From positions 434,001 to 498,000 of the forward strand of contig JAENYZ010000003.1 in NCBI GenBank assembly GCA_016841525.1: 64,000 nt of DNA. The letters run 5' to 3'. Shown one piece after another: positions 1 to 64,000 of this stretch (position 1 is its first letter; each line of letters begins with the position of its first letter). The translations under genes and the position numbers were made by a program. This stretch comes from Anaerolineaceae bacterium. GTDB lineage: Bacteria; Chloroflexota; Anaerolineae; Anaerolineales; Anaerolineaceae. The notes under the pieces are model-generated. The model worked only from the letters and a program-made list of their open reading frames with translations, was not told where the DNA came from and did not search any database.

Positions 1-273
1 CTTTCCGGTAAAAAAGTAAGTTGTGCTTCCCGGAAAGATTAAAATTCAGGATGAATTAATACCTATTATATTATTCACATTCTTAAGGCGTATCGCTGGT
101 TTATTCTTCTAATCACTTATTTTGAGAAGGCTTGGGGAGAGAAAACTGAAGGGAAAAGTTTTCTAAGTTATTACAGTATTGAAGGTGTAGCTTTTTGGAC
201 ATTGAATTCCATTTGTTGAATTGCTATACTTGATGCATACCATAGGTCTTCCAAATAAGAAAAGTAGATTGCG
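1..273. other. Non-coding left edge with a small inverted repeat
   Basis: No gene is visible before the first start codon. The window opens with an 8-bp perfect inverted repeat (arms 1-8 and 30-37, CTTTCCGG/CCGGAAAG), perhaps the end of a hairpin belonging to sequence left of the window. There is no T-run on the plus side, so it is not called a terminator. The rest is A+T-rich. Confidence 0.4.
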
Positions 274-657
274 ATGAAACTCAAGCATCTTTTTTTGATT
301 AACCTTTTTGTTGCAGTTCCAATCGGTTTATCCTGCGTGCTTATTCCAGGTTGGGCTATCAGATTGTATGGGATGATCCCTGACGAGGGAAAAATATGGG
401 TCACACGCCTGGTTGGGGGTGCCATACTAGGGTATGCCACGTTGATGTGGTTTGGTCGAAAAAGCGGCTCATATAAAACAAGAAGAGCCATAGCGCTTGC
501 CCTGTTCATCCAGGATATTGTGGGTTTTGCGGGATCTCTGGAAATTCAGCTCTCTGGAAAAATCAATTTTCTCGGCTGGCCGCTCAATGTCCTGACCTAC
601 GGACTTCTTGCCCTTGGGTATGGCTATTTCTACTTTATTAATCCGGGAAAATGCTGA
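274..657 (+). CDS. Small membrane protein of unknown function, four predicted TM helices
   Basis: A 127-residue protein I cannot assign to a family. Four hydrophobic stretches stand out, at about residues 7-27, 45-61, 71-89 and 98-121, with short polar loops, so it is probably an integral inner-membrane protein with both ends on one side. There is no signal peptide and no catalytic motif. The start is an ATG with only a weak purine-rich ribosome site upstream. It stands alone: the next genes run in the opposite direction and converge on it. It looks coding because hydrophobic segments and charged loops alternate regularly. Its function is unknown. Confidence 0.6.
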   Translation: MKLKHLFLINLFVAVPIGLSCVLIPGWAIRLYGMIPDEGKIWVTRLVGGAILGYATLMWFGRKSGSYKTRRAIALALFIQDIVGFAGSLEIQLSGKINFLGWPLNVLTYGLLALGYGYFYFINPGKC

Positions 658-733
658 TAGGCAGTAAATGGACAATTCTTAATCATAGTGTCCTTATAAA
701 CCGCTTTTCTTGTCACTCTCCATTAATTGGCTT

Positions 734-1564
734 CTACTGAATAACCCGGCTTTTTCTCCCAATATAAAGTAAGTGACGGGAAGCCCCGACGATAGAGGGC
801 TCCACGCTTATCTCATAGAGCAAATCAAGCCAAAGCCGCCGTCTTTCTCCTTCCAGTTTATTGTATCTTTCGTCGTCATCGTTGGCAGAAATGGCGGGTT
901 CCATGCCAACCAGATTGATGGTTTCGAAGCCAATGTCCTCATGCAAAGGGGCAATCTCATTGATAGTAGCACCATAGGCTCGAAAACCACCCTGTTCCCA
1001 ATCTGGATGATCCCTCCCCTCATCCAGCACATATCTAATTTGATCTTTAAATTCAATCGCTTTTGGGAAATTTTTTAGAATATTTCCCCAGATACCAAAA
1101 CGGCTGATAAGGGATGAAAAGATCATACCGTCCGGACCCAGGTGGGCATAGGCTTCTCTAACAGCCATCCGACGATCGCTTTCCAGTACCAAATGATAGA
1201 GCGGCCCCATCAACAGGACGGCATCATATTCCTTATCAGGCACATCACTTAAGTCACGGGCATCGCCGAGGATATATTTTGCACGATCCTGGCGCCCTGC
1301 TTCTGCCAGATATTCCCGGCAGGCATCAAGATTCGCCCTGGAAATTTCAACGACTGTCACGGTGTAACCTCTTTGCACCAAGCCCAGGGTATAGCGCCCC
1401 GTTCCTGCGCCAATTTCCAGGATCTCCCCTGAAGGCGGTAGGTATGCCTCCAGGAAGCGCCAGGTCAGGTCATATTCAAGTTGATGCTCTTCCAGGCGGC
1501 GGTGTTCTTCTTGCGCGTTTTTATCGTAATAGGCTGCGATGTCGCTGATGTCATCTCTCTTCAT
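734..1564 (-). CDS. Class I SAM-dependent methyltransferase (second of a tandem pair)
   Basis: A 276-residue Rossmann-fold methyltransferase. SAM-binding motif I lies at residues 50-56 (EIGAGTG), followed by an acidic end of strand 2 (VVEIS) and a motif-IV-like segment (DAVLLMGPLYHL). The substrate cannot be told; related proteins act on small molecules. The ATG overlaps the stop of the upstream methyltransferase by 4 bp (ATGA), and a GGAGG site lies five bases before it, so the two are translationally coupled. It is clearly homologous to its neighbour along the whole length, with a near-identical N-terminus (DDISDIAAYY), indicating tandem duplication. Confidence 0.85.
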   Translation of the reverse strand: MKRDDISDIAAYYDKNAQEEHRRLEEHQLEYDLTWRFLEAYLPPSGEILEIGAGTGRYTLGLVQRGYTVTVVEISRANLDACREYLAEAGRQDRAKYILGDARDLSDVPDKEYDAVLLMGPLYHLVLESDRRMAVREAYAHLGPDGMIFSSLISRFGIWGNILKNFPKAIEFKDQIRYVLDEGRDHPDWEQGGFRAYGATINEIAPLHEDIGFETINLVGMEPAISANDDDERYNKLEGERRRLWLDLLYEISVEPSIVGASRHLLYIGRKSRVIQ

Positions 1565-2370
1565 TGTTTCCTCCCGATATACAATAAGTGCTGCGAGGCA
1601 CCCACGATAGAAGCTTCACCGCTGATTTTATAGAATAAATCCAGCCATAAGCGCCGTCTTTTACCTTTCAGCACATTAAAGCTTTCATCATCGGACGAAA
1701 TGCAGGGTTCCACCCCGACAAGCTTGATGGTTTCAAAGCCAATGCCTTCGTGCAGGGGAATGATCTCTTCTACCCTGGCAAAATACGCCCGAAAGCCGCC
1801 CTTCGGCCAATCCTCTTTATCCCTTCCCCTGGTCAGCACAGCAATCACCTGCTCCTGGTCGTCGACGCTCTCCGGCATATATTTCAGTATTTCACCTAAA
1901 ATGCCGTAACGGCTGATAAACGCTGAAAATATCACACCACCCGGGCGCAGTCGGTCAAAGGCTTCCCACAGCGCCATTTGCCGGTCGCTTTCCTCCACCA
2001 GGTGGTAGAGGGGGCCCATCATCAGGACGGCGTCATAATCTTTTTGGGAAACCATACTCAAGTTGCGAGCATCCCCAAGGATATAATCGACATTCTCCTG
2101 GAATCCTGCGTTGTTCAGGTATTTTTGGCATTCCTTGAGCACCTCTTTGGAAAGGTCCACAGCCGTGATGTGCCAGCCGCGTTGTGCAAGTCCGAGAGTG
2201 TAACGTCCTGTCCCTGCGCCAATTTCCAGGATGTTCCCATTTGCTGGCAGGTATCCATCAAGGAAACGCCAGGTCAGTTCGAACTCCAGCTGGTTTTCTT
2301 CCAGGCGGCGGTGTTCTCTTGCAGGATTTCGATTGTAATAAGCAGCGATATCGCTGATATCATCTATCAT
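1561..2370 (-). CDS. Class I SAM-dependent methyltransferase (first of a tandem pair)
   Basis: A 269-residue methyltransferase with motif I at residues 49-55 (EIGAGTG) and a DAVLMMGPLYHLV segment matching motif IV of the fold. It is the promoter-proximal member of a duplicated pair and overlaps the downstream copy by 4 bp. An AGGAGG site precedes the ATG. That site lies next to a small palindrome (2380-2395, CCTTG-N6-CAAGG on the plus strand), which could form a weak hairpin over the ribosome site. Substrate unknown. The family call is secure, the reaction is not. Confidence 0.85.
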   Translation of the reverse strand: MIDDISDIAAYYNRNPAREHRRLEENQLEFELTWRFLDGYLPANGNILEIGAGTGRYTLGLAQRGWHITAVDLSKEVLKECQKYLNNAGFQENVDYILGDARNLSMVSQKDYDAVLMMGPLYHLVEESDRQMALWEAFDRLRPGGVIFSAFISRYGILGEILKYMPESVDDQEQVIAVLTRGRDKEDWPKGGFRAYFARVEEIIPLHEGIGFETIKLVGVEPCISSDDESFNVLKGKRRRLWLDLFYKISGEASIVGASQHLLYIGRKQ

Positions 2371-2519
2371 TATTATCCTCCTTGTATCACCAAGGGGCGT
2401 TTATTATGTTAATGTCGTGTTGAACTTTTTAAATTCTAAGCTCTGGATTATTCATATTATACAGTAACAGCGTTTCGAATTAGGGCAATCAGGGCAAGGC
2501 GTGCCGTTCCCTTACGGGA

Positions 2520-2580
2520 CTGCCACGCTTCGCTCGCAGTGCCATAGCAAATTGTCTTTGCGAGCGGAGCGAAGCAATCT
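2520..2580. repeat. Dispersed GCTTCGCTC-type inverted repeat in a 474-bp gene-free gap
   Basis: The gap 2371-2844 holds no convincing gene. It contains an inverted pair, GCTTCGCTCGCA (2527-2538) and TGCGAGCGGAGCGAAGC (2559-2575). Degenerate versions of the same GCGAAGCAATCT theme recur near 11580, 11770, 21400 and 36015, so it is a dispersed family. The remainder of the gap is A+T-rich with GTGGGTTGG motifs repeated near 2620, 2740 and 2815. The open frame at 2489-2683 lies over this repeat and is not taken as a gene. Confidence 0.5.
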
Positions 2581-2844
2581 TGGAATGGTTTTGGTTTTTG
2601 AAATGCTTGCTAGTTGATGTGGGGTGGGTTGGGTCGTAACATCTTCTCTGCAACAGGTTTAGGAAAGTAAAACAATTTTTCAAAAAAGTGGCATTTCATG
2701 ACAACCCACCAATTCTTTTTAATCCCCATTGGTGTTTCGGTGGGTTGGTTAAAAAATAAACAAAGGATAAATGGTTTATGCATTATTATGCCCTGCTACT
2801 TGAAATGTCTCTGACCAACCCACCCTACGGGATACATACTGCCT

Positions 2845-3687
2845 CTATACCCGCTCGACCGTTTCCTCCTGTGATTGATGCTTCTCTTCCCGGCGTTTGA
2901 CCCAATCTGCGATCAGCACGATCATCACTGAGAATGATCCCAGCAATATCGCCGCGCTGTAGGCTTCCACAAAATGGCGTTCATCCAATGAGCGGAAGAT
3001 GTACATGGTGGTCGTTTCGGTCCTGCCCTGGATGCCGCCGCCGATCACCAAGACTGCGCCAAATTCACCAAGCGCGCGGGCAAAGGTGAGAGTCATGCCG
3101 TAGATCAATGCGGTACGCAGCTGCGGAAAAATTACTCGCCAGAAAATGGTCCAGCTGGTTGCGCCAAGGGTCTCTGCGGCATACTCTTGTTTGCGATCCA
3201 GGTTTTCGATAACCGGGATCATTTCCTTGATCATAAAAGGCAGGCTGACAAAAAGGGTCGCCAGGAATATCCCCGGTGTGGCAAAGGCGATCTTGATCCC
3301 CAATGGCTCGATGATCGGGTTAAGAAAGCCGTTTCGCCCGAAGAGCAGCAAGAGCATGTAACCGACCACCACCGGAGACATTGCAAAGGGGACGTCAACC
3401 AGGCTTTTCAGGAAGGCTTTCCCCCGGAAGTCGTGCCGGACGATGATCCATGCCACAATTGTTCCTAACAGAGTTTGAACAGCTACCACCAAAAGCGCAA
3501 TTTTAAGGGATAACCATAATGCGTCCAGGAAGATGCTGGAGCCCAGCGTTTTCAGGGCAGATGCCACGCCTTCACTGAATGCACCAAAGATCAGGGCGAG
3601 GATGGGTGCGATGATCAACACGCCGGTGTACAGCATCACCAGCAGAATGATCCCCCAGGCACCCAAACCCTTTTTTGGAGAGTTCAT
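2845..3687 (-). CDS. cysW: Sulfate ABC transporter permease CysW
   Basis: A 280-residue binding-protein-dependent permease, one of two membrane subunits of the sulfate/thiosulfate importer. It shows about six hydrophobic segments and the EAA loop that contacts the ATPase (EYAAETLGATSWTIF, around residue 170). The C-terminal half has the ARALGEFGAVLVIGG block typical of CysW/CysT. It is last in the operon ABC ATPase, binding protein, cysT, cysW, and overlaps cysT by 4 bp (ATGA). The charged C-terminal tail (about 20 residues) is unremarkable. Molybdate or tungstate permeases are related, but the Sbp-type binding protein supports sulfate. Confidence 0.9.
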   Translation of the reverse strand: MNSPKKGLGAWGIILLVMLYTGVLIIAPILALIFGAFSEGVASALKTLGSSIFLDALWLSLKIALLVVAVQTLLGTIVAWIIVRHDFRGKAFLKSLVDVPFAMSPVVVGYMLLLLFGRNGFLNPIIEPLGIKIAFATPGIFLATLFVSLPFMIKEMIPVIENLDRKQEYAAETLGATSWTIFWRVIFPQLRTALIYGMTLTFARALGEFGAVLVIGGGIQGRTETTTMYIFRSLDERHFVEAYSAAILLGSFSVMIVLIADWVKRREEKHQSQEETVERV

Positions 3688-4520
3688 TTATGTGCCCCCC
3701 AGCGTTTGTGGATCAGGTTTGCCAGGGCTAACACGACGAAGGCGATCCCGATCAGGATCAGCGAAACCGCGCTGGCACCCAAACGGTTTTCAGATTCCAC
3801 CGCGCCCAGCACATAGACTGCCCCAGTCTGGGTTTTTAATGGGATATTGCCAGCCACAATCACCACGGCGCCGAATTCCCCGATTGCCCGGGAAAAGCTC
3901 AACAGCGACCCGCTCAACATGGGGGGAATCAATGCCGGCAGGACAATTTTTCTAAAGATCGTCCAGGAATTGGCACCCAGGGTCGCGGCAGCACGTTCCT
4001 GGGTTTGATCGAGGTCCTGCAGCACAGGCTGGATGTTACGCACGACAAATGGGAAGGAGATGAAAAGCAGGGAAAGAACGATCCCTGGTTGGGCAAAGAT
4101 GATCTGCAAGTTGAATTTTTCTAACAGGAACCGTCCGATCGCCTCCTGTGGACCGTAAAGCATGACCAGCATCACCCCTGTCACCAGTGTGGGGATCGAC
4201 AGAGGCAGGTCAATGATCGCGTTCAAGAACCGCTTTCCAGGGAATTCAAATCGCACCAGGGCATAAGCTGTCATCAAACCCATCACTGCGTTGATGATGG
4301 TCATCAAGCTTGAGGTCCACAAGGTTAGCAGGATGGCAGACCGGGCAATGGGCAGTGTCACCTGGTGGATCAGCTCAGCAAAACCCTGCCGCAGACCGTC
4401 CTGAAGGATGATGATCAATGGGATCAGGACCATCAGCCCGATATACAGCAGTCCTGATGCGCGCAATAATCGTTCAGGGGTGCGGGCTTTGCTTTGCCTA
4501 TGGTCCAGGGAAATTTCCAT
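3684..4520 (-). CDS. cysT: Sulfate ABC transporter permease CysT
   Basis: A 278-residue permease pairing with CysW to form the channel of the sulfate importer. The EAA loop is present (QERAAATLGANSWTIFRK), as is the SRAIGEFGAVVIVAG block near the C-terminus. About six membrane spans are visible, the first starting near residue 24. It starts 2 bp after the stop of the sulfate-binding protein gene and overlaps cysW by 4 bp, so all four genes are one transcription unit. The order of the two permeases after the binding protein is normal for this family. Confidence 0.9.
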   Translation of the reverse strand: MEISLDHRQSKARTPERLLRASGLLYIGLMVLIPLIIILQDGLRQGFAELIHQVTLPIARSAILLTLWTSSLMTIINAVMGLMTAYALVRFEFPGKRFLNAIIDLPLSIPTLVTGVMLVMLYGPQEAIGRFLLEKFNLQIIFAQPGIVLSLLFISFPFVVRNIQPVLQDLDQTQERAAATLGANSWTIFRKIVLPALIPPMLSGSLLSFSRAIGEFGAVVIVAGNIPLKTQTGAVYVLGAVESENRLGASAVSLILIGIAFVVLALANLIHKRWGAHK

Positions 4521-4522
4521 GT

Positions 4523-5563
4523 TTATTCGCCCCTTTGAACCTGGAGAATCGCCCGGTTGTATACGCCGTCTTCACCGAAAATCTCACCCATAATGTGGTC
4601 CCAACCGCTAAAATAGTCCACGGTGAAAAGGTCTTCCACAGGGGGGTAGTCTCCTTCATAATCTGCTGCAATCCGGATGTTGACTACTCTTAATCCATGC
4701 TGGGCATAGATTTCCTGGGCTTGATCGGTGTATAAAAAATCCAAAAAAGCTTCAGCAAGGTCACGGGTACCGTGTTTATCCACCGAGGCATCAATGATTG
4801 CTATTGGGTTTTCTATCAGGATGGTCGATGTTGGAATGATCCGCTCATAGGTCTGACCGGAAGACTTGCCTACCAGGATCTCATTTTCATAGGTGATGGC
4901 AAGGTCGCCGATACCCTTTTCGAAATTCAAGATGCTGTCCCGGGCGGCTTTATCCATAACGCTGACATTGGCAAGCACCTGCTTAAGAAATTCTTCAGCA
5001 GCTTCGGGACTGTCCCCAGGGACGCCCTCAATCTGTCCGCGCAGGGCAGCACCATAAACGGCGAGGATGTTCCACATCGCGCCGCCGCTTGTATTGGGGT
5101 TAGGGGTGAGGATTTCCAAGCCCGGTTGTGCCAGGTCGTTCCAATCCTGAATATTTTTGGGATTGCCCTCTCGCACAGCAAAGGTGACGATCGATGTGGT
5201 GATGATCCCTTTGTATTCCCCGGCTTTCCAATCGTGGGTGATCAATCCCGCATCCTGAATCCGGTTGACATCCGCTTCCAGGGAGAGGGCGACAATATCC
5301 GCCTCAAAACCCTCAACCACCGCCCGTGACTGAGCGCCGGAGCCGAGATAGGACTCCTCAAAGATCACGCGCTGCCCGGTTTTCTCCAGCCAATACGCCT
5401 GGAAAATGGGAATTATTTCGCCATAAGCTTCCCGGGGTGTGGTATAAGCGCCGAGGATCAATTTGATTTCATCCTCACTTTGCGAGGTTTCTCCCGAGCT
5501 GCATGCAGTCAGGCAAAAAATTGTGACGACCAGTATAAGTAAGAAAGATCGATAGGATTTCAT
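4523..5563 (-). CDS. sbp: Sulfate-binding lipoprotein of the ABC importer
   Basis: A 346-residue Sbp/CysP-family solute-binding protein. An N-terminal signal peptide ends in a lipobox (LTAC, Cys-21), so it is likely lipid-anchored outside the membrane. The SYLGSGAQSRAV segment and the NPNTSGGAMWN segment match the sulfate-binding family. I chose the ATG at 5563 rather than a longer frame to 5629 because AGGAGG lies five bases before it, the signal peptide starts there, and the ATG overlaps the upstream ATPase stop by 4 bp. It delivers sulfate to CysT/CysW. Confidence 0.9.
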   Translation of the reverse strand: MKSYRSFLLILVVTIFCLTACSSGETSQSEDEIKLILGAYTTPREAYGEIIPIFQAYWLEKTGQRVIFEESYLGSGAQSRAVVEGFEADIVALSLEADVNRIQDAGLITHDWKAGEYKGIITTSIVTFAVREGNPKNIQDWNDLAQPGLEILTPNPNTSGGAMWNILAVYGAALRGQIEGVPGDSPEAAEEFLKQVLANVSVMDKAARDSILNFEKGIGDLAITYENEILVGKSSGQTYERIIPTSTILIENPIAIIDASVDKHGTRDLAEAFLDFLYTDQAQEIYAQHGLRVVNIRIAADYEGDYPPVEDLFTVDYFSGWDHIMGEIFGEDGVYNRAILQVQRGE

Positions 5564-7461
5564 AGGTTCCTCCTGAAACGGTTTTGCAACCGTTGGAATT
5601 GACGTGATCTGATGATTAAAAATGAGCAATCTTCCACAGCATTGAGAATTGCCCCGATCGTGCCGTGAAGATCCACTTTCCCAAAGGCGCCGGGCAGTGG
5701 GGCGCCAAGAACAAGCAGGTCATAAGCCTCAGCTTTCAATTCTTCCTGAATCGCGCTGATCAGCTGCCCTGTTCTTATCTGGATGTCTGCGTTCACACCA
5801 AACCGGGCAAGGCTGTTTTTCCCTGCTAAAAGAAAACGCTCGATTCTCCTTTGCTGGGAGTCATCCTGTGCCTCGTTAGTGATCACGGTCATCAAGGTAG
5901 CATCTGCCCCAAGGTGGCGCAGCAAGCGGCCTGCAAAGGCAACATTGTCCTTGCCTGGTTCGCCGCTTTCGAGGCAGATCAGTGCTTTTCCCAGCCGGGG
6001 CGTGGGTTGCGCGGCAAGAAGGAGATGATGCTCGCCAGTCTGCAGGGCGCTTTCGATGTCGCTAAAACCAGCCGTCGGCCGCCATCCCAGGATAGCCATA
6101 TCAAGGGGCTGCATTTCGACAGCTTCAGCCACAGCTTTTGAAAAGGGTTTTGTTGAAGTTTGAACCGCCATCGCTGCCATACCGCTGCCCACTTGCTTCC
6201 TGGCTTCAAGCAAATGTTCTTCAAGTCTTGCCATGTCCTGTCCGACCCCAAGCATTGTTAACCTGGCGTGTGCCATTCGCGCCAGGTAGCCTCCCAATGA
6301 AATGGCTGGACCACTGCGCAATGAGCCGTCTGTTACCAGCAGGAAATTCAAGCCGGGGTGGGAGAGCACATGCAGCCGGCGGATGCCCACCCATGCAAGA
6401 TCGCTTTCTTGGGTTGGAAAATTGGTACTCTGTTCGGCAGAACGATTGATATCCAATAGAAAACCGGAAAGTCCATAAGGTACAGGCGGAGCGATTGGTC
6501 GAACCCCATCAATAGCCGGCATCTCAACACGTAAATGTTCGTTTGATCCGTTAAAACCCTGTTCGATGATTTTTCCCTGTCCTAAAGGCATACAGCCCAA
6601 ATCTTCTTGTGAGGCTGCCAATGCAACATCTTCAGGCCGGAAAAGGATTTGTGCCCGGTGATTGAGGTTGAAATCATAGGTTTCGTCAGATAGGGGGAAG
6701 GCATGATCTCCGATGTACACTTGCCCCGATTTGATCTGTCCAAGGAGTAAATTGGCTGATCCGAGGAAGGACGCCACATATTCTGTTTTGGGATATTGGT
6801 AGAGTTCCTGGGGTGTGCCCACTTCGATCAAGCGGCCAAAATTCATCACACCGATTCTGTCTGCAAGGTCAAAGGCTTCATCCTGGTCATGGGTCACCAG
6901 GATGGCTGCAACACCGGATTGCCGCTGAATATTTTTAAGGCTGCGGCGTAATTCCACCCTGATTTTTGCATCCAGTGCGCCAAGCGGTTCATCGAGCAGG
7001 AGCACATCTGGTTCCAGGGCGAGAGCTCGCGCCAGGGCAACGCGCTGCTGCTGACCACCTGAAAGCTGGGATGGCATCCGCCCGCCTAATCCAACCAGGC
7101 CGACCAGCTCCAGCAGTTCATCACGTCTTTTTTCACGCTTCGATTTTTCGATTTTGCGAACGGATAAGCCAAATTCAATATTTTCAGCGACAGTCATGTA
7201 TTGAAACAGGGCGTAATTTTGGAATACAAAACCGACATTTCGCTCCTGTGTGGCTAATTCAGTTACATCACGGCCATGGAGTAATACTTTTCCTTTATCT
7301 GGTTGGACCAAACCGGCAATGATGTTAAGGACTGTGGTCTTCCCGCTGCCGCTGGCACCAAGCAGCACAAAGAATTCACCGTCTTTAACTTCCAGGCTCA
7401 AGTTGTTAACCACAACTTGCTGACCATAATATTTACTGATGTTCTTAAGTTGTATAGACAT
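5560..7461 (-). CDS. cysA: Sulfate ABC transporter ATPase fused to two universal-stress-protein-like domains
   Basis: A 633-residue protein. Residues 1-240 are a complete ABC ATPase: Walker A 35-42 (GASGSGKT), Q-loop Gln-81, signature 133-139 (LSGGQQQ), Walker B 153-158, switch His-191. A CysA/TOBE-like regulatory part follows to about 360. Residues 368-488 and 489-625 then look like two alpha/beta USP-like domains (each has a beta strand near its start and an AILGW or LLVLGAP strand near its end). CysA proteins are usually about 350 residues, so the last 270 are extra. It is first in the sulfate operon, with GAGG four bases before the ATG. The ATPase role is secure; the USP role, perhaps sensing a nucleotide, is inference. 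Confidence 0.85.
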   Translation of the reverse strand: MSIQLKNISKYYGQQVVVNNLSLEVKDGEFFVLLGASGSGKTTVLNIIAGLVQPDKGKVLLHGRDVTELATQERNVGFVFQNYALFQYMTVAENIEFGLSVRKIEKSKREKRRDELLELVGLVGLGGRMPSQLSGGQQQRVALARALALEPDVLLLDEPLGALDAKIRVELRRSLKNIQRQSGVAAILVTHDQDEAFDLADRIGVMNFGRLIEVGTPQELYQYPKTEYVASFLGSANLLLGQIKSGQVYIGDHAFPLSDETYDFNLNHRAQILFRPEDVALAASQEDLGCMPLGQGKIIEQGFNGSNEHLRVEMPAIDGVRPIAPPVPYGLSGFLLDINRSAEQSTNFPTQESDLAWVGIRRLHVLSHPGLNFLLVTDGSLRSGPAISLGGYLARMAHARLTMLGVGQDMARLEEHLLEARKQVGSGMAAMAVQTSTKPFSKAVAEAVEMQPLDMAILGWRPTAGFSDIESALQTGEHHLLLAAQPTPRLGKALICLESGEPGKDNVAFAGRLLRHLGADATLMTVITNEAQDDSQQRRIERFLLAGKNSLARFGVNADIQIRTGQLISAIQEELKAEAYDLLVLGAPLPGAFGKVDLHGTIGAILNAVEDCSFLIIRSRQFQRLQNRFRRNL

Positions 7462-7523
7462 CCATCCTCGATGTTTCCTGGTTTAATGCAGGGTGTACCG
7501 CACAGATGAACCCTGTCAAATGA

Positions 7524-7579
7524 ATTATAGAGAAAGGATGTGACAGCGATTGTGAGATTCGTGTGACAAACCTGTGACA
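7524..7579 (-). promoter_or_regulatory. Promoter of the sulfate operon with four phased TGTCACA repeats
   Basis: Read on the minus strand, four heptamers TGTCACA, TGTCACA, TCTCACA and TGTCACA begin at 7579, 7568, 7557 and 7545, spaced 11, 11 and 12 bp. The last ends nine bases before a TATAAT box (7529-7524). The -35 position (CAATCG) is poor. This is the geometry of OmpR/PhoB-type activators, which bind 11-bp-phased direct repeats in place of a -35 box. The two-component genes lie just upstream in the same direction, so their regulator is the natural candidate. Confidence 0.6.
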
Positions 7580-7617
7580 ATTTCCCCCTTAAAGTTTCCT
7601 GTTTACCTTGAGCTTAC

Positions 7618-8307
7618 TCAGATGCCAAAGCCATAACCTATGCTGGGCAAGGTTTTGATCAAGATTGGATTTTCGGGATCCTGCTCAATTTTAATTCGAA
7701 GGCGATGTACCAGCTGGCGCAGCATTTCGGTGTTGGCGGCATCCAGTCCCCACACTTCCGTGATGATATTATCGGCGGGTAAAACCTGGCCCTGGTTGAG
7801 CATCAGGTAAGAGAGCAAACGGGATTCCAAACGTGTCAGGCTCTGGGGCGCTTCATCACCCCGGTTGACTTCCCGCCGAGCTGGATCAAATTGGAAATCC
7901 TGGAAGCGGTAAGGTGCTGCTTCTGGGACAGCCTCGGAAGAAGCACGCCGAAGCACTGCCTGAATCCGGGCAACGAGCTGCCTGGGACTGAATGGCTTGA
8001 GAATGTAATCATCCGCACCGATATTTAATCCCTTGACAATATCCTCTTCGTCATCCCTGACGGTAAGCAGGATGATTGGGACATCAGAGACCTTTCGGAT
8101 TTCGCGGCAAATATCAAAACCATTATTAATTTCACGGGAACCGGGCAGGTTAACATCCAAAATAATGATATCCACAGGCAGATCATTGAAAACTTGCATG
8201 GCACCCTGTGCATCAAAAGCGAGATGGGGTTCAAAACCTGCACGACGCATGGCAAAGGCTAGCAGGTCAGCAAGGGTACGGTCGTCATCAACAATGAGCA
8301 CCTTCAT
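7618..8307 (-). CDS. OmpR/PhoB-family response regulator
   Basis: A 229-residue regulator. The receiver domain has the acidic triad D7-D8-D9, phospho-acceptor Asp-51 (IILDVNLPG), Thr-82 and Lys-104 (LKPF). The C-terminal half (about 125-229) is a winged helix with the expected LTRLESRLLSYL start and an RLRIKIEQDP recognition-wing region. A short insertion (SREINNG, about 57-63) sits after the phosphorylation loop. It overlaps the kinase gene by 4 bp. Downstream are phased repeats before the sulfate operon, suggesting it controls sulfate uptake, though a PhoB-like phosphate role is also possible. Confidence 0.9.
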   Translation of the reverse strand: MKVLIVDDDRTLADLLAFAMRRAGFEPHLAFDAQGAMQVFNDLPVDIIILDVNLPGSREINNGFDICREIRKVSDVPIILLTVRDDEEDIVKGLNIGADDYILKPFSPRQLVARIQAVLRRASSEAVPEAAPYRFQDFQFDPARREVNRGDEAPQSLTRLESRLLSYLMLNQGQVLPADNIITEVWGLDAANTEMLRQLVHRLRIKIEQDPENPILIKTLPSIGYGFGI

Positions 8308-10370
8308 TCGAGTGGCCTTTCAGTAAGGGGCAGGGTAAACCAGAACAAGGCACCACCTGTCTGGCGGTTCTTAAAACCAACTTCGCCGTTTTGTGCTTCG
8401 ATAATGGCTTTGACCACTGAGAGACCCAAACCCAGGCCTAATTGTGAAAAATTGTCGTCTCTTGCTGTCGACGTATAGCGGTTAAACAAATAAGGCTGTT
8501 GTTCCAATTCAACACCAGGACCTTCGTCCGCAACTTCAACCAGCAATTTTTTACCCACGATTGATGCCGAGACGGTGATGCTGCCTTGGGCGGGGCTGTG
8601 TTTAATAGCATTGGAGAGTAAATTGACAAGCACCTGGCAAGTGCGGCGCCTGTCCGCATTGACGGGAATACTTGTTTTTTGTCGGGGTGTGATGATGTTA
8701 ATTTCGCGTTTTTCAGCGATGGGTTTGATGGTGGTGACGGCATCGGTCAGGATTGTGTTGAATTCAACAGGCTGGGTGCTTACTTTAAAGCGTCCACTTT
8801 CGATGCTGGCAGCTTCGATAAGGTTGTCGATCAGGGCTTGAAGGTTTGTAACGCCAATATTTAAAGCCTCCAGTAGTTCCCTGGTTTCGGGGAGGGATAA
8901 GTCGGGGAGCTGATCCATTAAAAGTTCTACGGAGGCGGACAGCGCTGCCAGGGGTGTTCGAAATTCGTGGGTAATATTTGCCATAAATTCCCCCATCAAG
9001 CGGTGGATTCGTTCTTCATCCGTCACATCCCGAATTAATAAAGCTCGGGTGGCATTGCCAGCCTCTGGCGGGAGGAAGCTTGATGACGAGACCGATAAAA
9101 GCCTTTCTGACTCTTTGCCCTGGATGGCGATTTTGTTTTTCTGGTTCATCTTTGGAATTTGGCGGCTGAAAGGTTCTTCACCGGGTGGGGTAATGAAAAA
9201 TTGATCAATTGGGTACCCGAGAAGGTTATCAAAGGTCACGCCCAGGATGGATTCAAGTCCCTGGCTGGCAAAAGTGACCTGGTTTTTCTCATCAAGGGTG
9301 ACCACACCTTCAATAATAGCGTTCAGCAGATTCTCAATCCAATCTCTTTCCATTCGAAGCTGATCCAATGAATGTTTCAAACTGATCCGGGCATCTTCGA
9401 CGGCTTTGGATAACTGGTCAATTTCCCAGATTTGAGATCTTACCGCAATTGGGCTTGAAAGGTCACCGCCCCTCAGGTCAATTGCGGATTCAGCCAGCTG
9501 GTTGAGCGGCTTGCTGATACGGCGAGAAATCAATACGGCAATCAATGCACCCACCAGGCTGACCAGGAGTAAAGTGACCAGGATGATATTCCTGAACTGG
9601 CGATTTAGAATGGAAAATTCTTCCGTGTCCATAAGCCCAATAAGTTCAAATCCCTGTTCACTAAATTCAGATAAGGGGATAACCGATGCTAAGTGCGATT
9701 GACCGTTTATGACAATCTCAAAAAATTGATCTACCTCCAGGCTTGAGAGAGACTCGACCCCCTCTGCATCGATGCCTTCGATGGTCGCGGGAAAAATTGG
9801 GTCGTCATTCTGGAACAGTATGTATTGCATCCCGGTTTGGATGCGAAATTCCTCAAGTATGCGGGTAAAAAGCTGTCCAACAATAATAGATACGCGATCT
9901 CCGGGTAAGTTTGATAACAGCCAGGCGTTTCCTTCGACCACAACCAGACCGTCGGGTCGTGAAAGGTTGCAAATGCCAGGGCTGGCTTGATCCCCCGCCA
10001 GTGCGACAGGCGTATCCCCGCTGCATAGGATAATGCCGTCCACGCCCGAGTTCTGGCGAAAAACCGCGAGATAGTCGTTAAGCCCCTGTTGGTCGATATC
10101 CTCCGATAAGAATTCATTCAGCGTTGGTCGTTCACTGAGTAAATAAGCCAGGTTTTGTAACCGGCTGAGTTGATTATCGAATAAGGCGATCGTGGTTTGA
10201 TTGGTTTGGTGTGCTAGTGCCTGAGTCTGATTCTCCGTCTGTTGGTTGATCAGTACTGTCGCTGGAATCCCGATCGCAAGGGCGGTGCCAAGGGAGAATA
10301 ATATAAAGAACAGGATGAGTTGAAAAGCAAATTGTTTGGGGAATATTTTTGTAAACATCTTCCTATCCAT
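8304..10370 (-). CDS. Membrane sensor histidine kinase with HAMP and PAS domains
   Basis: A 688-residue kinase. A first membrane helix (about 14-36) is followed by a large extracytoplasmic sensor region to about 258, a second helix (about 262-284), HAMP, a PAS domain (about 345-450), HisKA with phospho-acceptor His-468 (NITHEFRTPL), and an ATPase domain with N-box 583-591 (NLLSNAIKH), G1 around 614-619 (ADEGPG) and a GLGLGLSVV G2 box. It pairs with the overlapping response regulator. A TATAAT-like box lies on the minus strand at 10475-10470 with a weak -35. The ligand is unknown; sulfate or another oxyanion is suggested only by the neighbouring transporter. Confidence 0.9.
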   Translation of the reverse strand: MDRKMFTKIFPKQFAFQLILFFILFSLGTALAIGIPATVLINQQTENQTQALAHQTNQTTIALFDNQLSRLQNLAYLLSERPTLNEFLSEDIDQQGLNDYLAVFRQNSGVDGIILCSGDTPVALAGDQASPGICNLSRPDGLVVVEGNAWLLSNLPGDRVSIIVGQLFTRILEEFRIQTGMQYILFQNDDPIFPATIEGIDAEGVESLSSLEVDQFFEIVINGQSHLASVIPLSEFSEQGFELIGLMDTEEFSILNRQFRNIILVTLLLVSLVGALIAVLISRRISKPLNQLAESAIDLRGGDLSSPIAVRSQIWEIDQLSKAVEDARISLKHSLDQLRMERDWIENLLNAIIEGVVTLDEKNQVTFASQGLESILGVTFDNLLGYPIDQFFITPPGEEPFSRQIPKMNQKNKIAIQGKESERLLSVSSSSFLPPEAGNATRALLIRDVTDEERIHRLMGEFMANITHEFRTPLAALSASVELLMDQLPDLSLPETRELLEALNIGVTNLQALIDNLIEAASIESGRFKVSTQPVEFNTILTDAVTTIKPIAEKREINIITPRQKTSIPVNADRRRTCQVLVNLLSNAIKHSPAQGSITVSASIVGKKLLVEVADEGPGVELEQQPYLFNRYTSTARDDNFSQLGLGLGLSVVKAIIEAQNGEVGFKNRQTGGALFWFTLPLTERPLE

Positions 10371-10552
10371 TCATCCAGGGAGAAAAAGTCTTCTCTATTC
10401 GCCTGTTAGATGTAAACCTTGCTTTTTACGACTGTACTCTTAATATAACACTGAACAAAACCCCTGACAATTATAAAAGAAGTTATCATTAGGAATAATG
10501 AAAATTCAGGTGAGAATCAGAGCGTATTAATCATAAACTCAAGGAGGAAAAT

Positions 10553-11425
10553 TTGGAACTATCAAATGAAATTCGAGGAGAGCTGATCAAAGCACAGCGA
10601 TCGGAAATCACCGAGTATCACGTTTACAGAAATATTGCGAAAACACTGCCGGATGAAGAAAATAGAAAAATTGTGAGCCAAATCGGTGATGATGAGAAAC
10701 GGCATTATGAAATTTGGAAGGCTTACACGGGTGAGGCGGTCAAACCCAATCGCTTCCAAATCTGGCTGTATACGGCTATCAGCAGAGTTTTTGGGTTTAC
10801 CTTTGGTTTCAAGTTGATGGAATTGGGCGAGGAAAAGGCACAGGTCAATTATCAGAAAATTGAGGAAGAAATCCCTGAAGCTCATGATGTGATCAAGGAT
10901 GAGGATAGACACGAGAATATTCTCCTTGATATGCTGGATGAAGAAAAGCTGTTGTACGCCGGCTCGGTAGTCCTGGGCTTGAATGACGCCCTGGTCGAGC
11001 TGACGGGCGCCCTGGCTGGCCTGACCCTGGCTTTTCGGAATGTGGATACGATTGCCCTGTCAGGTTTGGTGACCGGTATTGCCGCTTCATTGTCTATGGC
11101 TGCATCGGAATACCTTTCTACCAGCTCCGAGGATACAGAAAAACACCCGGTGAAAGCGGCGGTTTATACGGGCATTGCTTATGTTGTCACGGTTGCGCTG
11201 CTAATTTTGCCCTATTTATTATTCGAAAATGAATTTCTATGTTTGGGAATTACGTTGGTGACATCAGTCATTATCATTGCGGTGTTTAATTTCTACATAT
11301 CTGTGGCAAAGGACGAGCCTTTTGGAAAGAATTTCTTCAAAATGGCCGGGCTCAGCCTGAGTGTGGCAGCCTTCAGTTTCTTGATTGGTTTTTTAATAAA
11401 ACAATGGTTGGGGGTGGATGTTTAG
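10553..11425 (+). CDS. Ferritin-like/VIT1 fusion membrane iron transporter (MbfA type)
   Basis: A 290-residue protein with two parts. Residues 1-140 form a ferritin-like helical domain with iron-ligand motifs (a Glu near residue 18, DEKRHYE near 45 and DEDRHEN near 119). Residues 140-290 are a VIT1/CCC1 membrane domain with about five spans (GLNDALVELTGALAGL; the SMAASEYLS motif). MbfA proteins of this design export iron and bind it through the ferritin domain. The start is a TTG with an excellent AGGAGG site at 10542-10547. It is a single gene, divergent from the histidine kinase and closed by a terminator. Confidence 0.85.
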   Translation: MELSNEIRGELIKAQRSEITEYHVYRNIAKTLPDEENRKIVSQIGDDEKRHYEIWKAYTGEAVKPNRFQIWLYTAISRVFGFTFGFKLMELGEEKAQVNYQKIEEEIPEAHDVIKDEDRHENILLDMLDEEKLLYAGSVVLGLNDALVELTGALAGLTLAFRNVDTIALSGLVTGIAASLSMAASEYLSTSSEDTEKHPVKAAVYTGIAYVVTVALLILPYLLFENEFLCLGITLVTSVIIIAVFNFYISVAKDEPFGKNFFKMAGLSLSVAAFSFLIGFLIKQWLGVDV

Positions 11426-11451
11426 AGGCATCAGATATCTTCAATAAAAAG

Positions 11452-11480
11452 GCGGGATGGAATTTCGATCCCGCTTTTTT
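11452..11480 (+). terminator. Rho-independent terminator after the VIT1/ferritin gene
   Basis: A 7-bp perfect stem (GCGGGAT 11452-11458 with ATCCCGC 11468-11474) is followed at once by six T residues. It lies about 25 bp after the stop codon of the iron-transporter gene and ends that single-gene transcript. Confidence 0.8.
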
Positions 11481-11982
11481 ATTATAAAGACTGCCTCGCC
11501 TTTATCCTTCACCCAACCTTTCCCCCCGAAGCGGTGCTTGACTGCTTGCTCGTTTGTAATGCCAATATTTCTATCGCAACAAGCGAAGCAATCTTGATGT
11601 GGAAAGAAATGACTTTCATATTGCAGGGTAATTTGACGAAATATTTTAAATCTCTAACAATAATCTAAAAAACATTAATTGGGAACTCCGTAGGTCACGT
11701 AGGTCGCTGCGGGCGACCATACGTGATCTACAAATTGCCGTGATGCCAGTCAATATTGACAATCCTGAGGACTGCTTCGCTTCTCACTTTGAGCGCTTTC
11801 TTGCAATGACCATAAAGTTTGTTTAAAGTATTACGCCCTCACCCAAGCTCCCGTTCAGGGAGAGGCGCTAATCATATTAACCAATTGATTGCCTTGCGAA
11901 TCATTATTGCTAACTAAATGGAGCAATAGCAAAATGGTTATTCATCTATAATAAGTTTGAAAAGGATCGATGACAAAGGTGT
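11481..11982. other. Repeat-rich gene-free region
   Basis: No gene is visible here. It holds fragments of the GCGAAGCAATCT dispersed family (about 11575-11595 and, inverted, about 11768-11812), the palindromic repeat at 11690-11731, and a CTCACCCAAGCTCCCGTTCAGGG-like fragment near 11840. Such mixtures suggest accumulation of short mobile palindromes between genes. The next gene's A+T-rich upstream region begins near 11880. Confidence 0.5.
11690..11731. repeat. Palindromic repeat, copy 1 (TCACGTA-type hairpin)
   Basis: Arms 11690-11707 and 11713-11731 pair almost throughout, with one bulged base and one wobble-type mismatch. A second copy lies at 35885-35917. The outer arm (TCACGTA/TACGTGA) is kept in both, while the inner arm differs in both halves so that pairing survives (GGTCGC/GCGACC here, GGCGTC/GACGCC there). 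Confidence 0.6.
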
Positions 11983-13011
11983 ATGATGCATAAAGATGAT
12001 TTTATACAAAAGGTTAAGGACTATTACATAAATTTGGGTTTGTTGAACCCACAGATTTATTTGGATCGGGTGATTGACACAGGATGGGAAAGTGAAATTT
12101 ATATCTATACCCTGAAGCATGGTTCCAAATCGGACCGGATTGAGGTCAGTCGTGCGTTGCGGCTGCTTACGGGTGCGGATTTTTCGGAAGCCGAATCCGA
12201 ATATAAAACCCTCGGATTGCTTTATAAAGCTGGCTACCCAGTTCCGCAAGTCTATGCCCTGGGAAGACCTGACGAAGCTTTTGGCCGCCCATTTATCATC
12301 ATGCAATCTGTGCAAGGAGGAAATTTTGCCAGCCATTTCCCGAAAACAGCAGGGGATGATCAAAAGCCGTTGGATGATTTCATTGCCCTATTCCGCCGCT
12401 TGCATACCCTGGATTGGCGTCCATATGTCCAAAACCCGGATGCGATCGATCCACCTGGTCAGCCTTATTTCCATTATGATCGCCAATTAGAAATATTTTC
12501 AGGCTATTTTAACAGGGTAGGATTTACCGACCTTAACCCGGCAATGGACTGGCTGGTTGCGCAGCAGGAGAGGACAGCCTGCGACCATGCCAGCGTGGTC
12601 CATTACGATTTCCACCCGGACAATATTCTGGAAGATGGGGACGGCAAACTTTATGTTGTAGATTGGACCAGCGCTGATATCTCTGATTACCGTTTTGACC
12701 TGGCATGGACATTAACCCTGGCGCTTGCTTACAGGGGTGATGATCGACGGCTGATAATCCTCGAGGAATATGAACGCCAGATGGGTGATAAGGCCCCGGA
12801 GCTGGAAGTGTTTGAAGCTGCAGCTATCGTCCGCAGGATCGGCTTTGTGATGCTCAACCTGGGTGCTGGCGCTGATAAAATGGGCATGCGGCCTGAAGCG
12901 GCGGAAGCGATGCGCAGGGACAAGGAACCGCTCAACAGGATATTTTCTAGATTGAAAGAGATTACTGGATTAACCTTGCCGGACGTCCAAACCTTTTTGG
13001 AAACCCTTTGA
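11983..13011 (+). CDS. Aminoglycoside phosphotransferase/choline-kinase-like protein
   Basis: A 342-residue kinase-fold protein. The catalytic loop is HYDFHPDN (His-207, Asp-209, Asn-214) and the metal-binding Asp-227 follows in VVDW. An N-terminal lobe with RVIDTGWESEIY and a RPFIIMQ hinge are seen. The APH family phosphorylates hydroxyls on antibiotics or metabolites; nothing here points to resistance, and a housekeeping small-molecule kinase is more likely. The start is the first ATG of an ATGATG pair. It is followed 50 bp later by a GNAT gene in the same direction. Substrate unknown. Confidence 0.8.
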   Translation: MMHKDDFIQKVKDYYINLGLLNPQIYLDRVIDTGWESEIYIYTLKHGSKSDRIEVSRALRLLTGADFSEAESEYKTLGLLYKAGYPVPQVYALGRPDEAFGRPFIIMQSVQGGNFASHFPKTAGDDQKPLDDFIALFRRLHTLDWRPYVQNPDAIDPPGQPYFHYDRQLEIFSGYFNRVGFTDLNPAMDWLVAQQERTACDHASVVHYDFHPDNILEDGDGKLYVVDWTSADISDYRFDLAWTLTLALAYRGDDRRLIILEEYERQMGDKAPELEVFEAAAIVRRIGFVMLNLGAGADKMGMRPEAAEAMRRDKEPLNRIFSRLKEITGLTLPDVQTFLETL

Positions 13012-13061
13012 TGGTTTTTGAATGAGGTTGTCTCTGATGAATTTCGAATAAGGAAATGACG

Positions 13062-13910
13062 ATGGAAGTTGAATTAACGGTACATAATAATGCCCGTGAA
13101 TTTCTGGATGCCGTTGGAAAGCCTCTATATGCTTCTGAATCAGTAAACAATCTTATTTTGGGGGTATCTACACGGCTGGAGAAGAATCCTGGCTCCTGTA
13201 AGAACCCCTTTTTTGCTAGTGTTATCAATCAGTCAGGTTTGTTGATATTAGCAGCGGTGATGACCCCGCCTCACAATATGATCCTTGCCGGCGAGGATAA
13301 TTTCCAAAAAGGATTTACCATTCTTTTTTCATATCTTGAAGAAAATAACATTGATATTCCAGGGCTGATAGGGCCAAAGCAGATTATTGATCGTGTTTTA
13401 AAAGACTGGCTTCCAAATTCTAAATTTGATTGGAAAGTCGCAATGCGTCAACGAGTTTATGCGTTAAGGGATGTGACATTGCCAAAGACCCCTCCAGAAT
13501 CTTTTCAGAAGGCAAGAACGGAACACATTCCACTTATTGCTTCCTGGCTTCAAAAATTTGAGGCGGAGTCATTGGCTGAAGACAACCCAATTAATCCAGA
13601 AAGGGCTGGTCGGCTGGTAAATGGTGGGTTCTTGTTTGTGTGGGAAAAAGACGGTGAAATTGTATCTATGGCTATGAAAACACGTCCCATTAAACACTCA
13701 ATTAGCATTGGCTGTGTTTACACACCAAAAGCCCATCGTCGAAAGGGGTATGCAACAGCCCTGGTTGCCTACCTGAGCCAGCATTTGCTGGACCAGGGTT
13801 ATCACTTTGTAACGCTCTTCACGGATTTGGATAATCCAACTTCAAATAGTATTTACATGAAAATTGGCTATCATCCAGTATGTGATTTTGAGCAGGTGAA
13901 TTTTCGATAA
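13062..13910 (+). CDS. GNAT-family N-acetyltransferase
   Basis: A 282-residue protein whose C-terminal third has a GNAT acetyl-CoA site: the strand IGCVYTPKAHRRKGYATALV contains the R-R-x-G-x-A pyrophosphate loop, followed by TLFTDLDNPTSN and IYMKIGYHPV. The N-terminal 140 residues are poorly conserved and may be a degenerate second GNAT fold. I prefer the ATG at 13062 (AGGA seven bases upstream) over 13056, where the ribosome site would be too close. Substrate unknown. Confidence 0.8.
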   Translation: MEVELTVHNNAREFLDAVGKPLYASESVNNLILGVSTRLEKNPGSCKNPFFASVINQSGLLILAAVMTPPHNMILAGEDNFQKGFTILFSYLEENNIDIPGLIGPKQIIDRVLKDWLPNSKFDWKVAMRQRVYALRDVTLPKTPPESFQKARTEHIPLIASWLQKFEAESLAEDNPINPERAGRLVNGGFLFVWEKDGEIVSMAMKTRPIKHSISIGCVYTPKAHRRKGYATALVAYLSQHLLDQGYHFVTLFTDLDNPTSNSIYMKIGYHPVCDFEQVNFR

Positions 13911-13966
13911 AAAATCGCTGTATGAAGAACCTATCCCACCCTACAAATCACTAATAATATTCAATC

Positions 13967-14461
13967 TTAGATTGTGTGCACCTCAATCTTTGCTTTGCAT
14001 AATTCTTGAAGATAATTATTTAGAGTCAGAAGAATTCGCTCATGCACAAAAGGGTACCAAACATCTTCTTCTTGCCCCACCCATCGTGATTTGATATTTT
14101 CTTCAGAAAAGCCAATTTCCACATCATCCACGATGATGATATGCCAGACGCTTAGCTCACCATATCCATCAAAATAATCAACAACAACCCTTGTTTCCCA
14201 TTCGGGACTGATTAATTTAAAATTTTCCTCGGCAAGTTCTCTTCTAACAGCTTGTTCTGTGCTTTCACCATTTTCTAAAGCACCACCAGGCAGCGCATAT
14301 TTGCCATTTTTCCGATGAAGGGTTCCAATGATAAAGCCATCTTTCTTTTTGATGATGAGTGCTCGAGCACTAATTTTTCTGAAGGGAAGATTTACCGATT
14401 TCTCAGAACCAGGAATTTCTCTATCCTGGTCGAACCATACATCTGTGTATTGGGCTTTCAT
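13967..14461 (-). CDS. NUDIX hydrolase
   Basis: A 164-residue Nudix-fold pyrophosphohydrolase. The Nudix box is visible as GALENGESTEQAVRRELAEE (G-x5-E-x7-REL-x-EE), although the usual glycine after it is Phe here. The family cleaves nucleoside diphosphates linked to other groups, often for clean-up of oxidised nucleotides or ADP-sugars; the substrate cannot be read from sequence. It is a single minus-strand gene between the plus-strand GNAT and rarA genes, converging with the GNAT gene. Confidence 0.85.
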   Translation of the reverse strand: MKAQYTDVWFDQDREIPGSEKSVNLPFRKISARALIIKKKDGFIIGTLHRKNGKYALPGGALENGESTEQAVRRELAEENFKLISPEWETRVVVDYFDGYGELSVWHIIIVDDVEIGFSEENIKSRWVGQEEDVWYPFVHERILLTLNNYLQELCKAKIEVHTI

Positions 14462-14718
14462 TTAGATTACCTTTCAGCTTAATCACGATAGCGATGTTGA
14501 AAAAAGTTTACGAATCTCTATAATCATAAGATATGATAAAAACGCCCTAAATATAATTTGGAGGGGCCACATTTAAGGTGATTGAATTTCCCTATGTAGA
14601 TAATTACCGTAATACATTAGCGCATTTGCTTTTCAATTTGCAACCCTCTATTTTATTGTAAATCACATATTGGGTGTAATCAACAATCTTTTGTAACATA
14701 ATCTACCAGGCCATAAAG
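14462..14718. other. Intergenic region between the Nudix gene and rarA
   Basis: A 301-bp gap, of which the last 44 bp hold the rarA promoter. The rest is A+T-rich. No ORF, strong hairpin or RNA gene is visible. Confidence 0.4.
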
Positions 14719-14756
14719 AAACAAATGTTCCAATTTCGTACCCTGCATGGTAAAAT
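14719..14756 (+). promoter_or_regulatory. rarA promoter with SOS-box-like operator; leaderless start
   Basis: AAACAAATGTTC (14719-14730) overlaps a -35-like TTCCAA (14728-14733). After a 17-bp spacer comes TAAAAT (14751-14756), then six bases and the rarA ATG, so transcription would begin at or next to the start codon. The motif resembles the Gram-positive LexA box GAAC-N4-GTTC with one change and recurs exactly before nurA. Confidence 0.5.
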
Positions 14757-14762
14757 CAGCCC

Positions 14763-16124
14763 ATGGATTTATTTGACCACTCCCTGCAAGAACAGCTTGA
14801 ACACCAGGCGCCTTTGGCTGACCGCATGCGCCCCCAGACCCTGGATGAGATCGTGGGACAGGATCACATCATTGGTGAGGGACGTCTGCTGCGGCGTGCC
14901 ATCCAGGCGGACCGACTGTTCTCGTCTATCATTCTGTATGGGCCACCGGGGACGGGCAAAACGACCCTTGCGCGGGTGATTTCCAACCTGACCAAAGCCC
15001 ATTTTGAGTCCCTCTCAGCAGTTTTGGCAGGTGTGGGTGATTTGCGTACTGTGATCGCCGAAGCGACAGATAGGCGGCGCTTATATCGGCGGCGTACAAT
15101 CCTGTTCATTGATGAGGTGCATCGCTGGAATAAATCCCAGCAGGATGCGCTTTTACCGCACGTCGAATCAGGCTTATTAACCCTGATCGGTGCCACCACG
15201 CAAAACCCCTATTTTGATGTCATTAAAGCCCTGGTCTCGCGCTCTCGAATTTTTGAAATGAACTCACTGACCGAGGTGGATATTCAAAAATTAATCACGC
15301 GCGCCCTGTCAGACCCTGAGCGCGGTTACGGGAAACTCGATGTGGTTCTGGCGCCTGAAGCGATGGCACACCTGGCGCATATGGCTGGCGGAGATGCACG
15401 CAATGCCCTGAATGCGCTGGAATTAGCCGTTGAAACCACACCGCCTGATTCTGAAGAAAAAATTCATATTTCCCTGGATGTTGCCCAGGAATCGATTCAA
15501 AAACGAGCGGTTCTTTATGATAAGAATGATGATGCACATTACGATACCATTTCAGCTTTTATCAAGTCCGTCCGCGGCTCAGATCCCGATGCTGCGCTCT
15601 ACTGGCTGGCGAAAATGCTCTATGCCGGTGAAGACCCCCGGTTTATCCTGCGGCGCCTGATCATTTTAGCTGGCGAGGATATCGGTATGGCGGACCCCAT
15701 GGGGCTGGTTGTCGCAAACGCTGCTGCGCAGGCTTATGAATACATTGGCTTACCCGAGGGGATTTTTCCCATCACGGAAGCGACCCTCTACCTGGCAACA
15801 GCACCCAAGTCCAACTCTGCATTTGCATACCATGCAGCCCTCAATGAAATTGGAGAAAACGGCGCAGGTCCGGTCCCCGTCCATTTGATGGATGCCAGCC
15901 GCGATGCAAAGGGTTTGGGCCATGGTCAGGGTTATGATTACCCCCACAATCATCAGGATCACTGGACGCCGCAGCAATATTTGCCAGAGAGCATGTTGGG
16001 TCGCGTATTTTACAATCCCTCAGACCAGGGTTATGAAGCACAGGTGCGCGACAGGGTAGAACGCTGGCGTAAAGCGCAGCAAAAAGCGATTGAAGACCTT
16101 CAAAGACAAGCAGAGGAAAAATAA
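14763..16124 (+). CDS. rarA: Replication-associated recombination protein A (AAA ATPase RarA/MgsA)
   Basis: A 453-residue clamp-loader-like AAA ATPase acting at stalled replication forks. Walker A is 60-67 (GPPGTGKT), Walker B 113-118 (ILFIDE), followed by the family's HRWNKSQQDALLPHVE; sensor 1 is IGATTQNP. The C-terminal half has the ALYWLAKMLYAGEDPRFI and the HNHQDHW blocks typical of RarA tetramerisation domains. Length is normal. No Shine-Dalgarno is visible because the promoter places the start codon at the mRNA 5' end. The stop is directly followed by the next ATG. Confidence 0.95.
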   Translation: MDLFDHSLQEQLEHQAPLADRMRPQTLDEIVGQDHIIGEGRLLRRAIQADRLFSSIILYGPPGTGKTTLARVISNLTKAHFESLSAVLAGVGDLRTVIAEATDRRRLYRRRTILFIDEVHRWNKSQQDALLPHVESGLLTLIGATTQNPYFDVIKALVSRSRIFEMNSLTEVDIQKLITRALSDPERGYGKLDVVLAPEAMAHLAHMAGGDARNALNALELAVETTPPDSEEKIHISLDVAQESIQKRAVLYDKNDDAHYDTISAFIKSVRGSDPDAALYWLAKMLYAGEDPRFILRRLIILAGEDIGMADPMGLVVANAAAQAYEYIGLPEGIFPITEATLYLATAPKSNSAFAYHAALNEIGENGAGPVPVHLMDASRDAKGLGHGQGYDYPHNHQDHWTPQQYLPESMLGRVFYNPSDQGYEAQVRDRVERWRKAQQKAIEDLQRQAEEK

Positions 16125-16733
16125 ATGGCAGTATTTTTACTGGTGCGGCACGGCCATAATGATATGATCGGTAAAAAATTGGCAGGACGGCTTCCTAATG
16201 TCCATCTTAACCAGGAGGGGCAGGCACAGGCACAACGCCTGGCTGAGGCATTTGTGGATTTGCCGATAACAGCGGTGTATGCCAGCCCACTGGAACGAGC
16301 GGTTGAAACTGCTCAACCTATTGCCGATGCACATGATTTGCCTGTGAAGATACACCCACCTCTGATGGAGATCGATTTTGGAAAATGGGAAGGCGAAGAC
16401 CTTGATAAGCTCAAGCAAGGACGGGTTTGGAAGCAAGTCCAGGGGAAGCCCAGTAATTTCAGGTTTCCGGGTGGCGAAAGCTTTGCTGAAGCGCAGAAAC
16501 GGATAGTTGATGGATTGCTTTCCCTCAGCCGGGAATTTTCCGAAAAAGAAATGGTTGTGGTCACAGCGCACAGTGATGTGATCCGCCTGGCTGTGGCGCA
16601 TTTTTTAGGCCTGCCCCTTGATAATTTCCAGCGGATACGCATCCATCCGGCGTCTGTGACGGTCTTATATTTAAATCATAACCAGGGGTTTTTTGGCCCG
16701 ATCAACTACACTTTTGAATTCCCAAAATTATAG
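16125..16733 (+). CDS. Histidine phosphatase family protein (phosphoglycerate-mutase-like)
   Basis: A 202-residue phosphatase. The catalytic RHG motif is at residues 8-10 (LVRHGHND), the acid is in MEIDFGKWEGE and the second His in VTAHSDVIR. The pattern LAGRLPNVHLNQEGQAQA after the RHG loop is shared with actinobacterial and Chloroflexota phosphomutase-like proteins of unknown substrate. It starts the base after the rarA stop codon, so it is cotranscribed with rarA. True glycolytic mutase activity is unlikely at this short length. Confidence 0.85.
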   Translation: MAVFLLVRHGHNDMIGKKLAGRLPNVHLNQEGQAQAQRLAEAFVDLPITAVYASPLERAVETAQPIADAHDLPVKIHPPLMEIDFGKWEGEDLDKLKQGRVWKQVQGKPSNFRFPGGESFAEAQKRIVDGLLSLSREFSEKEMVVVTAHSDVIRLAVAHFLGLPLDNFQRIRIHPASVTVLYLNHNQGFFGPINYTFEFPKL

Positions 16734-16905
16734 AAAGTTAATCTAAAAACATTTCATTCATCAGAGGGGTTGCTGAATAAAGCTCTTGAGAGCTAATTCT
16801 TTTCTGGTACAAAAAATTATCAGGTGCTCTTTATTTGAATAAAGCCAAGCATATTTTCGAGTTTCATTTATAATTAACCAAACTTTAAAAGAAAAGGAAA
16901 GGGAC

Positions 16906-17727
16906 ATGGACAAATATCTTATTCAGCCAGAAACCAATGTCAATTTAGACGAATTTCCAACCTATTACGATGGTGAAATCAAGAAGAAAGATGGCAAGGC
17001 AAGGCTCAAAGAGCACAATAAAACCCTGCGGGATTTACAGGAACTGCTGTATGCAGAGGGCAAACGAAAGGTGTTGGTTGTTTTGCAGGGCATTGATACC
17101 AGCGGTAAGGACAGCAGCATAGAGCACGTCTTTGGTGACGTTAATCCCCAGGGAACCAAGGTGGTTAACTTCAAAGTGCCTTCAAAGAAGGAACTGGCAC
17201 ATGATTACCTATGGCGTGTGCATCAACACACCCCGGGCACCGGCGAGATTGTGATCTTCAACCGCTCCCATTATGAAGATGTCCTGGTTGTACGTGTCCA
17301 TGATTTGGTTCCTGAAACTGCGTGGGGAAAGCGCTATGAGCACATCAACGCTTTTGAAAAACTGCTGGCAGATGAAGGGATGACAATCATGAAGTTCTTC
17401 CTGAACGTCAGCAAGAAGGAACAAGCTGAAAGATTCTTAGCACGCCTTGACCGGCCGCACAAGCGCTGGAAGTTCAACCCGGATGACCTGGAAGAGCGCA
17501 AGCATTGGGACCATTATAAGGCTGCCTACGAGGACATGCTCAGCCGCACTAGCACACCCTGGGCACCGTGGTATGTGATCCCATGCGACCGCAAATGGTA
17601 TCGCAACCTGGTGATTGCCTCCATCATCGAAGACACGATTAAGAATTTGGATATGCAGTATCCTGCCGAGGTCGAGAATATTGATTCTTACCGCGATCGT
17701 TTAGAAACGATGATTGCAGAAGGATAA
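16906..17727 (+). CDS. Polyphosphate kinase 2 family phosphotransferase
   Basis: A 273-residue PPK2-family enzyme that moves phosphate between polyphosphate and nucleotides. Walker A is 62-69 (GIDTSGKD) and the Walker B region is FNRSHYEDVLVVRVH. The lid has ERFLARLDRPHKRWKF, and the C-terminus has WYVIPCDRKWYRNL. This fits the group of PPK2 proteins that phosphorylate AMP or ADP from polyphosphate. A GGAAAGGGA ribosome site precedes the ATG. A sugar kinase follows three bases after its stop, so the two are probably one unit. Confidence 0.9.
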   Translation: MDKYLIQPETNVNLDEFPTYYDGEIKKKDGKARLKEHNKTLRDLQELLYAEGKRKVLVVLQGIDTSGKDSSIEHVFGDVNPQGTKVVNFKVPSKKELAHDYLWRVHQHTPGTGEIVIFNRSHYEDVLVVRVHDLVPETAWGKRYEHINAFEKLLADEGMTIMKFFLNVSKKEQAERFLARLDRPHKRWKFNPDDLEERKHWDHYKAAYEDMLSRTSTPWAPWYVIPCDRKWYRNLVIASIIEDTIKNLDMQYPAEVENIDSYRDRLETMIAEG

Positions 17728-17730
17728 AGC

Positions 17731-18756
17731 ATGGATCTGGGGACAAGTAACAAATTAATACGTTTTGTAATTGCCGGTCGTCTCAATCGGGATTACATCC
17801 TGCCGATTTCCGGACCAGCACGAATTGATGTATTGGGCGGCAATCTGCCTTATGCTGCTATGGGACTTCACCTTTGGGGCGGTACAGCGGGGCTCTTGGG
17901 AAGGATCGACCAGGATTATCCCCAAGAGTGGTTTGAACGTTTGCATTCGCTTGGGTTTGACCTAGCGGGGATAAAAGTGACAAATCAGCCCATCGACGCT
18001 CGCCGATTTATGGCGCATGCAGATCTCAACACCACGCATTTTCAGAACCCCGTTCAGCATTTTGCGGACAGGGGTTTGAGCTACCCGACAGAATTGCTTG
18101 GCTACCGTTCGAATATCAAAAATCACTGCAGCCGTACCGACCCCCTGCCTCAATCAATTCAAATCTCTGATATACCGGAAGCCTATTTAGATGCCGGTGC
18201 TGTTCACATTTGCCCCATTGATTATCTTTCGCACCTGATGCTGCCCTCCATTTTTCGCCAGGGACAGGTCTCTATTATCACCCTGTCCTCCACCCCAGGG
18301 TATATGGACCCATCCTTTTGGGAGGAAATCCCCGGTTTGCTTTCCGAGATCACCGCTTTTATTACAACAGAAGGGGAGATACGCAACCTGTTTTCAGGAC
18401 GTCAGACGGATTTGTGGGAGATGGCAAAAATTTTAGGCTCCTTTGGACCTGAATATGTGATCATCCATACCCCTTCTTTTGGATATTACCTGTATGATCG
18501 CGAAGGGAATAAACGCTGGACTGTGCCAGATTATCAGTCAAAGCGGGTTGATCCCACGGGTACTGGTGATGCCTTTGCTGGCGGTTTTTTAGCTGGCTAT
18601 CGTGAATTATATGATCCCCTGGAAGCGGCTGTGATGGGGAGTATCGCAGCCTCAATTGTTGCCGAAGGAAGTGGTGTATATTATGCTGCTGATACCATGC
18701 CGGAGTTGATCAGGGCACGGCAAGCGGCACTGAAAGAACTGGTCAGAGAAATTTAA
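17731..18756 (+). CDS. PfkB-family carbohydrate kinase
   Basis: A 341-residue ribokinase-fold sugar or nucleoside kinase. The second PfkB signature is at residues 274-285 (DPTGTGDAFAGG) with catalytic Asp-280. The N-terminal sugar-binding region is LGGNLPYAAMGLHLWG. It lies directly behind PPK2, so polyphosphate and sugar phosphorylation may be linked. The exact sugar is not determined by sequence. It converges with the transglutaminase gene, leaving about 20 bp between stops. Confidence 0.85.
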   Translation: MDLGTSNKLIRFVIAGRLNRDYILPISGPARIDVLGGNLPYAAMGLHLWGGTAGLLGRIDQDYPQEWFERLHSLGFDLAGIKVTNQPIDARRFMAHADLNTTHFQNPVQHFADRGLSYPTELLGYRSNIKNHCSRTDPLPQSIQISDIPEAYLDAGAVHICPIDYLSHLMLPSIFRQGQVSIITLSSTPGYMDPSFWEEIPGLLSEITAFITTEGEIRNLFSGRQTDLWEMAKILGSFGPEYVIIHTPSFGYYLYDREGNKRWTVPDYQSKRVDPTGTGDAFAGGFLAGYRELYDPLEAAVMGSIAASIVAEGSGVYYAADTMPELIRARQAALKELVREI

Positions 18757-18777
18757 GCTCAGTGGTGGTTTGATTCG

Positions 18778-21147
18778 TTAAGCTTTCCTTAGAAATTGAA
18801 ATAAGCGCTGGAACCTGGCTTTTATTGCCAGGTTTCTTATTTTTCTGGCAGCTTGTTTCGCCCGTTCTTCGTTGATAATGTGATGGCTGAAACGGTCAAG
18901 GTGATATTCGTTGATGATATCCCTGGCAGGCTGTTCTAATTCGGGAAGGATTGCCGTCAATCTCAGGGCGCGTTCGGTTGCAGTTTCTGAAGGATTCAGG
19001 TTTTGTCCCATGATTCGCATCGACCAGCCCATCTGGCGATAGGCCCGTTCCGGTACGGACATCAAAGCTCGATAGCGCCATCGCTTAAGCCACTCGGGGA
19101 CAGTGACATTGTGCTTTAGCAGCGAGCGCTCCAAAACCACTGGCAGGGGGTCAATTTTGAGTTTGATGTAGGAAGGCCGATAGCGGATGAAAATCCATGC
19201 CAGTAAGCCGATAGTAAAAATGGAGAGAATGATCCAGACGATGTGTTTTGGCTGCAGATTGAATAGACTTCGTCCCGATTCCGATTGATCAGCGTTCAAA
19301 TCATCGAGGCTTTGTGTGGGGATTCCGCCAGGTTCTGGGAGGCGGTCTTCGATGTCCTTTTCATCTGGCAGCAGCGGCAGCCCTTCTTCATTTAGGTTTT
19401 CCTCGCCCATGGGCAGGCTGACTGTGGGTTGGGCAGTCGTAGGCTCGAAAATAACCCAGCCAACACCCGGGAAGTAAACTTCAGGCCAGGCATGGCTGTC
19501 AAGCCGGCGGACGATATAGGACTCGGTTTCAGAATCATATTCTCCCTGGGCGTATCCCACGCCAATTCGGGCAGGGATGCCAAGAGACCGCAGCATCAAG
19601 ACTTGCGCGGTTGCATAATAATTACAGAAGCCGGTTCTGATATCAAATAAAAACCACTCTATAGGATCCGCGCGATTCGGCCGGTTTGGGATGGTTCGTG
19701 AGTATTCAATATTTTGACGCAAATAGCGCGTGATCGCTGAGGCTTTGTCATAAGGGTTGTTGTAGATGTCGGTGATGTCGAGGGCAAGCTGGGCGACATC
19801 CTCTGAAAAATCCTCGGGGAGTTGAAGATATGGTGACAGCCATTCCTGATACTCCTGGCTGGCATTGCGTAATTCGATGATGGTTGGCAAATAAACACGC
19901 GAATCCACCTGGTAGGTATCTTCTGCGTTGATGGCAGGGTCGGCGATCAGGGCAATTGGATCCTCTTCAGTTTCCGATATCCTTTGTGACAGCTTGATCA
20001 CGGGGCGGCTTGTCCAGACCGGCTGACCGGCGGCGTACAGGTTGATCATGCGGCTGGTATCACTGGTGAATGTGTACCGTTCAATCTGCCCTGGATCCGT
20101 TGTGTAATCGATCTCAAAATTCTCAGGGAAGAGGAAGTTTTCTTCGGGTATGGTGAGTGTGGTCCAATCGCCATCCTGATAGGTAGCATAACTGCGTGCT
20201 CGCCAGTAATTGCGATAATCCGAAAGACCGCCGGTTTCTAATTTAACTGTAAAGACAATATCCTCACTGGCGGGCGTCCCGGAGCCAAGGTCCAGGGCAT
20301 CGCCGAAAATGCCTGCTGTGCCGGTTGGCGTACTTCTTGTGATCGTGAAAATGTCGGGGATTTGATCCCAGAACTCGTCCCATGTCTGACTGAGGTTGTC
20401 CCAAAAACTTGAGTAGCGGGAGACCTGTCGGGTGGTGACAGGCACAGCCCAGGCAATGATCAACAGGATGATGACTAAAATGACGAGGGTTTTTGCCAGG
20501 TCAGAATGGGTGTCTGTGGGCGTACCGATACCTTCGGTGTGCCATTGCTTTTGGAAATGAAGAAAGGTCATGCGTCCCAAAATTAACAGGCTGAAAAAGA
20601 TAAAGGTCATCAAAAACTGCATGTTGCGGGCAAGATCCTGGTCATAATGACTGATGACCAGCAATGTGATTCCCAAAGGTAAAATTGCAGACCAGGCTGC
20701 CCCTTTTCGTATGATCAGGTAGGTGCAGAGTGTCCCTAAAATCCAGAGTAATGCTGCCAGCAAAGTCAGGAACAGGATGGGGTCCGTAATTGGTTTACCG
20801 GTCAGGAATTGTTCCGTGGTGTATCGTAATCGCCATCCCAGGAAATAAAAGATACGTTCTCGCCATGGCATGGCAGTATCCACAGTCAGCCCAAATAACC
20901 AGCCCGAAATAAATAATCCGTAAACTGCTGAGATTAAGAAAGAAACAAACCCTGAAAATTTGCTGTATCCCAGCGCCAAACCGGTCAGGGCGGCAAAAAA
21001 GGAGAGAAAAACGAGGATGTAAAGATCACTTGCCCACTCAGTCGTCCACAGGCGCAGCGCTACCATGGTCACTGTTGAAACAAGGATCACAGCAATCCAT
21101 AAATCCCCCCAACGTTTATCTGGGGCATTTTCGACCTGTTGAGTCAT
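18778..21147 (-). CDS. Transglutaminase-like membrane protein (TgpA/DUF3488 type)
   Basis: A 789-residue protein with several N-terminal membrane spans (about residues 15-245), a large extracytoplasmic transglutaminase-like domain with catalytic Cys-508 (GFCNYYAT) and His-552 (DSHAWPEVY), an acidic FEPT block at the third catalytic position, another membrane span around 635-660, and a C-terminal cytoplasmic tail with a DUF4129-like helical region. This matches TgpA-type proteins, thought to be membrane proteases or cross-linkers. In many bacteria they adjoin a MoxR ATPase and DUF58 gene; neither is seen here. Confidence 0.85.
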   Translation of the reverse strand: MTQQVENAPDKRWGDLWIAVILVSTVTMVALRLWTTEWASDLYILVFLSFFAALTGLALGYSKFSGFVSFLISAVYGLFISGWLFGLTVDTAMPWRERIFYFLGWRLRYTTEQFLTGKPITDPILFLTLLAALLWILGTLCTYLIIRKGAAWSAILPLGITLLVISHYDQDLARNMQFLMTFIFFSLLILGRMTFLHFQKQWHTEGIGTPTDTHSDLAKTLVILVIILLIIAWAVPVTTRQVSRYSSFWDNLSQTWDEFWDQIPDIFTITRSTPTGTAGIFGDALDLGSGTPASEDIVFTVKLETGGLSDYRNYWRARSYATYQDGDWTTLTIPEENFLFPENFEIDYTTDPGQIERYTFTSDTSRMINLYAAGQPVWTSRPVIKLSQRISETEEDPIALIADPAINAEDTYQVDSRVYLPTIIELRNASQEYQEWLSPYLQLPEDFSEDVAQLALDITDIYNNPYDKASAITRYLRQNIEYSRTIPNRPNRADPIEWFLFDIRTGFCNYYATAQVLMLRSLGIPARIGVGYAQGEYDSETESYIVRRLDSHAWPEVYFPGVGWVIFEPTTAQPTVSLPMGEENLNEEGLPLLPDEKDIEDRLPEPGGIPTQSLDDLNADQSESGRSLFNLQPKHIVWIILSIFTIGLLAWIFIRYRPSYIKLKIDPLPVVLERSLLKHNVTVPEWLKRWRYRALMSVPERAYRQMGWSMRIMGQNLNPSETATERALRLTAILPELEQPARDIINEYHLDRFSHHIINEERAKQAARKIRNLAIKARFQRLFQFLRKA

Positions 21148-21223
21148 ATTAAAAGTGTATTCAAGTTAATTGGATTCGTCAATTATTGGATGATATTGAT
21201 TAGAATATTACAAGTTTGTAGGG

Positions 21224-21464
21224 TGCCCTGCAGTTTTCACTGCACCTTCTTTCTTTGTCATCGCGAGCGATTTTTGCACCGCTCTGCGTTTGGTGCAGTG
21301 CAGGTGAGCGTGGCGATCTATGTTTGTTTTATACAATTTGGTGAAATTCAATGTTCATTGCACATATTTACTAAACGAAAAGATTTATACATCTCTGAGA
21401 TTACTTCGCTTTGCTCGTAATGACTGTTCTGTAGGGTGCAGTGAGATTCTCACTGCACCTTTTT
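21224..21464. repeat. GTGCAG palindromes and GCGAAGC repeats between converging transcripts
   Basis: The 467-bp gap 21148-21614 is gene-free. It holds two copies of a GTAGGGTGC...CACTGCACCTT element, at about 21218-21250 (imperfect) and 21431-21464. The second is nearly perfect: arms 21435-21446 and 21448-21459 followed by five T residues, a terminator-like shape on the plus strand. Between them lie fragments of the dispersed ATTACTTCGCTTTGCTCGTAATG element. Another GTGCAG palindrome occurs at 24491-24545. Confidence 0.5.
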
Positions 21465-21508
21465 CTTAAAAACTTACAACCCACATTTTCCCCGCCTAAA
21501 ACGCAGAA

Positions 21509-21540
21509 AGAAAAATCCCTTCCTGTCAGAGAAGGGACTT
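21509..21540 (-). terminator. Terminator of the aminotransferase transcript
   Basis: On the minus strand a 7-bp stem (TCCCTTC 21537-21531 with GAAGGGA 21522-21516) is followed by an ATTTTTCTTT tract. It lies about 75 bp beyond the aminotransferase stop codon and ends that operon. Confidence 0.75.
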
Positions 21541-21614
21541 TGGGTCAGGATATATTATTTAAATCTTGTATTTCTTTGATCAACCAGACCTTGGAACCAA
21601 ACACAAGGTCCTGT

Positions 21615-22775
21615 CTAAATCCTTTTCAGGAAATGCCCAATTCTTTCCAAAGCCTGCTCAATCAGCTCATAGTTGGTGGCATAAGACAATCTCAAGAAAC
21701 CGGTACCTGCCGCGCCGAAGGCAGAGCCCGGTACCACTGCGACCTTCTCTTCCAGCAGGAGTTTTTCAGCAAAGGCTTCGTCAGTCAGCCCGGTATTATG
21801 GATGCTTGGGAATGCATAAAACGCGCCGTGAGGCTCAAAGGTGGGTAATCCCAAATCATTCAAACCCTGATGGATCATTATCCGGCGGCGATTATACTCT
21901 TTGAGCATGTCCTGCAGGTAAGGTTCACCAAGTTTCAATGCTTCCAGGGCGCCGAACTGCGACATGGTTGGTGCAGACATAACCGAATACTGGTGAATGC
22001 GCACCAGGCCCTTAATGATGTCTGCTGGGCCCGCGGCATAGCCGATTCGCCAGCCGGTCATGGCGTAGCTTTTAGAAAAGCCGCCCAAAAGGAGGGTCCG
22101 CTCTTGCATGCCGTCTATAGCAGGGAAACAAACAAATTCGTGGTCATAGACCAGGCGGTCATATATTTCATCGGAGATCACCAATATGTCGTGCTTTTCT
22201 GCGATTTTTCCGATAGCTTCCAGTGTCTCACGGCTTGCAACGGCGCCGGTGGGGTTGTTTGGGTAGCCCAGTAAAATTGCTTTTGTCCTCGTGGTGATCG
22301 CTTTTTCAATCACAGCAGGGTCAGGTTGGAAGTCATCCTCCATATTTGTAAAAACCTCAACCGGTTTTCCGCCAGCCAATTCCACCTCGGCCTGGTAGGA
22401 GACAAAACAAGGTGTTGGGATGATAACCTCGTCTCCCAGATCCAGAATAGCGGAAAAAGTCAGGTAAAGGGCTTCAGAAACGCCAACGGTCACGACAATT
22501 TCGGTTGCCGGGTCATAGTGCACCCCATAGAGATTCTCAAGATGTTCAGCGATTTTTTGGCGCAGTGCCATGATGCCGTGATTTGAAGTGTAATGGGTTT
22601 CACCCCTTTCCAGGGCACGGATGCCGGCGTCAATGATCGGCCTGGGCGTTGTGAAATCCGGTTCGCCGATTCCCAGGGATATCACATCATCCATGGTGGC
22701 GGCGATATCGAAAAATTTACGGATGCCTGAGGGCTTCAAGGCGCTGACAGTTTTGTTTAAGTAACTTTTGGGCAT
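21615..22775 (-). CDS. Class I/II PLP-dependent aminotransferase (aspartate aminotransferase-like)
   Basis: A 386-residue fold-type I aminotransferase. The PLP Schiff-base lysine is Lys-235 (GGFSKSYAMTGWRIG). The NPTGAV and SDEIYDRLVYD blocks bind the cofactor, and Arg-362 (FLRLSYA) would hold the substrate carboxylate. It is of the I-gamma or AspC-like subgroup, so aspartate, alanine or aromatic amino acids are possible substrates. CTCCT complement gives an AGGAG ribosome site before the ATG. It abuts the stop of the small upstream gene with no gap. Confidence 0.9.
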   Translation of the reverse strand: MPKSYLNKTVSALKPSGIRKFFDIAATMDDVISLGIGEPDFTTPRPIIDAGIRALERGETHYTSNHGIMALRQKIAEHLENLYGVHYDPATEIVVTVGVSEALYLTFSAILDLGDEVIIPTPCFVSYQAEVELAGGKPVEVFTNMEDDFQPDPAVIEKAITTRTKAILLGYPNNPTGAVASRETLEAIGKIAEKHDILVISDEIYDRLVYDHEFVCFPAIDGMQERTLLLGGFSKSYAMTGWRIGYAAGPADIIKGLVRIHQYSVMSAPTMSQFGALEALKLGEPYLQDMLKEYNRRRIMIHQGLNDLGLPTFEPHGAFYAFPSIHNTGLTDEAFAEKLLLEEKVAVVPGSAFGAAGTGFLRLSYATNYELIEQALERIGHFLKRI

Positions 22776-23042
22776 TCATTCTCCTGTACTGGTTGGTGAG
22801 TGTTTAGAATTTCCTTCGTTTGCAACAAATCCTTTTGGGTGAATTTGCCAATCATCATCTTCGATATGATAGTAAAGGTCAAACAGGGCATCGCCAGGTG
22901 AACAGCGCACCTGAAACCGCAATCCCTCGGGTTCCCGTGAACGGGAGATAATTTCCTGAACCTGGTATCGCTTTCCTTCCCAGGAGAAAGCGCGAGGGTG
23001 TTCAGGATAACTGCTGCCTGCATACGATTCAACCCTGCTCAT
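22776..23042 (-). CDS. Small conserved-looking hypothetical protein
   Basis: An 88-residue soluble protein. The segment AFSWEGKRYQVQEIISRSRE followed by FQVRCSPGDALFDLYYHIED and WQIHP looks like a small beta-rich domain, reminiscent of DUF6504-type proteins (WxGxxYxVxE pattern), though this is a weak match by eye. It ends exactly where the aminotransferase begins and is probably cotranscribed. The last ten residues are low-complexity. Function unknown. Confidence 0.6.
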   Translation of the reverse strand: MSRVESYAGSSYPEHPRAFSWEGKRYQVQEIISRSREPEGLRFQVRCSPGDALFDLYYHIEDDDWQIHPKGFVANEGNSKHSPTSTGE

Positions 23043-23170
23043 TTTTTAATGTCCTGAGGTTTTAACTGGCAAGCCCTTTGTGAAATGATAACCGCATCCC
23101 TGTGGTGGGTCAACGTATTTTCTTCTTAATCTCATGTGAAGGTGATCGCAATTTCAGTCTCCTGCAATAT

Positions 23171-24184
23171 TCAGCTTGAAGCTGTTGAGTCATCTCCCAA
23201 GTTGAACTTCCCTGACAATCCCGTTACGGTGACATCATGCCCCAACAGAGAGGTTTCTAATCTGCTGTTTGTGACCTTTGCTCCGGTGGCGATGATTGAG
23301 TCTTTGATGGTGCTGTCCTGGATTACAGCACCCTCATCGATGGACGTATTTGGCCCGATCACAGAATGGCTGACCGTCGCGCCAGGGTGGATGAAGACCG
23401 GTGGAATGATTTGCGTTTCTTCGAATTGCCCTAATTCATCAGTGTTGTCGCGACCGTGTGACAGAAGGTAGCGGTTTGTTTCGTGCAGAGCTTCCGGTGT
23501 GCCGGCGTCCAACCAGGTTTCCACGTTTTCCGTGCGCATTTTGATCCCTCTATCAAGCAGAATGTTGATGGCGTCTGCCAGGTAATATTCCGCTTTAAGG
23601 GCGATATCATCTTCGATTTGCTTTTTTATGGCAGAAATCAAGTCTTCAGACTCCATGAAATAATAGCATCCCACTAAAGCGAGGTTATTATCCATGTTCT
23701 GAGGTTTTTCAATCAGCCTTGTTACCGCGCCGGTATCATCAAGTTCTGCCACGCCAAAACGCCTGGGGTCTGGCACAGGCCTGACCCAGGCAACACAGTC
23801 AGTTTTTTCGTCCTTAAGGAAAGAAAAATCAGCTTCAATCAGTGTGTCCGAGAAAGCCATCAGCATTGGACCGTGAAGATATTCACGTGCTTGCCAGTAG
23901 GCGTCCGATTGGCCTTTCATCTCGGCTTGAATGGCGTAGTCCACATGGCAATCGGGGTAGTGTTTTGCGACGTGGTCCTGGATCTGGTCGCCCATCGAAG
24001 GGCCGAGGATGAAAACAAATTCCGCTGATTTAAAATCAGGTACCGAGCGGAACATATTCAGCAGGTGATCGAGAACGGTTTTTCCGGCTAATGAAACAAG
24101 GGGTTTGGGTTTGCTCCAGGTGAGGGGGCGCAAACGGGTGCCAAAGCCAGCCATCGGGATCACAATTTTTAAGGGATTATCCAT
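23171..24184 (-). CDS. Sugar-phosphate nucleotidyltransferase
   Basis: A 337-residue nucleotidyltransferase. The N-terminal signature GFGTRLRPLTWSKPKPL binds NTP and sugar phosphate. A DTLIEADF metal region and a C-terminal left-handed beta-helix (hexapeptide repeats such as VFIHPGATVSHSVIGPNTSI) follow. The set fits RmlA/GlmU-like glucose-1-phosphate thymidylyl- or uridylyltransferases. The product would feed surface-polysaccharide synthesis, but no sugar cluster is directly adjacent. AGGAGTGG precedes the ATG. Confidence 0.9.
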   Translation of the reverse strand: MDNPLKIVIPMAGFGTRLRPLTWSKPKPLVSLAGKTVLDHLLNMFRSVPDFKSAEFVFILGPSMGDQIQDHVAKHYPDCHVDYAIQAEMKGQSDAYWQAREYLHGPMLMAFSDTLIEADFSFLKDEKTDCVAWVRPVPDPRRFGVAELDDTGAVTRLIEKPQNMDNNLALVGCYYFMESEDLISAIKKQIEDDIALKAEYYLADAINILLDRGIKMRTENVETWLDAGTPEALHETNRYLLSHGRDNTDELGQFEETQIIPPVFIHPGATVSHSVIGPNTSIDEGAVIQDSTIKDSIIATGAKVTNSRLETSLLGHDVTVTGLSGKFNLGDDSTASS

Positions 24185-24578
24185 AGTTCCACTCCTTTTT
24201 ATTTGGGACAGATCAAGATTTTAATTTTCAGCTGATCTTAAAAAGCGCCAAATAATTACAGAAATTTTTGATCAATCAAACTGGAGATATTATCTATAGG
24301 CTCTCCTGATGGATAATTATAATATGGTAAAGGCACCTTTTCTTCAGGGAGCAGGTAGGAAATTTTTAGATCATTTAAAACTTGATTAATTTTTTATCCG
24401 ATCGTTCTATCAAACCCAATTTTGAAGGTTTCTTATTAAAAGATCAAAATTATCGACTCACCAAGCTTTCTTTCGTAATCAGTGTGGGTATTGAACTGCA
24501 CCTCCAATTGTCAATTTATTTCCTAACTTTTGGGGTGCAGTTCAAAATGAATAACGACTTTTCAAATGTAATATTTTT
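24185..24578. other. A+T-rich intergenic region with a 12-bp inverted repeat
   Basis: A 394-bp gap upstream of the nucleotidyltransferase and downstream of the RNHCP gene. Its only clear structure is an inverted repeat with perfect 12-bp arms, TTGAACTGCACC (24491-24502) and GGTGCAGTTCAA (24534-24545), loop 31 nt. It shares the GTGCAG core with the elements near 21230 and 21440 and could serve as a hairpin after the RNHCP gene, but lacks a clear T-run. A frame at 24382-24636 is not supported. Confidence 0.45.
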
Positions 24579-25067
24579 TTACAACATTGCTGCTTCGACC
24601 CATAAATCAGCAGACCTGCCAAATAATTGGGATTGAACCAAATAGCGATGGCTTTTTTCTTCCAATAAGCGAATACCTTTGATCCTGCACTCATTTAATA
24701 TAGCAGAACGGTCTTTGGTACTGTTCTTCAAGATAGCCAGAAGTATTTCTGGGTCATCATCTGCTGCGATACGGTTGATGGAAAGTTCTCCGCAAGTAAT
24801 ACAGCGGTGTACCAGCATCAATTCTCCGTGATTGTCAGGGGCATATTTATCCCGGCTGCGTTTGAGTGTCAACCCGACAGGTGCCATCAGTGCTTTGCAA
24901 GCACCCAAGCGGTCCCCAGGATCATACAAATCAACATGTCGTGAATGGAGACAGTATGGGCAGTGGTTTCGATTAACCACGCCGGATACCAGGGTTAGAG
25001 AGCTGACAAAACAGCCGCAGTGTTTGCAAATGAAATCAGCGTTTATGTTTTTATGATAGGTTTGCAT
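24579..25067 (-). CDS. RNHCP domain protein
   Basis: A 162-residue protein with an N-terminal zinc-binding RNHCP domain. Cys-14, Cys-17, Cys-36 and Cys-39 form two CxxC pairs, the second inside the name-giving motif RNHCPYC (33-39), followed by LHSRHVD. A further HRCITCGE pair occurs near residue 90. The domain is widespread but of unknown function. It follows rsgA by 8 bp and is evidently cotranscribed, which hints at a ribosome- or RNA-linked role. That link is inference. Confidence 0.85.
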   Translation of the reverse strand: MQTYHKNINADFICKHCGCFVSSLTLVSGVVNRNHCPYCLHSRHVDLYDPGDRLGACKALMAPVGLTLKRSRDKYAPDNHGELMLVHRCITCGELSINRIAADDDPEILLAILKNSTKDRSAILNECRIKGIRLLEEKSHRYLVQSQLFGRSADLWVEAAML

Positions 25068-25075
25068 CGTTCACC

Positions 25076-26074
25076 TCACAAATCATCTTTCAAACGCAGA
25101 TAGCTCTGGTATCGATATGGGCTGATCCTACCATCCATCACGCCCTGGCGAACAGCACAGCCAGGTTCTTCATCGTGCTGGCAGCTCAGACCGAATTTAC
25201 ACTGGCCTAATACAGGTGCTATTTCAGGGAAGAACACGGCGATATCCATTGATTCAAGCCCATAGACTCCAAACTCGCGTACACCTGGGGTGTCGATCAG
25301 CGCGCCGCCACCCTGAAGAGGGAACATCTCCAAATGGCTGGTGGTATGGCGTCCCTTTCCAGTTGATTGGTTAACGGTTTGAACCCGCAAGCCAAAACCG
25401 GGTTCTAATGCATTCAGTAAGCTGGTTTTTCCCACACCGGATTTTCCAACCAGGACGGAATGTTGATCCGCCAGGGTCTGACGGAGGTGATCCAAGCCTT
25501 GAGATGTTTTACTGCTGGTTACAATTACGGGATACCCAATGGATTGATAAAGCGCAATCCAGGTTTTTAGCTTACCTTCCGCTGGTGTTCCCTGCACCAG
25601 GTCAAACTTGGTGATCACAATCCTGGAAGGGATACCGTATGATTCAGCAGCGACCAGGTAACGGTCGAGCATATGCCACTTGGGTTCGGGATCAGCTGCT
25701 GCAAAGACCGGGATAACCTGATCGATATTGGCAGCGATAACCTGTTCAAATGTATGCGCGCCTGGCATAGGTTTAGCAGAACTGCGAGCGATATAATTTT
25801 TCCGAGGGAACAAATCCATAATCATTCCGGATCCGTCGTCTGTCTTAATAAATTGCACATAATCTCCAATTGCAATAGGATCCATGTGTTTTTCGCTGAC
25901 GTGTGTCACTCGTCTGCCAGGATTATCTGAAAGCTCAGTTGTTGAAAAGTCCTTCCAGAGCTTTGCTGACAGGCTGCAATTTGTTATTTTATTGTTGTGT
26001 TGGACATCATAATGCCCTAACATTTTCTTATAAACGATACCGGTAAAATGGGTATCGGTGTTTTGGGTTTGCAT
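25076..26074 (-). CDS. rsgA: Ribosome small-subunit GTPase RsgA (YjeQ)
   Basis: A 332-residue circularly permuted GTPase that helps mature the 30S subunit. An N-terminal OB-fold (about 10-95) is followed by the permuted G motifs: G4 TKFD, G1 GKSGVGKTS, G3 DTPGVREFG, and a C-terminal zinc motif CKFGLSCQHDEEPGCAV. Start: ATG preceded by AAGGAAAG. Translation lies at the end of a leader of roughly 480 nt that starts at a strong promoter near 26589 and passes two terminator-like hairpins. Expression is therefore probably regulated by attenuation. Confidence 0.95.
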   Translation of the reverse strand: MQTQNTDTHFTGIVYKKMLGHYDVQHNNKITNCSLSAKLWKDFSTTELSDNPGRRVTHVSEKHMDPIAIGDYVQFIKTDDGSGMIMDLFPRKNYIARSSAKPMPGAHTFEQVIAANIDQVIPVFAAADPEPKWHMLDRYLVAAESYGIPSRIVITKFDLVQGTPAEGKLKTWIALYQSIGYPVIVTSSKTSQGLDHLRQTLADQHSVLVGKSGVGKTSLLNALEPGFGLRVQTVNQSTGKGRHTTSHLEMFPLQGGGALIDTPGVREFGVYGLESMDIAVFFPEIAPVLGQCKFGLSCQHDEEPGCAVRQGVMDGRISPYRYQSYLRLKDDL

Positions 26075-26181
26075 TGTAATCTTTCCTTATACAATAAATA
26101 AATTTTGTTGTTTCTAAATTTAATTTCAAGTTCAGAATTAATCCCAATTGCTAAAAATTGGGGATGGTTTACTGCTCTCAT
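26017..26181 (-). CDS. Possible 54-residue ORF overlapping the rsgA start
   Basis: An ATG at 26181 is preceded by AAGGAG at a good distance. The predicted 54-residue peptide has no recognisable domain and runs 58 bp into rsgA in another frame. It could be a coupled leader ORF that affects rsgA translation, or chance. I list it because the ribosome site is better than expected in non-coding DNA. Confidence 0.2.
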   Translation of the reverse strand: MRAVNHPQFLAIGINSELEIKFRNNKIYLLYKERLQCKPKTPIPILPVSFIRKC

Positions 26182-26240
26182 GAATTTCTCCTTAAAGACG
26201 GCTTGCTTGAAAAAATTTTCAAACCACCGGTATATATTAA

Positions 26241-26279
26241 CAAAAAGAACGGTCACAGAGTAAATTCCGTGACCGTTCT
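26241..26279 (-). terminator. Terminator-like hairpin of the rsgA leader
   Basis: On the minus strand AGAACGGTCAC (26279-26269) pairs perfectly with GTGACCGTTCT (26256-26246), with a 12-nt loop, and is followed by TTTTTG. It has all features of an intrinsic terminator and lies inside the leader between the promoter and rsgA. Confidence 0.65.
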
Positions 26280-26530
26280 AATAATTTGAAAGTTGTGTTG
26301 ATCAAAATGAATTTGATCAATCTTTATGCTTTCAGGACAAAGGCAGGCTGCAGTGACCTGAGCCTCCTTTTTGTTCAATCATTAACATAAAAGGCCACGG
26401 GGTACGAACACACCCGTGACCGCAAAAATCGATAAGGTTATCGAATGGATTTCACAAATGAATTGAGGCGCGCTCGTATAAGTTTCCTATGATTATTTCA
26501 AATACCCTAGCCATAAAACGCGCCTCCTTT
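26246..26530 (-). ncRNA. Structured leader with two tandem three-hairpin modules
   Basis: The minus-strand RNA upstream of rsgA contains two modules. Module 1 (26530-26393): AAAGGAGGCGCG whose GAGGCGCG (26526-26519) pairs with CGCGCCTC (26472-26465); a small TCGATA/TATCGA hairpin (about 26444-26429); and a 9-bp GTCACGGG-type hairpin (26421-26413 with 26401-26393) followed by TTTT. Module 2 (about 26372-26246): AAAGGAGGCT pairing with AGCCTGCCTTT; TTGATCAAA/TTTTGATCAA; and an 11-bp AGAACGGTCAC/GTGACCGTTCT hairpin followed by TTTTTG. Sequence differs but the order and shapes match. It may be an attenuator or a small RNA; no known family is recognised. Confidence 0.45.
26452..26514 (-). CDS. Possible 20-residue leader peptide
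   Basis: ATG at 26514 is preceded, eight bases upstream, by AGGAGG, and about 50 bp upstream lies a strong promoter. The peptide MARVFEIIIGNLYERASIHL ends with TGA at 26454-26452, just before the first hairpins. Its own 3' coding part (CGCGCCTC) pairs with its ribosome site, as would be expected for a regulated leader. No amino-acid run is evident. Confidence 0.3.
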   Translation of the reverse strand: MARVFEIIIGNLYERASIHL

Positions 26531-26561
26531 TGTTTGAATTCTAATTAATAAAGCGGAATAT

Positions 26562-26589
26562 ATTTTAGCAAAATTTCCGAGATTGTCAA
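26562..26589 (-). promoter_or_regulatory. Strong sigma-70-type promoter of the rsgA leader
   Basis: TTGACA (26589-26584), a 16-bp spacer and TAAAAT (26567-26562) on the minus strand. Transcription would begin near 26555, about 480 bp before the rsgA ATG. It follows the riboflavin-transporter operon stop at 26688, so rsgA has its own promoter. Confidence 0.6.
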
Positions 26590-26615
26590 GCTGCTCCACA
26601 TATCACTAGCTTTCG

Positions 26616-26645
26616 ATCGATTGATCCACGATTGAATCAATCGAT
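26616..26645. repeat. 10-bp perfect palindrome upstream of the rsgA promoter
   Basis: ATCGATTGAT (26616-26625) and ATCAATCGAT (26636-26645) form a 10-bp inverted repeat with a 10-nt loop. It lies 27 bp upstream of the -35 box. No T-run follows on either strand, so an operator is more likely than a terminator. Confidence 0.4.
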
Positions 26646-26687
26646 GATGCCTTTATTGTGATTTAATCATCTGTTGTAGCCAAATAC

Positions 26688-27455
26688 TCAACTCATTGCT
26701 TGGGTATCACGCAAGCTGTCACGCAGTTGATGTGCCAGGCTGCTAAACTCGGGTAAATAACGCATTTCAGGTTTACGTGGACGTGGAAGATCAATGATTA
26801 GTTCCAATTCAATTCTGCCTGGACGCTGTGAAAGCACCAGGACTTTATCCGAAAGGTAGATGGCTTCGGAGATAGAATGGGTGACCATCAACACAGTTTT
26901 TCGCTTCGCCTGCCAGATTTGGAGCAGTTCATCCCCCATCACCTCCCGTGTTAGCGCATCCAGAGAGCCGAAGGGTTCATCCAGCAAGAGGATGTCCGGG
27001 TCATGCATCAGGGATCGTGCAATTGCAACGCGCTGTGCCATGCCCCCTGAAAGATCACGTGGGTAAGCTGACTCAAAACCTTCCAAACCTACCAATTTGA
27101 TTAAGTCATGAGCTTGAGCGTCAATCTCATCCCTGGGTAAATCCGCTAATTCAAGGGGGAGACTCACATTTTCCGTAACACGGCGCCAGGGCATCAAATT
27201 TGGTTTTTGGAATACCAGACCAACCTGGTCATGATGATTGTGAAAATGGAACTGCCCTTTGGTCGGGGGAACGAGACCGGCAAGGACGCGCAGTAGGGTG
27301 CTCTTGCCACTGCCCGAAGGACCGATCAAAGTGGCAAAGGTGTTGGCTGCCAGGTTGAAAGAAAGGTCACTCAAGGCGTGGACAACGCCGCTGGCGTCAC
27401 TGAAGATGACCTCAAGCCCCTCTACGCTTAATGCAATTTCAGGGGAGGAAGTCAT
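26688..27455 (-). CDS. ABC transporter ATPase of the riboflavin importer
   Basis: A 255-residue ATPase of the nitrate/taurine/HMP type. Walker A is 45-52 (GPSGSGKS), the signature is LSGGMAQR, Walker B is ILLLDEPFGSLD and the switch His is in MVTHS. I chose the ATG at 27455; the longer frame from 27506 reads through the end of the binding-protein gene with unlikely residues. It overlaps the substrate-binding gene by 17 bp and is last in the FMN-riboswitch operon. It energises the RibX-type permease. Confidence 0.85.
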   Translation of the reverse strand: MTSSPEIALSVEGLEVIFSDASGVVHALSDLSFNLAANTFATLIGPSGSGKSTLLRVLAGLVPPTKGQFHFHNHHDQVGLVFQKPNLMPWRRVTENVSLPLELADLPRDEIDAQAHDLIKLVGLEGFESAYPRDLSGGMAQRVAIARSLMHDPDILLLDEPFGSLDALTREVMGDELLQIWQAKRKTVLMVTHSISEAIYLSDKVLVLSQRPGRIELELIIDLPRPRKPEMRYLPEFSSLAHQLRDSLRDTQAMS

Positions 27456-28422
27456 TTGTAAAAACCTTTTCAAGCTCGAGGGGGGATTCAAGCAGCCCCA
27501 TTTCAAGCATCACCGTTTGCATATTTTCCCAAGCAGCCGGGTCGCTGTAACCGGGTTGTTCTAGTTGCCAGAGTTTGATCGATTCAGTTAAGACTTCTTT
27601 TTGAAGGGCTTCATCCGCTTCTTCCAAATTTTCTATGTATTTTTTGCTGATTTCGTAGGCTTCTTCAGGGTCTTCAGCTGCATCTGAAATGCCCTTGAGA
27701 AGCGCTTCATTGAATGCTCGAACCGATTCCGGTTCTTCCTGAATCGTTTTTTCGTTGGTCACAAGTCCATTTGCCACAAGCTTTAGATAATCTGCAACCG
27801 CGATCACATCGACGTCATAGCCCTGGGAGCGCAGTACCGATGGCTCGTTGGCAAGGTAGATCACCGCAGATTGGACCTGTCCTGACACAAGGGCTTCAAC
27901 CTGGTTAAACCCAATAGAAACCAGGGTCAGGTCTTCTTCCACTAATTGCGCTGAATCCATTAAGGCGCGGAATCCAATATAGCTCGCACCGTACAGCCCT
28001 GGAATACCTACAGATTTCCCTACTAAATCCTGGGGAACAGTGATATTTTGCTCACTGAGTGAGACCACGCCCACTGGAAATTCCTTGTACCAGGCTGCCA
28101 CGTAGGTTATGGGCAATCCCTGGGCTCTTGCCAGCAAAACCTGTTCGCCGCTGGCAATTGCAAAGGTCTGCTCGCCAGCGCCAATTAATGCCACAGCGTC
28201 GGCTTCGTTGCCATACTCCAGTTCCACCTCAAATCCGGCATCACGGAAATAGCCCTTTTCAATTGCCACATACACCGGTGCAAACTGGATATTGGGGATG
28301 TACCCCATTGTCAACCGGGTTGGGATGATTTCGGGTTCATCCGCCAGGTTGATGGATTGACAGGCAGAAAGGATGATCGTGCTGGTCAAGAGAAAAGCGA
28401 TTAATGTCATTTTTTTTGTCAT
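27439..28422 (-). CDS. ribY: RibY-like substrate-binding lipoprotein
   Basis: A 327-residue NMT1/THI5-like binding protein. A signal peptide ends in the lipobox LSAC. Mature sequence TMGYIPNIQFAPVYVAIEKG is typical of the family that binds pyrimidine or riboflavin-like molecules. The ATG at 28422 (M-T-K-K) is preferred over an in-frame start at 28500, which lies inside the permease gene. The FMN riboswitch at the head of this operon makes riboflavin or a precursor the best guess for ligand, as reported for RibXY in Chloroflexota. Confidence 0.8.
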   Translation of the reverse strand: MTKKMTLIAFLLTSTIILSACQSINLADEPEIIPTRLTMGYIPNIQFAPVYVAIEKGYFRDAGFEVELEYGNEADAVALIGAGEQTFAIASGEQVLLARAQGLPITYVAAWYKEFPVGVVSLSEQNITVPQDLVGKSVGIPGLYGASYIGFRALMDSAQLVEEDLTLVSIGFNQVEALVSGQVQSAVIYLANEPSVLRSQGYDVDVIAVADYLKLVANGLVTNEKTIQEEPESVRAFNEALLKGISDAAEDPEEAYEISKKYIENLEEADEALQKEVLTESIKLWQLEQPGYSDPAAWENMQTVMLEMGLLESPLELEKVFTNDFLP

Positions 28423-28450
28423 CGATCTTAAGTCCTCAAATTGATAATTA

Positions 28451-29257
28451 TTATTTAGCCTCATCGCGCCATGACTGCCAGGATAAGACCTGTGTTTCAA
28501 TCAGCAAGACCAATCCATATAAGGACATGGCGATCACAGCCAGGGTGATCACAGCAACAAAGACTAGGGCAGTGTCGTACTGCCCGCGTCCAACGTTGAT
28601 CAAAAAGCCAAGCCCACGGTCAGCGCCGACCAGTTCTCCAACCACTGCACCGATGACAGAAAGCGTAGCACCCACGCGCAAGCCGCCCAGAAAGATTGGG
28701 AGGGCAGCGGGTATTTCGAGTTTTGTCAGTGTCTGGAACCTTGAGGCTTTTAGAGAGCGCATCAGGTCGCGTAGATCCTGGGGGACTTCCCGCAAACCAA
28801 CCACGGTGTTGATCAATACCGGGAAAAACACGGTCAGACTGCAAATCAGGATTTTCGAGAAAATGCCGGATCCGAACCAGATCACCAAAAGAGGGGCAAT
28901 AGCGACGATCGGGATGGACTGGCTGGCGACCAGGTAAGGGGAGATCAGGTTTTCCAGAGCTGGCGATTTTGCGATCAGGTATCCCAGCACAGTTGCAACA
29001 GAACCGCCCAGGAATAAACCAGCCAGGACTTCTGAGAGCGTTGCAAGACTGTGCTGCAATAACTGTCCGCTTTCAAGAGAACGCAAAAATCGTTCCCAGA
29101 CCAGCCCAGGTCCGGGCAGGATAAAAGCCGGCAGGTCAAAAATGCTGGCGGCAGCAGACCAGATTAAAATACCAATCACCAGGGAAAGGAATAATATTAA
29201 AATCCGTTTTAGCGGACGGGCTTTGTGAAGTTTTGAGATTGATCCTGCTGCCGACAT
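28451..29257 (-). CDS. ribX: RibX-like ABC permease for riboflavin
   Basis: A 268-residue binding-protein-dependent permease. The EAA loop (DLMRSLKASRFQTLTKLEIP, about residue 165) is clear, and about six membrane spans are visible starting near residue 17. It is first in the operon and directly behind an FMN riboswitch: the riboswitch's final hairpin ends seven bases before its ATG, covering the GGGGA ribosome site. This context, and family membership with ThiX/SsuC-type permeases, gives the riboflavin assignment. Confidence 0.8.
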   Translation of the reverse strand: MSAAGSISKLHKARPLKRILILFLSLVIGILIWSAAASIFDLPAFILPGPGLVWERFLRSLESGQLLQHSLATLSEVLAGLFLGGSVATVLGYLIAKSPALENLISPYLVASQSIPIVAIAPLLVIWFGSGIFSKILICSLTVFFPVLINTVVGLREVPQDLRDLMRSLKASRFQTLTKLEIPAALPIFLGGLRVGATLSVIGAVVGELVGADRGLGFLINVGRGQYDTALVFVAVITLAVIAMSLYGLVLLIETQVLSWQSWRDEAK

Positions 29258-29263
29258 AAAGAA

Positions 29264-29455
29264 AATCCCCGGAAATAGATTCGGGGCAAGAGATCGCGTT
29301 ATAGAACGCAGATACCTTCTTTCATTCGGACTCTAACCGCCGGCACCGGTATTTCACCGGTTCATGTGCTGTTTGGCACTCGTGGGCTGCCCAATTTCTG
29401 GGATTACCACCGGTCGGGAATTGGGCCTGACGACCCTCACCCTGCCCCGAAGGAT
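29264..29455 (-). promoter_or_regulatory. FMN riboswitch (RFN element) with sequestering hairpin
   Basis: The minus strand carries the RFN consensus: ATCCTTCGGGGCAGGGTG at 29455-29438, then a GACCGGTGGTA-like block, AGCCCACGAG, ACCGGTGAAATACCGGT and finally AGTCCGAATGAAAGAAGG near 29331-29314. Downstream, CCCCG...CGGGG (29287-29267) forms a hairpin followed by ATTTTCTTT and ending just before the ribX ATG. FMN binding would favour this hairpin and shut off transporter expression by termination or by masking the ribosome site. Confidence 0.92.
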
Positions 29456-29477
29456 TTGTTTATTTAATTCTGAATGA

Positions 29478-29506
29478 AGTATATCTGGTGAAGAATGTAA
29501 TGTCAA
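29478..29506 (-). promoter_or_regulatory. Promoter of the riboflavin-transporter operon
   Basis: TTGACA (29506-29501), a 17-bp spacer and TATACT (29483-29478) on the minus strand. The start point near 29470 lies about 15 bases before the first base of the FMN riboswitch, as expected for a riboswitch leader. Confidence 0.75.
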
Positions 29507-29544
29507 TGAAAGTGTAAAGGCTTGATTTGTGAATGGTGAGTGGT

Positions 29545-29672
29545 TATCAGGTAATTGGTATTAGGTACCAGGTATTGGGTATCAGGCGATTTGTTATCAG
29601 GTTATCATTTAATAATTTCAGCTGAAGTAAATAGCTACAAGCTACAAGCTACAAGCTACCAGCTATCAGCTA
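29545..29672. repeat. Simple tandem repeats: GGTATYAGG-like and GCTACAA heptamers
   Basis: At about 29545-29610 an imperfect GGTAT(C/T)AGG theme repeats. At 29634-29672 the heptamer GCTACAA repeats about five and a half times, decaying to GCTACCA and GCTATCA. The two tracts together with the promoter blocks fill the gap between the riboswitch and nurA. They are slippage-type repeats, not CRISPR. Confidence 0.6.
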
Positions 29673-29684
29673 ATAACTTTCACC

Positions 29685-29729
29685 TTGTCGTCAAGCACAA
29701 AAGCCATTAAAATAATCAAACAAATGTTC
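29685..29729 (+). promoter_or_regulatory. nurA-herA-rad50 promoter with SOS-box-like operator
   Basis: TTGTCG (29685-29690), a 17-bp spacer and TAAAAT (29708-29713) form a promoter. The motif AAACAAATGTTC (29718-29729) lies over the expected start point, where a repressor would block initiation. The same 12 bases occur at the rarA promoter. Confidence 0.5.
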
Positions 29730-29748
29730 CAACTTAGATGAGGGAAGC

Positions 29749-30936
29749 ATGCCCGTCAACCTGCTCGACATTCAGAAAAAACTAAAGGGGTTCAGCGCCC
29801 AGGCTTTGGCGCGCAGAGAAGAAATTGCCGTCCGCCAAAAAGAAGTCACGGACTTAATCCAGGGCTATGCCCATCGATTGGATGAGCTCAAAGCCAGGGT
29901 CAGCTATGCAGCGGATGTCGTCAGGCATTTACGTTGTGCGCTGCCGGTCGATGAACCGCTGGATACGGTTGTTCCCAAACCCCCACTGCCAAAAAAATTC
30001 ACCGTGATGGCTGCAGATGGGTCCCAAATAAATCCCAGCCGACATGCCAGGGTGGCTTTTTGTGTGATCAATGTTGGGCTGATCAAAATGGTGCGCGGTT
30101 CAGGCTTAACCCCGGAGATTTACACACAAAGCCAGCTTCTCGATTACGATTCGCTGTTCACCCCGTCAGGCGTCTTGATCTCTGAGGGGATGGTGGCGCT
30201 CAAGCGCGACTTGCGTGAACGCGAAGCGCTGGCTGATCTGGCAGAAGATCTGCTTTTACCCGCCATTTCAATGACAGATGGCCCCCTTGAGCTGTATCGG
30301 GAACCACAAGAATCAAGGGAATTTGAAAAGACCCTGGATCAGTACCTTGGGGTTCTAAAACGATTGCATGAACAAGGATTGATGACACTGGGCTATGTGG
30401 ACAAGCCGGGCAGCAGCCTGATTGGGCAGCTACTGGAATTAGTGGAGCTCAGTGATCAAGATTTGGAAGCCTACAGCCATCGCCAGCGGAAATTTGCCGG
30501 GGTGAATGACGTCAGGCTTCTGTCTGATTTGCTGGTTAACCCGGGGGATCGATCGGCAATTTTTGCCATCCACTCTGAAACATCACGAAGGTTTAAAGGT
30601 GACCTGGCGCTGCATTTCTTTTACCTGAATGTTGGGTCGCCCGGGAAAGCTCATTTAGCCCGTGTGGAAATTCCAGCCTGGGTAGTCTGTGACCATGATC
30701 TCGTTGGCATTCTGCAGGCAGTGCTCACTGAGCAGACATGCATCATGGGGTCACGACCCTATCCTTACATTTTACACAGGGCGCATGAGGTTGCCGTGGT
30801 GACGCTGCCCGAGCATCAGCACGTGGAGGAAATGATCGTGGCAGAATTTGACCGGCGGGGTATTTCCGTGGATGAGAAATCGAACAAACAATATCACAAG
30901 GACTTAGATACAACGAAAACGAGGTATCAGGGATGA
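29749..30936 (+). CDS. nurA: NurA-family DNA repair nuclease
   Basis: A 395-residue NurA-domain nuclease. The key DGS motif (MAADGSQ, Asp-90) and a second acidic motif (MTDGPLELY) fit the manganese-dependent active site, and a late DHDLVG block completes the domain. NurA works with HerA to resect DNA ends at double-strand breaks. It heads an operon with an unknown gene, herA and a Rad50-like gene, overlapping the next gene by 4 bp (ATGA). The first 85 residues are helical and may bind HerA. GAGGGAAG serves as ribosome site. Confidence 0.9.
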   Translation: MPVNLLDIQKKLKGFSAQALARREEIAVRQKEVTDLIQGYAHRLDELKARVSYAADVVRHLRCALPVDEPLDTVVPKPPLPKKFTVMAADGSQINPSRHARVAFCVINVGLIKMVRGSGLTPEIYTQSQLLDYDSLFTPSGVLISEGMVALKRDLREREALADLAEDLLLPAISMTDGPLELYREPQESREFEKTLDQYLGVLKRLHEQGLMTLGYVDKPGSSLIGQLLELVELSDQDLEAYSHRQRKFAGVNDVRLLSDLLVNPGDRSAIFAIHSETSRRFKGDLALHFFYLNVGSPGKAHLARVEIPAWVVCDHDLVGILQAVLTEQTCIMGSRPYPYILHRAHEVAVVTLPEHQHVEEMIVAEFDRRGISVDEKSNKQYHKDLDTTKTRYQG

Positions 30937-31529
30937 GCGAAATTGAAATTGGGCGCTTGCTGCGCTCTGGCACAACCGGGTTTGTTGTTGGCTGCAAGGT
31001 AAACCAGTTAAATGCGCCAGGTTTTGGTGCCATGGTCAGGGTGCCGCTGGAAGCACAGTACCAGGTTTACGGAGTGATCTATGATATTCACATTGAGGAT
31101 GACGGGTTGGTGCGGCAGTTGATCACTGCCCAGGACGTACCTGAAGAAGTGCTGAGAGACAACCGGGAAAACCGAAATGTGCCTGTTGAAATTGGCGTTC
31201 TAGCGCTGGGTTATGAGCAGGAGAGGCGAATATTCCACCTGCTGCCGCCAAGACCGCCGTTAAGCCTGGATGCGATCTTCTTATGCAATCCGGGTGAGGT
31301 GGCACATTTTACCAGCGCAGGACGCTTTGGTTATTTTCGCCATATGCTGCGTGATAGAGACAAGCCAGTAGAGGAACTTTTGGCAGCGCACCTGTACCAG
31401 GCTCGGGCAGCCCAGGTGGATGCGGGTAATGAAGACTGGTACCAAATGGCGGTGGGAGAATTGATCACCCTGATGCGGGATGATTACCAGGGTTTGATCA
31501 AGACCCTCAGCGCAGTCAGCGAGATTTAA
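30933..31529 (+). CDS. Unknown protein encoded between nurA and herA
   Basis: A 198-residue soluble protein I do not recognise as a named family. The first 80 residues (RLLRSGTTGFVVGCK, PGFGAMVRV, QVYGVIYDIHI) resemble a small beta-barrel like the HAS domain at the N-terminus of HerA; the rest is helical. It overlaps nurA by 4 bp and ends one base before herA, so its production is tied to both. It may be a HerA- or NurA-binding adaptor. This is inference from position and the barrel-like start. Confidence 0.65.
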   Translation: MSEIEIGRLLRSGTTGFVVGCKVNQLNAPGFGAMVRVPLEAQYQVYGVIYDIHIEDDGLVRQLITAQDVPEEVLRDNRENRNVPVEIGVLALGYEQERRIFHLLPPRPPLSLDAIFLCNPGEVAHFTSAGRFGYFRHMLRDRDKPVEELLAAHLYQARAAQVDAGNEDWYQMAVGELITLMRDDYQGLIKTLSAVSEI

Positions 31530-31530
31530 G

Positions 31531-33294
31531 ATGATCAATGCGGATTTAGATAGGAATGGCAGTGAGATGAGTGAACAAAGTGTTTCAAGCTCTGTAGAAG
31601 CGAAAAAACCGATTGGCTACATTGTTGGCGGCGGCCTGAAGGCGAACTTACAGGCGCGCCTGACCGTCCCTGCACAAAAGGTGCAGGAAGGGGCTTTTGT
31701 GGTGGTCGAAAGTGGAAACTGGTTATTTTACGGGCTTGTGACGGATATGCAGCTCGGTTCTACCGATCCGCGCTTTGCTGATGAGCAAACCGAAACCCGC
31801 CTGCCCCCTGAATTAGCGAAACTCCTCCATGGTCAAACCCTGTTCACCAACCTCGAGGTTATGGCAGCATTGATGATGGAACAGGGACCGGATATGGATG
31901 AAGATCCTGAAGCTTATCAAGCCTGGTTCCAAAAGGTGATGGAAGAAGAAATTCGCCCTGAACCTGTTAAAACCGTTCCGCAGCACCATGCCGAGGTGCG
32001 CTTGGCAGGTGCCGGGGACATCGCCGAGATTTTTGGCAAAGAAGGCGAGAAGGGGTACTTCCGCATTGGGGATACCATTGAGGGCGGACATCCCGTGTGT
32101 GTGGACCTGGACAAGCTGGTTCAGCGTTCATCTGGTATTTTTGGTGCAACGGGTACTGGCAAATCCTTCCTGACCCGGGTGATACTCGCCGGCTTAATCA
32201 AACGGGATAAGACGGCTGTGTTGATTTTTGATATGCATAACGAGTACGGTCCGGACGACACTGCATCAGATACCGGCATGCGTGTGCCGGGTTTGAAGGC
32301 GAAATTCCCATCTAAAGTGCGCATGGTTGGTTTGGGACGAGGTGCAACCATCCGCGGTAAGACACCAGATTACACCCTGGAAATTGCGGAGTCGGATATC
32401 AAACCGGAAGACGTGATGATGCTCGCACAGGAGTTGAACTTGCGTGAGACCACGCCGACCACCCTGGAAGCTTTGAGAGCCAGTTTTCATGAAACATGGT
32501 TCCAAGAATTTAAACAAATGCGCACCAATGCCTATGAATTTGATGAAGACGGCAAGCGTGTGCCAGCGCCAGACAGTGTTGAAGCCTGGGCAAACGAAGC
32601 CGGGGTACACCCGGGTGCGGCGGAAGCGCTTCATTCCAAACTGCGCCGCTTATTCAACGCGCCTTACATTGTTGAACAGCCGGCAGCAAATGCGCTGCAG
32701 CAAATGATCGATAACCTGGATAACGGACAGCACGTTGTGCTTTCTTTTGGAAAACATGAAACCGACCTGGATTATTTGTTCGTTTCCAACCTGATCACCC
32801 GCCGGATCCGGGATGTGTGGGAATACCGAACGAACAACTTCCGCAGCGGGCACCAGGGCGCGACGGAACCCCGTCCGCTGGTGATTGCGGTTGAAGAAGC
32901 TCACAAACTGCTCAACCGTGAGATGGCATCTCAGACCACCTTCAGCACCATTGCACGGGAAATGCGCAAATACTACGTCACTTTGCTGATCATTGACCAG
33001 CGTCCATCACAGATTTATGACGAAGTGATGTCGCAATTGGGCACGCGTATTACAGGCTGGCTTGGCGACTCCGATGATATTCAATCAGTCCTGACCGGTT
33101 TAGCCGGCAGAGAAGCCCTGCGCGGTATGCTGGCGCACTTGCAGCCAAAAGAGGAAGTGCTCATGCTGGGGTGGGGTGTACCGATGCCCATTGTGGTTCA
33201 CTCTCGCCGATATGATGATGCATTTTGGGAAGAATTGCTTGAAAAGAAGGATCGCCGCAGCAATCGTGATATTTTGAAAGACATAGGATTCTAA
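31531..33294 (+). CDS. herA: HerA-like hexameric DNA helicase/translocase
   Basis: A 587-residue HerA/FtsK-superfamily ATPase. A HAS-barrel region (about 25-90) precedes Walker A at 205-212 (GATGTGKS), Walker B with Glu-455/456 (VIAVEE), and an arginine-finger-like REMRKYY...IIDQRPSQ segment. The protein translocates on DNA and drives NurA. Start uncertain: the ATG at 31531 lies one base after the previous stop with a weak ribosome site; an in-frame ATG at 31567 has AGGA ten bases upstream. It sits between the unknown gene and the Rad50-like gene. Confidence 0.9.
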   Translation: MINADLDRNGSEMSEQSVSSSVEAKKPIGYIVGGGLKANLQARLTVPAQKVQEGAFVVVESGNWLFYGLVTDMQLGSTDPRFADEQTETRLPPELAKLLHGQTLFTNLEVMAALMMEQGPDMDEDPEAYQAWFQKVMEEEIRPEPVKTVPQHHAEVRLAGAGDIAEIFGKEGEKGYFRIGDTIEGGHPVCVDLDKLVQRSSGIFGATGTGKSFLTRVILAGLIKRDKTAVLIFDMHNEYGPDDTASDTGMRVPGLKAKFPSKVRMVGLGRGATIRGKTPDYTLEIAESDIKPEDVMMLAQELNLRETTPTTLEALRASFHETWFQEFKQMRTNAYEFDEDGKRVPAPDSVEAWANEAGVHPGAAEALHSKLRRLFNAPYIVEQPAANALQQMIDNLDNGQHVVLSFGKHETDLDYLFVSNLITRRIRDVWEYRTNNFRSGHQGATEPRPLVIAVEEAHKLLNREMASQTTFSTIAREMRKYYVTLLIIDQRPSQIYDEVMSQLGTRITGWLGDSDDIQSVLTGLAGREALRGMLAHLQPKEEVLMLGWGVPMPIVVHSRRYDDAFWEELLEKKDRRSNRDILKDIGF

Positions 33295-33295
33295 T

Positions 33296-35872
33296 ATGAT
33301 CCCTATAAAACTGAAAATCGAAGGTTTTCTTTCCTATCGTGAGCCGGTGGAATTGGATTTTACTGGCTTTAACTTGGCTTGCATCTCCGGTCAGAATGGG
33401 GCAGGTAAGTCCGCTTTGCTTGATGCCATCACATGGGCATTGTTTGGGCAAGCCCGTAAGCGTGATGAATCGGTGATTAACAATCACCCCTCTATCGATG
33501 CGGCGCAGGTGACCTTTGATTTTGATTACGAGGGCAATCGTTACCGCGTTCAGCGAGCGAATCCACGCGGCAAAACTTCTTCTGTGGAATTTTTTATCCT
33601 TTCTCAAATTCCGGGGGAAGACACTCGATGGAAGCCTTTAACGGAACGCACTTTGCGTGAAACGGATAAAAAGATTGAAGACACCCTCCGGATGGATTTT
33701 GATACCTTCACCAACGCCTCCTTCTTCCTGCAGGGTAAGGCAGATCAATTTGCCATGGCACGCCCTGGAGAGCGAAAACGCATTCTGAGCAATATTTTAG
33801 GTCTGGAAGTGTGGGTAACCTATCGGGAGTCAGCGGCTTTGCGTCGACGTGAAAAAGAAAAAGAAGTCAAAGCTTTAGAAGGGCGGATCAGCGAGATCCA
33901 GGCGGAATTGGATGAGGGACCGCAGCGAAAGGAAAGGTTAACGGAACTGGAAGCGCGGTTAGAGAGCCTTTCGCAGCAGCGGAAGGAGCGTGCGCAAGCC
34001 CTGGAAAATGTCCGCCGCTTGCAGGCTGCCCTAAATGAACAGCGGAAGATGGTGACTGCCTTATGCACCCAGCTTGATGCGGCAGCGCAGAAAAATGAGC
34101 GAACGGCTCAAACCCTGGCAGAGCGGCAGTCAGAGAAACAGGAATATGACGTCATCCTTGCTAAAGGCGATCAAATTGAAAAGGCTTACCATGATTGGCA
34201 AAAAGCGCGCCAGGAATTGGAAGCGATGGAGGTTTTGGCGGAACAATTTCGTAAGCATGAAGCGTTCCGGCATGAACCATTGAGCCTGATAAGGGCAGAG
34301 CAGGCGCGGCTAAGCCAGGAAATGCAAAGCCTGGAAGAAAAACAATCCGCCCTTGAAAAAGCTCGGATTGAAGCGGAAAACCTGAAGACGCGATTAAGTG
34401 AAACTCGAGAAAAGGTTGAAAGCGCAAAAGCGCGGCTCAAACGTCGTGAAACGCTGGATGAAGAAATCCGTCAGCTTCAGGTGAAGCATGCGGATGCAAA
34501 GGCGGAAAACCCCCGACTGTACGCGGAGATGAAGGAACTTCGAGAACGTATCGATCAACTTCAAGCAGCACACGGTGTGGATTGCCCCCTATGCGGTCAA
34601 CCGCTATCCGCTGAGGAGCGGGAGGCGCTGATCCAATCTTTAACAGAAGATGGTGAAAAAAGGGGGGATCGGTATCGTGAGAATCAAAAACTGCTGAAAG
34701 GATTTGAAGGTCGTTTGCAGGAAATGGGTGCTGAGCTGGCAGATCTGAAGGGGATTGAAGTTGAACTGCGAGAGGCAACAAGAACAGCGGACCAAATAGA
34801 AAACAAGCTCAAACACCTGGAAGAAGAAGAAAAAGCGTGGCGGGGAATTGGGGCACCGCGTTTGATGGAAATTAGGTCGGCAATTATGGGGGAAACATTT
34901 GCTGAAGCGGCACGAACGCGATTGAAGGAAATTGACGGCGAGCTGGAAGCCCTTGGTTATGATATTGAAGCCCACCAATCCTTGCGGGAAGCAGAACAGG
35001 CTGGACGAGAGGTAGAGGCTGATCTACGCGCTTTAGAAGGTGCCCGGGCTGCCCTGGCGCCGATCAAACGTGAGATTGAGGGACTGCAGGCGCAGCTTGA
35101 AGAACAAGATAAAGATTTGAAAAGCTTGCAGGTGACCCATGATGAGGCAGTTGCCCAACTGGCAGCTGCAGAGGTGGATATGCCTGACCTGGTTCAGGCG
35201 GAATCAGATTTGCATGATATCCAGGAGCAGGAGAACCGCCTGCGGATGGAGGTGGGCGGTGCCAGGCAAAAGGTTGCAGTTTTAGAGACCCTGAAGGCAC
35301 GAAAGGCTGGCTTTGTTGAGGAACGAGAAGGATTGACCCAGCTGATTGCAGATTTGAAGCAGTTGGAAAGGGCTTTTGGCAAGGATGGTGTGCCGGCATT
35401 ATTGATTGAACAAGCCTTGCCGGAGATTGAAGAGGAAACCAATGAGCTGCTGTCACGCCTGACCAACGGGCAAATGTCTTTTAGTTTTGTGACCCAGCGG
35501 GAGTATAAGGACGCCAGTCGGGAGGACCTGAGGGAAACCCTCGATATTATCATCAGCGACAGTCTCGGGGAGCGTGATTATGAGATGTTCTCGGGTGGGG
35601 AAGCATTCCGGGTGAATTTCTCGATTCGATTGGCACTGTCGCAGGTGCTGGCGCGACGGGCGGGGGCTCGCTTGCAGACCCTGGTGATTGACGAGGGTTT
35701 TGGCAGCCAGGATGCCCAGGGCAGGCAGCGATTGGTGGAGGCAATCAACATGGTGAGGGATGATTTTGAGAAGATTTTGGTGATCACGCATCTTGAAGAA
35801 TTGAAGGATGTCTTCCCTAACCGGATCGAAGTTGAAAAGACCCCGCAGGGCTCGCAGTTGACGGTGGTGTAG
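33296..35872 (+). CDS. Rad50/SbcC-like SMC ATPase
   Basis: An 858-residue SMC-type protein with Walker A 32-39 (GQNGAGKS), long coiled coils (about 175-425 and 440-690), a zinc hook CPLC at residues 430-433, signature SGGEAFRVN and Walker B near 796-800 (LVIDE). It is the length of archaeal Rad50 (about 880), shorter than SbcC. Rad50 bridges DNA ends and needs Mre11; no Mre11/SbcD gene is next to it. It is the last gene of the nurA-herA operon, one base after herA. Confidence 0.9.
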   Translation: MIPIKLKIEGFLSYREPVELDFTGFNLACISGQNGAGKSALLDAITWALFGQARKRDESVINNHPSIDAAQVTFDFDYEGNRYRVQRANPRGKTSSVEFFILSQIPGEDTRWKPLTERTLRETDKKIEDTLRMDFDTFTNASFFLQGKADQFAMARPGERKRILSNILGLEVWVTYRESAALRRREKEKEVKALEGRISEIQAELDEGPQRKERLTELEARLESLSQQRKERAQALENVRRLQAALNEQRKMVTALCTQLDAAAQKNERTAQTLAERQSEKQEYDVILAKGDQIEKAYHDWQKARQELEAMEVLAEQFRKHEAFRHEPLSLIRAEQARLSQEMQSLEEKQSALEKARIEAENLKTRLSETREKVESAKARLKRRETLDEEIRQLQVKHADAKAENPRLYAEMKELRERIDQLQAAHGVDCPLCGQPLSAEEREALIQSLTEDGEKRGDRYRENQKLLKGFEGRLQEMGAELADLKGIEVELREATRTADQIENKLKHLEEEEKAWRGIGAPRLMEIRSAIMGETFAEAARTRLKEIDGELEALGYDIEAHQSLREAEQAGREVEADLRALEGARAALAPIKREIEGLQAQLEEQDKDLKSLQVTHDEAVAQLAAAEVDMPDLVQAESDLHDIQEQENRLRMEVGGARQKVAVLETLKARKAGFVEEREGLTQLIADLKQLERAFGKDGVPALLIEQALPEIEEETNELLSRLTNGQMSFSFVTQREYKDASREDLRETLDIIISDSLGERDYEMFSGGEAFRVNFSIRLALSQVLARRAGARLQTLVIDEGFGSQDAQGRQRLVEAINMVRDDFEKILVITHLEELKDVFPNRIEVEKTPQGSQLTVV

Positions 35873-35884
35873 TTGTTGCAATTT

Positions 35885-35917
35885 GTCACGTAGGCGTCTG
35901 ACGACGCCATACGTGAC
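35885..35917. repeat. Palindromic repeat, copy 2 (TCACGTA-type hairpin)
   Basis: GTCACGTAGGCGTC (35885-35898) pairs with GACGCCATACGTGAC (35903-35917) with a 4-nt loop and one bulged T. It is related to the element at 11690-11731 and starts 12 bp after the Rad50-like stop. Confidence 0.6.
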
Positions 35918-35940
35918 CTACGAAAATCAATTGTATTAGG

Positions 35941-36242
35941 GCTATTCCTGATCCTTAATTAACGATTTCTCGGTTAATTCGTGTTCCAGGAGAAGTTTTA
36001 TATCTTAGTTTGTTACTGCGTGCGAAGCGTGGCAGTCTCATGATGAATAATTTCCCTCATTCGTCTCGCCTGCGGCGATCCACCTTCTCCTGGAACGCAG
36101 TGGAACACCTTTAGGTGCAGGAGAAGGCATTAACGGCAATTCACATGAAAAGGTGATCTGCGAAATATTATTGTGAGAGAGCGATTCCTGGTCCTTAAAT
36201 AAAAAATTCCTGGTTTACTTGCGTTCCAGGAGAAGGCGTTAT
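35941..36242. repeat. Two approximately 60-bp direct repeats 240 bp apart
   Basis: 35941-36000 and 36181-36240 align from the same first base over about 60 bp, around three quarters identical, both ending in GTTCCAGGAGAAG. Between them (36083-36098) is an inverted copy of the CGTTCCAGGAGAAGG end and a GCGAAGC-type fragment (about 36021-36034). No gene is present in 35873-36361. Confidence 0.5.
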
Positions 36243-36259
36243 TGGTAAAGTAAATGAAA

Positions 36260-36310
36260 GTAGGGGCTCGGCCGTCTTCGATTCTTCGACACTTTGCGCC
36301 GTGCCCCTAC
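36260..36310. repeat. GTAGGGGC...GCCCCTAC inverted repeat
   Basis: Arms 36260-36267 and 36303-36310 form an 8-bp perfect inverted repeat, with further partial pairing inside (CGGC/GCCG). It lies between the converging Rad50-like and lpdA genes. Elements of this form are common dispersed palindromes; it may also stop lpdA transcription, though a T-run is missing on the minus side. Confidence 0.4.
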
Positions 36311-36361
36311 AGTATTTTTCAGGAAATGGTCCGCCTGTTAGTTTTTTTAGCAAATTCATGC

Positions 36362-37759
36362 CTAAATGTGTATCGATTTACCCAGCGCTCCCTCAGCGGC
36401 TTCCATGATCGCTTCAGTCAGGGTGGGATGGGCGTGCACATTGCGACCAATTTCATGGGTTGTCAATTCAAAACGCTGCGCCAATGTCAACTCCGGTAAA
36501 AGTTCTGAAACATCCGGTCCGACCATTTGCGCACCGAGAATCTCGCCGTATTTCTTGTCGCTGACGACTTTGACAAACCCCTGGTAATCCCCCAACCCAA
36601 GGGCTTTACCATTTGCCTGGAATGGGAATTCACCAACAGCGACTTCATAACCCTTTTCCTTTGCCTGTTCTTCTGTATAGCCAAAGGAGGCTGTTTGCGG
36701 ATGGCAGTAGGTTGCGCGGGGCATCATATCATAATCGAGGGTAACAGTCTCAACCCCGGCGATATTTTCTGCAGCGACCACACCCATCGCCTGTGCAACA
36801 TGTGCGAGGAGCAGTTTGCCGGTGACATCACCAATCGCCCAGATGCCGTCAACATTGGTCGCCATGCGCTCATCAATGTCGATATGACCTCTATCGGTCA
36901 ATTTCACGCCAACGTCTTCCAGACCCAAGCCTTTGGTATTTGGTTTGAAACCAATAGCCACCATGGTCATTTCAGATTCGATCACTTCTTCACCATCTTC
37001 GGTTTCTACAGTTACTTTGGTCCCTTTATCGGTGGCTTCGACTGATTTAACTTTGGATTTGGTCATCACCTTGATGCCGCGTTTCTTGTAAGCCTTCTCA
37101 ATTTCTTTGCTGATGGCTTCATCTTCCAGCGGTAAGAGATGGTCCAGCATTTCAACGATTGTCACCTCAACGCCATAAGCATTCCAAACCGTGGCGAATT
37201 CCACACCAATGGCGCCGCCCCCAATGATCACGGCTGATTCAGGTAAGGTGTCCCGCATGATGGCGTCTTCATAATCGACGATTTTCTTGCCGTCCAGTTC
37301 AATACCCGGAATAATGAAGGGATGGGAACCTGTTGCAATGATAATATCTTTGGCTTTCAGTGTTTCAACATCGCCTTCTTCCGGCGTGACTTCGACTGTG
37401 TCTTTAGCAGTTAGCTTTGCAGCCCCCATATGAACGTCGATATTGTGTTTTTTCATTAAGAACCCGACGCCGCGTGTCAGCCGATCTGAAACTTTGCGGC
37501 TTCGCTTGAAAGCAACACTGTAATCGAGCTCAAGATTATCAAAACTGAAGCCAAATTCTTTACCCTGCTCTCTTAAGGTATGCGCAACATCCGCGTTTTT
37601 CAACAGCGCTTTGGATGGAATACAGCCAATGTTCAAACAAACACCACCAAGGAAACGTTTTTCAATAATTGCGGTTTTCAAACCAAGCTGGGCACTGCGA
37701 ATCGCAGAAACATATCCTCCCGGACCAGCGCCAATAACAACGACATCATATTCTTTCAT
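36362..37759 (-). CDS. lpdA: Dihydrolipoyl dehydrogenase (E3)
   Basis: A 465-residue flavoprotein disulfide reductase that re-oxidises the lipoyl arm of E2. FAD-binding GAGPGGY lies at 10-16. The redox disulfide is Cys-41/Cys-46 ([14 protein letters not shown]). The NAD site [12 protein letters not shown] and the C-terminal catalytic pair His-444 and Glu-449 (HAHPTLTEA) are present. It is the last gene of the E1-alpha, E1-beta, E2, E3 cluster and of normal length. Confidence 0.95.
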
Positions 37760-37874
37760 AGGATGGAATTCCTTTCAATTTAATTTTTTATCAGTTCAGT
37801 TTTATCTTTAGCCAGCTCACAAAGCTTTATCCATTATACCGAAATATAAATGCTTAATGTGATGTAATTTATCT

Positions 37875-39176
37875 TTATTGCCAATTTTCAAGACTCTCAA
37901 CGACATGCGCCAGGAATGTGTCCGCTGAAGCGCCATCCAGAATGCGATGGTCGAATGTATAACTTAAATAAACCATTGGTTTGATGGCAATCGCGTCGTT
38001 GACAACAACCGGTCGCTTTTGAATCGTCCCTGCTCCGAGGATGCCGCTTTGAGGCTGGTTGATGACCGGGGTTGCAAACAGGGAGCCTTTGATCCCGTGA
38101 TTGGTCAGGGTAAATGTGCCGTTCTGGACTTCATCAGGTTTGAGATCTCCCACTCGAGCACGCTCAGAAAGGTCAATGACCTTTTTGGCAATCCCAACAA
38201 GGGAGAGTTCATCTGCATTCATGATGACCGGGACGATCAACCCGCCTTCGGGCAGGGCAACTGCCATCCCAAGGTTGATATGCTTGTGAATCCGAATACC
38301 CTGATCTGTCCAGGATGAATTCGCTAACGGGACGGCTTTTAAGCCTGATACGATGGCAGCCAGGAGGTAAGGGGTATATGTCAGGTGAATGCCGCTTTCC
38401 CCAGCCTCTTGATTTACAATGGCACGGTGACGCGCTACCCGGCTCATATCCGCTTCCATCACGGTTGTGACATGCGGAGCGATACGTTTGCTTTGCTGCA
38501 TATGCTCGGCAATTCGTTTTCGCATCGGTGATAGCGGCAGCGTCTCACCGGGTACGCCGGACGTTGTTGTTTGCTTTTGAGGGGGTAATTCTTCATCTTT
38601 CTTTGCAAAAACCATTTCGGTTGGACGGAAAAGGTCACCATCAGCAGGCGTCTCCCAGATCGGGATCTCAGCCTCTGTTTTACTTTCCTGTGCCTCTAAA
38701 TATTTCAATACGTCCTTTTTTGTGATCCGCTCATCCATGCCGGTGCCTTTGACCTTAGTCAGGTCGACATTTTTCGCTTGCGCTAATCTTGAAACAACCG
38801 GTGAGATGTATCCCAGCTTTTCATCCCGCCCTGCTTCTTTCTGTGGGACGGCTTCATCGGGGATTGATTTATCATCTGGCGTTTCGACGGGCTCATCATC
38901 ATGGTCAATATCTTTGCCTTCATCCGGAATGTTATCGCCCGGCTCGCCGATCCATGCCAGGATCGTTCCCACCTCGACAGTTTCTCCTTCAGGGACAAGG
39001 ATTTTGAGGATCGTGCCGCTGGCAGGGCTGGGGACTTCGGAAGTTACCTTATCCGTTTCTACATCCAGGAGTGACTCATATTCTTCAATTTTTTCTCCTT
39101 CTTCTTTCAGCCAGGCAGTTACGGTCCCTTCAACAATTGATTCACCCAATTTGGGCATGATCACTTTTGTTGGCAT
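37875..39176 (-). CDS. 2-oxo acid dehydrogenase E2 (dihydrolipoyl acyltransferase)
   Basis: A 433-residue E2 core enzyme. One lipoyl domain (residues 1-78) carries Lys-43 in the ETDKV motif. An acidic linker leads to the peripheral subunit-binding domain (about 122-160, ISPVVSRLAQAKNVDL), then a second linker and the acyltransferase domain ending with the catalytic HRILDG (His-410, Asp-414). It forms the core that E1 and E3 bind. Pyruvate or branched-chain oxo acid substrates cannot be separated by eye. Confidence 0.93.
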   Translation of the reverse strand: MPTKVIMPKLGESIVEGTVTAWLKEEGEKIEEYESLLDVETDKVTSEVPSPASGTILKILVPEGETVEVGTILAWIGEPGDNIPDEGKDIDHDDEPVETPDDKSIPDEAVPQKEAGRDEKLGYISPVVSRLAQAKNVDLTKVKGTGMDERITKKDVLKYLEAQESKTEAEIPIWETPADGDLFRPTEMVFAKKDEELPPQKQTTTSGVPGETLPLSPMRKRIAEHMQQSKRIAPHVTTVMEADMSRVARHRAIVNQEAGESGIHLTYTPYLLAAIVSGLKAVPLANSSWTDQGIRIHKHINLGMAVALPEGGLIVPVIMNADELSLVGIAKKVIDLSERARVGDLKPDEVQNGTFTLTNHGIKGSLFATPVINQPQSGILGAGTIQKRPVVVNDAIAIKPMVYLSYTFDHRILDGASADTFLAHVVESLENWQ

Positions 39177-39266
39177 TTTTCCTCCTTGTCTTTTAATCCT
39201 GATTTTTCTGTTTAAACTCAGAACCTTTTTAAATTTCTATGTGTTCTAATTTTAGCTTTATTTGGC

Positions 39267-40253
39267 TTAGAAAGCTGCCAGATCACGGATTGCATTGGCA
39301 ATTTTTTCTGTATTTACCATGAACCATTCCTGCATCGGGTGACTGAAGGGTACAGCCGGCACATCCGGGCCGGCCAGGCGTCGCACCGGGGCGTCCAGGT
39401 CCTTAAATCCCCATTCAGCAATCGTCGCGGCAACTTCTGCGCCATACCCGCCGGTCAGGTTGTCCTCGTGAACGATCAGGGCCTTGCTGGTCTTACGAAC
39501 GGATTTCAGGATCGTCTCCTGGTCAATCGGGTAAAGTGTGCGTAAATCCACAACTTCAACATCAATGCCCTCCTCAGCTGCCTTTTCAGCAGCTTGCAAA
39601 GCATAGTGATGCATCATACCGTAAGCAAAAACGGTCAGATCCTGGCCTTCACGGGTGACTTTTGCCGGCCCGATGGGAACGGTATATTCCTGATCCTCCG
39701 GGACTTCGCCCTTGATCAATCGATAGCCCTTTTTCGGCTCAAAGAACATGACCGGGTTTGGGTCCCGAACAGCAGATTTTAACAGCCCTTTGGCATCATA
39801 GGGGTTTGAAGGGATCACAACTTTCAGCCCGGGCACATGGGTGAAGAAGGCTTCCACACTCTGTGAATGGTACAGCCCGCCCCCAATGCCGCCGCCATAG
39901 GGCGCGCGAATCACCATTGGGACGGTCCACTGGCCGTTTGAGCGATAGTACATTTTCGATGCTTCGCTCACGATCTGGTTGAATGCCGGGTAGATAAAGT
40001 CTGCAAATTGGATCTCGCAGATGGGGCGTTTGCCGTACAGGGCAGCACCAACGCCCACGCCAACAATGGTTAATTCTGCCAGCGGGGAATCCATAACACG
40101 TTCTTCGCCGTATTTTTCGAAAAGCCCCTGGGTTGCTCTGAAGACACCGCCACGCACACCGACATCCTCACCGATGATAAAGACCCTATCATCACGCGCC
40201 AGTTCTTCATCCATTGCCTGTCGTATGGCTTCGACCATGGTGATCTCAGTCAT
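39267..40253 (-). CDS. 2-oxo acid dehydrogenase E1 beta subunit
   Basis: A 328-residue transketolase-type beta subunit. EDVGVRGGVFRATQGL, GQWTVPMVIRAPYGGGIGG and the ESLYxHP-like VEAFFTHVPGLKVV regions fit pyruvate/branched-chain E1 beta. I start at 40253 (MTEITMVEAI) because GAGGAGG lies just upstream; the open frame to 40334 runs into the E1 alpha gene. It overlaps E1 alpha by 8 bp, so the two subunits are coupled. The C-terminal domain (about 200-328) is complete. Confidence 0.93.
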   Translation of the reverse strand: MTEITMVEAIRQAMDEELARDDRVFIIGEDVGVRGGVFRATQGLFEKYGEERVMDSPLAELTIVGVGVGAALYGKRPICEIQFADFIYPAFNQIVSEASKMYYRSNGQWTVPMVIRAPYGGGIGGGLYHSQSVEAFFTHVPGLKVVIPSNPYDAKGLLKSAVRDPNPVMFFEPKKGYRLIKGEVPEDQEYTVPIGPAKVTREGQDLTVFAYGMMHHYALQAAEKAAEEGIDVEVVDLRTLYPIDQETILKSVRKTSKALIVHEDNLTGGYGAEVAATIAEWGFKDLDAPVRRLAGPDVPAVPFSHPMQEWFMVNTEKIANAIRDLAAF

Positions 40254-41229
40254 GATTTTCCTCCTCGGCATATACTGGGGTGGCAGCTTCTTCACCTTTT
40301 GGATATGGTGCCCTGGTTGCCTCCTCAACTGCATCGTCTACTGATTTTTTTGCCTTCTCTTCTAAGGTCTTATATTCTTCCTCAGTCATCAACCCCTGTT
40401 CGATAAGCTGCTCTTTCATCACAATGATTGGGTCCTCTTTCTTGAAATGTTCAACCTCCTCCCGGGTGCGGTAACTGCGGTCATCGTCGTCGGAGGAATG
40501 AGGGGTCAGGCGGTACATTTTTGCCTCGATTACGGAGGGTCCATCCCCTTTTCGTGCATTGTCCACAGCTTCTTTGACGGCATCATAGACTTCAAACATC
40601 TGGGTTCCATCAACCTCGATCCCGGGCAATCCTAAGCCGCATGCCTTATCAGCAGCGCTGCTCACAGCCATCTGCTTTTCCTGGGGAACGGATATGGCAT
40701 AGCGATTGTTTTCCACAAGGAACACAACAGGCAATTGGTGGATCGCGGCAAAATTGACTGCCTCATACCATTCGCCCTGGGATGTTGACCCCTCACCGAT
40801 CGTGGTGAGCACAACTTCATCCTTGCCATCCATTTTGATTCCCAAACCGATGCCAGATGCATGCGGCGATTGCGTTGCAACCGGGGCTGAATGGCTGACA
40901 ATATTGGCTTGCCTTAAACTGAAATGGCTTGGCATCTGCCGGGCACCAGAGCTTGGCTCCTGTGCTTTGCCCATCAGGCTCATCACAAAGTCTGTTGGGC
41001 TCATCCCCATCGCGATCAACATTGAAAGATCGCGATAGTAGGGAACCAGCCAGTCCTTGCCTTTTTCAATGGCATAGACGGCACCGACCTGGGCAGCCTC
41101 CTGCCCGATACCGGAAATGTGAAAGGCAATCTTTCCCTGGCGATGCAGTACCCAGGCACGTTCGTCCAGGCGCCTGGACAGCAGCATGGTCCAGAACATT
41201 TCCTTCTTTTTCTCATTAGAGAGCGGCAT
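40246..41229 (-). CDS. 2-oxo acid dehydrogenase E1 alpha subunit
   Basis: A 327-residue thiamine-diphosphate-dependent alpha subunit. The TPP/magnesium motif begins GEGSTSQGE (GEG replaces the usual GDG) and ends LVENNRYAIS. MPSHFS and HSSDDDDRSYRT, a phospholoop-like region, are present. It starts the dehydrogenase operon; GGAGGTCAT precedes the ATG. Substrate may be pyruvate, branched-chain oxo acids or acetoin. Pyruvate is favoured only because a complete single-copy cluster is present. Confidence 0.93.
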   Translation of the reverse strand: MPLSNEKKKEMFWTMLLSRRLDERAWVLHRQGKIAFHISGIGQEAAQVGAVYAIEKGKDWLVPYYRDLSMLIAMGMSPTDFVMSLMGKAQEPSSGARQMPSHFSLRQANIVSHSAPVATQSPHASGIGLGIKMDGKDEVVLTTIGEGSTSQGEWYEAVNFAAIHQLPVVFLVENNRYAISVPQEKQMAVSSAADKACGLGLPGIEVDGTQMFEVYDAVKEAVDNARKGDGPSVIEAKMYRLTPHSSDDDDRSYRTREEVEHFKKEDPIIVMKEQLIEQGLMTEEEYKTLEEKAKKSVDDAVEEATRAPYPKGEEAATPVYAEEENHD

Positions 41230-41556
41230 GTATGACCTCCCGAAACTTAACTATTTATATTATTTATTAATCATTAGATGGTTCATTGTCTGCTTATGAG
41301 CCCAGGAGTGTTCAAGGGGAGTGCATAATTGCTCATAACATAGACAGTCATTACGGTTTTTTCCCTTTAATTAATCATACTGGCAAGAATGTGTAAATCA
41401 AATTTTTATACCTTTATTTTTAGATTTATTATTTCGGAATTGGTTACATATAAATTAACAAATTGCTGCTTTTTTAAAGCAGTGGGTTAATATATATATC
41501 AGCTTTCAGACCCAGAATATTCAGAAAACTCTAATGTAAAATTAATAATAAAATGC

Positions 41557-41629
41557 TTGCTAAACATTTATGGTTGTGATATATTTTATATCGTCAAACG
41601 TCTGGGTGCCCCCCTCACCCAGGCGTTTG
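41557..41629 (+). promoter_or_regulatory. Promoter with a 5'-end hairpin upstream of the SpoU methyltransferase
   Basis: TTGCTA (41557-41562), a 17-bp spacer and TATATT (41580-41585) are followed by an almost perfect 14-bp stem: CAAACGTCTGGGTG (41595-41608) with CACCCAGGCGTTTG (41616-41629), one G-T pair, loop of seven. The hairpin would lie at the very 5' end of the RNA. There is no T-run, so it is not a terminator. The rest of the 508-bp gap 41230-41737 is A+T-rich and shows nothing else. Confidence 0.5.
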
Positions 41630-41737
41630 GCGCTTTAATAGGCAAATTTTTTAAACCTGCCTTTTCACCAGTAAAATTCCAAAAAGCGATAAAATAAAGA
41701 CGCTTCTGTTTTCGAAAACAGCTTGTTGGAGTGAGCA

Positions 41738-42373
41738 ATGCTAAATTTTAAATTCATGCAATGCGTCAATGATGCCTGTAATTTACGCATGCCAATCGAT
41801 CTGGATCAGTACAGCGGAAAATTTTGTCCAGTATGCGGCGAACCAATGGAATTTGTTTCTGCCCCATTAGATTTTAAGGGCTCAACAGGAATAATCGTCA
41901 GACCGGAGCGCGAGATGGTTGTTATTCTGGATAATTTACGCAGTGCTTATAATGTTGGCGCAATTTTTCGAACAGCAGACGGCGCTGGCATTAAGAAATT
42001 GTTCTTGTGTGGTATCACTCCCACGCCTGGAAATGGGATGGGATTGGAGAAAACGGCTCTGGGTGCTGAGGATCATGTTCCCTGGGAGTATCATCCCAAC
42101 GCTTTGAAGCTGCTTGAACAACGCCAATCGAAAGGTTTGCAATTAATCGCCCTGGAGAGAACGGCAGCATCCATCCCCATCTTTGATTTTTATCCTGATC
42201 GAGTAGATGGACGGGTTCTGGCATTGGTTATTGGTAATGAAAAAGCCGGGGTTGATCCCGGGATCATTGATCTATGTGAACAGGTATTGGCAATTCCAAT
42301 GATGGGCGAAAAAGGCTCTCTCAATGTGGGGGTTGCTTTTGGTATTGCTGCTTACTGGTTGTCCTTTGTTTAG
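41738..42373 (+). CDS. SpoU-family RNA methyltransferase with an N-terminal zinc ribbon
   Basis: A 211-residue SPOUT-fold 2'-O-methyltransferase. The C-terminal knot is seen in NLRSAYNVGAIFRTADGAG, ALVIGNEKAGVD and IPMMGEKGSLNVGVAFGI. Residues 1-45 carry Cys-9, Cys-14, Cys-30 and Cys-33, a zinc-ribbon arrangement not usual in TrmH. The target (rRNA or tRNA) is unknown; the ribbon may help bind RNA. It is the first gene of a plus-strand run. Confidence 0.9.
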   Translation: MLNFKFMQCVNDACNLRMPIDLDQYSGKFCPVCGEPMEFVSAPLDFKGSTGIIVRPEREMVVILDNLRSAYNVGAIFRTADGAGIKKLFLCGITPTPGNGMGLEKTALGAEDHVPWEYHPNALKLLEQRQSKGLQLIALERTAASIPIFDFYPDRVDGRVLALVIGNEKAGVDPGIIDLCEQVLAIPMMGEKGSLNVGVAFGIAAYWLSFV

Positions 42374-42402
42374 TTATTCATTATTATCAAGTGAAAGAAA
42401 TT

Positions 42403-43347
42403 ATGATTGAAGCAAAAGCGTTAACGAAAATTTTTGAAATCAAAAAAGGGGATGGTATCCCAGCTGTGGTAGATCTCAATCTGTCTATTGCACAGGGAGA
42501 GGTGTTTGGATTCTTGGGACCCAACGGCGCGGGAAAAACCACAACAGTGCGTATGTTGACCAGCCTGATTGGACCAACATCCGGTCAAGCCTGGGTGAAT
42601 GGTTTTGAGGTTGGCAAAGAAGACCAGGAAATCCGCAGAACAGTAGGGGTTTTGACAGAACACCCGGGTTTATATGAGCGATTGAGTGCCTTTAAAAACC
42701 TCATGATTTATGCCAACCTTCATGATGTTGAAAATACTGAAAAACAGGTCGAAAAATACCTGCATATGCTGGGGCTCTGGTCCCGTCGAGATGATCCGGC
42801 GGGGAGTTTTTCCAAGGGTATGCGGCAAAAATTAGCTATCGCAAGGGCATTATTGCACGAACCACAGGTCCTTTTCCTGGATGAACCCACCAGCGGTTTG
42901 GATCCTGAGGCGGCGCGATTGGTGCGATCTTTTATTGAAGAGCTGGGCGACCAGGGGCGAACGATTTTTTTGTGCACGCATAATTTAAACGAAGCAGATC
43001 GCCTTTGCAATCGAATCGGGATTTTTAAGTCACGCTTAATTGCAGTTGACACGCCAGCGAATTTGCGCCAGGAAATTTACGGTCGCAAAGTGGTATTTCA
43101 TTTAAGGACGCTTGATACAGCTTGGAGAAATTTGATAGAAAACATCGAAGGTGTCAGAGATGTTCAGTTGGTGGATCAAAAATTAGTTGTTGGGATGGAA
43201 GATCCCGAAAGTCTTAACCCTAAAATTATTCGATTGTTGGTCGAAAATGGCGCTGACCTCTTATTTGTTGGCGAATTACGCCATTCTCTTGAAGATATTT
43301 ATCTTCAGACGCTGGAGGAAGAAGGGGAGATAAAAGATGAACTTTAA
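42403..43347 (+). CDS. ABC-2-type exporter ATPase
   Basis: A 314-residue ATPase of the CcmA/NatA type. Walker A is GPNGAGKT, the signature region FSKGMRQKL, Walker B VLFLDEPTSGLDPEA and the switch His in LCTHNLNEADR. A C-terminal extension of about 80 residues is normal for this family. ATG at 42403 is favoured; a GTG at 42391 would add four residues. It overlaps the permease gene by 11 bp. The cargo is unknown; sodium, antibiotic or lipid export are all possible. Confidence 0.85.
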   Translation: MIEAKALTKIFEIKKGDGIPAVVDLNLSIAQGEVFGFLGPNGAGKTTTVRMLTSLIGPTSGQAWVNGFEVGKEDQEIRRTVGVLTEHPGLYERLSAFKNLMIYANLHDVENTEKQVEKYLHMLGLWSRRDDPAGSFSKGMRQKLAIARALLHEPQVLFLDEPTSGLDPEAARLVRSFIEELGDQGRTIFLCTHNLNEADRLCNRIGIFKSRLIAVDTPANLRQEIYGRKVVFHLRTLDTAWRNLIENIEGVRDVQLVDQKLVVGMEDPESLNPKIIRLLVENGADLLFVGELRHSLEDIYLQTLEEEGEIKDEL

Positions 43348-44140
43348 AAGTATTCGAACGATTATCGACAAAGAATGGGCAGAAGTCTTTAAAAATCGCA
43401 TGGTGCTATTCACCATGATCTTTATGCCGCTGATTTTCACTGTTCTTCCGCTGGTGATGTTGTATTTTACCGGGCAGGAAATGGGCGACATGGGTGGGGT
43501 CGGTACAGCTGATGTGCCTGCAGAATTTCTTTCTGCCTGCAGCAGCGATATGACCGGCGCAGAATGCATGCAAATTTACCTGGTTAACCAGTTCCTTCTG
43601 TTATTTATGATGATGCCAGTGATCATCCCCGTCACTATTGCGGCTTACAGCATTGTGGGTGAGAAGACCACGCACAGCCTGGAGCCCTTGTTAGCGACGC
43701 CGATTTCAACATTTGAACTCCTGCTAGGGAAGAGTCTTGCGGCGTCCCTGCCGGCGATTTTTGTTGGTTGGGTTTCTTTTGGCCTTTTCATTGCAGCCTT
43801 ACCATTGCTGGGTGTGACGAAGACTGTCATCAATTACATTGCCGGACCAACCTGGCTGCTGGCGATCATTATTGCGGGACCTTTGATGGCGATCGCTTCC
43901 GTCAACCTGACGATTTTTGTTTCTTCGCGTGTCAACGATCCGCGAACTGCAGAGCAAATCTCTACACTATTTTTGCTTCCGATTTTTGGTTTGCTGTTTG
44001 CGCAGTTAGCCGGCGTGATTGTGATCAATGTGATGGTTATGCTCAGTTTTATTGGCGGAATGATTTTGGTTGATATCGGTATGGTCTATTTGGGTACAAG
44101 CATCTTTCAACGAGAAAATATCTTGACTCGATGGAAGTAA
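43337..44140 (+). CDS. ABC-2-type exporter permease
   Basis: A 267-residue permease with about six membrane helices starting near residue 25. The short loop before the second helix (STCS-like LSACSSDMTGAECMQ) is extracytoplasmic with two Cys that could form a disulfide. GEKTTHSLEPLLATPISTFELLLGKSL is the typical ABC-2 coupling region. It overlaps the ATPase gene and pairs with it. An AGGGGAG site lies before the ATG. Cargo unknown. Confidence 0.85.
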   Translation: MNFKSIRTIIDKEWAEVFKNRMVLFTMIFMPLIFTVLPLVMLYFTGQEMGDMGGVGTADVPAEFLSACSSDMTGAECMQIYLVNQFLLLFMMMPVIIPVTIAAYSIVGEKTTHSLEPLLATPISTFELLLGKSLAASLPAIFVGWVSFGLFIAALPLLGVTKTVINYIAGPTWLLAIIIAGPLMAIASVNLTIFVSSRVNDPRTAEQISTLFLLPIFGLLFAQLAGVIVINVMVMLSFIGGMILVDIGMVYLGTSIFQRENILTRWK

Positions 44141-44188
44141 AACACATAGAATAGTAAATAATAGTAAATATCAGAAGTAGGTTTTACT

Positions 44189-44698
44189 ATGACCACCCTT
44201 CGTTGTATTCAAGGGGATATCACAAAGCTTGAAGTGGATGCCATTGTTAATGCTGCCAATACATCATTGTTGGGCGGCGGCGGTGTGGATGGTGCCATCC
44301 ATCGAGCCGCTGGATCTCGTTTATTAGAAGAATGCCGGCTTTTAGGCGGCTGTCCTACGGGTGATGCTCGCATCACAGGCGGCTATAATTTGCCTGCCAG
44401 GCAAATCATTCATACTGTTGGACCAATCTGGCATGGCGGTACCCATGATGAAGCAAAACTTCTGGCTTCCTGTTACAGGCGCAGCCTGGCGGTCGCTGTC
44501 GAGAATCATATCAAATCGATTGCCTTTCCCTGTGTCAGCACCGGGGTGTATGGCTTTCCCCACCTACCAGCTGCAGAAATTGCAATTGCTGCAGTGAATG
44601 ACTTTCTTAAATCAGAATCATCTGTAGAAGCAGTCATATTTTGCTGTTTCCTGGATGAAGATTTCCTCATTTACCAAAAATTGCTCAATCAAAGTTGA
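44189..44698 (+). CDS. Macrodomain protein (ADP-ribose binding or deacetylating)
   Basis: A 169-residue macrodomain of the MacroD/YmdB group. [23 protein letters not shown] is the ADP-ribose-binding strand-loop, and [15 protein letters not shown] plus [14 protein letters not shown] complete the site. Such enzymes remove O-acetyl groups from ADP-ribose or free ADP-ribose from proteins. It is a stand-alone gene; its target is unknown. Confidence 0.9.
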
Positions 44699-44732
44699 TT
44701 TTTCTTGTTAGAAATATTTAGAAAGGAATTTC

Positions 44733-45668
44733 ATGATGATTACATATCGACCCTACCAATCCGAAGACGATTTTTGGAAGATGCGCGCTTTTTTGAGGGA
44801 AGTGTTTGTGTTGAATGGTTTCCGAGAGCGAGCGTGGCATGTGGCACGCCTGGAATATGCCCGTTGGCATACTTGTTTAAACTGCCACAATCTTACACTG
44901 TATGATGTTGCTCACCTTTGGGAAGCAGATGGGGAATTAATTGCGATAGCGATGCCTGATGGTGGGCCTGATGAAGCGCACTTCATGATCCATCCTGGTT
45001 ATGAAACCAGGGAATTAGAAGAAGAGATGCTTGCGGTGGCTGAAGAGAAGCTTTCTATTCAAAAGGAAAATGGTAAGCGTTTTTTGGGGGTCTGGGCGAT
45101 GGCGGATGATCCACTGCGACGAGAGCTTTTAACGCAACATGGGTATGAGCGTAAAGGCTGGGTTGAAACCCAGCATCGGCGTGACCTGAGCCTTCCCATC
45201 CCCCAGGTGCAAGTTCCGGATGGATTTACCATTCGCTCACTGGGTGATGGACTGGAACTCCTGGAGCGCTGTTATGCCTCCGGTTTGGGCTTTCACCAAG
45301 GGGATATTAAGATTGCTGTTGAAAACCGTGATGACCCCACCTGGTACCGTAATATTCAGACTGCGCCGCTGTATCGAAGGGATCTGGATTTAGTTGCCAT
45401 CGCGCCTGATGGGGCGATTGTATCTTTTTGCACCATTTGGTTTGATGATGTCACCCGCAGTGCGTATTTTGAACCGGTTGCGACCGTACCTTCACATCAG
45501 CGTCGGGGATTGAGCCGGGCACTGCTGACCGAAGGCTTGCATCGACTTAAGCGTATGGGATGTTTGTGGGCGTTTGTGGCAGGTTTTGAACCCGGACCAA
45601 ACAGGCTATATGAAACCACCGTTGGCGCAGAATATGGTCACTACCAATCCTGGCAGAAAACCTGGTAA
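44733..45668 (+). CDS. Tandem GNAT-domain acetyltransferase
   Basis: A 311-residue protein built from two GNAT folds. The N-terminal fold (about 1-145) has HFMIHPGYETRELEEEM and a FLGVWAMADDPLRRELLTQHGY segment; the C-terminal one has the canonical pyrophosphate loop VATVPSHQRRGLSRALL (about 255-271). Only the second looks catalytically complete, the first may bind substrate. ATG at 44733 (ATGATG pair) follows AAAGGAA. Substrate unknown. Confidence 0.85.
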   Translation: MMITYRPYQSEDDFWKMRAFLREVFVLNGFRERAWHVARLEYARWHTCLNCHNLTLYDVAHLWEADGELIAIAMPDGGPDEAHFMIHPGYETRELEEEMLAVAEEKLSIQKENGKRFLGVWAMADDPLRRELLTQHGYERKGWVETQHRRDLSLPIPQVQVPDGFTIRSLGDGLELLERCYASGLGFHQGDIKIAVENRDDPTWYRNIQTAPLYRRDLDLVAIAPDGAIVSFCTIWFDDVTRSAYFEPVATVPSHQRRGLSRALLTEGLHRLKRMGCLWAFVAGFEPGPNRLYETTVGAEYGHYQSWQKTW

Positions 45669-45685
45669 TTCAAAAGGAGGAATCA

Positions 45686-46114
45686 ATGGAATCACGAATA
45701 AGCATCATTTCGCTGGGGGTTAAAGATTTAGAAAAATCTTATCGCTTTTATAAAGAAGGATTGAGCTTCCCGACGCAGGGCAAGCTTGAAGATGGGATCA
45801 TTTTCTTTCAAACATCAGGAACGCGTCTTGCGCTCTACCCTCTGGATAAACTGGCGGAAGATGTTTCTCCACAAATAAATGAAGATCGATCTGGATTTCC
45901 CGGATTCACCCTGGCGCATAACACACGCACAAAAGAAGGGGTGGACCGGGTGCTGCAATTGGCGGAAAAAGCTGGTGGTAAGATCGTAAAACCCGCACAG
46001 ATGGTCTTTTGGGGCGGTTACAGCGGTTACTTCACGGATCCGGATGGCTATTATTGGGAGGTTGCCTGGGCAGAATTTTGGGAATTTAACGAGGACGGGA
46101 GCCTGGTCGTTTAA
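45686..46114 (+). CDS. VOC-family (glyoxalase-fold) protein
   Basis: A 142-residue vicinal-oxygen-chelate protein. The fold is recognised from SLGVKDLEKSYRFYKEGLS and YFTDPDGYYWEV, where Glu would be the final metal ligand. The first ligand position, usually His in H-x-x-L-x-V-x-D, is a hydrophobic residue here, so a metal-free binding role is possible. AAAGGAGGAATC lies before the ATG. Function unknown. Confidence 0.85.
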   Translation: MESRISIISLGVKDLEKSYRFYKEGLSFPTQGKLEDGIIFFQTSGTRLALYPLDKLAEDVSPQINEDRSGFPGFTLAHNTRTKEGVDRVLQLAEKAGGKIVKPAQMVFWGGYSGYFTDPDGYYWEVAWAEFWEFNEDGSLVV

Positions 46115-46172
46115 CCCGGCATCAATATTTAACTATCAAACAGCGTCCTAATAATTTTTTGAAAGGGAAAAG

Positions 46173-46658
46173 ATGATACGAGTCGATGATTTTTCAAAAA
46201 TGCTCTCTGGTGAGCTGGATATTCTAAAACAACAGACGGCGGGACTGACAACAAAAGACAGCCTGCTGCAGCCCCAACCGGGCGGCAATTGCTTAAATTG
46301 GGTGATGGGACACCTGGTGGTCAATTTGGAAGAGATACTTGAAGTATTGGAGGTGGAGCTTTCGGAACACCTTCCCGACCTGACCCGCTACCGCATCGGC
46401 TCTGAACCGATACGCGGCGAAGAAGCGGGTGTTCTGGCATTAGATGATCTGGTCGATATTTATGAGCAGTTGACCAATAAAATCGTTGATCGGCTCTCTC
46501 AAATGAATGAAGCTGATTTTGATAAGGAGATAGATTTCTGGCAGGGAAAGAGCCGGCGAGGCTATGTGGCATTCTTCTACTTTTTCCATAACACCTATCA
46601 TTTGGGTCAGTTGGAGTATCTGCGTAACCTGGCTGGAAAAACAGAAAAGCTTATATAA
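46173..46658 (+). CDS. DinB-family protein
   Basis: A 161-residue DinB/YfiT four-helix protein. Metal-binding histidines are visible: one in NWVMGHLVVN and the HNTYHLGQLEYLR pair near the C-terminus. The family includes thiol transferases and metal-dependent hydrolases; no specific activity can be given. It is one of several short accessory genes in a row. GAAAGGGAAA serves as ribosome site. Confidence 0.85.
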   Translation: MIRVDDFSKMLSGELDILKQQTAGLTTKDSLLQPQPGGNCLNWVMGHLVVNLEEILEVLEVELSEHLPDLTRYRIGSEPIRGEEAGVLALDDLVDIYEQLTNKIVDRLSQMNEADFDKEIDFWQGKSRRGYVAFFYFFHNTYHLGQLEYLRNLAGKTEKLI

Positions 46659-46679
46659 ACGAAAGCAGGTAAAGTCATT

Positions 46680-47072
46680 ATGAAAAAATCTAAAGGGCAT
46701 TGGATTTTAGGGAATCGGGATTCGACGGTTCGCGTGAAGATTCTGCGCTGGATTGCGCGTATTTGGAGTTTGCTGGCTTTAATACTGGCGCTGGTGAGGG
46801 CATTAAGCCCGGACCCACATGCCGTAAACCCGATTACAGGGCGGGAGCTCTTTATATTGAGCCTGTGGCTGATTGCGATCCTGGGTTTGGTCCTGGGATG
46901 GCGGTTTGAGCGTTTGGGTGCACTGATCACCATCATCATTATGCCGGTGCGCGAAGCACTATATGTCCTTTTTTACAGGGAATGGACAGTAAATTTCCTG
47001 TTGATTTGGGCTCTGCTAATTCCACCAGCAATAATGTATTTATTAGCCTGGTCAGGGGATAGAAAAAATTAA
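46680..47072 (+). CDS. Small membrane protein of unknown function
   Basis: A 130-residue protein with about four hydrophobic segments (near 23-41, 57-76, 80-98 and 105-124), and a basic start. The segment pattern resembles DUF7670-type proteins, but this is by impression only. It lies 21 bp after the DinB gene and precedes a broken DUF1801 gene. Function unknown. Confidence 0.65.
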   Translation: MKKSKGHWILGNRDSTVRVKILRWIARIWSLLALILALVRALSPDPHAVNPITGRELFILSLWLIAILGLVLGWRFERLGALITIIIMPVREALYVLFYREWTVNFLLIWALLIPPAIMYLLAWSGDRKN

Positions 47073-47081
47073 TTTTGGCCT

Positions 47082-47468
47082 ATGCTTCCTTTCCGTACTA
47101 TTGAGGGATTTCTGAAATTTTCAGACCCGGGTCTGCGAGAAATTGTGTTGGAACTGCGCAATATTGTCGCATAGGTTGCACCCGGTGCCGCAGAGGATAT
47201 CCGTCATGGGGGAATTGTATATTACTTTGAGGAATTGGGCGGTCCGGTCAGTGCTGGTGTTTGTGGAATCGCCATCAAATCTGATCATGTAAGATTGTAT
47301 TTTACCCATGGGGCTTTTATCCCGGATGAAACGCACTTGCTAAGGGGATCTGGTAAAGCCATGCGATATCTGATATTAAATAAATTTGAATCCGTTCCCT
47401 GGGAGGAAATTCGAGATTTAATTGCAGCGCATGCTGATTTTGACCCACGCTCTTTTACCATCACCTGA
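47082..47468 (+). pseudogene. DUF1801-like gene interrupted by an in-frame amber codon
   Basis: The frame from ATG 47082 to TGA 47466-47468 is 129 codons with a single interruption, TAG at 47172-47174 (codon 31). Both sides are coherent: DPGLREIVLELRNIVA before, VAPGAAEDIRHGGIVYYF and DHVRLYFTHGAF after, which match the DUF1801/YdhG fold. A C-to-T change in CAG (Gln) would give the stop. It is called a pseudogene; readthrough or a sequencing error cannot be excluded. The remaining frame begins at 47235. Confidence 0.75.
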
Positions 47469-47533
47469 ATTCGAAAAAGAAGATAGAATTTACCTCTGGC
47501 TATTCATTACACCTAAGATTTAGAAAGAACACA

Positions 47534-48304
47534 ATGAAAATCAAAACCATTATTGTTTTATTCCTCACCCTTTGCTTATCCATTGCTTCGACTCTGACTG
47601 TAAATGCACAGGATTCTGACTTCCAGATTCGCGTCCGGAAGGATTTTGGTTACAACATGGGCAGCAATATCCAGGGGCGTTTCACCATCAGCCTGATTGG
47701 CGATGAGAAAGCGATCAACAGCGTAAATTTCTATGTTGACGATGTTTTGGTACAGCGCCTCGAGACGGAACCCTACAGATACCAATTCCAAACAGATGAA
47801 TTTGATCCTGGGATGCACCGCATTTATGCTGAGATTGAATTAAATGACGGGGGCAAGCAAATGACATCTTATGCCCAGTATAACTTCCTCAGCCGGAGTG
47901 AAGCAAATCGTCAAATGTGGACGGTTTTGCTTGTCATTGGCGGTGTCGTCGTGGGCTCACTGCTGCTTGTGGCATTGATCCAAAACTTGATCATAAAGAA
48001 AAGTGGTGAAAGCTCCCGCCAGGCTGGTGCACCTCGAAATTATGGTATCTTAGGCGGTACGATCTGCAAAAAATGCGGGCGGCCTTTCCCAAGGCATATC
48101 TGGGGATTTAACCTGGTTGTAGGCAGGCTTGATCGATGTGACAATTGCGGGAAATGGTCCATGACGATTCGATCAACCCCTAAAGCTTTACGCCTTGCTG
48201 AAGAAGCGGAATTGGAATCCGTTGTGGAGGATTCACAAGGGTTTGAAATCGAGAAAGATGAAAAGGATTTATTGGAAGAAACGAAATATTTTGATGATAT
48301 TTAA
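47534..48304 (+). CDS. Membrane-anchored protein with outside Ig-like domain and inside zinc ribbon
   Basis: A 256-residue protein I do not recognise. It has a signal peptide (about 1-26, ending VNAQ), an exported beta-rich region (about 30-125, VNFYVDDVLVQRLETEPYRYQF looks Ig-like), a membrane span at about 134-157 and a cytoplasmic tail. The tail has CKKCGRPFPRH and CDNCGKW, a CxxC pair of pairs that should bind zinc, then an acidic end. It lies alone upstream of pdxS. It could pass an outside signal to a cytoplasmic partner; that is speculation. Confidence 0.6.
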   Translation: MKIKTIIVLFLTLCLSIASTLTVNAQDSDFQIRVRKDFGYNMGSNIQGRFTISLIGDEKAINSVNFYVDDVLVQRLETEPYRYQFQTDEFDPGMHRIYAEIELNDGGKQMTSYAQYNFLSRSEANRQMWTVLLVIGGVVVGSLLLVALIQNLIIKKSGESSRQAGAPRNYGILGGTICKKCGRPFPRHIWGFNLVVGRLDRCDNCGKWSMTIRSTPKALRLAEEAELESVVEDSQGFEIEKDEKDLLEETKYFDDI

Positions 48305-48344
48305 GTCATTTTCCTTCGATTTTACTGAGGGCTAGCAGTGTTTA

Positions 48345-48373
48345 TTGTTCCTTGACCTTCCGCGTGGTAGAAT
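48345..48373 (+). promoter_or_regulatory. Promoter of the pdxST operon
   Basis: TTGTTC (48345-48350), a 17-bp spacer and TAGAAT (48368-48373) lie 30 bp before the pdxS ATG, whose GGAGG site is at the expected distance. Confidence 0.5.
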
Positions 48374-48402
48374 TCGTGTGAATAAAATAAGACGGAGGTA
48401 CT

Positions 48403-49290
48403 ATGGAACAACAGGTCGCAACAGAAAAAGTTAAAAGAGGTTTAGCGCAGATGCTCAAGGGCGGTGTGATCATGGATGTGGTGACACCAGAGCATGCCAA
48501 AATTGCTGAGGATGCAGGTGCAGTTGCGGTGATGGCCCTGGAGCGGGTGCCAGCGGATATTCGTGCTGATGGCGGCGTTGCCCGTATGAGCGACCCTGAA
48601 TTGATCATAAAAATTATGGAGACGGTCTCCATCCCGGTCATGGCAAAGGTCCGTATAGGGCATTTTGTTGAAGCCCAGATCCTTGAATCCCTTGGTGTGG
48701 ACTACATTGATGAATCAGAAGTTTTAACCCCCGCTGATGAAGAATACCATATCAACAAGCATGACTTCAAGATCCCCTTTGTTTGCGGCTGTCGTAATTT
48801 GGGTGAAGCCTTGCGCCGCATTGGTGAAGGTGCCGCAATGATTCGCACCAAAGGTGAAGCCGGAACAGGCGACGTCGTTGAAGCTGTTCGGCATGCACGC
48901 ACCGTGATGGGTGAAATTCGTCGATTGCAGAATATGCCCGAAGAAGAGCTGATGTCCTTTGCCAAGGAGATCGGTGCACCTTATAACCTGGTGAAAGAAA
49001 CCCGGGAATTGGGACGTTTACCCGTTGTTAATTTTGCAGCGGGCGGCATTGCGACCCCGGCAGATGCTGGTCTGATGATGCAGCTTGGCGTTGACGGCGT
49101 TTTTGTGGGTTCTGGTATTTTCAAATCAGGCGATCCTGCAAAGCGTGCCAGAGCGATTGTAAAAGCAACAACCCATTACAATGATCCTGCGATTTTGGCA
49201 GAGGTCAGCCGGAATTTAGGTGAACCCATGGTTGGCCGCCAGGTGACGGATATCCCGGAATCTGAATTGATTGCATCACGCGGCTGGTAA
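48403..49290 (+). CDS. pdxS: Pyridoxal 5'-phosphate synthase lyase subunit PdxS
   Basis: A 295-residue beta-barrel enzyme that makes vitamin B6 from ribose 5-phosphate, glyceraldehyde 3-phosphate and ammonia. Asp-25 (GVIMDVVT), catalytic Lys-82 (MAKVRIGH) and Lys-150 ([10 protein letters not shown]) are present, and the phosphate-binding [13 protein letters not shown] and GVFVGSGIF segments follow. It forms a dodecamer and takes ammonia from PdxT, encoded next. The family is highly conserved, so the call is sure. Confidence 0.97.
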
Positions 49291-49312
49291 TCCGCAGGGA
49301 TTATTGCGAAAA

Positions 49313-49891
49313 ATGATAAATATCGGCGTCCTTGCTCTGCAGGGAGATTTTCACGAGCACACTAAGGTTCTCCAATCCATTGGTGTTTCCTCGCGCCTGG
49401 TTAAGCTGCCGCGAGATCTGGCAGGGCTTGATGGCTTGATCATTCCTGGCGGGGAGTCAACCACCATCGGTAAATTAGCTGAAGATTACGATCTTATTGA
49501 ACCTTTGCGTCAATTTGGACAGCAGCATGCTATTTGGGGAACCTGTGCTGGTGCTATATTTTTATCCAAGGATGTCAAGCGAGACCAGCCTTTGCTGAGA
49601 TTGATGGACATTGAAGTACAGCGTAATGCCTTTGGCAGGCAGGTTGATAGTTTTGAAATTGATTTACAAGTGCCCTTTTTAGAAAATGGTGAATCACAGC
49701 CTTACCATGCCGTCTTTATTCGGGCGCCAATGATCAAATCCGTTTATGGTAAAGCGGAAATTTTATTGAAACTTCCAGATGGAGCAATTGTTGCTGCAAA
49801 GCAAGGCCGCTTATTGGCGACTTCTTTCCATCCGGAGTTGACTGAAGACGACCGTTTTCACCGATATTTTGTGGAGTTAACACAATCATAA
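49313..49891 (+). CDS. pdxT: Pyridoxal 5'-phosphate synthase glutaminase subunit PdxT
   Basis: A 192-residue class I glutamine amidotransferase. Nucleophile Cys-78 (GTCAGAI), His-173 and Glu-175 (HPELTED) form the catalytic triad. GGESTTIGKL is the PdxT signature. It feeds ammonia to PdxS. The frame is open to 49271, but ATG at 49313 is the natural start since MINIGVLALQGDF is the conserved N-terminus. It is 22 bp after pdxS. Its stop overlaps the possible start region of the next gene. Confidence 0.95.
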   Translation: MINIGVLALQGDFHEHTKVLQSIGVSSRLVKLPRDLAGLDGLIIPGGESTTIGKLAEDYDLIEPLRQFGQQHAIWGTCAGAIFLSKDVKRDQPLLRLMDIEVQRNAFGRQVDSFEIDLQVPFLENGESQPYHAVFIRAPMIKSVYGKAEILLKLPDGAIVAAKQGRLLATSFHPELTEDDRFHRYFVELTQS

Positions 49892-49965
49892 AAGTCAGAC
49901 CGATCCTTTGGTACGATTGGCCTTATGTCTTTCGTCACCGCAGCCAATTAATCAGCACAGATAAT

Positions 49966-50838
49966 GTGCTGGCTTTTACGCGCGGCGCCCCACTTTCATG
50001 GACGCAATTGATATCATCCTTCAACCCAATGGACCACGTGTTCACGGGTGTTTATGATCCCGAAGAATCGGGGTTAAAAACCATTGGACAAATTTATCAG
50101 CCTGGTGATTGGGATGGAACGCAGCTGCACTACCTGCTGCCATCTGAAGATCAGGGCGCCCAGGATATGGTGCTGCTGTTGGAAGGTTTGATTAACCAGG
50201 CAGGACAATGGGGCGCAAAGCATATCACTGCTGATTTGTCGGTTGATTCTGACCTTTTTAGCGCTTTTCGCCAGTCAGGTTTTTCGGTTTTAGCCAAACA
50301 GCGTGTGTTCCGATTTGAAAAACCATGGACAGGACCAAAAAAGGATATCAATCAATGGCGAATTTGGACCAGCGGTGATGTAAAAGCCATGCGAGGGCTT
50401 TACGCTACACTGGTGCCCCCTGTCATTCAAACGGTAGAGCCGCTGACAAAACGTAAAATGCTGGGCATGGTTTATTACGATCAGGACGGCGATTTGAAGG
50501 CATATGCAGACCTGGTGTACGGCCCGGCTGGCGCCTGGGTTTTACCTTTTTTGCATCCTCAAACAAAAGAAAGTCCACTCGACCTGGTAGGTCAACTTCT
50601 TGAGGATCTACCGGATCTTAACGATAGGACGGTTTATTTAATTGCCCGTTCGTATCAACCCTGGCTCGAAAATGCTTTGGTTAGCTCGCCAGCCAGTCCT
50701 GGTCTTGAGCAGGCATTGATGGTGCGTTACCTGGCGCTTAGACAAAGGATAAAAGCAGAATTTCCTTTTGGCGCCGTCGAAAATGGAAACCCTGAACCTA
50801 CGGTTCCACTTGCGCCAATTAAGAATAATCAGCATTAA
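49966..50838 (+). CDS. GNAT-like hypothetical protein, true start probably further upstream
   Basis: A 290-residue protein as counted from a GTG at 49966. Two repeats of a beta-alpha pattern, including ITADLSVDSDLFSAFRQSGFSVLAKQRVFRF, look like a GNAT fold without a clear acetyl-CoA loop. The frame stays open upstream as KVRPILWYDWPYVFRHRSQL, which reads like protein. It could start at an AUA/AUC triplet near 49885-49890, eight to eleven bases after a GGAG, overlapping the pdxT stop. No ATG, GTG or TTG occurs there. Function unknown. Confidence 0.65.
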   Translation: MLAFTRGAPLSWTQLISSFNPMDHVFTGVYDPEESGLKTIGQIYQPGDWDGTQLHYLLPSEDQGAQDMVLLLEGLINQAGQWGAKHITADLSVDSDLFSAFRQSGFSVLAKQRVFRFEKPWTGPKKDINQWRIWTSGDVKAMRGLYATLVPPVIQTVEPLTKRKMLGMVYYDQDGDLKAYADLVYGPAGAWVLPFLHPQTKESPLDLVGQLLEDLPDLNDRTVYLIARSYQPWLENALVSSPASPGLEQALMVRYLALRQRIKAEFPFGAVENGNPEPTVPLAPIKNNQH

Positions 50839-50944
50839 GCCGCCAAGGCTCCTGCTGGGCATTCAAAGAAGATGTTAACAAAAATCGGATACAATTATTG
50901 ATTGTTGATTTGAAAAGAATAAAAAATTATTACGGAAAAAAGTT

Positions 50945-52588
50945 TTGAAAAAATATATGTTAGAACATCAAAAAATAACAGATGATTTGGATTTACTGCT
51001 GGATGTCCTGCCGCCGCACATTGCAAAAGTTGTGCGTGAACTGGATGACAGTGACAATCTTTTGGAAATAGTCATGGATTTGGGCCGTTTGCCAACAGCC
51101 CGTTTTGTTCAGCGCGAAGCTGTTCTGAGTGATAAAGAGGTGACTTATGAAGAGATTCATATGATCACCAAATCGATCAGTGATTTTGACGCAGACAATC
51201 GTGCTGGCATTGAACGTACCTTGCATCGTATTTCTGCGATCCGCAACCGCCATCGTGATGTTGTGGGTTTAACCTGCCGAATAGGGCGTGCCGTCTACGG
51301 CACCAGTGATATCATCCAGGATTTGATTGAGTCGGGAGCAAGCATCCTGATTTTAGGACGTCCTGGTGTGGGGAAAACCACGATTTTACGAGAAGCTGCA
51401 AGGATCCTGGCTGAAACGGCTCGTGTGATTATTGTTGATACAAGCAATGAGATCGGCGGCGATGGGGATGTTCCGCACCCGGCGATTGGCAGCGCACGCA
51501 GGATGCAGGTTGCGCAGCCCTCATTGCAGCACGAAGTGATGATTGAGGCAGTCGAGAATCACAACCCTGAAGTGATCGTTATCGATGAGATTGGGCGGGA
51601 GCTTGAAGCGATGGCTGCCAGAACCATTGCCGAGCGTGGTGTGCAGTTGATTGGCACAGCACACGGGAATACTCTGGAAAACTTGCTTCTCAACCCAACC
51701 CTTTCAGACCTGGTTGGCGGCATTGAATCCGTCACCCTTTCAGATGATGAAGCGCGTCGGCGAGGTACACAGAAGACAGTGCTTGAACGCAGGGCACCAC
51801 CAACATTTGATGTCCTTGTGGAAATTCAAGATCGCAATCGTATCGCTGTTCAAAGCGATGTGGGTGCTGCTGTAGATGCGCTCTTGCGCGGGTACCCACT
51901 GCCGCCTGAAATTCGCTACCGTGACGATGAGAATAAAATTCACATTCAGAAGCCAGCCGCACCCAGGCTGAGCACAGCCGCACAGGCACTCAGCCGCACT
52001 GGTAAGCGAGATACCACGCCATTTTCGCGTTCGACCGGTGGGCAGCGCCAGACTAACGGTGGGCGTGAAGTCGGAGCCCTTGAAGAATCGATGGAAATGC
52101 TCCAGGAAGAACGCCAGGCGCTTAAACCAGTTGCTATCTATCCCTATGGGGTAGCAAGAAATCGTTTGCTGCAAGCGGGAAAGCAATTGAAAGTTCCGGC
52201 AAAAATTGTGCGAAATCTTCAAGATGCGGACGCTTTGCTGACCTTAAGACGATATTATCGGGAACGTCAGCAGCCCGTCATTGAGGCTGAGCAGCGCGGT
52301 ATGCCCATCTTTGTGCTGCGATCCAACACAAGCCAGCAAATGGAGCAATTCCTGGTTGATCTTTTCAACCTCAGCGATGTGAACAATAAGCAAGGGTCCG
52401 AGAATGTAGCTGTTGATCAAACCCAGGCGGCGATTCAGGCTGTGCTGAATGGTGAACGCTGGGTCGATTTAGCGCCAGCTTCCTCAACAATTCGACGTTT
52501 ACAGCACGAAATGGCGCGCCAGGCTGAGCTTGTTTCCCATTCATACGGAAAAGAACCCAACAGGCATGTAAGGATATTTAGAGAATAA
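50945..52588 (+). CDS. SpoIIIAA-like AAA ATPase with C-terminal R3H domain
   Basis: A 547-residue protein of the Ycf45/SpoIIIAA group. Walker A is 138-145 (GRPGVGKT), Walker B 211-215 (IVIDE), with an [17 protein letters not shown] sensor. The C-terminal part has an R3H-like single-stranded nucleic-acid-binding region (about 450-547, [20 protein letters not shown]...[10 protein letters not shown]). Start uncertain: TTG at 50945 or ATG at 50957, both with a weak ribosome site. Two bases separate it from tmk. Role unknown in non-sporulating bacteria. Confidence 0.9.
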
Positions 52589-52590
52589 CC

Positions 52591-53211
52591 ATGTTTATTA
52601 CCCTTGAAGGACCGGAAGGCAGCGGGAAAACATCACAGGTTCCTTCCCTGGCAGATTATTTGCGGGAGGAAGGCTATGATGTGGTCGTCACCCGGGAGCC
52701 CGGCGGCACAGCCGTAAGCGATCAAATTCGGGATGTATTGATGAATTTGAAGAATGTTTCGATTGTCCCCCGTACGGAGATCTTATTATTCCTGGCAGCA
52801 CGCGCCCAGCATGTTGAGGGACTGATCAGGCCTGCTCTTGAAGCTGGAAAGCTTGTACTTTGTGATCGTTACGGCGATTCGACCCTTGCATACCAGGGTT
52901 ATGGCCACAAAACAGATTTAGAGACCCTTCGCTACCTGCTTAATTATGCAACTGGCGGCTTAAAACCGGATTTGACCTTGCTTTTGGATATTCCAGTTGA
53001 GATGGGTTTGGAACGAAAACGAAAAAATGACTCTGAATGGAACCGCCTCGATGCGTATGCAGAAGCCTTCCATAAACGGGTCCGCCAGGGGTATTTGGAA
53101 CTGGCGAAATTAGAACCTGAACGATGGGATATTATTGATGCTTCAAAGGATAAGGACCAGGTTCAGCAAGATATGCGTCAGGCTGTGATCAGCCGACTTA
53201 AACAAAAATAA
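52591..53211 (+). CDS. tmk: Thymidylate kinase
   Basis: A 206-residue dTMP kinase. Walker A is 7-14 (GPEGSGKT), the DR(Y/H) motif is DRYGDSTLAYQG and the LID has RKRKNDSEWNRLD. It phosphorylates dTMP to dTDP for DNA synthesis. The length is standard. It starts 2 bp after the R3H gene. Confidence 0.95.
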   Translation: MFITLEGPEGSGKTSQVPSLADYLREEGYDVVVTREPGGTAVSDQIRDVLMNLKNVSIVPRTEILLFLAARAQHVEGLIRPALEAGKLVLCDRYGDSTLAYQGYGHKTDLETLRYLLNYATGGLKPDLTLLLDIPVEMGLERKRKNDSEWNRLDAYAEAFHKRVRQGYLELAKLEPERWDIIDASKDKDQVQQDMRQAVISRLKQK

Positions 53212-53279
53212 ATTGATGCTTCATGGATTAAGATTCAAGCAGGACTATTAAAAGTATTGACAATGAGAAAGGTCGATTG

Positions 53280-54545
53280 ATGTTCAAAAAACTATTTGCC
53301 ATTTTGATTATTGGTGTTTTCTTGCTCTCTGCCTGTTCATCCAAAACACCTGAACCAACAGCTACGGCTGTACCAACGGAATTGCCCACCCAGGAAGTTC
53401 CAGAAACTGAGGATGTATTACAGGGTGATACCATGCCGTGTACGACGGTTTATAATTATGAAACCACGGCAGAAACAGACCAATACCAGGCAGCGGCTGA
53501 TCAGATGCCGCCCCTGGATTTAGAAGAGGATTGGGTGCGCGGCAACCCCGAAGCCCCAGTTACAATCTTTGAATACGCGGATTTTCAATGCCCGGCATGT
53601 GTGGGTTTTGCTCAATATACCGAGCTCTTGCTTGAAACTTTCCCTGATACGATTAAAGTGGTATTCAGGCATTTGCCGCTTCCATCCATTCATAATTTAG
53701 CATTTATTTCTGGTATGGCTGGTGAAGCTGCCGGTGCCCAGGGTATGTTCTGGGAAATGCATGATTTTTTGTATGCAAACCAGAGCCAATGGAATACTTT
53801 TACCGAGGATGAATTTATCGATTGGATCCTTGTGCAGGCTGAAAATATGGGGATGGATGTGGAACAGTTTGAAGCTGATTTAACAGATGAAGCAGCTCGA
53901 AAGGAACTGGAAGAAACAAACGCTTATCGCCTGGAATTGGGCATGCATTACACACCTTTTGTTGTCGTCAATGGGCGGGTGTATCGTGATAACAATCCAA
54001 ATTTATTTGGTTTGATCGGTATTTATGCATTTGATGGTTATGAAGAATGCCCACCCTGGGTGATAGAACCGGAAAAATCCTATACCGCAGTTTTGGACAC
54101 CAGCGCCGGTGAGATTCAGATTGATCTCTTTGCCGATGTCGCACCCCTAGCGGTCAATTCATTTGTCTTCCTTGCCCAGGAGGGTTGGTATGATGGTGTT
54201 TATTTCCACAGGGTCGTTGAAGATTTTGTCGCCCAGGCAGGTGACCCATCTGGTTTAGGTGCGGTTAGCCCGGGTTACGCCTTTGATAATGAAACCGGGA
54301 ATGGTCTGTCCTTTGACAGCGCCGGGGTTTTGGGAATGGCAAATGCTGGTGTAAATACCAATGGAAGCCAATTCTTTATCACCCTTGGACCGACAACGGA
54401 TCTTGACGGCGGATATACCATCTTTGGCGAGGTCAAAGAGGAAAGCATGCCAATTCTGGATGAGATTGCACTGCGAGATCCAAACACGGCGGTGGGTTTT
54501 GAAGGCGCAACGATCATTAATGGGATTGAGATCATTGAGAATTAA
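53280..54545 (+). CDS. Lipoprotein with DsbA-like and cyclophilin domains
   Basis: A 421-residue exported protein. Signal peptide and lipobox LSAC (Cys-19) are followed by a Thr/Pro-rich linker, a DsbA-type thioredoxin domain with CPAC (Cys-104, Cys-107) and a cis-Pro region (YTPFVVVNG), then from about 268 a cyclophilin-type peptidyl-prolyl isomerase (YFHRVVEDFVAQAGD and GSQFFITLG). Both halves help proteins fold outside the membrane. ATG at 53280 is used rather than the TTG just before it. The two activities in one lipoprotein suggest a single folding factor. Confidence 0.9.
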   Translation: MFKKLFAILIIGVFLLSACSSKTPEPTATAVPTELPTQEVPETEDVLQGDTMPCTTVYNYETTAETDQYQAAADQMPPLDLEEDWVRGNPEAPVTIFEYADFQCPACVGFAQYTELLLETFPDTIKVVFRHLPLPSIHNLAFISGMAGEAAGAQGMFWEMHDFLYANQSQWNTFTEDEFIDWILVQAENMGMDVEQFEADLTDEAARKELEETNAYRLELGMHYTPFVVVNGRVYRDNNPNLFGLIGIYAFDGYEECPPWVIEPEKSYTAVLDTSAGEIQIDLFADVAPLAVNSFVFLAQEGWYDGVYFHRVVEDFVAQAGDPSGLGAVSPGYAFDNETGNGLSFDSAGVLGMANAGVNTNGSQFFITLGPTTDLDGGYTIFGEVKEESMPILDEIALRDPNTAVGFEGATIINGIEIIEN

Positions 54546-54566
54546 GCGATAAGGGATTCGCTTTTT

Positions 54567-55832
54567 ATGGAAGCTCGAGAAACGAACACTCGGGATTGGC
54601 GTACGATATTAAGCCTGGGTTTGAGCGGGCTGGGAACAGCCTATTTTCTGATCCAGGCAATTAGTTTCACTGTATTGTGGGTCTCGAATTTTAGTTCGAC
54701 GCAGGGCGGCATGGACCAGGTGATAAACTTTGGTTTATTAGCCTGGTCTTCAATTCTTTCTGGCTTCATGCTTATACCAGTGTTTTTGCTGAGCCTGTCC
54801 AAACTACGTGCACAAGATCCTCCTGCGTGGCTGGATACAAGCCGCCCCACTTCTCGAAAAAATGTTTTATGGCTGCTGTCCTTGTGGCCGGTGATCGTAT
54901 TGATCGGTTGGTTTGTCGCTGACCGCCCTCTGGCGGCAGCTTTTCTTTTAGGACCGATCAACCTTCTGGTCGCCGGTTTACCGATATTGTGGGTTTATTT
55001 ATATGCCAGTAGGGGTTTAAAGCGAGGCTTGCAGGTAAGGCAGTGGCGAATCTTTGGCTTCAGCCTGACCATCACGCCCTTTATTGTCATCATTTTAGAA
55101 ATTATCGCTATTTTGATTTTAGGCGGCTTGGGTGCCCTCTGGGTGTCATACAATACATCTATTGACCCTTCTTTTGAAAGAGATTTGACCTTTTTGTTCA
55201 ACCAGGTTTCAATATATCAGAATGATGTTAATGGACTGCTTGAACTATTACGACCAGCGATACTTCAGCCGGGCGTCATTGTGTGGGTACTTGTCCTTTT
55301 CGCCGGCGTCATTCCAATTATTGAAGAAGTCATAAAGACCATTGCCTTATGGCCGATGGCTGGCCATAAGATCACGCCGCAGGAGGGTTTTGTGAGCGGC
55401 TTATTATGCGGGGCTGGCTTTGCATTTATTGAAAACGTGATGTATTTCACAGTGTCGATCACAGCGATGGACTGGTTAATCTTGGCGATTGGGCGCGCAG
55501 GCACAGGTGTTTTGCATATGCTGGCATCCGGAATGATTGGCTGGGGGTTGGCAGTTGCATGGAGCGATGGCAAATGGCATTTTTTATCATTGACCACATT
55601 ATTTGCGATAATCTTGCACGGCCTTTGGAATGCTGTGGCACTGCTCACCGGGATTGCTTCACTTCTATTTCTTGGTGAGGAAGCAACAGTCTGGCAAAAT
55701 CTTTTATACAGCTTGCCAACACTCATCCTTTTTATCATTTCTATGATTGGCATTGCCTTGATCAGCAGGCATTTTAGAAAACAAAATCATCTTGAAACAA
55801 CGATCATCGACCAGGATCTGGAAAATGAATAA
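54567..55832 (+). CDS. PrsW-family intramembrane metalloprotease
   Basis: A 421-residue membrane protein with about eight to ten hydrophobic helices. The PrsW motifs are visible: EEVIKT (around residue 252), GLLCGAGFAFIENVMYF and HMLASGMIG...LHGLWNAVAL, whose Glu and His residues would bind zinc. PrsW in Bacillus cleaves an anti-sigma factor. No sigma/anti-sigma pair is near, so the substrate is unknown. It lies 21 bp behind the DsbA-cyclophilin gene. Confidence 0.85.
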   Translation: MEARETNTRDWRTILSLGLSGLGTAYFLIQAISFTVLWVSNFSSTQGGMDQVINFGLLAWSSILSGFMLIPVFLLSLSKLRAQDPPAWLDTSRPTSRKNVLWLLSLWPVIVLIGWFVADRPLAAAFLLGPINLLVAGLPILWVYLYASRGLKRGLQVRQWRIFGFSLTITPFIVIILEIIAILILGGLGALWVSYNTSIDPSFERDLTFLFNQVSIYQNDVNGLLELLRPAILQPGVIVWVLVLFAGVIPIIEEVIKTIALWPMAGHKITPQEGFVSGLLCGAGFAFIENVMYFTVSITAMDWLILAIGRAGTGVLHMLASGMIGWGLAVAWSDGKWHFLSLTTLFAIILHGLWNAVALLTGIASLLFLGEEATVWQNLLYSLPTLILFIISMIGIALISRHFRKQNHLETTIIDQDLENE

Positions 55833-55889
55833 AATTTCATTGCATAAGGGTCCAGTATCAAAGCCTGAATTCCCCAGGAGCATTTACGC

Positions 55890-56564
55890 ATGAATAAATA
55901 CCCCTTATTAGAACCGGTACGATTTTTAGTGAGGACACTCACCAAATTCAAAGTGGAGAATCCATCGCGAATTCCAAGCACAGGCGGGGTATTGATCACC
56001 ACCAATCACCTGAGCCGATTGGACACCCCAATCCTGCTTGCAATTACTGACCGGGAGGATTTGGTCGCGATCATTGCGAAGAAATACCAGGAAAAGCCAT
56101 TTTTCAAGTGGGTACTGGAAAAGGTTGGGACAATGGTCTGGATGGACCGGACGACAACCGACTTTGCTGCAATGAGAGATGCGCTTAATCAACTACGGCA
56201 CGGCGCAATCGTGGGTATTGCCCCTGAGGGCACTCGCAGCAGAGAATTTCGGGGACTGCTGGAAGGTAAACCTGGCGCTGCTTTGATGGCGGCAAGGGCT
56301 TCAGTCCCGATTGTCCCGGTTGGCATTATTGGTTCAGAAAAAATCAATGCACATTTTCTCAAACTGAAGCGACCCCCTGTTAATGTTCGCGTTGGAGAAG
56401 CCTACATGCTGCCAGAAATGGATCAAGATGATCGCCAGGGCTGGCTTGCTCGCAATACCGATGAGATAATGTGCCGCATTGCTGCCTTGCTTCCAGCAGA
56501 ATATCGCGGATTTTATAAGGACCATCCACGCGTAGAAGAATTGCTGGCTGAAGAGACGAAATAG
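55890..56564 (+). CDS. PlsC-like 1-acyl-glycerol-3-phosphate acyltransferase
   Basis: A 224-residue LPLAT-family acyltransferase. The catalytic HX4D is His-40/Asp-45 (NHLSRLDTP), the substrate motif is [10 protein letters not shown], and a VPIVPVGI block follows. It adds the second acyl chain in making phosphatidic acid, or acts on a related lysolipid. GGAG nine bases before the ATG. It lies ahead of a glycolipid glycosyltransferase gene, suggesting joint membrane-lipid synthesis. Confidence 0.9.
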
Positions 56565-56629
56565 CAAATAGAAACTCAGTGCATAATTCTGAGCCGTTCG
56601 ATAGTAAATGCTTGATTTTTTCACAGTGG

Positions 56630-56635
56630 TATAAT
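56630..56635 (+). promoter_or_regulatory. TATAAT box six bases before the DUF951 start codon
   Basis: TATAAT at 56630-56635 with six bases to the ATG at 56642 puts the start point at or beside the start codon, giving a leaderless message. The -35 region is weak (ATGCTT with a 16-bp spacer). Confidence 0.4.
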
Positions 56636-56641
56636 CCAAAA

Positions 56642-56851
56642 ATGTTACCCGATTTAGATTTAAACGATGTAATTCGAATGCGTAAACCCCATCCATGTGG
56701 GGGTTATGAGTGGCGTGTTGTGCGCCTGGGTGCGGATATCGGTTTGGTGTGTATGACCTGCGGCAGGCGAATCATGCTTGATCGGCGTTCTCTCAGGAAC
56801 CGGATGAAAACCGTTGTGAGCAAAGCTGAGGTGAATGATGCCCAGGAATAA
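56642..56851 (+). CDS. DUF951 protein
   Basis: A 69-residue protein of a small conserved family with three cysteines (Cys-19, Cys-37 and Cys-40; PHPCGG and [10 protein letters not shown]). The family is found in Firmicutes and Chloroflexota, often near replication or translation genes; its role is unknown. The start at 56642 is preferred over an in-frame ATG at 56579 because [21 protein letters not shown] is the conserved N-terminus and a promoter abuts it. It overlaps the next gene by 17 bp. Confidence 0.9.
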
Positions 56852-57977
56852 TAAAACACCTCACATTGTTTTCCTGTTTTCAGATACCGGCGGCGGACAC
56901 CGCAGCGCAGCCCAGGCGATCATTGAAGCCTTGGAAATTTATTATCCCAACCAGGTTACAACTGAGATGGTGGATTTCTTTGTTGAATATGCGCCCCCGC
57001 CATTTGATTTGGCACCCGCGACCTATGCGCAGATGGGACAGGTGCCTGAATTGTGGAAACTTGGCTATAAACTGAGCGACGGCAAACGCCGCTCAAAATT
57101 CATTCAAGAAGTATTGTGGCCTTATATACGCAAGTCTACGGCAAATTTGGTACAGGAACATCCCTGTGATTTATTCCTTTCTGTTCATCCCATTGTCAAC
57201 ACGCCGATCTTAAGGGCGTTGGAAGAGAACCCCATCCCCTATATGATTGTGATAACCGATATGGTGACCACCCATGCATTTTGGTACAGCAAAAGGGCAA
57301 ACCTGACCCTCACGCCAACAAATGAAGCCCGAGATCGAGGGCTTGAATTTGGGTTAAATCCGGGCAAAATCAAGGTGGTTGGCCAGCCGATAGCAGACCA
57401 ATACCGACGACCCACTGCGACAAAAAGCGAGTTAAGAAAGAAATTTGGGTGGCCAGAGGATTTGCCTGTTGTTTTGATGGTCAGCGGCGGTGAGGGCATG
57501 GGACCGGTCGAAGAAATGATTCGAGCGGTTGATGGGGCTGGGCTGGATTTGATGATGGTGGTGATTGCCGGACGAAACCAATCTTTGAAGCAAAACCTGG
57601 AGGAGGCGGATCTTCAGACACCCAATGAAGTTTTGGGTTTTGTTGAGAACATGCCGGACTTGATGAACGCTGCTGACATCATTGTCACCAAGGCTGGACC
57701 GGGAACGATTTCTGAAGCCTTTGTTGCGGGCTTACCCATTATCCTTTATTCCCGGATGCCGGGTCAGGAAGATGGCAATATTGATTACGTTGTTGATAAG
57801 GGAGCTGGTGTTTGGGCGCCGCGTTCGATGGATGTGGTTGAGACCTTGCAGCTATGGCTTGAGCATCCTTCTGAACTGCAAAGGGTAGCAGCGGTTTCAA
57901 GAAGCCTGGCACGCCCAGATGCATCCATGGAGATTGCGGGTGAGATAATTAAGATTGTTAATAATCCACAAATCTGA
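56835..57977 (+). CDS. MGDG-synthase-like diacylglycerol glycosyltransferase
   Basis: A 380-residue GT28-family glycosyltransferase. The N-terminal domain is of the MGDG-synthase type ([15 protein letters not shown], residues about 15-29), and the C-terminal half binds a nucleotide sugar ([31 protein letters not shown]). Such enzymes add hexose to diacylglycerol; processive UgtP-like proteins are related. A GAGGTG site overlaps the end of DUF951. With PlsC upstream it supports glycolipid synthesis. The sugar donor is not known. Confidence 0.85.
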
Positions 57978-57997
57978 TATGATATTAAAGATAAATT

Positions 57998-58495
57998 ATG
58001 CCAATATTAGATGACAGCATTTTTGAATTTTTCAGCCACAGCCCGGATCAAACCCGGCGTTTAGGGATTCACCTGGGTGGTTACCTGAGGCTTGGGGATG
58101 TCATTTGCCTGGAAGGGAACCTGGGTTCTGGCAAAACCACGCTTGTGCAGGGGATTGCACAGGGGTGGGGTGCATTGGACCCCGTTTCCAGCCCCACATT
58201 TATGATTGTGAACGAATATCGGCGGGCGGACCAGGAACGCCTGTATCACCTGGATGCCTATCGCCTGAACGGCAGCATGGATGCAGACCTTCTGGACTTT
58301 GATCGTATGCTCAGCCAGGGTCCGATTGTGATTGAGTGGGCAGAGAAGGTCAAGGGTGTTTTGCCGGAGTCTTATCTGTGGATCACATTGAAATACACCG
58401 GGATGGAACACCGTGCAATGCGGCTGACATCCCAGGGAAAGCGTCATGAGAAGATTATTGACCAATTAAGACGAAAATTGTATGGAGATTTCTAG
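57998..58495 (+). CDS. tsaE: tRNA threonylcarbamoyladenosine biosynthesis ATPase TsaE
   Basis: A 165-residue P-loop protein with Walker A 40-47 (GNLGSGKT), SSPTFMIVNEY, and the HLDAYRL switch typical of TsaE. It works with TsaB and TsaD to make t6A at position 37 of ANN-decoding tRNAs. TsaD is not in the window. Its stop overlaps the first base of the tsaB GTG. Confidence 0.95.
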   Translation: MPILDDSIFEFFSHSPDQTRRLGIHLGGYLRLGDVICLEGNLGSGKTTLVQGIAQGWGALDPVSSPTFMIVNEYRRADQERLYHLDAYRLNGSMDADLLDFDRMLSQGPIVIEWAEKVKGVLPESYLWITLKYTGMEHRAMRLTSQGKRHEKIIDQLRRKLYGDF

Positions 58496-59163
58496 TGTTA
58501 TTAGCCTTTGATACGTCAACATCCTGGATCAGCCTGGCGCTATATGATGGTGTCTTTATTCGATATGAGATGAGCTGGAAGAGCCAGCATCACCACACCG
58601 TTGAGCTGGCGCCTGCCATTGACGCCCTTTACCATCACACGAGAACAACAAGCGAAGATCTGACGGGGTTGGCTGTGGCGATTGGCCCAGGGTCATTTAC
58701 CAGTTTGCGAATCGGTTTGGCGACAGCCAAGGGGCTTTCGCTGGCCTTAAACCTGCCTGTTGCCGGAGTACCTTCACTGGATGTAATTGCAAGAGCACAG
58801 CCGCTGGATGATAAACCGATGATTGCAGTGCTGCAAGCTGGGCGCTCACGCCTGGCTTATTCCCCTTACAGGGTTGAAAATGGCTTATGGCAAGCCCAGG
58901 AGGCGCCAGCCGTGATTGATCCTAAAGAATTGGTCAAAATGATCAAAGAGCCAACATTGGTTTGTGGGGAGCTTTCAGAAGAAGCGCGCTCAACTATCGG
59001 CCGCCGCTGGAAAAATGCCATCCTTGCCTCGCCATCTTTGTCCTTACGTCGTGCCGGCTTCCTGGCAGAGATTGGCTGGGAAAGACTGGAAAACGACCAG
59101 GCAGATGACCCCGTGACATTGGCACCTATTTACCTGAGCACGAGTAATTCTATCCCCGATTAA
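58495..59163 (+). CDS. tsaB: tRNA threonylcarbamoyladenosine biosynthesis protein TsaB
   Basis: A 222-residue ASKHA-fold protein. LLAFDTSTSWISLAL is the family N-terminus, and AIGPGSFTSLRIGLATAKGL is the diagnostic segment. TsaB is a non-catalytic partner of TsaD. The start is a GTG overlapping the tsaE stop by 1 bp; a GGAG site lies before it. rimI follows at once (one base between genes). Confidence 0.93.
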   Translation: MLLAFDTSTSWISLALYDGVFIRYEMSWKSQHHHTVELAPAIDALYHHTRTTSEDLTGLAVAIGPGSFTSLRIGLATAKGLSLALNLPVAGVPSLDVIARAQPLDDKPMIAVLQAGRSRLAYSPYRVENGLWQAQEAPAVIDPKELVKMIKEPTLVCGELSEEARSTIGRRWKNAILASPSLSLRRAGFLAEIGWERLENDQADDPVTLAPIYLSTSNSIPD

Positions 59164-59164
59164 G

Positions 59165-59683
59165 ATGCCTGAGAATCAGAACCAGGCGCAGCTTATTTTT
59201 CGTCCCATGATCACTTCGGATCTGGACCAGGTGACAGCTATTGACCGTGCCGCCTTCCCGACACCCTGGCCAAAAGACGCCTTTCTTTATGAGATCAAAC
59301 GCGGGCGAAATTCGGTTTGCTGGGTTGCAGAGCAAGCAGCATCTGATGGCGAAAACCAGATTGTGGCTTCGATCGTCATTTGGCTGGTTATTGATGAAAC
59401 GCATATTGGCACGCTGGCAGTCAGACCTGGCTTTCGCGGACAGAAAATTGGACAAAAACTGCTGGCTTTGTCGCTCTTAGAATGCCTGCAGCGGGGTGCA
59501 CGACAGGCACTGCTTGAGGTACGTCAGAGCAACCTTGCGGCTCAAGCGCTTTATCGCAAATTTGGTTTTGAAGCTGTAGGTTTGCGAAAGGATTATTACA
59601 AAGATACCCACGAGGATGCCGTTTTGATGACTCTTGATGCGCTTGACCTGGAAAAACTTGCCCAGCTGGCACAAGGCGGATAA
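59165..59683 (+). CDS. rimI: Ribosomal protein bS18 alanine N-acetyltransferase RimI
   Basis: A 172-residue GNAT enzyme. The acetyl-CoA loop is VRPGFRGQKIGQKLL, and LEVRQSNLAAQALYRKFGF and YYKDTHEDAVLM are typical RimI motifs. It acetylates the N-terminal alanine of ribosomal protein bS18. It is in an operon with tsaE and tsaB, a common arrangement. The first residues are poorly conserved. Confidence 0.9.
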   Translation: MPENQNQAQLIFRPMITSDLDQVTAIDRAAFPTPWPKDAFLYEIKRGRNSVCWVAEQAASDGENQIVASIVIWLVIDETHIGTLAVRPGFRGQKIGQKLLALSLLECLQRGARQALLEVRQSNLAAQALYRKFGFEAVGLRKDYYKDTHEDAVLMTLDALDLEKLAQLAQGG

Positions 59684-59719
59684 GATTATTGAGGTTTGGA
59701 ATTCTTGTAGGAGGTCATA

Positions 59720-60379
59720 GTGAACGCTGAAGCGGTACTTAAAGAAATTGCGGAACAAACATCAGTTTGCACACGTTGTAAGCTGCATTATTCTCGTAGA
59801 AATGCAGTCCCGGGTGCGGGCAACCCTAACAGCACGCTTATGTTTATCGGGGAAGGACCTGGATTTCATGAAAATCAACAGGGACTGCCCTTTGTGGGTG
59901 CTGCGGGTTCGTTTTTAGATGAACTTCTGGATGAAGCCGGGCTCAAGCGGGAGGATGTTTTTATTACCAATGTGGTCAAATGCCGCCCACCAGGCAATCG
60001 GGATCCGCAGCCTGAAGAATTGGAAGCATGCAAGCCTTATCTTGAACGCCAAATTACTGCTATCAATCCAGATGTGATTGTTACTCTTGGCAGGTTTTCG
60101 ATGGGACATTTCATCAACAACGGCAAGATCAGCAGCATTCACGGGCGGTCATTTTGGTCAAACGGGCGAATGATCGTTCCCATGTATCATCCCGCTGCGG
60201 CTTTGCATCAGCCTTCACTGCGAAGTGTTGTGGTGGAGGACTTTCAGAAATTGCCGGGGATGATAAAAGAAGCACAGGAAGCACGACGCAGCAACCCCGA
60301 TCTGAACTCATTGAGTGCGGTGGAAACCCTGGAAGATACCCGGGATGATCACGGCACGGAGCAGTTGAGCTTATTCTAA
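59720..60379 (+). CDS. Family 4 uracil-DNA glycosylase (iron-sulfur type)
   Basis: A 219-residue UDG of the thermostable family 4 type. Cys-17, Cys-20, Cys-88 and Cys-104 are placed to hold a 4Fe-4S cluster. GEGPGFHENQQGLPFVGAAG is motif 1 and MYHPAA near residue 155 is motif 2. It removes uracil from DNA. The start is a GTG with AGGAGG five bases upstream. The last 35 residues are unstructured. Confidence 0.93.
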   Translation: MNAEAVLKEIAEQTSVCTRCKLHYSRRNAVPGAGNPNSTLMFIGEGPGFHENQQGLPFVGAAGSFLDELLDEAGLKREDVFITNVVKCRPPGNRDPQPEELEACKPYLERQITAINPDVIVTLGRFSMGHFINNGKISSIHGRSFWSNGRMIVPMYHPAAALHQPSLRSVVVEDFQKLPGMIKEAQEARRSNPDLNSLSAVETLEDTRDDHGTEQLSLF

Positions 60380-60452
60380 ATATTTTTTTGATGTTTTACT
60401 GCTTATGATAAAATTATGTTTTGATTTTATGCGCTTAATAAGGACAAATTAG

Positions 60453-61772
60453 ATGGATTCATTGAAAACAAGATTGATACAAAAATTTGAGGACCGTTCT
60501 GCCCGAGTTGGGATTGTAGGTATTGGTTATGTTGGCCTGCCCCTGGCAGTGGTGTTTGCAGAAGCTGGTTTTACTGTGATCGGCGTTGACCCGGCGGAAG
60601 AAAAGGTAGCGGCGATCAATCGGGGAGAAAGTTACATTCTCGATGTGGATTCAGCGCGCGTGCGTGCCCTTGTTGACGCGGGGAAGCTGTCCGCAAGCAC
60701 AGATTACTCAGTTCTGCAGGACGTGGATGCCGTTTCGATTTGCGTCCCCACACCCCTCAGGAAAACAGGGGATCCGGATTTGTCCTTCATTGTTTCTGCC
60801 AGCAATTCCCTTGCCCCGTATCTTCATAAGGATATGGTGGTTGTGCTTGAATCCAGCACCTACCCGGGTACCACACGCGAGATGGTGCTGCCTGCGCTGG
60901 AGTCAGTCAGCGGATTAACCGTATGTGATGATTTCTTTTTGGCTTTCTCACCGGAGCGCGTGGACCCGGGTCGTGAGGACTGGACCACCATCAACACCCC
61001 AAAGGTCATCGGCGGTATCACCGAGGACTGTGGTGAGGTGGCGGCAGCCTGGTATGACCAAGCGCTGGACACGATTGTGCCTGTTTCCACCTGTGAAGTC
61101 GCTGAGATGGCAAAACTCCTTGAAAACACCTTCCGGATGATCAATATCGGGCTTGTGAATGAACTGGCGATCATGTGCGATCGTTTGCAGGTTGACGTTT
61201 GGGAAGTGATCGATGCAGCGGCAACAAAGCCCTTTGGTTTCATGAAATTCACGCCCGGCCCGGGTTTAGGTGGCCACTGCATCCCGATTGACCCTTTATA
61301 TCTCTCATGGAAGCTGAAATCGTTGAACTATAACGCACGCTTCATTGAGCTGGCATCTGAGATCAATACCAACATGCCCCGCTATACCCTCAGCAAGATT
61401 CAGGATGCCCTCAACCTTGCCAAAAAGCCGCTTAACGGCAGCCGTGTTTTGATCCTTGGCATCGCTTACAAACCAAATATCGACGACCTGCGAGAATCCC
61501 CGGCACTGGATGTGATCCACCTGCTCCAAACCAAAGGTGCTCAAGTGGTCTACCATGACCCTTACATTCCACATTTAGATCATGATAACCTGCGGTTGGA
61601 TTCGGTCACCGACCTGATGGCTGAGGTTCAAAAAGCGGATTGTGTGGCGATCATCACCAACCATGATGACTATGATTACCCGGCGATCCTGGAAGCAGCG
61701 CAAATGCTGGTCGATACACGCAACGCCCTTGGCAAGGCTGGCAAAAACAATCCAAAAGTAGTTAGGCTCTAA
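60453..61772 (+). CDS. Nucleotide-sugar dehydrogenase (UDP-GlcNAc/UDP-ManNAc dehydrogenase-like)
   Basis: A 439-residue UDP-glucose/GDP-mannose dehydrogenase-family enzyme. The NAD fold is GIGYVGLPLAVVFAEAGF, and the catalytic Cys-276 lies in GGHCIPIDP. The C-terminal domain IAYKPNIDDLRESPAL is normal. Two-step oxidation makes an uronic acid; similarity to WbpA/TviB suggests UDP-GlcNAc as substrate. It overlaps the epimerase by 1 bp and begins a surface-sugar cluster. Confidence 0.9.
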   Translation: MDSLKTRLIQKFEDRSARVGIVGIGYVGLPLAVVFAEAGFTVIGVDPAEEKVAAINRGESYILDVDSARVRALVDAGKLSASTDYSVLQDVDAVSICVPTPLRKTGDPDLSFIVSASNSLAPYLHKDMVVVLESSTYPGTTREMVLPALESVSGLTVCDDFFLAFSPERVDPGREDWTTINTPKVIGGITEDCGEVAAAWYDQALDTIVPVSTCEVAEMAKLLENTFRMINIGLVNELAIMCDRLQVDVWEVIDAAATKPFGFMKFTPGPGLGGHCIPIDPLYLSWKLKSLNYNARFIELASEINTNMPRYTLSKIQDALNLAKKPLNGSRVLILGIAYKPNIDDLRESPALDVIHLLQTKGAQVVYHDPYIPHLDHDNLRLDSVTDLMAEVQKADCVAIITNHDDYDYPAILEAAQMLVDTRNALGKAGKNNPKVVRL

Positions 61773-62752
61773 TGTCCAATTACCTTATTTCCGGTGCAGC
61801 TGGTTTTATCGCGTTCCGCGTGGCAGAACTTCTACTGGAGGACGGCCATGCTGTTTACGGTGTGGATAACCTCAACGATGCTTATGATGTACGCCTGAAA
61901 GACTATCGTCTTTCACGTTTGAAGGACTATCCTGATTTCTATTTTTTGAAAATGGACATCTCAGAAAAGGACAGCATCGATACCATAGGAGACTGGCTGC
62001 CTGAAAAAGTTGACGGCGTTATCAATTTGGCGGCACGCGCTGGGGTACGTACCAGCTTGACAGACCCCTGGGTATATGTGAATACCAACATGGTTGGCAC
62101 TTTGAACTTATTGGAACTTTGCCGCCAGCGAGATATCCCAAAGTTTATATTGGCATCAACCTCCAGCCTGTATGCGGAGGAATCGGAACCGCCGTTCAAA
62201 GAAACTTATGATACCGATCATCCTTTGCAGCCCTATGCTGCCAGTAAAAAGGGTGCAGAATCTATGGCGCATGCCTATCATTATCTGTATGACATCGATG
62301 TAAGCGTTTTGCGCTACTTCACCGTTTATGGTCCTGCCGGGCGCCCGGATATGGTTATGTTCCGTTTTTGCCAGTGGATTGCGGAGGGCAAACCGGTGGT
62401 TATCAATGGGGATGGCGAACAATCACGTGGGTTTACTTACCTGGATGATATCGCCCGGGGCACAATCCAGGCGCTAAAACCTGTTGGCTACGAAATCATC
62501 AACCTGGGCGGACATGAGGTGATCACCATCAACCGCCTGGTTGATATGCTTGAGGAACGCATTGGCAAAAAGGCCAGGATCACACATCAAGATTTCCACA
62601 AAGCGGATGTGCGCACCAACCAGGCAGATGTCACCCGTGCGGGTGAAATCCTCGGTTGGGAGCCGAAAGTTGACCTTGAAGAAGGTGTAACCCGGCTGGT
62701 GGACTGGTACATACAGGAACGGTCGTGGGCAAGCCAAGTCGAAACCCCATGA
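61772..62752 (+). CDS. NAD-dependent nucleotide-sugar epimerase
   Basis: A 326-residue SDR-family enzyme. The cofactor loop is GAAGFIA at residue 8 (the usual last Gly is Ala), and catalytic Tyr-155/Lys-159 lie in YAASK. The overall pattern (RLSRLKDYPDFYFLKMDI) resembles UDP-glucuronate/UDP-GlcNAcA 4-epimerase. With the upstream dehydrogenase it would make a uronic acid sugar for a surface polymer. It overlaps the flippase gene by 4 bp (ATGA). Confidence 0.9.
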   Translation: MSNYLISGAAGFIAFRVAELLLEDGHAVYGVDNLNDAYDVRLKDYRLSRLKDYPDFYFLKMDISEKDSIDTIGDWLPEKVDGVINLAARAGVRTSLTDPWVYVNTNMVGTLNLLELCRQRDIPKFILASTSSLYAEESEPPFKETYDTDHPLQPYAASKKGAESMAHAYHYLYDIDVSVLRYFTVYGPAGRPDMVMFRFCQWIAEGKPVVINGDGEQSRGFTYLDDIARGTIQALKPVGYEIINLGGHEVITINRLVDMLEERIGKKARITHQDFHKADVRTNQADVTRAGEILGWEPKVDLEEGVTRLVDWYIQERSWASQVETP

Positions 62753-64000
62753 AAAAGCCGTTTTCTGGCATCAAAAATTGGGGGAAAGATGTTGTTTTAA
62801 AGAAAGTCGTCGGTAATTCAGCTTATTTGTTTGGCAGCCAGGCGATCAGCGCTGTTTTAAGCATCCTGACAGCGAACCTGTTAGGCGTCGCAAGCTTTGG
62901 CGCGCTGGGTGTTGTAATCAGCTTCGTGACTAACATCAACCGCTTGCTATCCTTCCGCATGGCTGATTTTGTGGTGCGCTATATGGGCGGCTATTTGGCA
63001 GAAGAAAAAAGGGAGAACGCAGCAGCGGTGTTGAAAGCAGCTGCACTCACTGAATTTGCGACCTCTGTTTTGGCTTACCTGATGCTGGTTTTGCTCTCTG
63101 GCTGGGGAGCGAATAATTTTGCCAAGGACCCCTCGGTACGGCGCTTGTTTTTGATATACGGCATCGCTATTCTTGGCAACGTGATGGCAGAAAGTGCCAC
63201 GGGCGCTTTGCAGGTAACCGGGCATTTTAAATCACAGGCATTATTGAACTTATTTGAAAGTCTGCTAGCGGCGGGCTTGTTCCTGGCGGTGTTTTTAAAT
63301 CAGGGCGGTATCTTTGCCGTGATGCTGGTTTACCTTGCCGGGAAGATGGTACTGGGGATTGGGCCAGTGCTGCTGGCGCTCTATTGGCTGCCGAAGAGCC
63401 TGGGGAAAGGCTGGTGGCGCACACCGATGCGCGGTAACCTGCCGGAGCAGAAACCGATGATCCGCTTTGCCCTCAGCTCAAATTTCTCAAGCACTGTCAC
63501 CATCCTTGCTCGTGACAGTGAAGTGCTGTGGGTCAGTTATTTCTTTGATACGACAGTTGCGGGGTACTTTAAGGTGGCACTGGCAGTGATCAATCTGGTG
63601 GTGATGCCGATCACACCCTTCATCAGCACGACTTTCCCGGAGATCACAAAGAATGTCGCCCGGAAGCAGTGGTCGCACTTAAAGCAGCTGCTGACAAGGG
63701 TGACGGTAATCTCAGCGGCATGGACGGGTGCAGTAGCGGCGGGCTTATTGCTGCTGGGGCGTCAGCTGCTGTTTTCGCCCTGGACCTTATTTGGGCGCAC
63801 GATTTACATTTATAAAGAAGTCTATGCCCCGGCTTACAGCGTGCTGCTGGTGCTGCTTGTGGGCTATGGCGTGGCGAATATTTTCTTCTGGAATCGGTCG
63901 CTGCTGCTGGCTTTTGGGGAGGCAGAAATTCCGCTCAAGGTCAGCTTTTTAACGATGCTGGGCAAGGTCGGGTTGGCGTTTCTGATCGTGCCTGTGCTGG
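62749..64000 (+). CDS. Oligosaccharide flippase (Wzx-like), incomplete at the window edge
   Basis: At least 417 codons, still open at 64000. It is a polysaccharide-export membrane protein of the MATE/Wzx superfamily with many hydrophobic helices: AYLFGSQAISAVLSILTANL and FGALGVVISFV near the start, and PITPFISTTFPEITKNVARK in the middle. It moves lipid-linked sugar repeat units across the membrane. It follows the epimerase by translational overlap. The 3' end is missing, so length and final helices are unknown. Confidence 0.85.
   Translation, partial: MKKPFSGIKNWGKDVVLKKVVGNSAYLFGSQAISAVLSILTANLLGVASFGALGVVISFVTNINRLLSFRMADFVVRYMGGYLAEEKRENAAAVLKAAALTEFATSVLAYLMLVLLSGWGANNFAKDPSVRRLFLIYGIAILGNVMAESATGALQVTGHFKSQALLNLFESLLAAGLFLAVFLNQGGIFAVMLVYLAGKMVLGIGPVLLALYWLPKSLGKGWWRTPMRGNLPEQKPMIRFALSSNFSSTVTILARDSEVLWVSYFFDTTVAGYFKVALAVINLVVMPITPFISTTFPEITKNVARKQWSHLKQLLTRVTVISAAWTGAVAAGLLLLGRQLLFSPWTLFGRTIYIYKEVYAPAYSVLLVLLVGYGVANIFFWNRSLLLAFGEAEIPLKVSFLTMLGKVGLAFLIVPVL

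Follow-up and report, generated by a model that had tools for sequence, protein, structure and literature searches.

In trp-type attenuators, including that of the attenuated second TrpRS gene of Streptomyces, a short upstream ORF (uORF) carries runs of cognate codons and the RNA folds into alternative 1:2, 2:3 and 3:4 helices. Several antibiotic attenuators are also built on a leader ORF. The bmrB-bmrCD leader of Bacillus subtilis has 53 codons, holds the terminator and serves a single operon (PMC4191407). In the rli80-hflXr system of Listeria, a 14-aa ORF with an RLR motif precedes the gene of an HflX-type GTPase, which protects against lincomycin and erythromycin (PMC6310831). In the msrDL-msrD system, macrolide stalling on the leader peptide prevents the intrinsic terminator in front of an ABC-F gene (PMC10314930). 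The WblC/WhiB7 regulon of Streptomyces comprises genes for aminoacyl-tRNA synthetases (aaRS), ABC transporters, ABC ATPases, ribosome GTPases, GNATs and MFS proteins (PMC7157823).

Here we analyzed a window of 64,000 nucleotides from an Anaerolineaceae bacterium (contig JAENYZ010000003.1), in which a second copy of rsgA is preceded by a leader that we regard with considerable confidence as a ribosome-mediated transcription attenuator ahead of rsgA2 and the adjoining RNHCP gene. A literature search that combined rsgA leader peptide, attenuation and antibiotic found no paper, and one for RNHCP returned only chemistry papers. The term "RIO kinase" occurred in none of the matches listed for RIO kinases with antibiotic or uORF attenuation in bacteria, and "Anaerolineae" in none of those listed for attenuators, leader peptides, riboregulators or antitermination in that class. 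To judge from this limited search, the rsgA2 leader is not in print.

Results

Organization of the leader upstream of rsgA2

The rsgA2 gene (25076..26074, minus strand) is a second gene for ribosome small-subunit GTPase A; its product of 332 aa is recognized by Pfam and NCBIfam (GTPase domain PF03193, 2.4e-54; TIGR00157 above its cut-off), and the gene of an RNHCP-domain protein (24579..25067, minus; Pfam) lies 8 nt past it. Three rsgA-like matches were found in the genome of the window, and the other two are 45% and 35% identical to RsgA2. Among the named records whose proteins come closest to RsgA2, most (6 of 11 loci) are Anaerolineales-type Chloroflexota. The leader is present in the records of two cultured relatives, Ornatilinea apprima P3M-1 and Levilinea saccharolytica KIBI-1. 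An FMN riboswitch (RF00050, 85.9 bits; 29310-29458, minus) is located 5′ of the ABC-transporter-type genes that precede the leader.

Read on the minus strand, the order of elements is promoter, AAAGGAGGCGCG, 20-codon uORF, hairpin T1, hairpin T2 with its T tail, rsgA2 and the RNHCP gene. The promoter (26562..26589, minus) is of the sigma-70 type; its TTGACA-16-TAAAAT, which an earlier sequence-only reading had noted, agrees with the consensus at 11 of 12 positions and has an extended -10 TG besides. Promoter-like strings are also found 5′ of T1 in many relatives. The uORF, which the same reading had placed after the promoter, occupies 26452..26514 (minus; 20 codons and a stop, MARVFEIIIGNLYERASIHL). 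Its Shine-Dalgarno (SD) sequence had been described as sequestered, and GAGGCGCG indeed opposes CGCGCCTC. The two GGTCAC/GTGACC hairpins with trailing T residues pointed out there proved to be T1 (26384..26421, stem-loop 26421-26393, minus), which is terminator-like with the T-rich tail TTTTATGTT, and T2 (26238..26279, hairpin 26279-26246, minus). A terminator scan scored T2 of the window as an intrinsic terminator with a T tail, and left T1, whose T tail is short and interrupted, unflagged. T1 and T2 have the stem core sequence in common, which fits alternative pairing between them. The predicted folding energy of the 338-nt leader was -107.4 kcal/mol, whereas its dinucleotide shuffles averaged -72.4 +/- 4.4 (z = -7.9, 0/100).

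Six helix strands, all on the minus strand, are distinguished hereafter. A is the SD of the uORF (GGAGGCGCG, 26519..26527) and B the 3′ end of the uORF (GAGCGCGCCTC, 26465..26475). C comprises the 5′ arm and upper part of T1 (26406..26421) and D its 3′ arm (26393..26402), and E and F are the 5′ and 3′ arms of T2 (26266..26274 and 26250..26258). B can pair with A or C, C with D or B, D with C or E, and E with F or D.

The sequence-only reading had seen two tandem modules and suggested a duplicated, structure-conserved RNA. The stem core common to T1 and T2 bears this out in part, but the second module has no uORF, and its masked SD, present in the window as a hairpin around AAAGGAGG (26340..26370, minus), is not conserved: an SD-like string occurred in 5 of 47 T1-T2 spacers, and inspection by eye found no start codon at SD spacing after it in the window. 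The small A+T hairpin likewise gave only a weak signal of conservation, with a mean z of -0.68 over 41 leaders, 15 of them below -1. We therefore rejected both as conserved features; the conserved unit is SD, uORF and T1, followed by T2.

Past T2, at 26181-26017 (minus), there is another short ORF with its own SD, which runs out of frame across the start of rsgA2; comparable short ORFs are visible in several relatives. It may provide an added translational layer. A switch that mainly frees the start region of rsgA2, perhaps together with this ORF, would make use of that overlap, but both T1 and T2 end in T-rich tails, and the terminator scan recognized T2 of the window as intrinsic; we consider translational attenuation improbable.

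Conservation of the leader in relatives

Among 400 genomes of the order, 69 had a match at E <= 1e-70, and the 18 weaker ones, with E from 4e-76 to 4e-71 and aligned only from about residue 63 on, were left out. We examined 54 loci, three of which (L044, L060, L076) have less than 400 nt upstream. T1 was found in 49 loci, that is, in 49 of the 51 with at least 400 nt upstream; it was absent from a canonical-like copy (L009) and from L074. In relatives the promoter comes first, then the SD, a uORF of roughly 20 codons, T1, T2 and the gene, and T1 usually starts 21-40 nt past the uORF stop. In the alignment of 41 of these leaders (A2; L006, L065, L067, L069, L071, L075, L080 and L082 were omitted), the uORF start codon fell in one common column in all 41 (36 ATG, 5 TTG). 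A search rule biased toward GCCACGG detected T2-like hairpins in 47 of the 49 leaders, the one in L070 being judged false. The stem and upper part of T1 were unusually conserved. We rejected a conserved C-terminal uORF peptide for the rsgA2 family; the reading frame of GCGCGCC varies by lineage (WARL, ERAS, GASL), indicating that the RNA and not the peptide is conserved there.

The leader is thus real and conserved, and it is very probably regulatory. Rfam gave no relevant match in the leader, with the whole window at the gathering cut-off or with seven loci at E <= 1. A match to an Aggregatibacter sRNA on the opposite strand of L154 (E 1.7e-4) was discarded, its score being 33.7 against a gathering value of 97. 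The alternative raised from the sequence, a stand-alone trans-acting small RNA ending at 26241, would suit the strong promoter and the terminator, which delimit a discrete transcript. The place before rsgA2 is kept in nearly all testable loci, the uORF is conserved and an Rfam match is absent, all of which count against this idea; we find it hardly credible, and there is no need for a separate small RNA. The terminated leader could still have an additional role in trans.

Alternative helices and their covariation

In the relatives, the strands form a relay of mutually exclusive helices, A:B, B:C, C:D, D:E and E:F, and covariation in rsgA2 leaders was found for A:B, B:C and C:D. Across the 41 A2 leaders, 82.1% of the A:B cells were paired, with two-sided change in 5 of 7 pairs, and 98.8% of the C:D cells. 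B:C, which excludes both A:B and C:D, was paired in 90.5% of the cells, with two-sided change in 7 of 9 pairs. Six of these nine pairs sit in upper T1, outside the eight-pair C:D stem, and in the fold of the window itself part of upper T1 can also pair inside T1. The B:C score was 0.399, compared with 0.287 +/- 0.017 in shuffles that leave shared ancestry in place (0/500) and 0.209 for the best slid pairing, in a test that is not blind because the B:C columns were picked after sight of the sequences. Cells with two-sided change numbered 31 against 8.6 in the shuffles, whereas the 7 pairs with two-sided change were not far above the 4.8 of the shuffles, 21 of 500 of which reached 7. The B:C duplex had an energy of -19.1 kcal/mol with its own partner and -15.6 with the partner of other species (0/5000 permutations), and the own partner beat the cross median in 36 of 41 leaders.

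For 40 loci, D:E was paired in 95.6% of the cells and E:F in 87.2%; the D:E figure is raised by the T2 finder, which rewarded likeness to GCCACGG, and both figures include two rows with misassigned T2, L008 (register) and L070 (probably no T2). Base 4 of E can pair with D in 40 of 40 loci and with F in 60%. Since D:E is nearly invariant, own and foreign partners differ little (7.65 versus 7.48 of 8 pairs, 0/5000 permutations), and the helix is supported by complementarity with little covariation. Median energies were -18.4 for B:C versus -20.2 for T1, and -17.7 for D:E versus -17.6 for T2. Because B:C and T1 are nearly equal in energy, the switch would have to rely on the order of folding.

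The uORF and the predicted stall site

When codons of all 41 A2 leaders were numbered from the aligned start, Val, Ile or Leu occupied codons 7, 8 and 9 in 29, 30 and 28 of the 41 rsgA2 uORFs (approximately 70%), compared with 22% on average elsewhere. Codon 18, within B, was also high in these residues (22/39). Codons 7-9 of the window (26488..26496, minus) read Ile-Ile-Ile and are the predicted stall site, on the basis of these counts and of the footprint model described below. This hydrophobic tract presumably resembles the arrest peptides of the Erm type and others; a literature search for Erm arrest motifs found no paper. By eye, RLR occurs in two of the 41 uORFs (L040, L053), at codons 17-19 within B, and neither early in the uORF nor in the window.

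To model a stalled ribosome, RNA hidden to 12 nt past the P-site codon, an assumed footprint, was removed and the remainder was folded to the end of C. With the stall at codons 7, 8 and 9, B:C was the best fold in the model (-23.2, -23.2 and -22.0 kcal/mol). At codon 10 B:C was truncated (-15.4 kcal/mol), and at codon 11 a different fold won. The model shows that B would remain free for stalls up to codon 9 and would be hidden by later ones. In the same kind of folding, A:B forms when the ribosome is absent, and T1 forms downstream of a ribosome at the stop codon.

Occurrence of the scaffold upstream of other genes

R1, a covariance model built on the A:B and C:D helices, matched 116 of 396 genomes of the class at E <= 0.1, with seven candidates scored per genome, and weak matches among these may be chance. 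We took the listed R1 places down to E 9.2e-4, minus four already known rsgA2 places, which gave 86 loci with 88 matches (A3), mostly before genes other than rsgA2 and including two weak strays (L107, L154). R1 recovered all eight divergent rsgA2 leaders outside its training, whereas L074, which lacks T1, was unmatched, and it matched none of 24 canonical or remote rsgA loci. Two opposite-strand matches appeared in the rsgA control (L067, L071). A draw of 301 genomes from the phylum gave matches at E <= 0.001 in 18, all from the window's order or closer, and we make no claim of absence elsewhere. Together with the retention of T1 and the covariation, the lack of R1 matches at canonical or remote rsgA loci strongly supports the regulated leader of rsgA-RNHCP that had been suggested from the sequence.

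R1 knew B and C as sequence and never as a pair. In A3, A:B and C:D together were paired in 92.5% of the cells, with two-sided change in all 15 pairs. B:C was paired in 87.5%, with a score of 0.221 compared with 0.179 in shuffles (0/500) and 0.074 for the best slid pairing; its two-sided change in 6 of 9 pairs was not above the shuffles (4.8, matched by 96/500). Downstream of T1 and no farther than 30 nt into the called gene, 24 of the 82 other R1 loci have a near-perfect complement of D, where shuffling expects 1.0, and 20 of these 24 come from the 48 loci that leave 60 nt or more ahead of the gene. The strict complement was absent from 58 of the 82 places, and the called gene lies within 60 nt at 34 of them.

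The downstream gene was defined as the longest ORF starting at most 800 nt away, which may not be the first gene, and for L119, L123, L138 and L155 the assigned ORF starts more than 600 nt away. Clustering of the 84 downstream proteins of at least 100 aa by blastp yielded 26 RIO-kinase-like, 20 ABC and 10 RsgA proteins, acetyltransferase-like clusters of 9, 3 and 3, 3 AspRS, 2 MFS and 2 LeuRS proteins, and 6 singletons, of which Pfam identifies two as acetyltransferases. In the Pfam scan, 18 of 20 cluster representatives matched a family; the two without a match were L147, from a three-member cluster that looks like acetyltransferases, and L153. The proteins of L112, L119, L123 and L153 were left without an assignment. 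L151 scored above the NCBIfam cut-off for ribosomal-protection-like ABC-F, and the MFS protein of L108 was nearest to TetA(P), under its cut-off. A second copy of the leader in the genome of the window stands before a RIO-domain kinase (L125, G000:C1:211485-214200). Neither this spread nor the likely role of the uORF as sensor was noticed in the sequence-only reading.

The Val/Ile/Leu peak at codons 7-9 was not found in the 79 uORFs of the other R1 places. Three acetyltransferase leaders (L135, L156, L165) have a common peptide, MFMxKxYIxxSxTxxxGxDSRSAPVRR, unlike the rsgA2 peptides, and having a peptide type of their own hints at a separate stalling signal for each gene class.

Outside the order, and unmatched by R1, the regions upstream of rsgA2 relatives in two WOR-3 MAGs (L277, L280) were inspected by eye. 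Both have an SD, a short uORF (MSEIKNKMDSWKPPLASA and MSVIIKTLDSWKPPLASA) with CCTCCCC near its end, and a GGGGAGG hairpin downstream, apparently the A/B/C logic of the rsgA2 leader in unrelated sequence. Inspection by eye likewise showed a short SD-bearing ORF (MAEIVALATSTT...) 5′ of a cyanobacterial rsgA relative in Phormidium LEGE 05292 (L279).

Codon matching in AspRS2 and LeuRS2 leaders

For the aaRS genes we sampled 40 relatives for each of two genomes. Alongside the common copy of AspRS and LeuRS, some genomes have another one that is more divergent. Of 60 AspRS and LeuRS loci, 12 belong to such second copies, and R1 matched seven of these; it matched none of the remaining 48. An Asn-rich uORF directly before B (e.g. 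MISRIQFVNQNNNHCARLWGGQS) was present in all six AspRS2 leaders found. Asn accounted for 26 of 141 residues in these uORFs, compared with 109 of 2506 in a comparison set (p ~5e-10), and Leu for 39 of 201 residues in seven LeuRS2 uORFs, compared with 213 of 2506 (p ~1e-6), according to binomial tests that count residues and related leaders as independent. LLL occurred in four of the seven LeuRS2 uORFs; the other three were weaker, and it is as a group that the seven are Leu-rich. Neither LLL nor four Asn in nine residues was found in any of the 113 peptides of the comparison set, namely the 79 uORFs of other R1 places (RsgA included) and 34 hand-picked rsgA2 uORFs. Of the 11 LeuRS2 places tried, seven gave a readable uORF, one begins at a contig end (L217) and three showed no T1 by pattern (L233, L247, L249); the start codon of AspRS2 and LeuRS2 uORFs was picked by hand where several in-frame starts were possible. 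If stalling in the uORF upstream of B is the ON signal, such codon matching is what is predicted; the richness in Asn and Leu therefore ties uORF stalling to switching on. The AspRS2 uORFs (L182, L183, L107, L157, L242, L243) are Gln-rich besides (17/141), as if both amidotransferase-made aminoacyl-tRNAs were sensed.

These results also bear on binding of T1 or T2 by RsgA2 or the RNHCP protein as an autoregulator, an idea to which the conservation of the T1 stem and upper part would lend itself. The conservation of upper T1 is accounted for by B:C covariation, the same hairpins stand before unrelated genes, and uORF codons match the aaRS genes, so that autoregulation appears very improbable.

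The amino-acid match of the aaRS leaders on the same scaffold leads to a different question, whether, in the manner of classical biosynthetic attenuators, the rsgA2 uORF senses shortage of the branched-chain amino acids Val, Ile and Leu in place of an antibiotic, within the same attenuator. Val is the most enriched residue in the 34 hand-picked rsgA2 uORFs (102/657 versus a background of 0.087), and the Ile-Ile-Ile of the window would fit as well. But V, I and L interchange at fixed codons without a single-residue run, the target is a ribosome GTPase and not a biosynthetic gene, and sister leaders precede genes of ABC-F, exporters and a TetA(P)-like MFS protein. We consider starvation sensing by rsgA2 possible but rather unlikely.

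Discussion

The rsgA2 leader has a short uORF with an SD, exclusive covarying helices and an intrinsic terminator (T2) before the gene, as expected of an attenuator; a match between codons and signal was found in the AspRS2 and LeuRS2 sister leaders, and the rsgA2 uORF has the Val/Ile/Leu tract only. The mechanism that we propose supposes translation of the uORF and co-transcriptional folding. In the resting state A:B, C:D (T1) and E:F (T2) would be paired, and transcription would end before rsgA2. If the uORF were translated to its stop, the leader would also stay off, because the terminating ribosome would cover B. An elongating ribosome stalled at around codons 7-9 would hide A and leave B free; B would then take the emerging C and block T1, and the freed D would take E and block T2. 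With both terminators failing, RNA polymerase would enter rsgA2-RNHCP. In leaders without T2, T1 alone would suffice.

The uORF sequence would set the signal: Asn codons for AspRS2, Leu codons for LeuRS2 and the hydrophobic tripeptide at codons 7-9 for rsgA2, the last as expected of nascent-chain-dependent stalling caused by a 50S-targeting inhibitor. The rsgA2 switch probably answers translation inhibitors. We infer a drug rather than Val/Ile/Leu shortage as its signal, since the codon position is fixed while the residue varies and the companion genes point to translation inhibitors. The presence of leader copies before genes for drug pumps, ribosome protection and translation rescue suggests a shared alarm for blocked protein synthesis.

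More broadly, the Anaerolineae may have a translation-stress regulon with WhiB7/WblC-like gene content, run by copies of one homologous RNA attenuator and not by a transcription factor, and retuned by codon swaps in the uORF, in which RsgA2-RNHCP and bacterial RIO kinases would be unrecognised protection factors against translation inhibitors. We give this proposal an even chance. It names RsgA2-RNHCP and the RIO kinases as candidate new protection genes, which is testable, and the covariance model can find more leaders. From the content of a uORF one can predict which stress would induce the gene, and AspRS2 and LeuRS2 serve as internal checks of such predictions.

Compared with trp-type attenuators, the present scaffold serves both amino-acid-matched and other leaders, and it has two further features, a masked SD and a second terminator. 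The attenuators of bmrCD, hflXr and msrD were each described for one gene or operon, whereas here one scaffold with covarying alternative helices, present across a bacterial class, stands upstream of many translation-stress genes that are unrelated to each other. With bmrB-bmrCD it shares a translated leader ORF and the succession of terminator, anti-terminator and anti-anti-terminator; there, ribosome-targeting antibiotics control an ABC multidrug exporter, and exporters are also among the targets of the scaffold (PMC4191407). It differs from that system in its 20-codon uORF, the relay of two terminators and the use of one scaffold before many gene families. Like rli80-hflXr, the rsgA2 leader has a small ORF and alternative RNA folds before a ribosome-associated GTPase gene (PMC6310831), a likeness by description, but its uORF shows V/I/L at codons 7-9 and its GTPase is of the RsgA type. 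As in msrDL-msrD, a ribosomal-protection-like ABC-F gene (L151) is among the genes preceded by the scaffold, but the msrDL leader is MYLIFM and stalls at its own stop codon (PMC10314930). The kinds of target gene are like those of the WblC/WhiB7 regulon, although RIO kinases and RsgA are not seen among the members given in the excerpt of PMC7157823. Unlike that regulon, which depends on one transcription factor, each gene here apparently has its own copy of the RNA switch.
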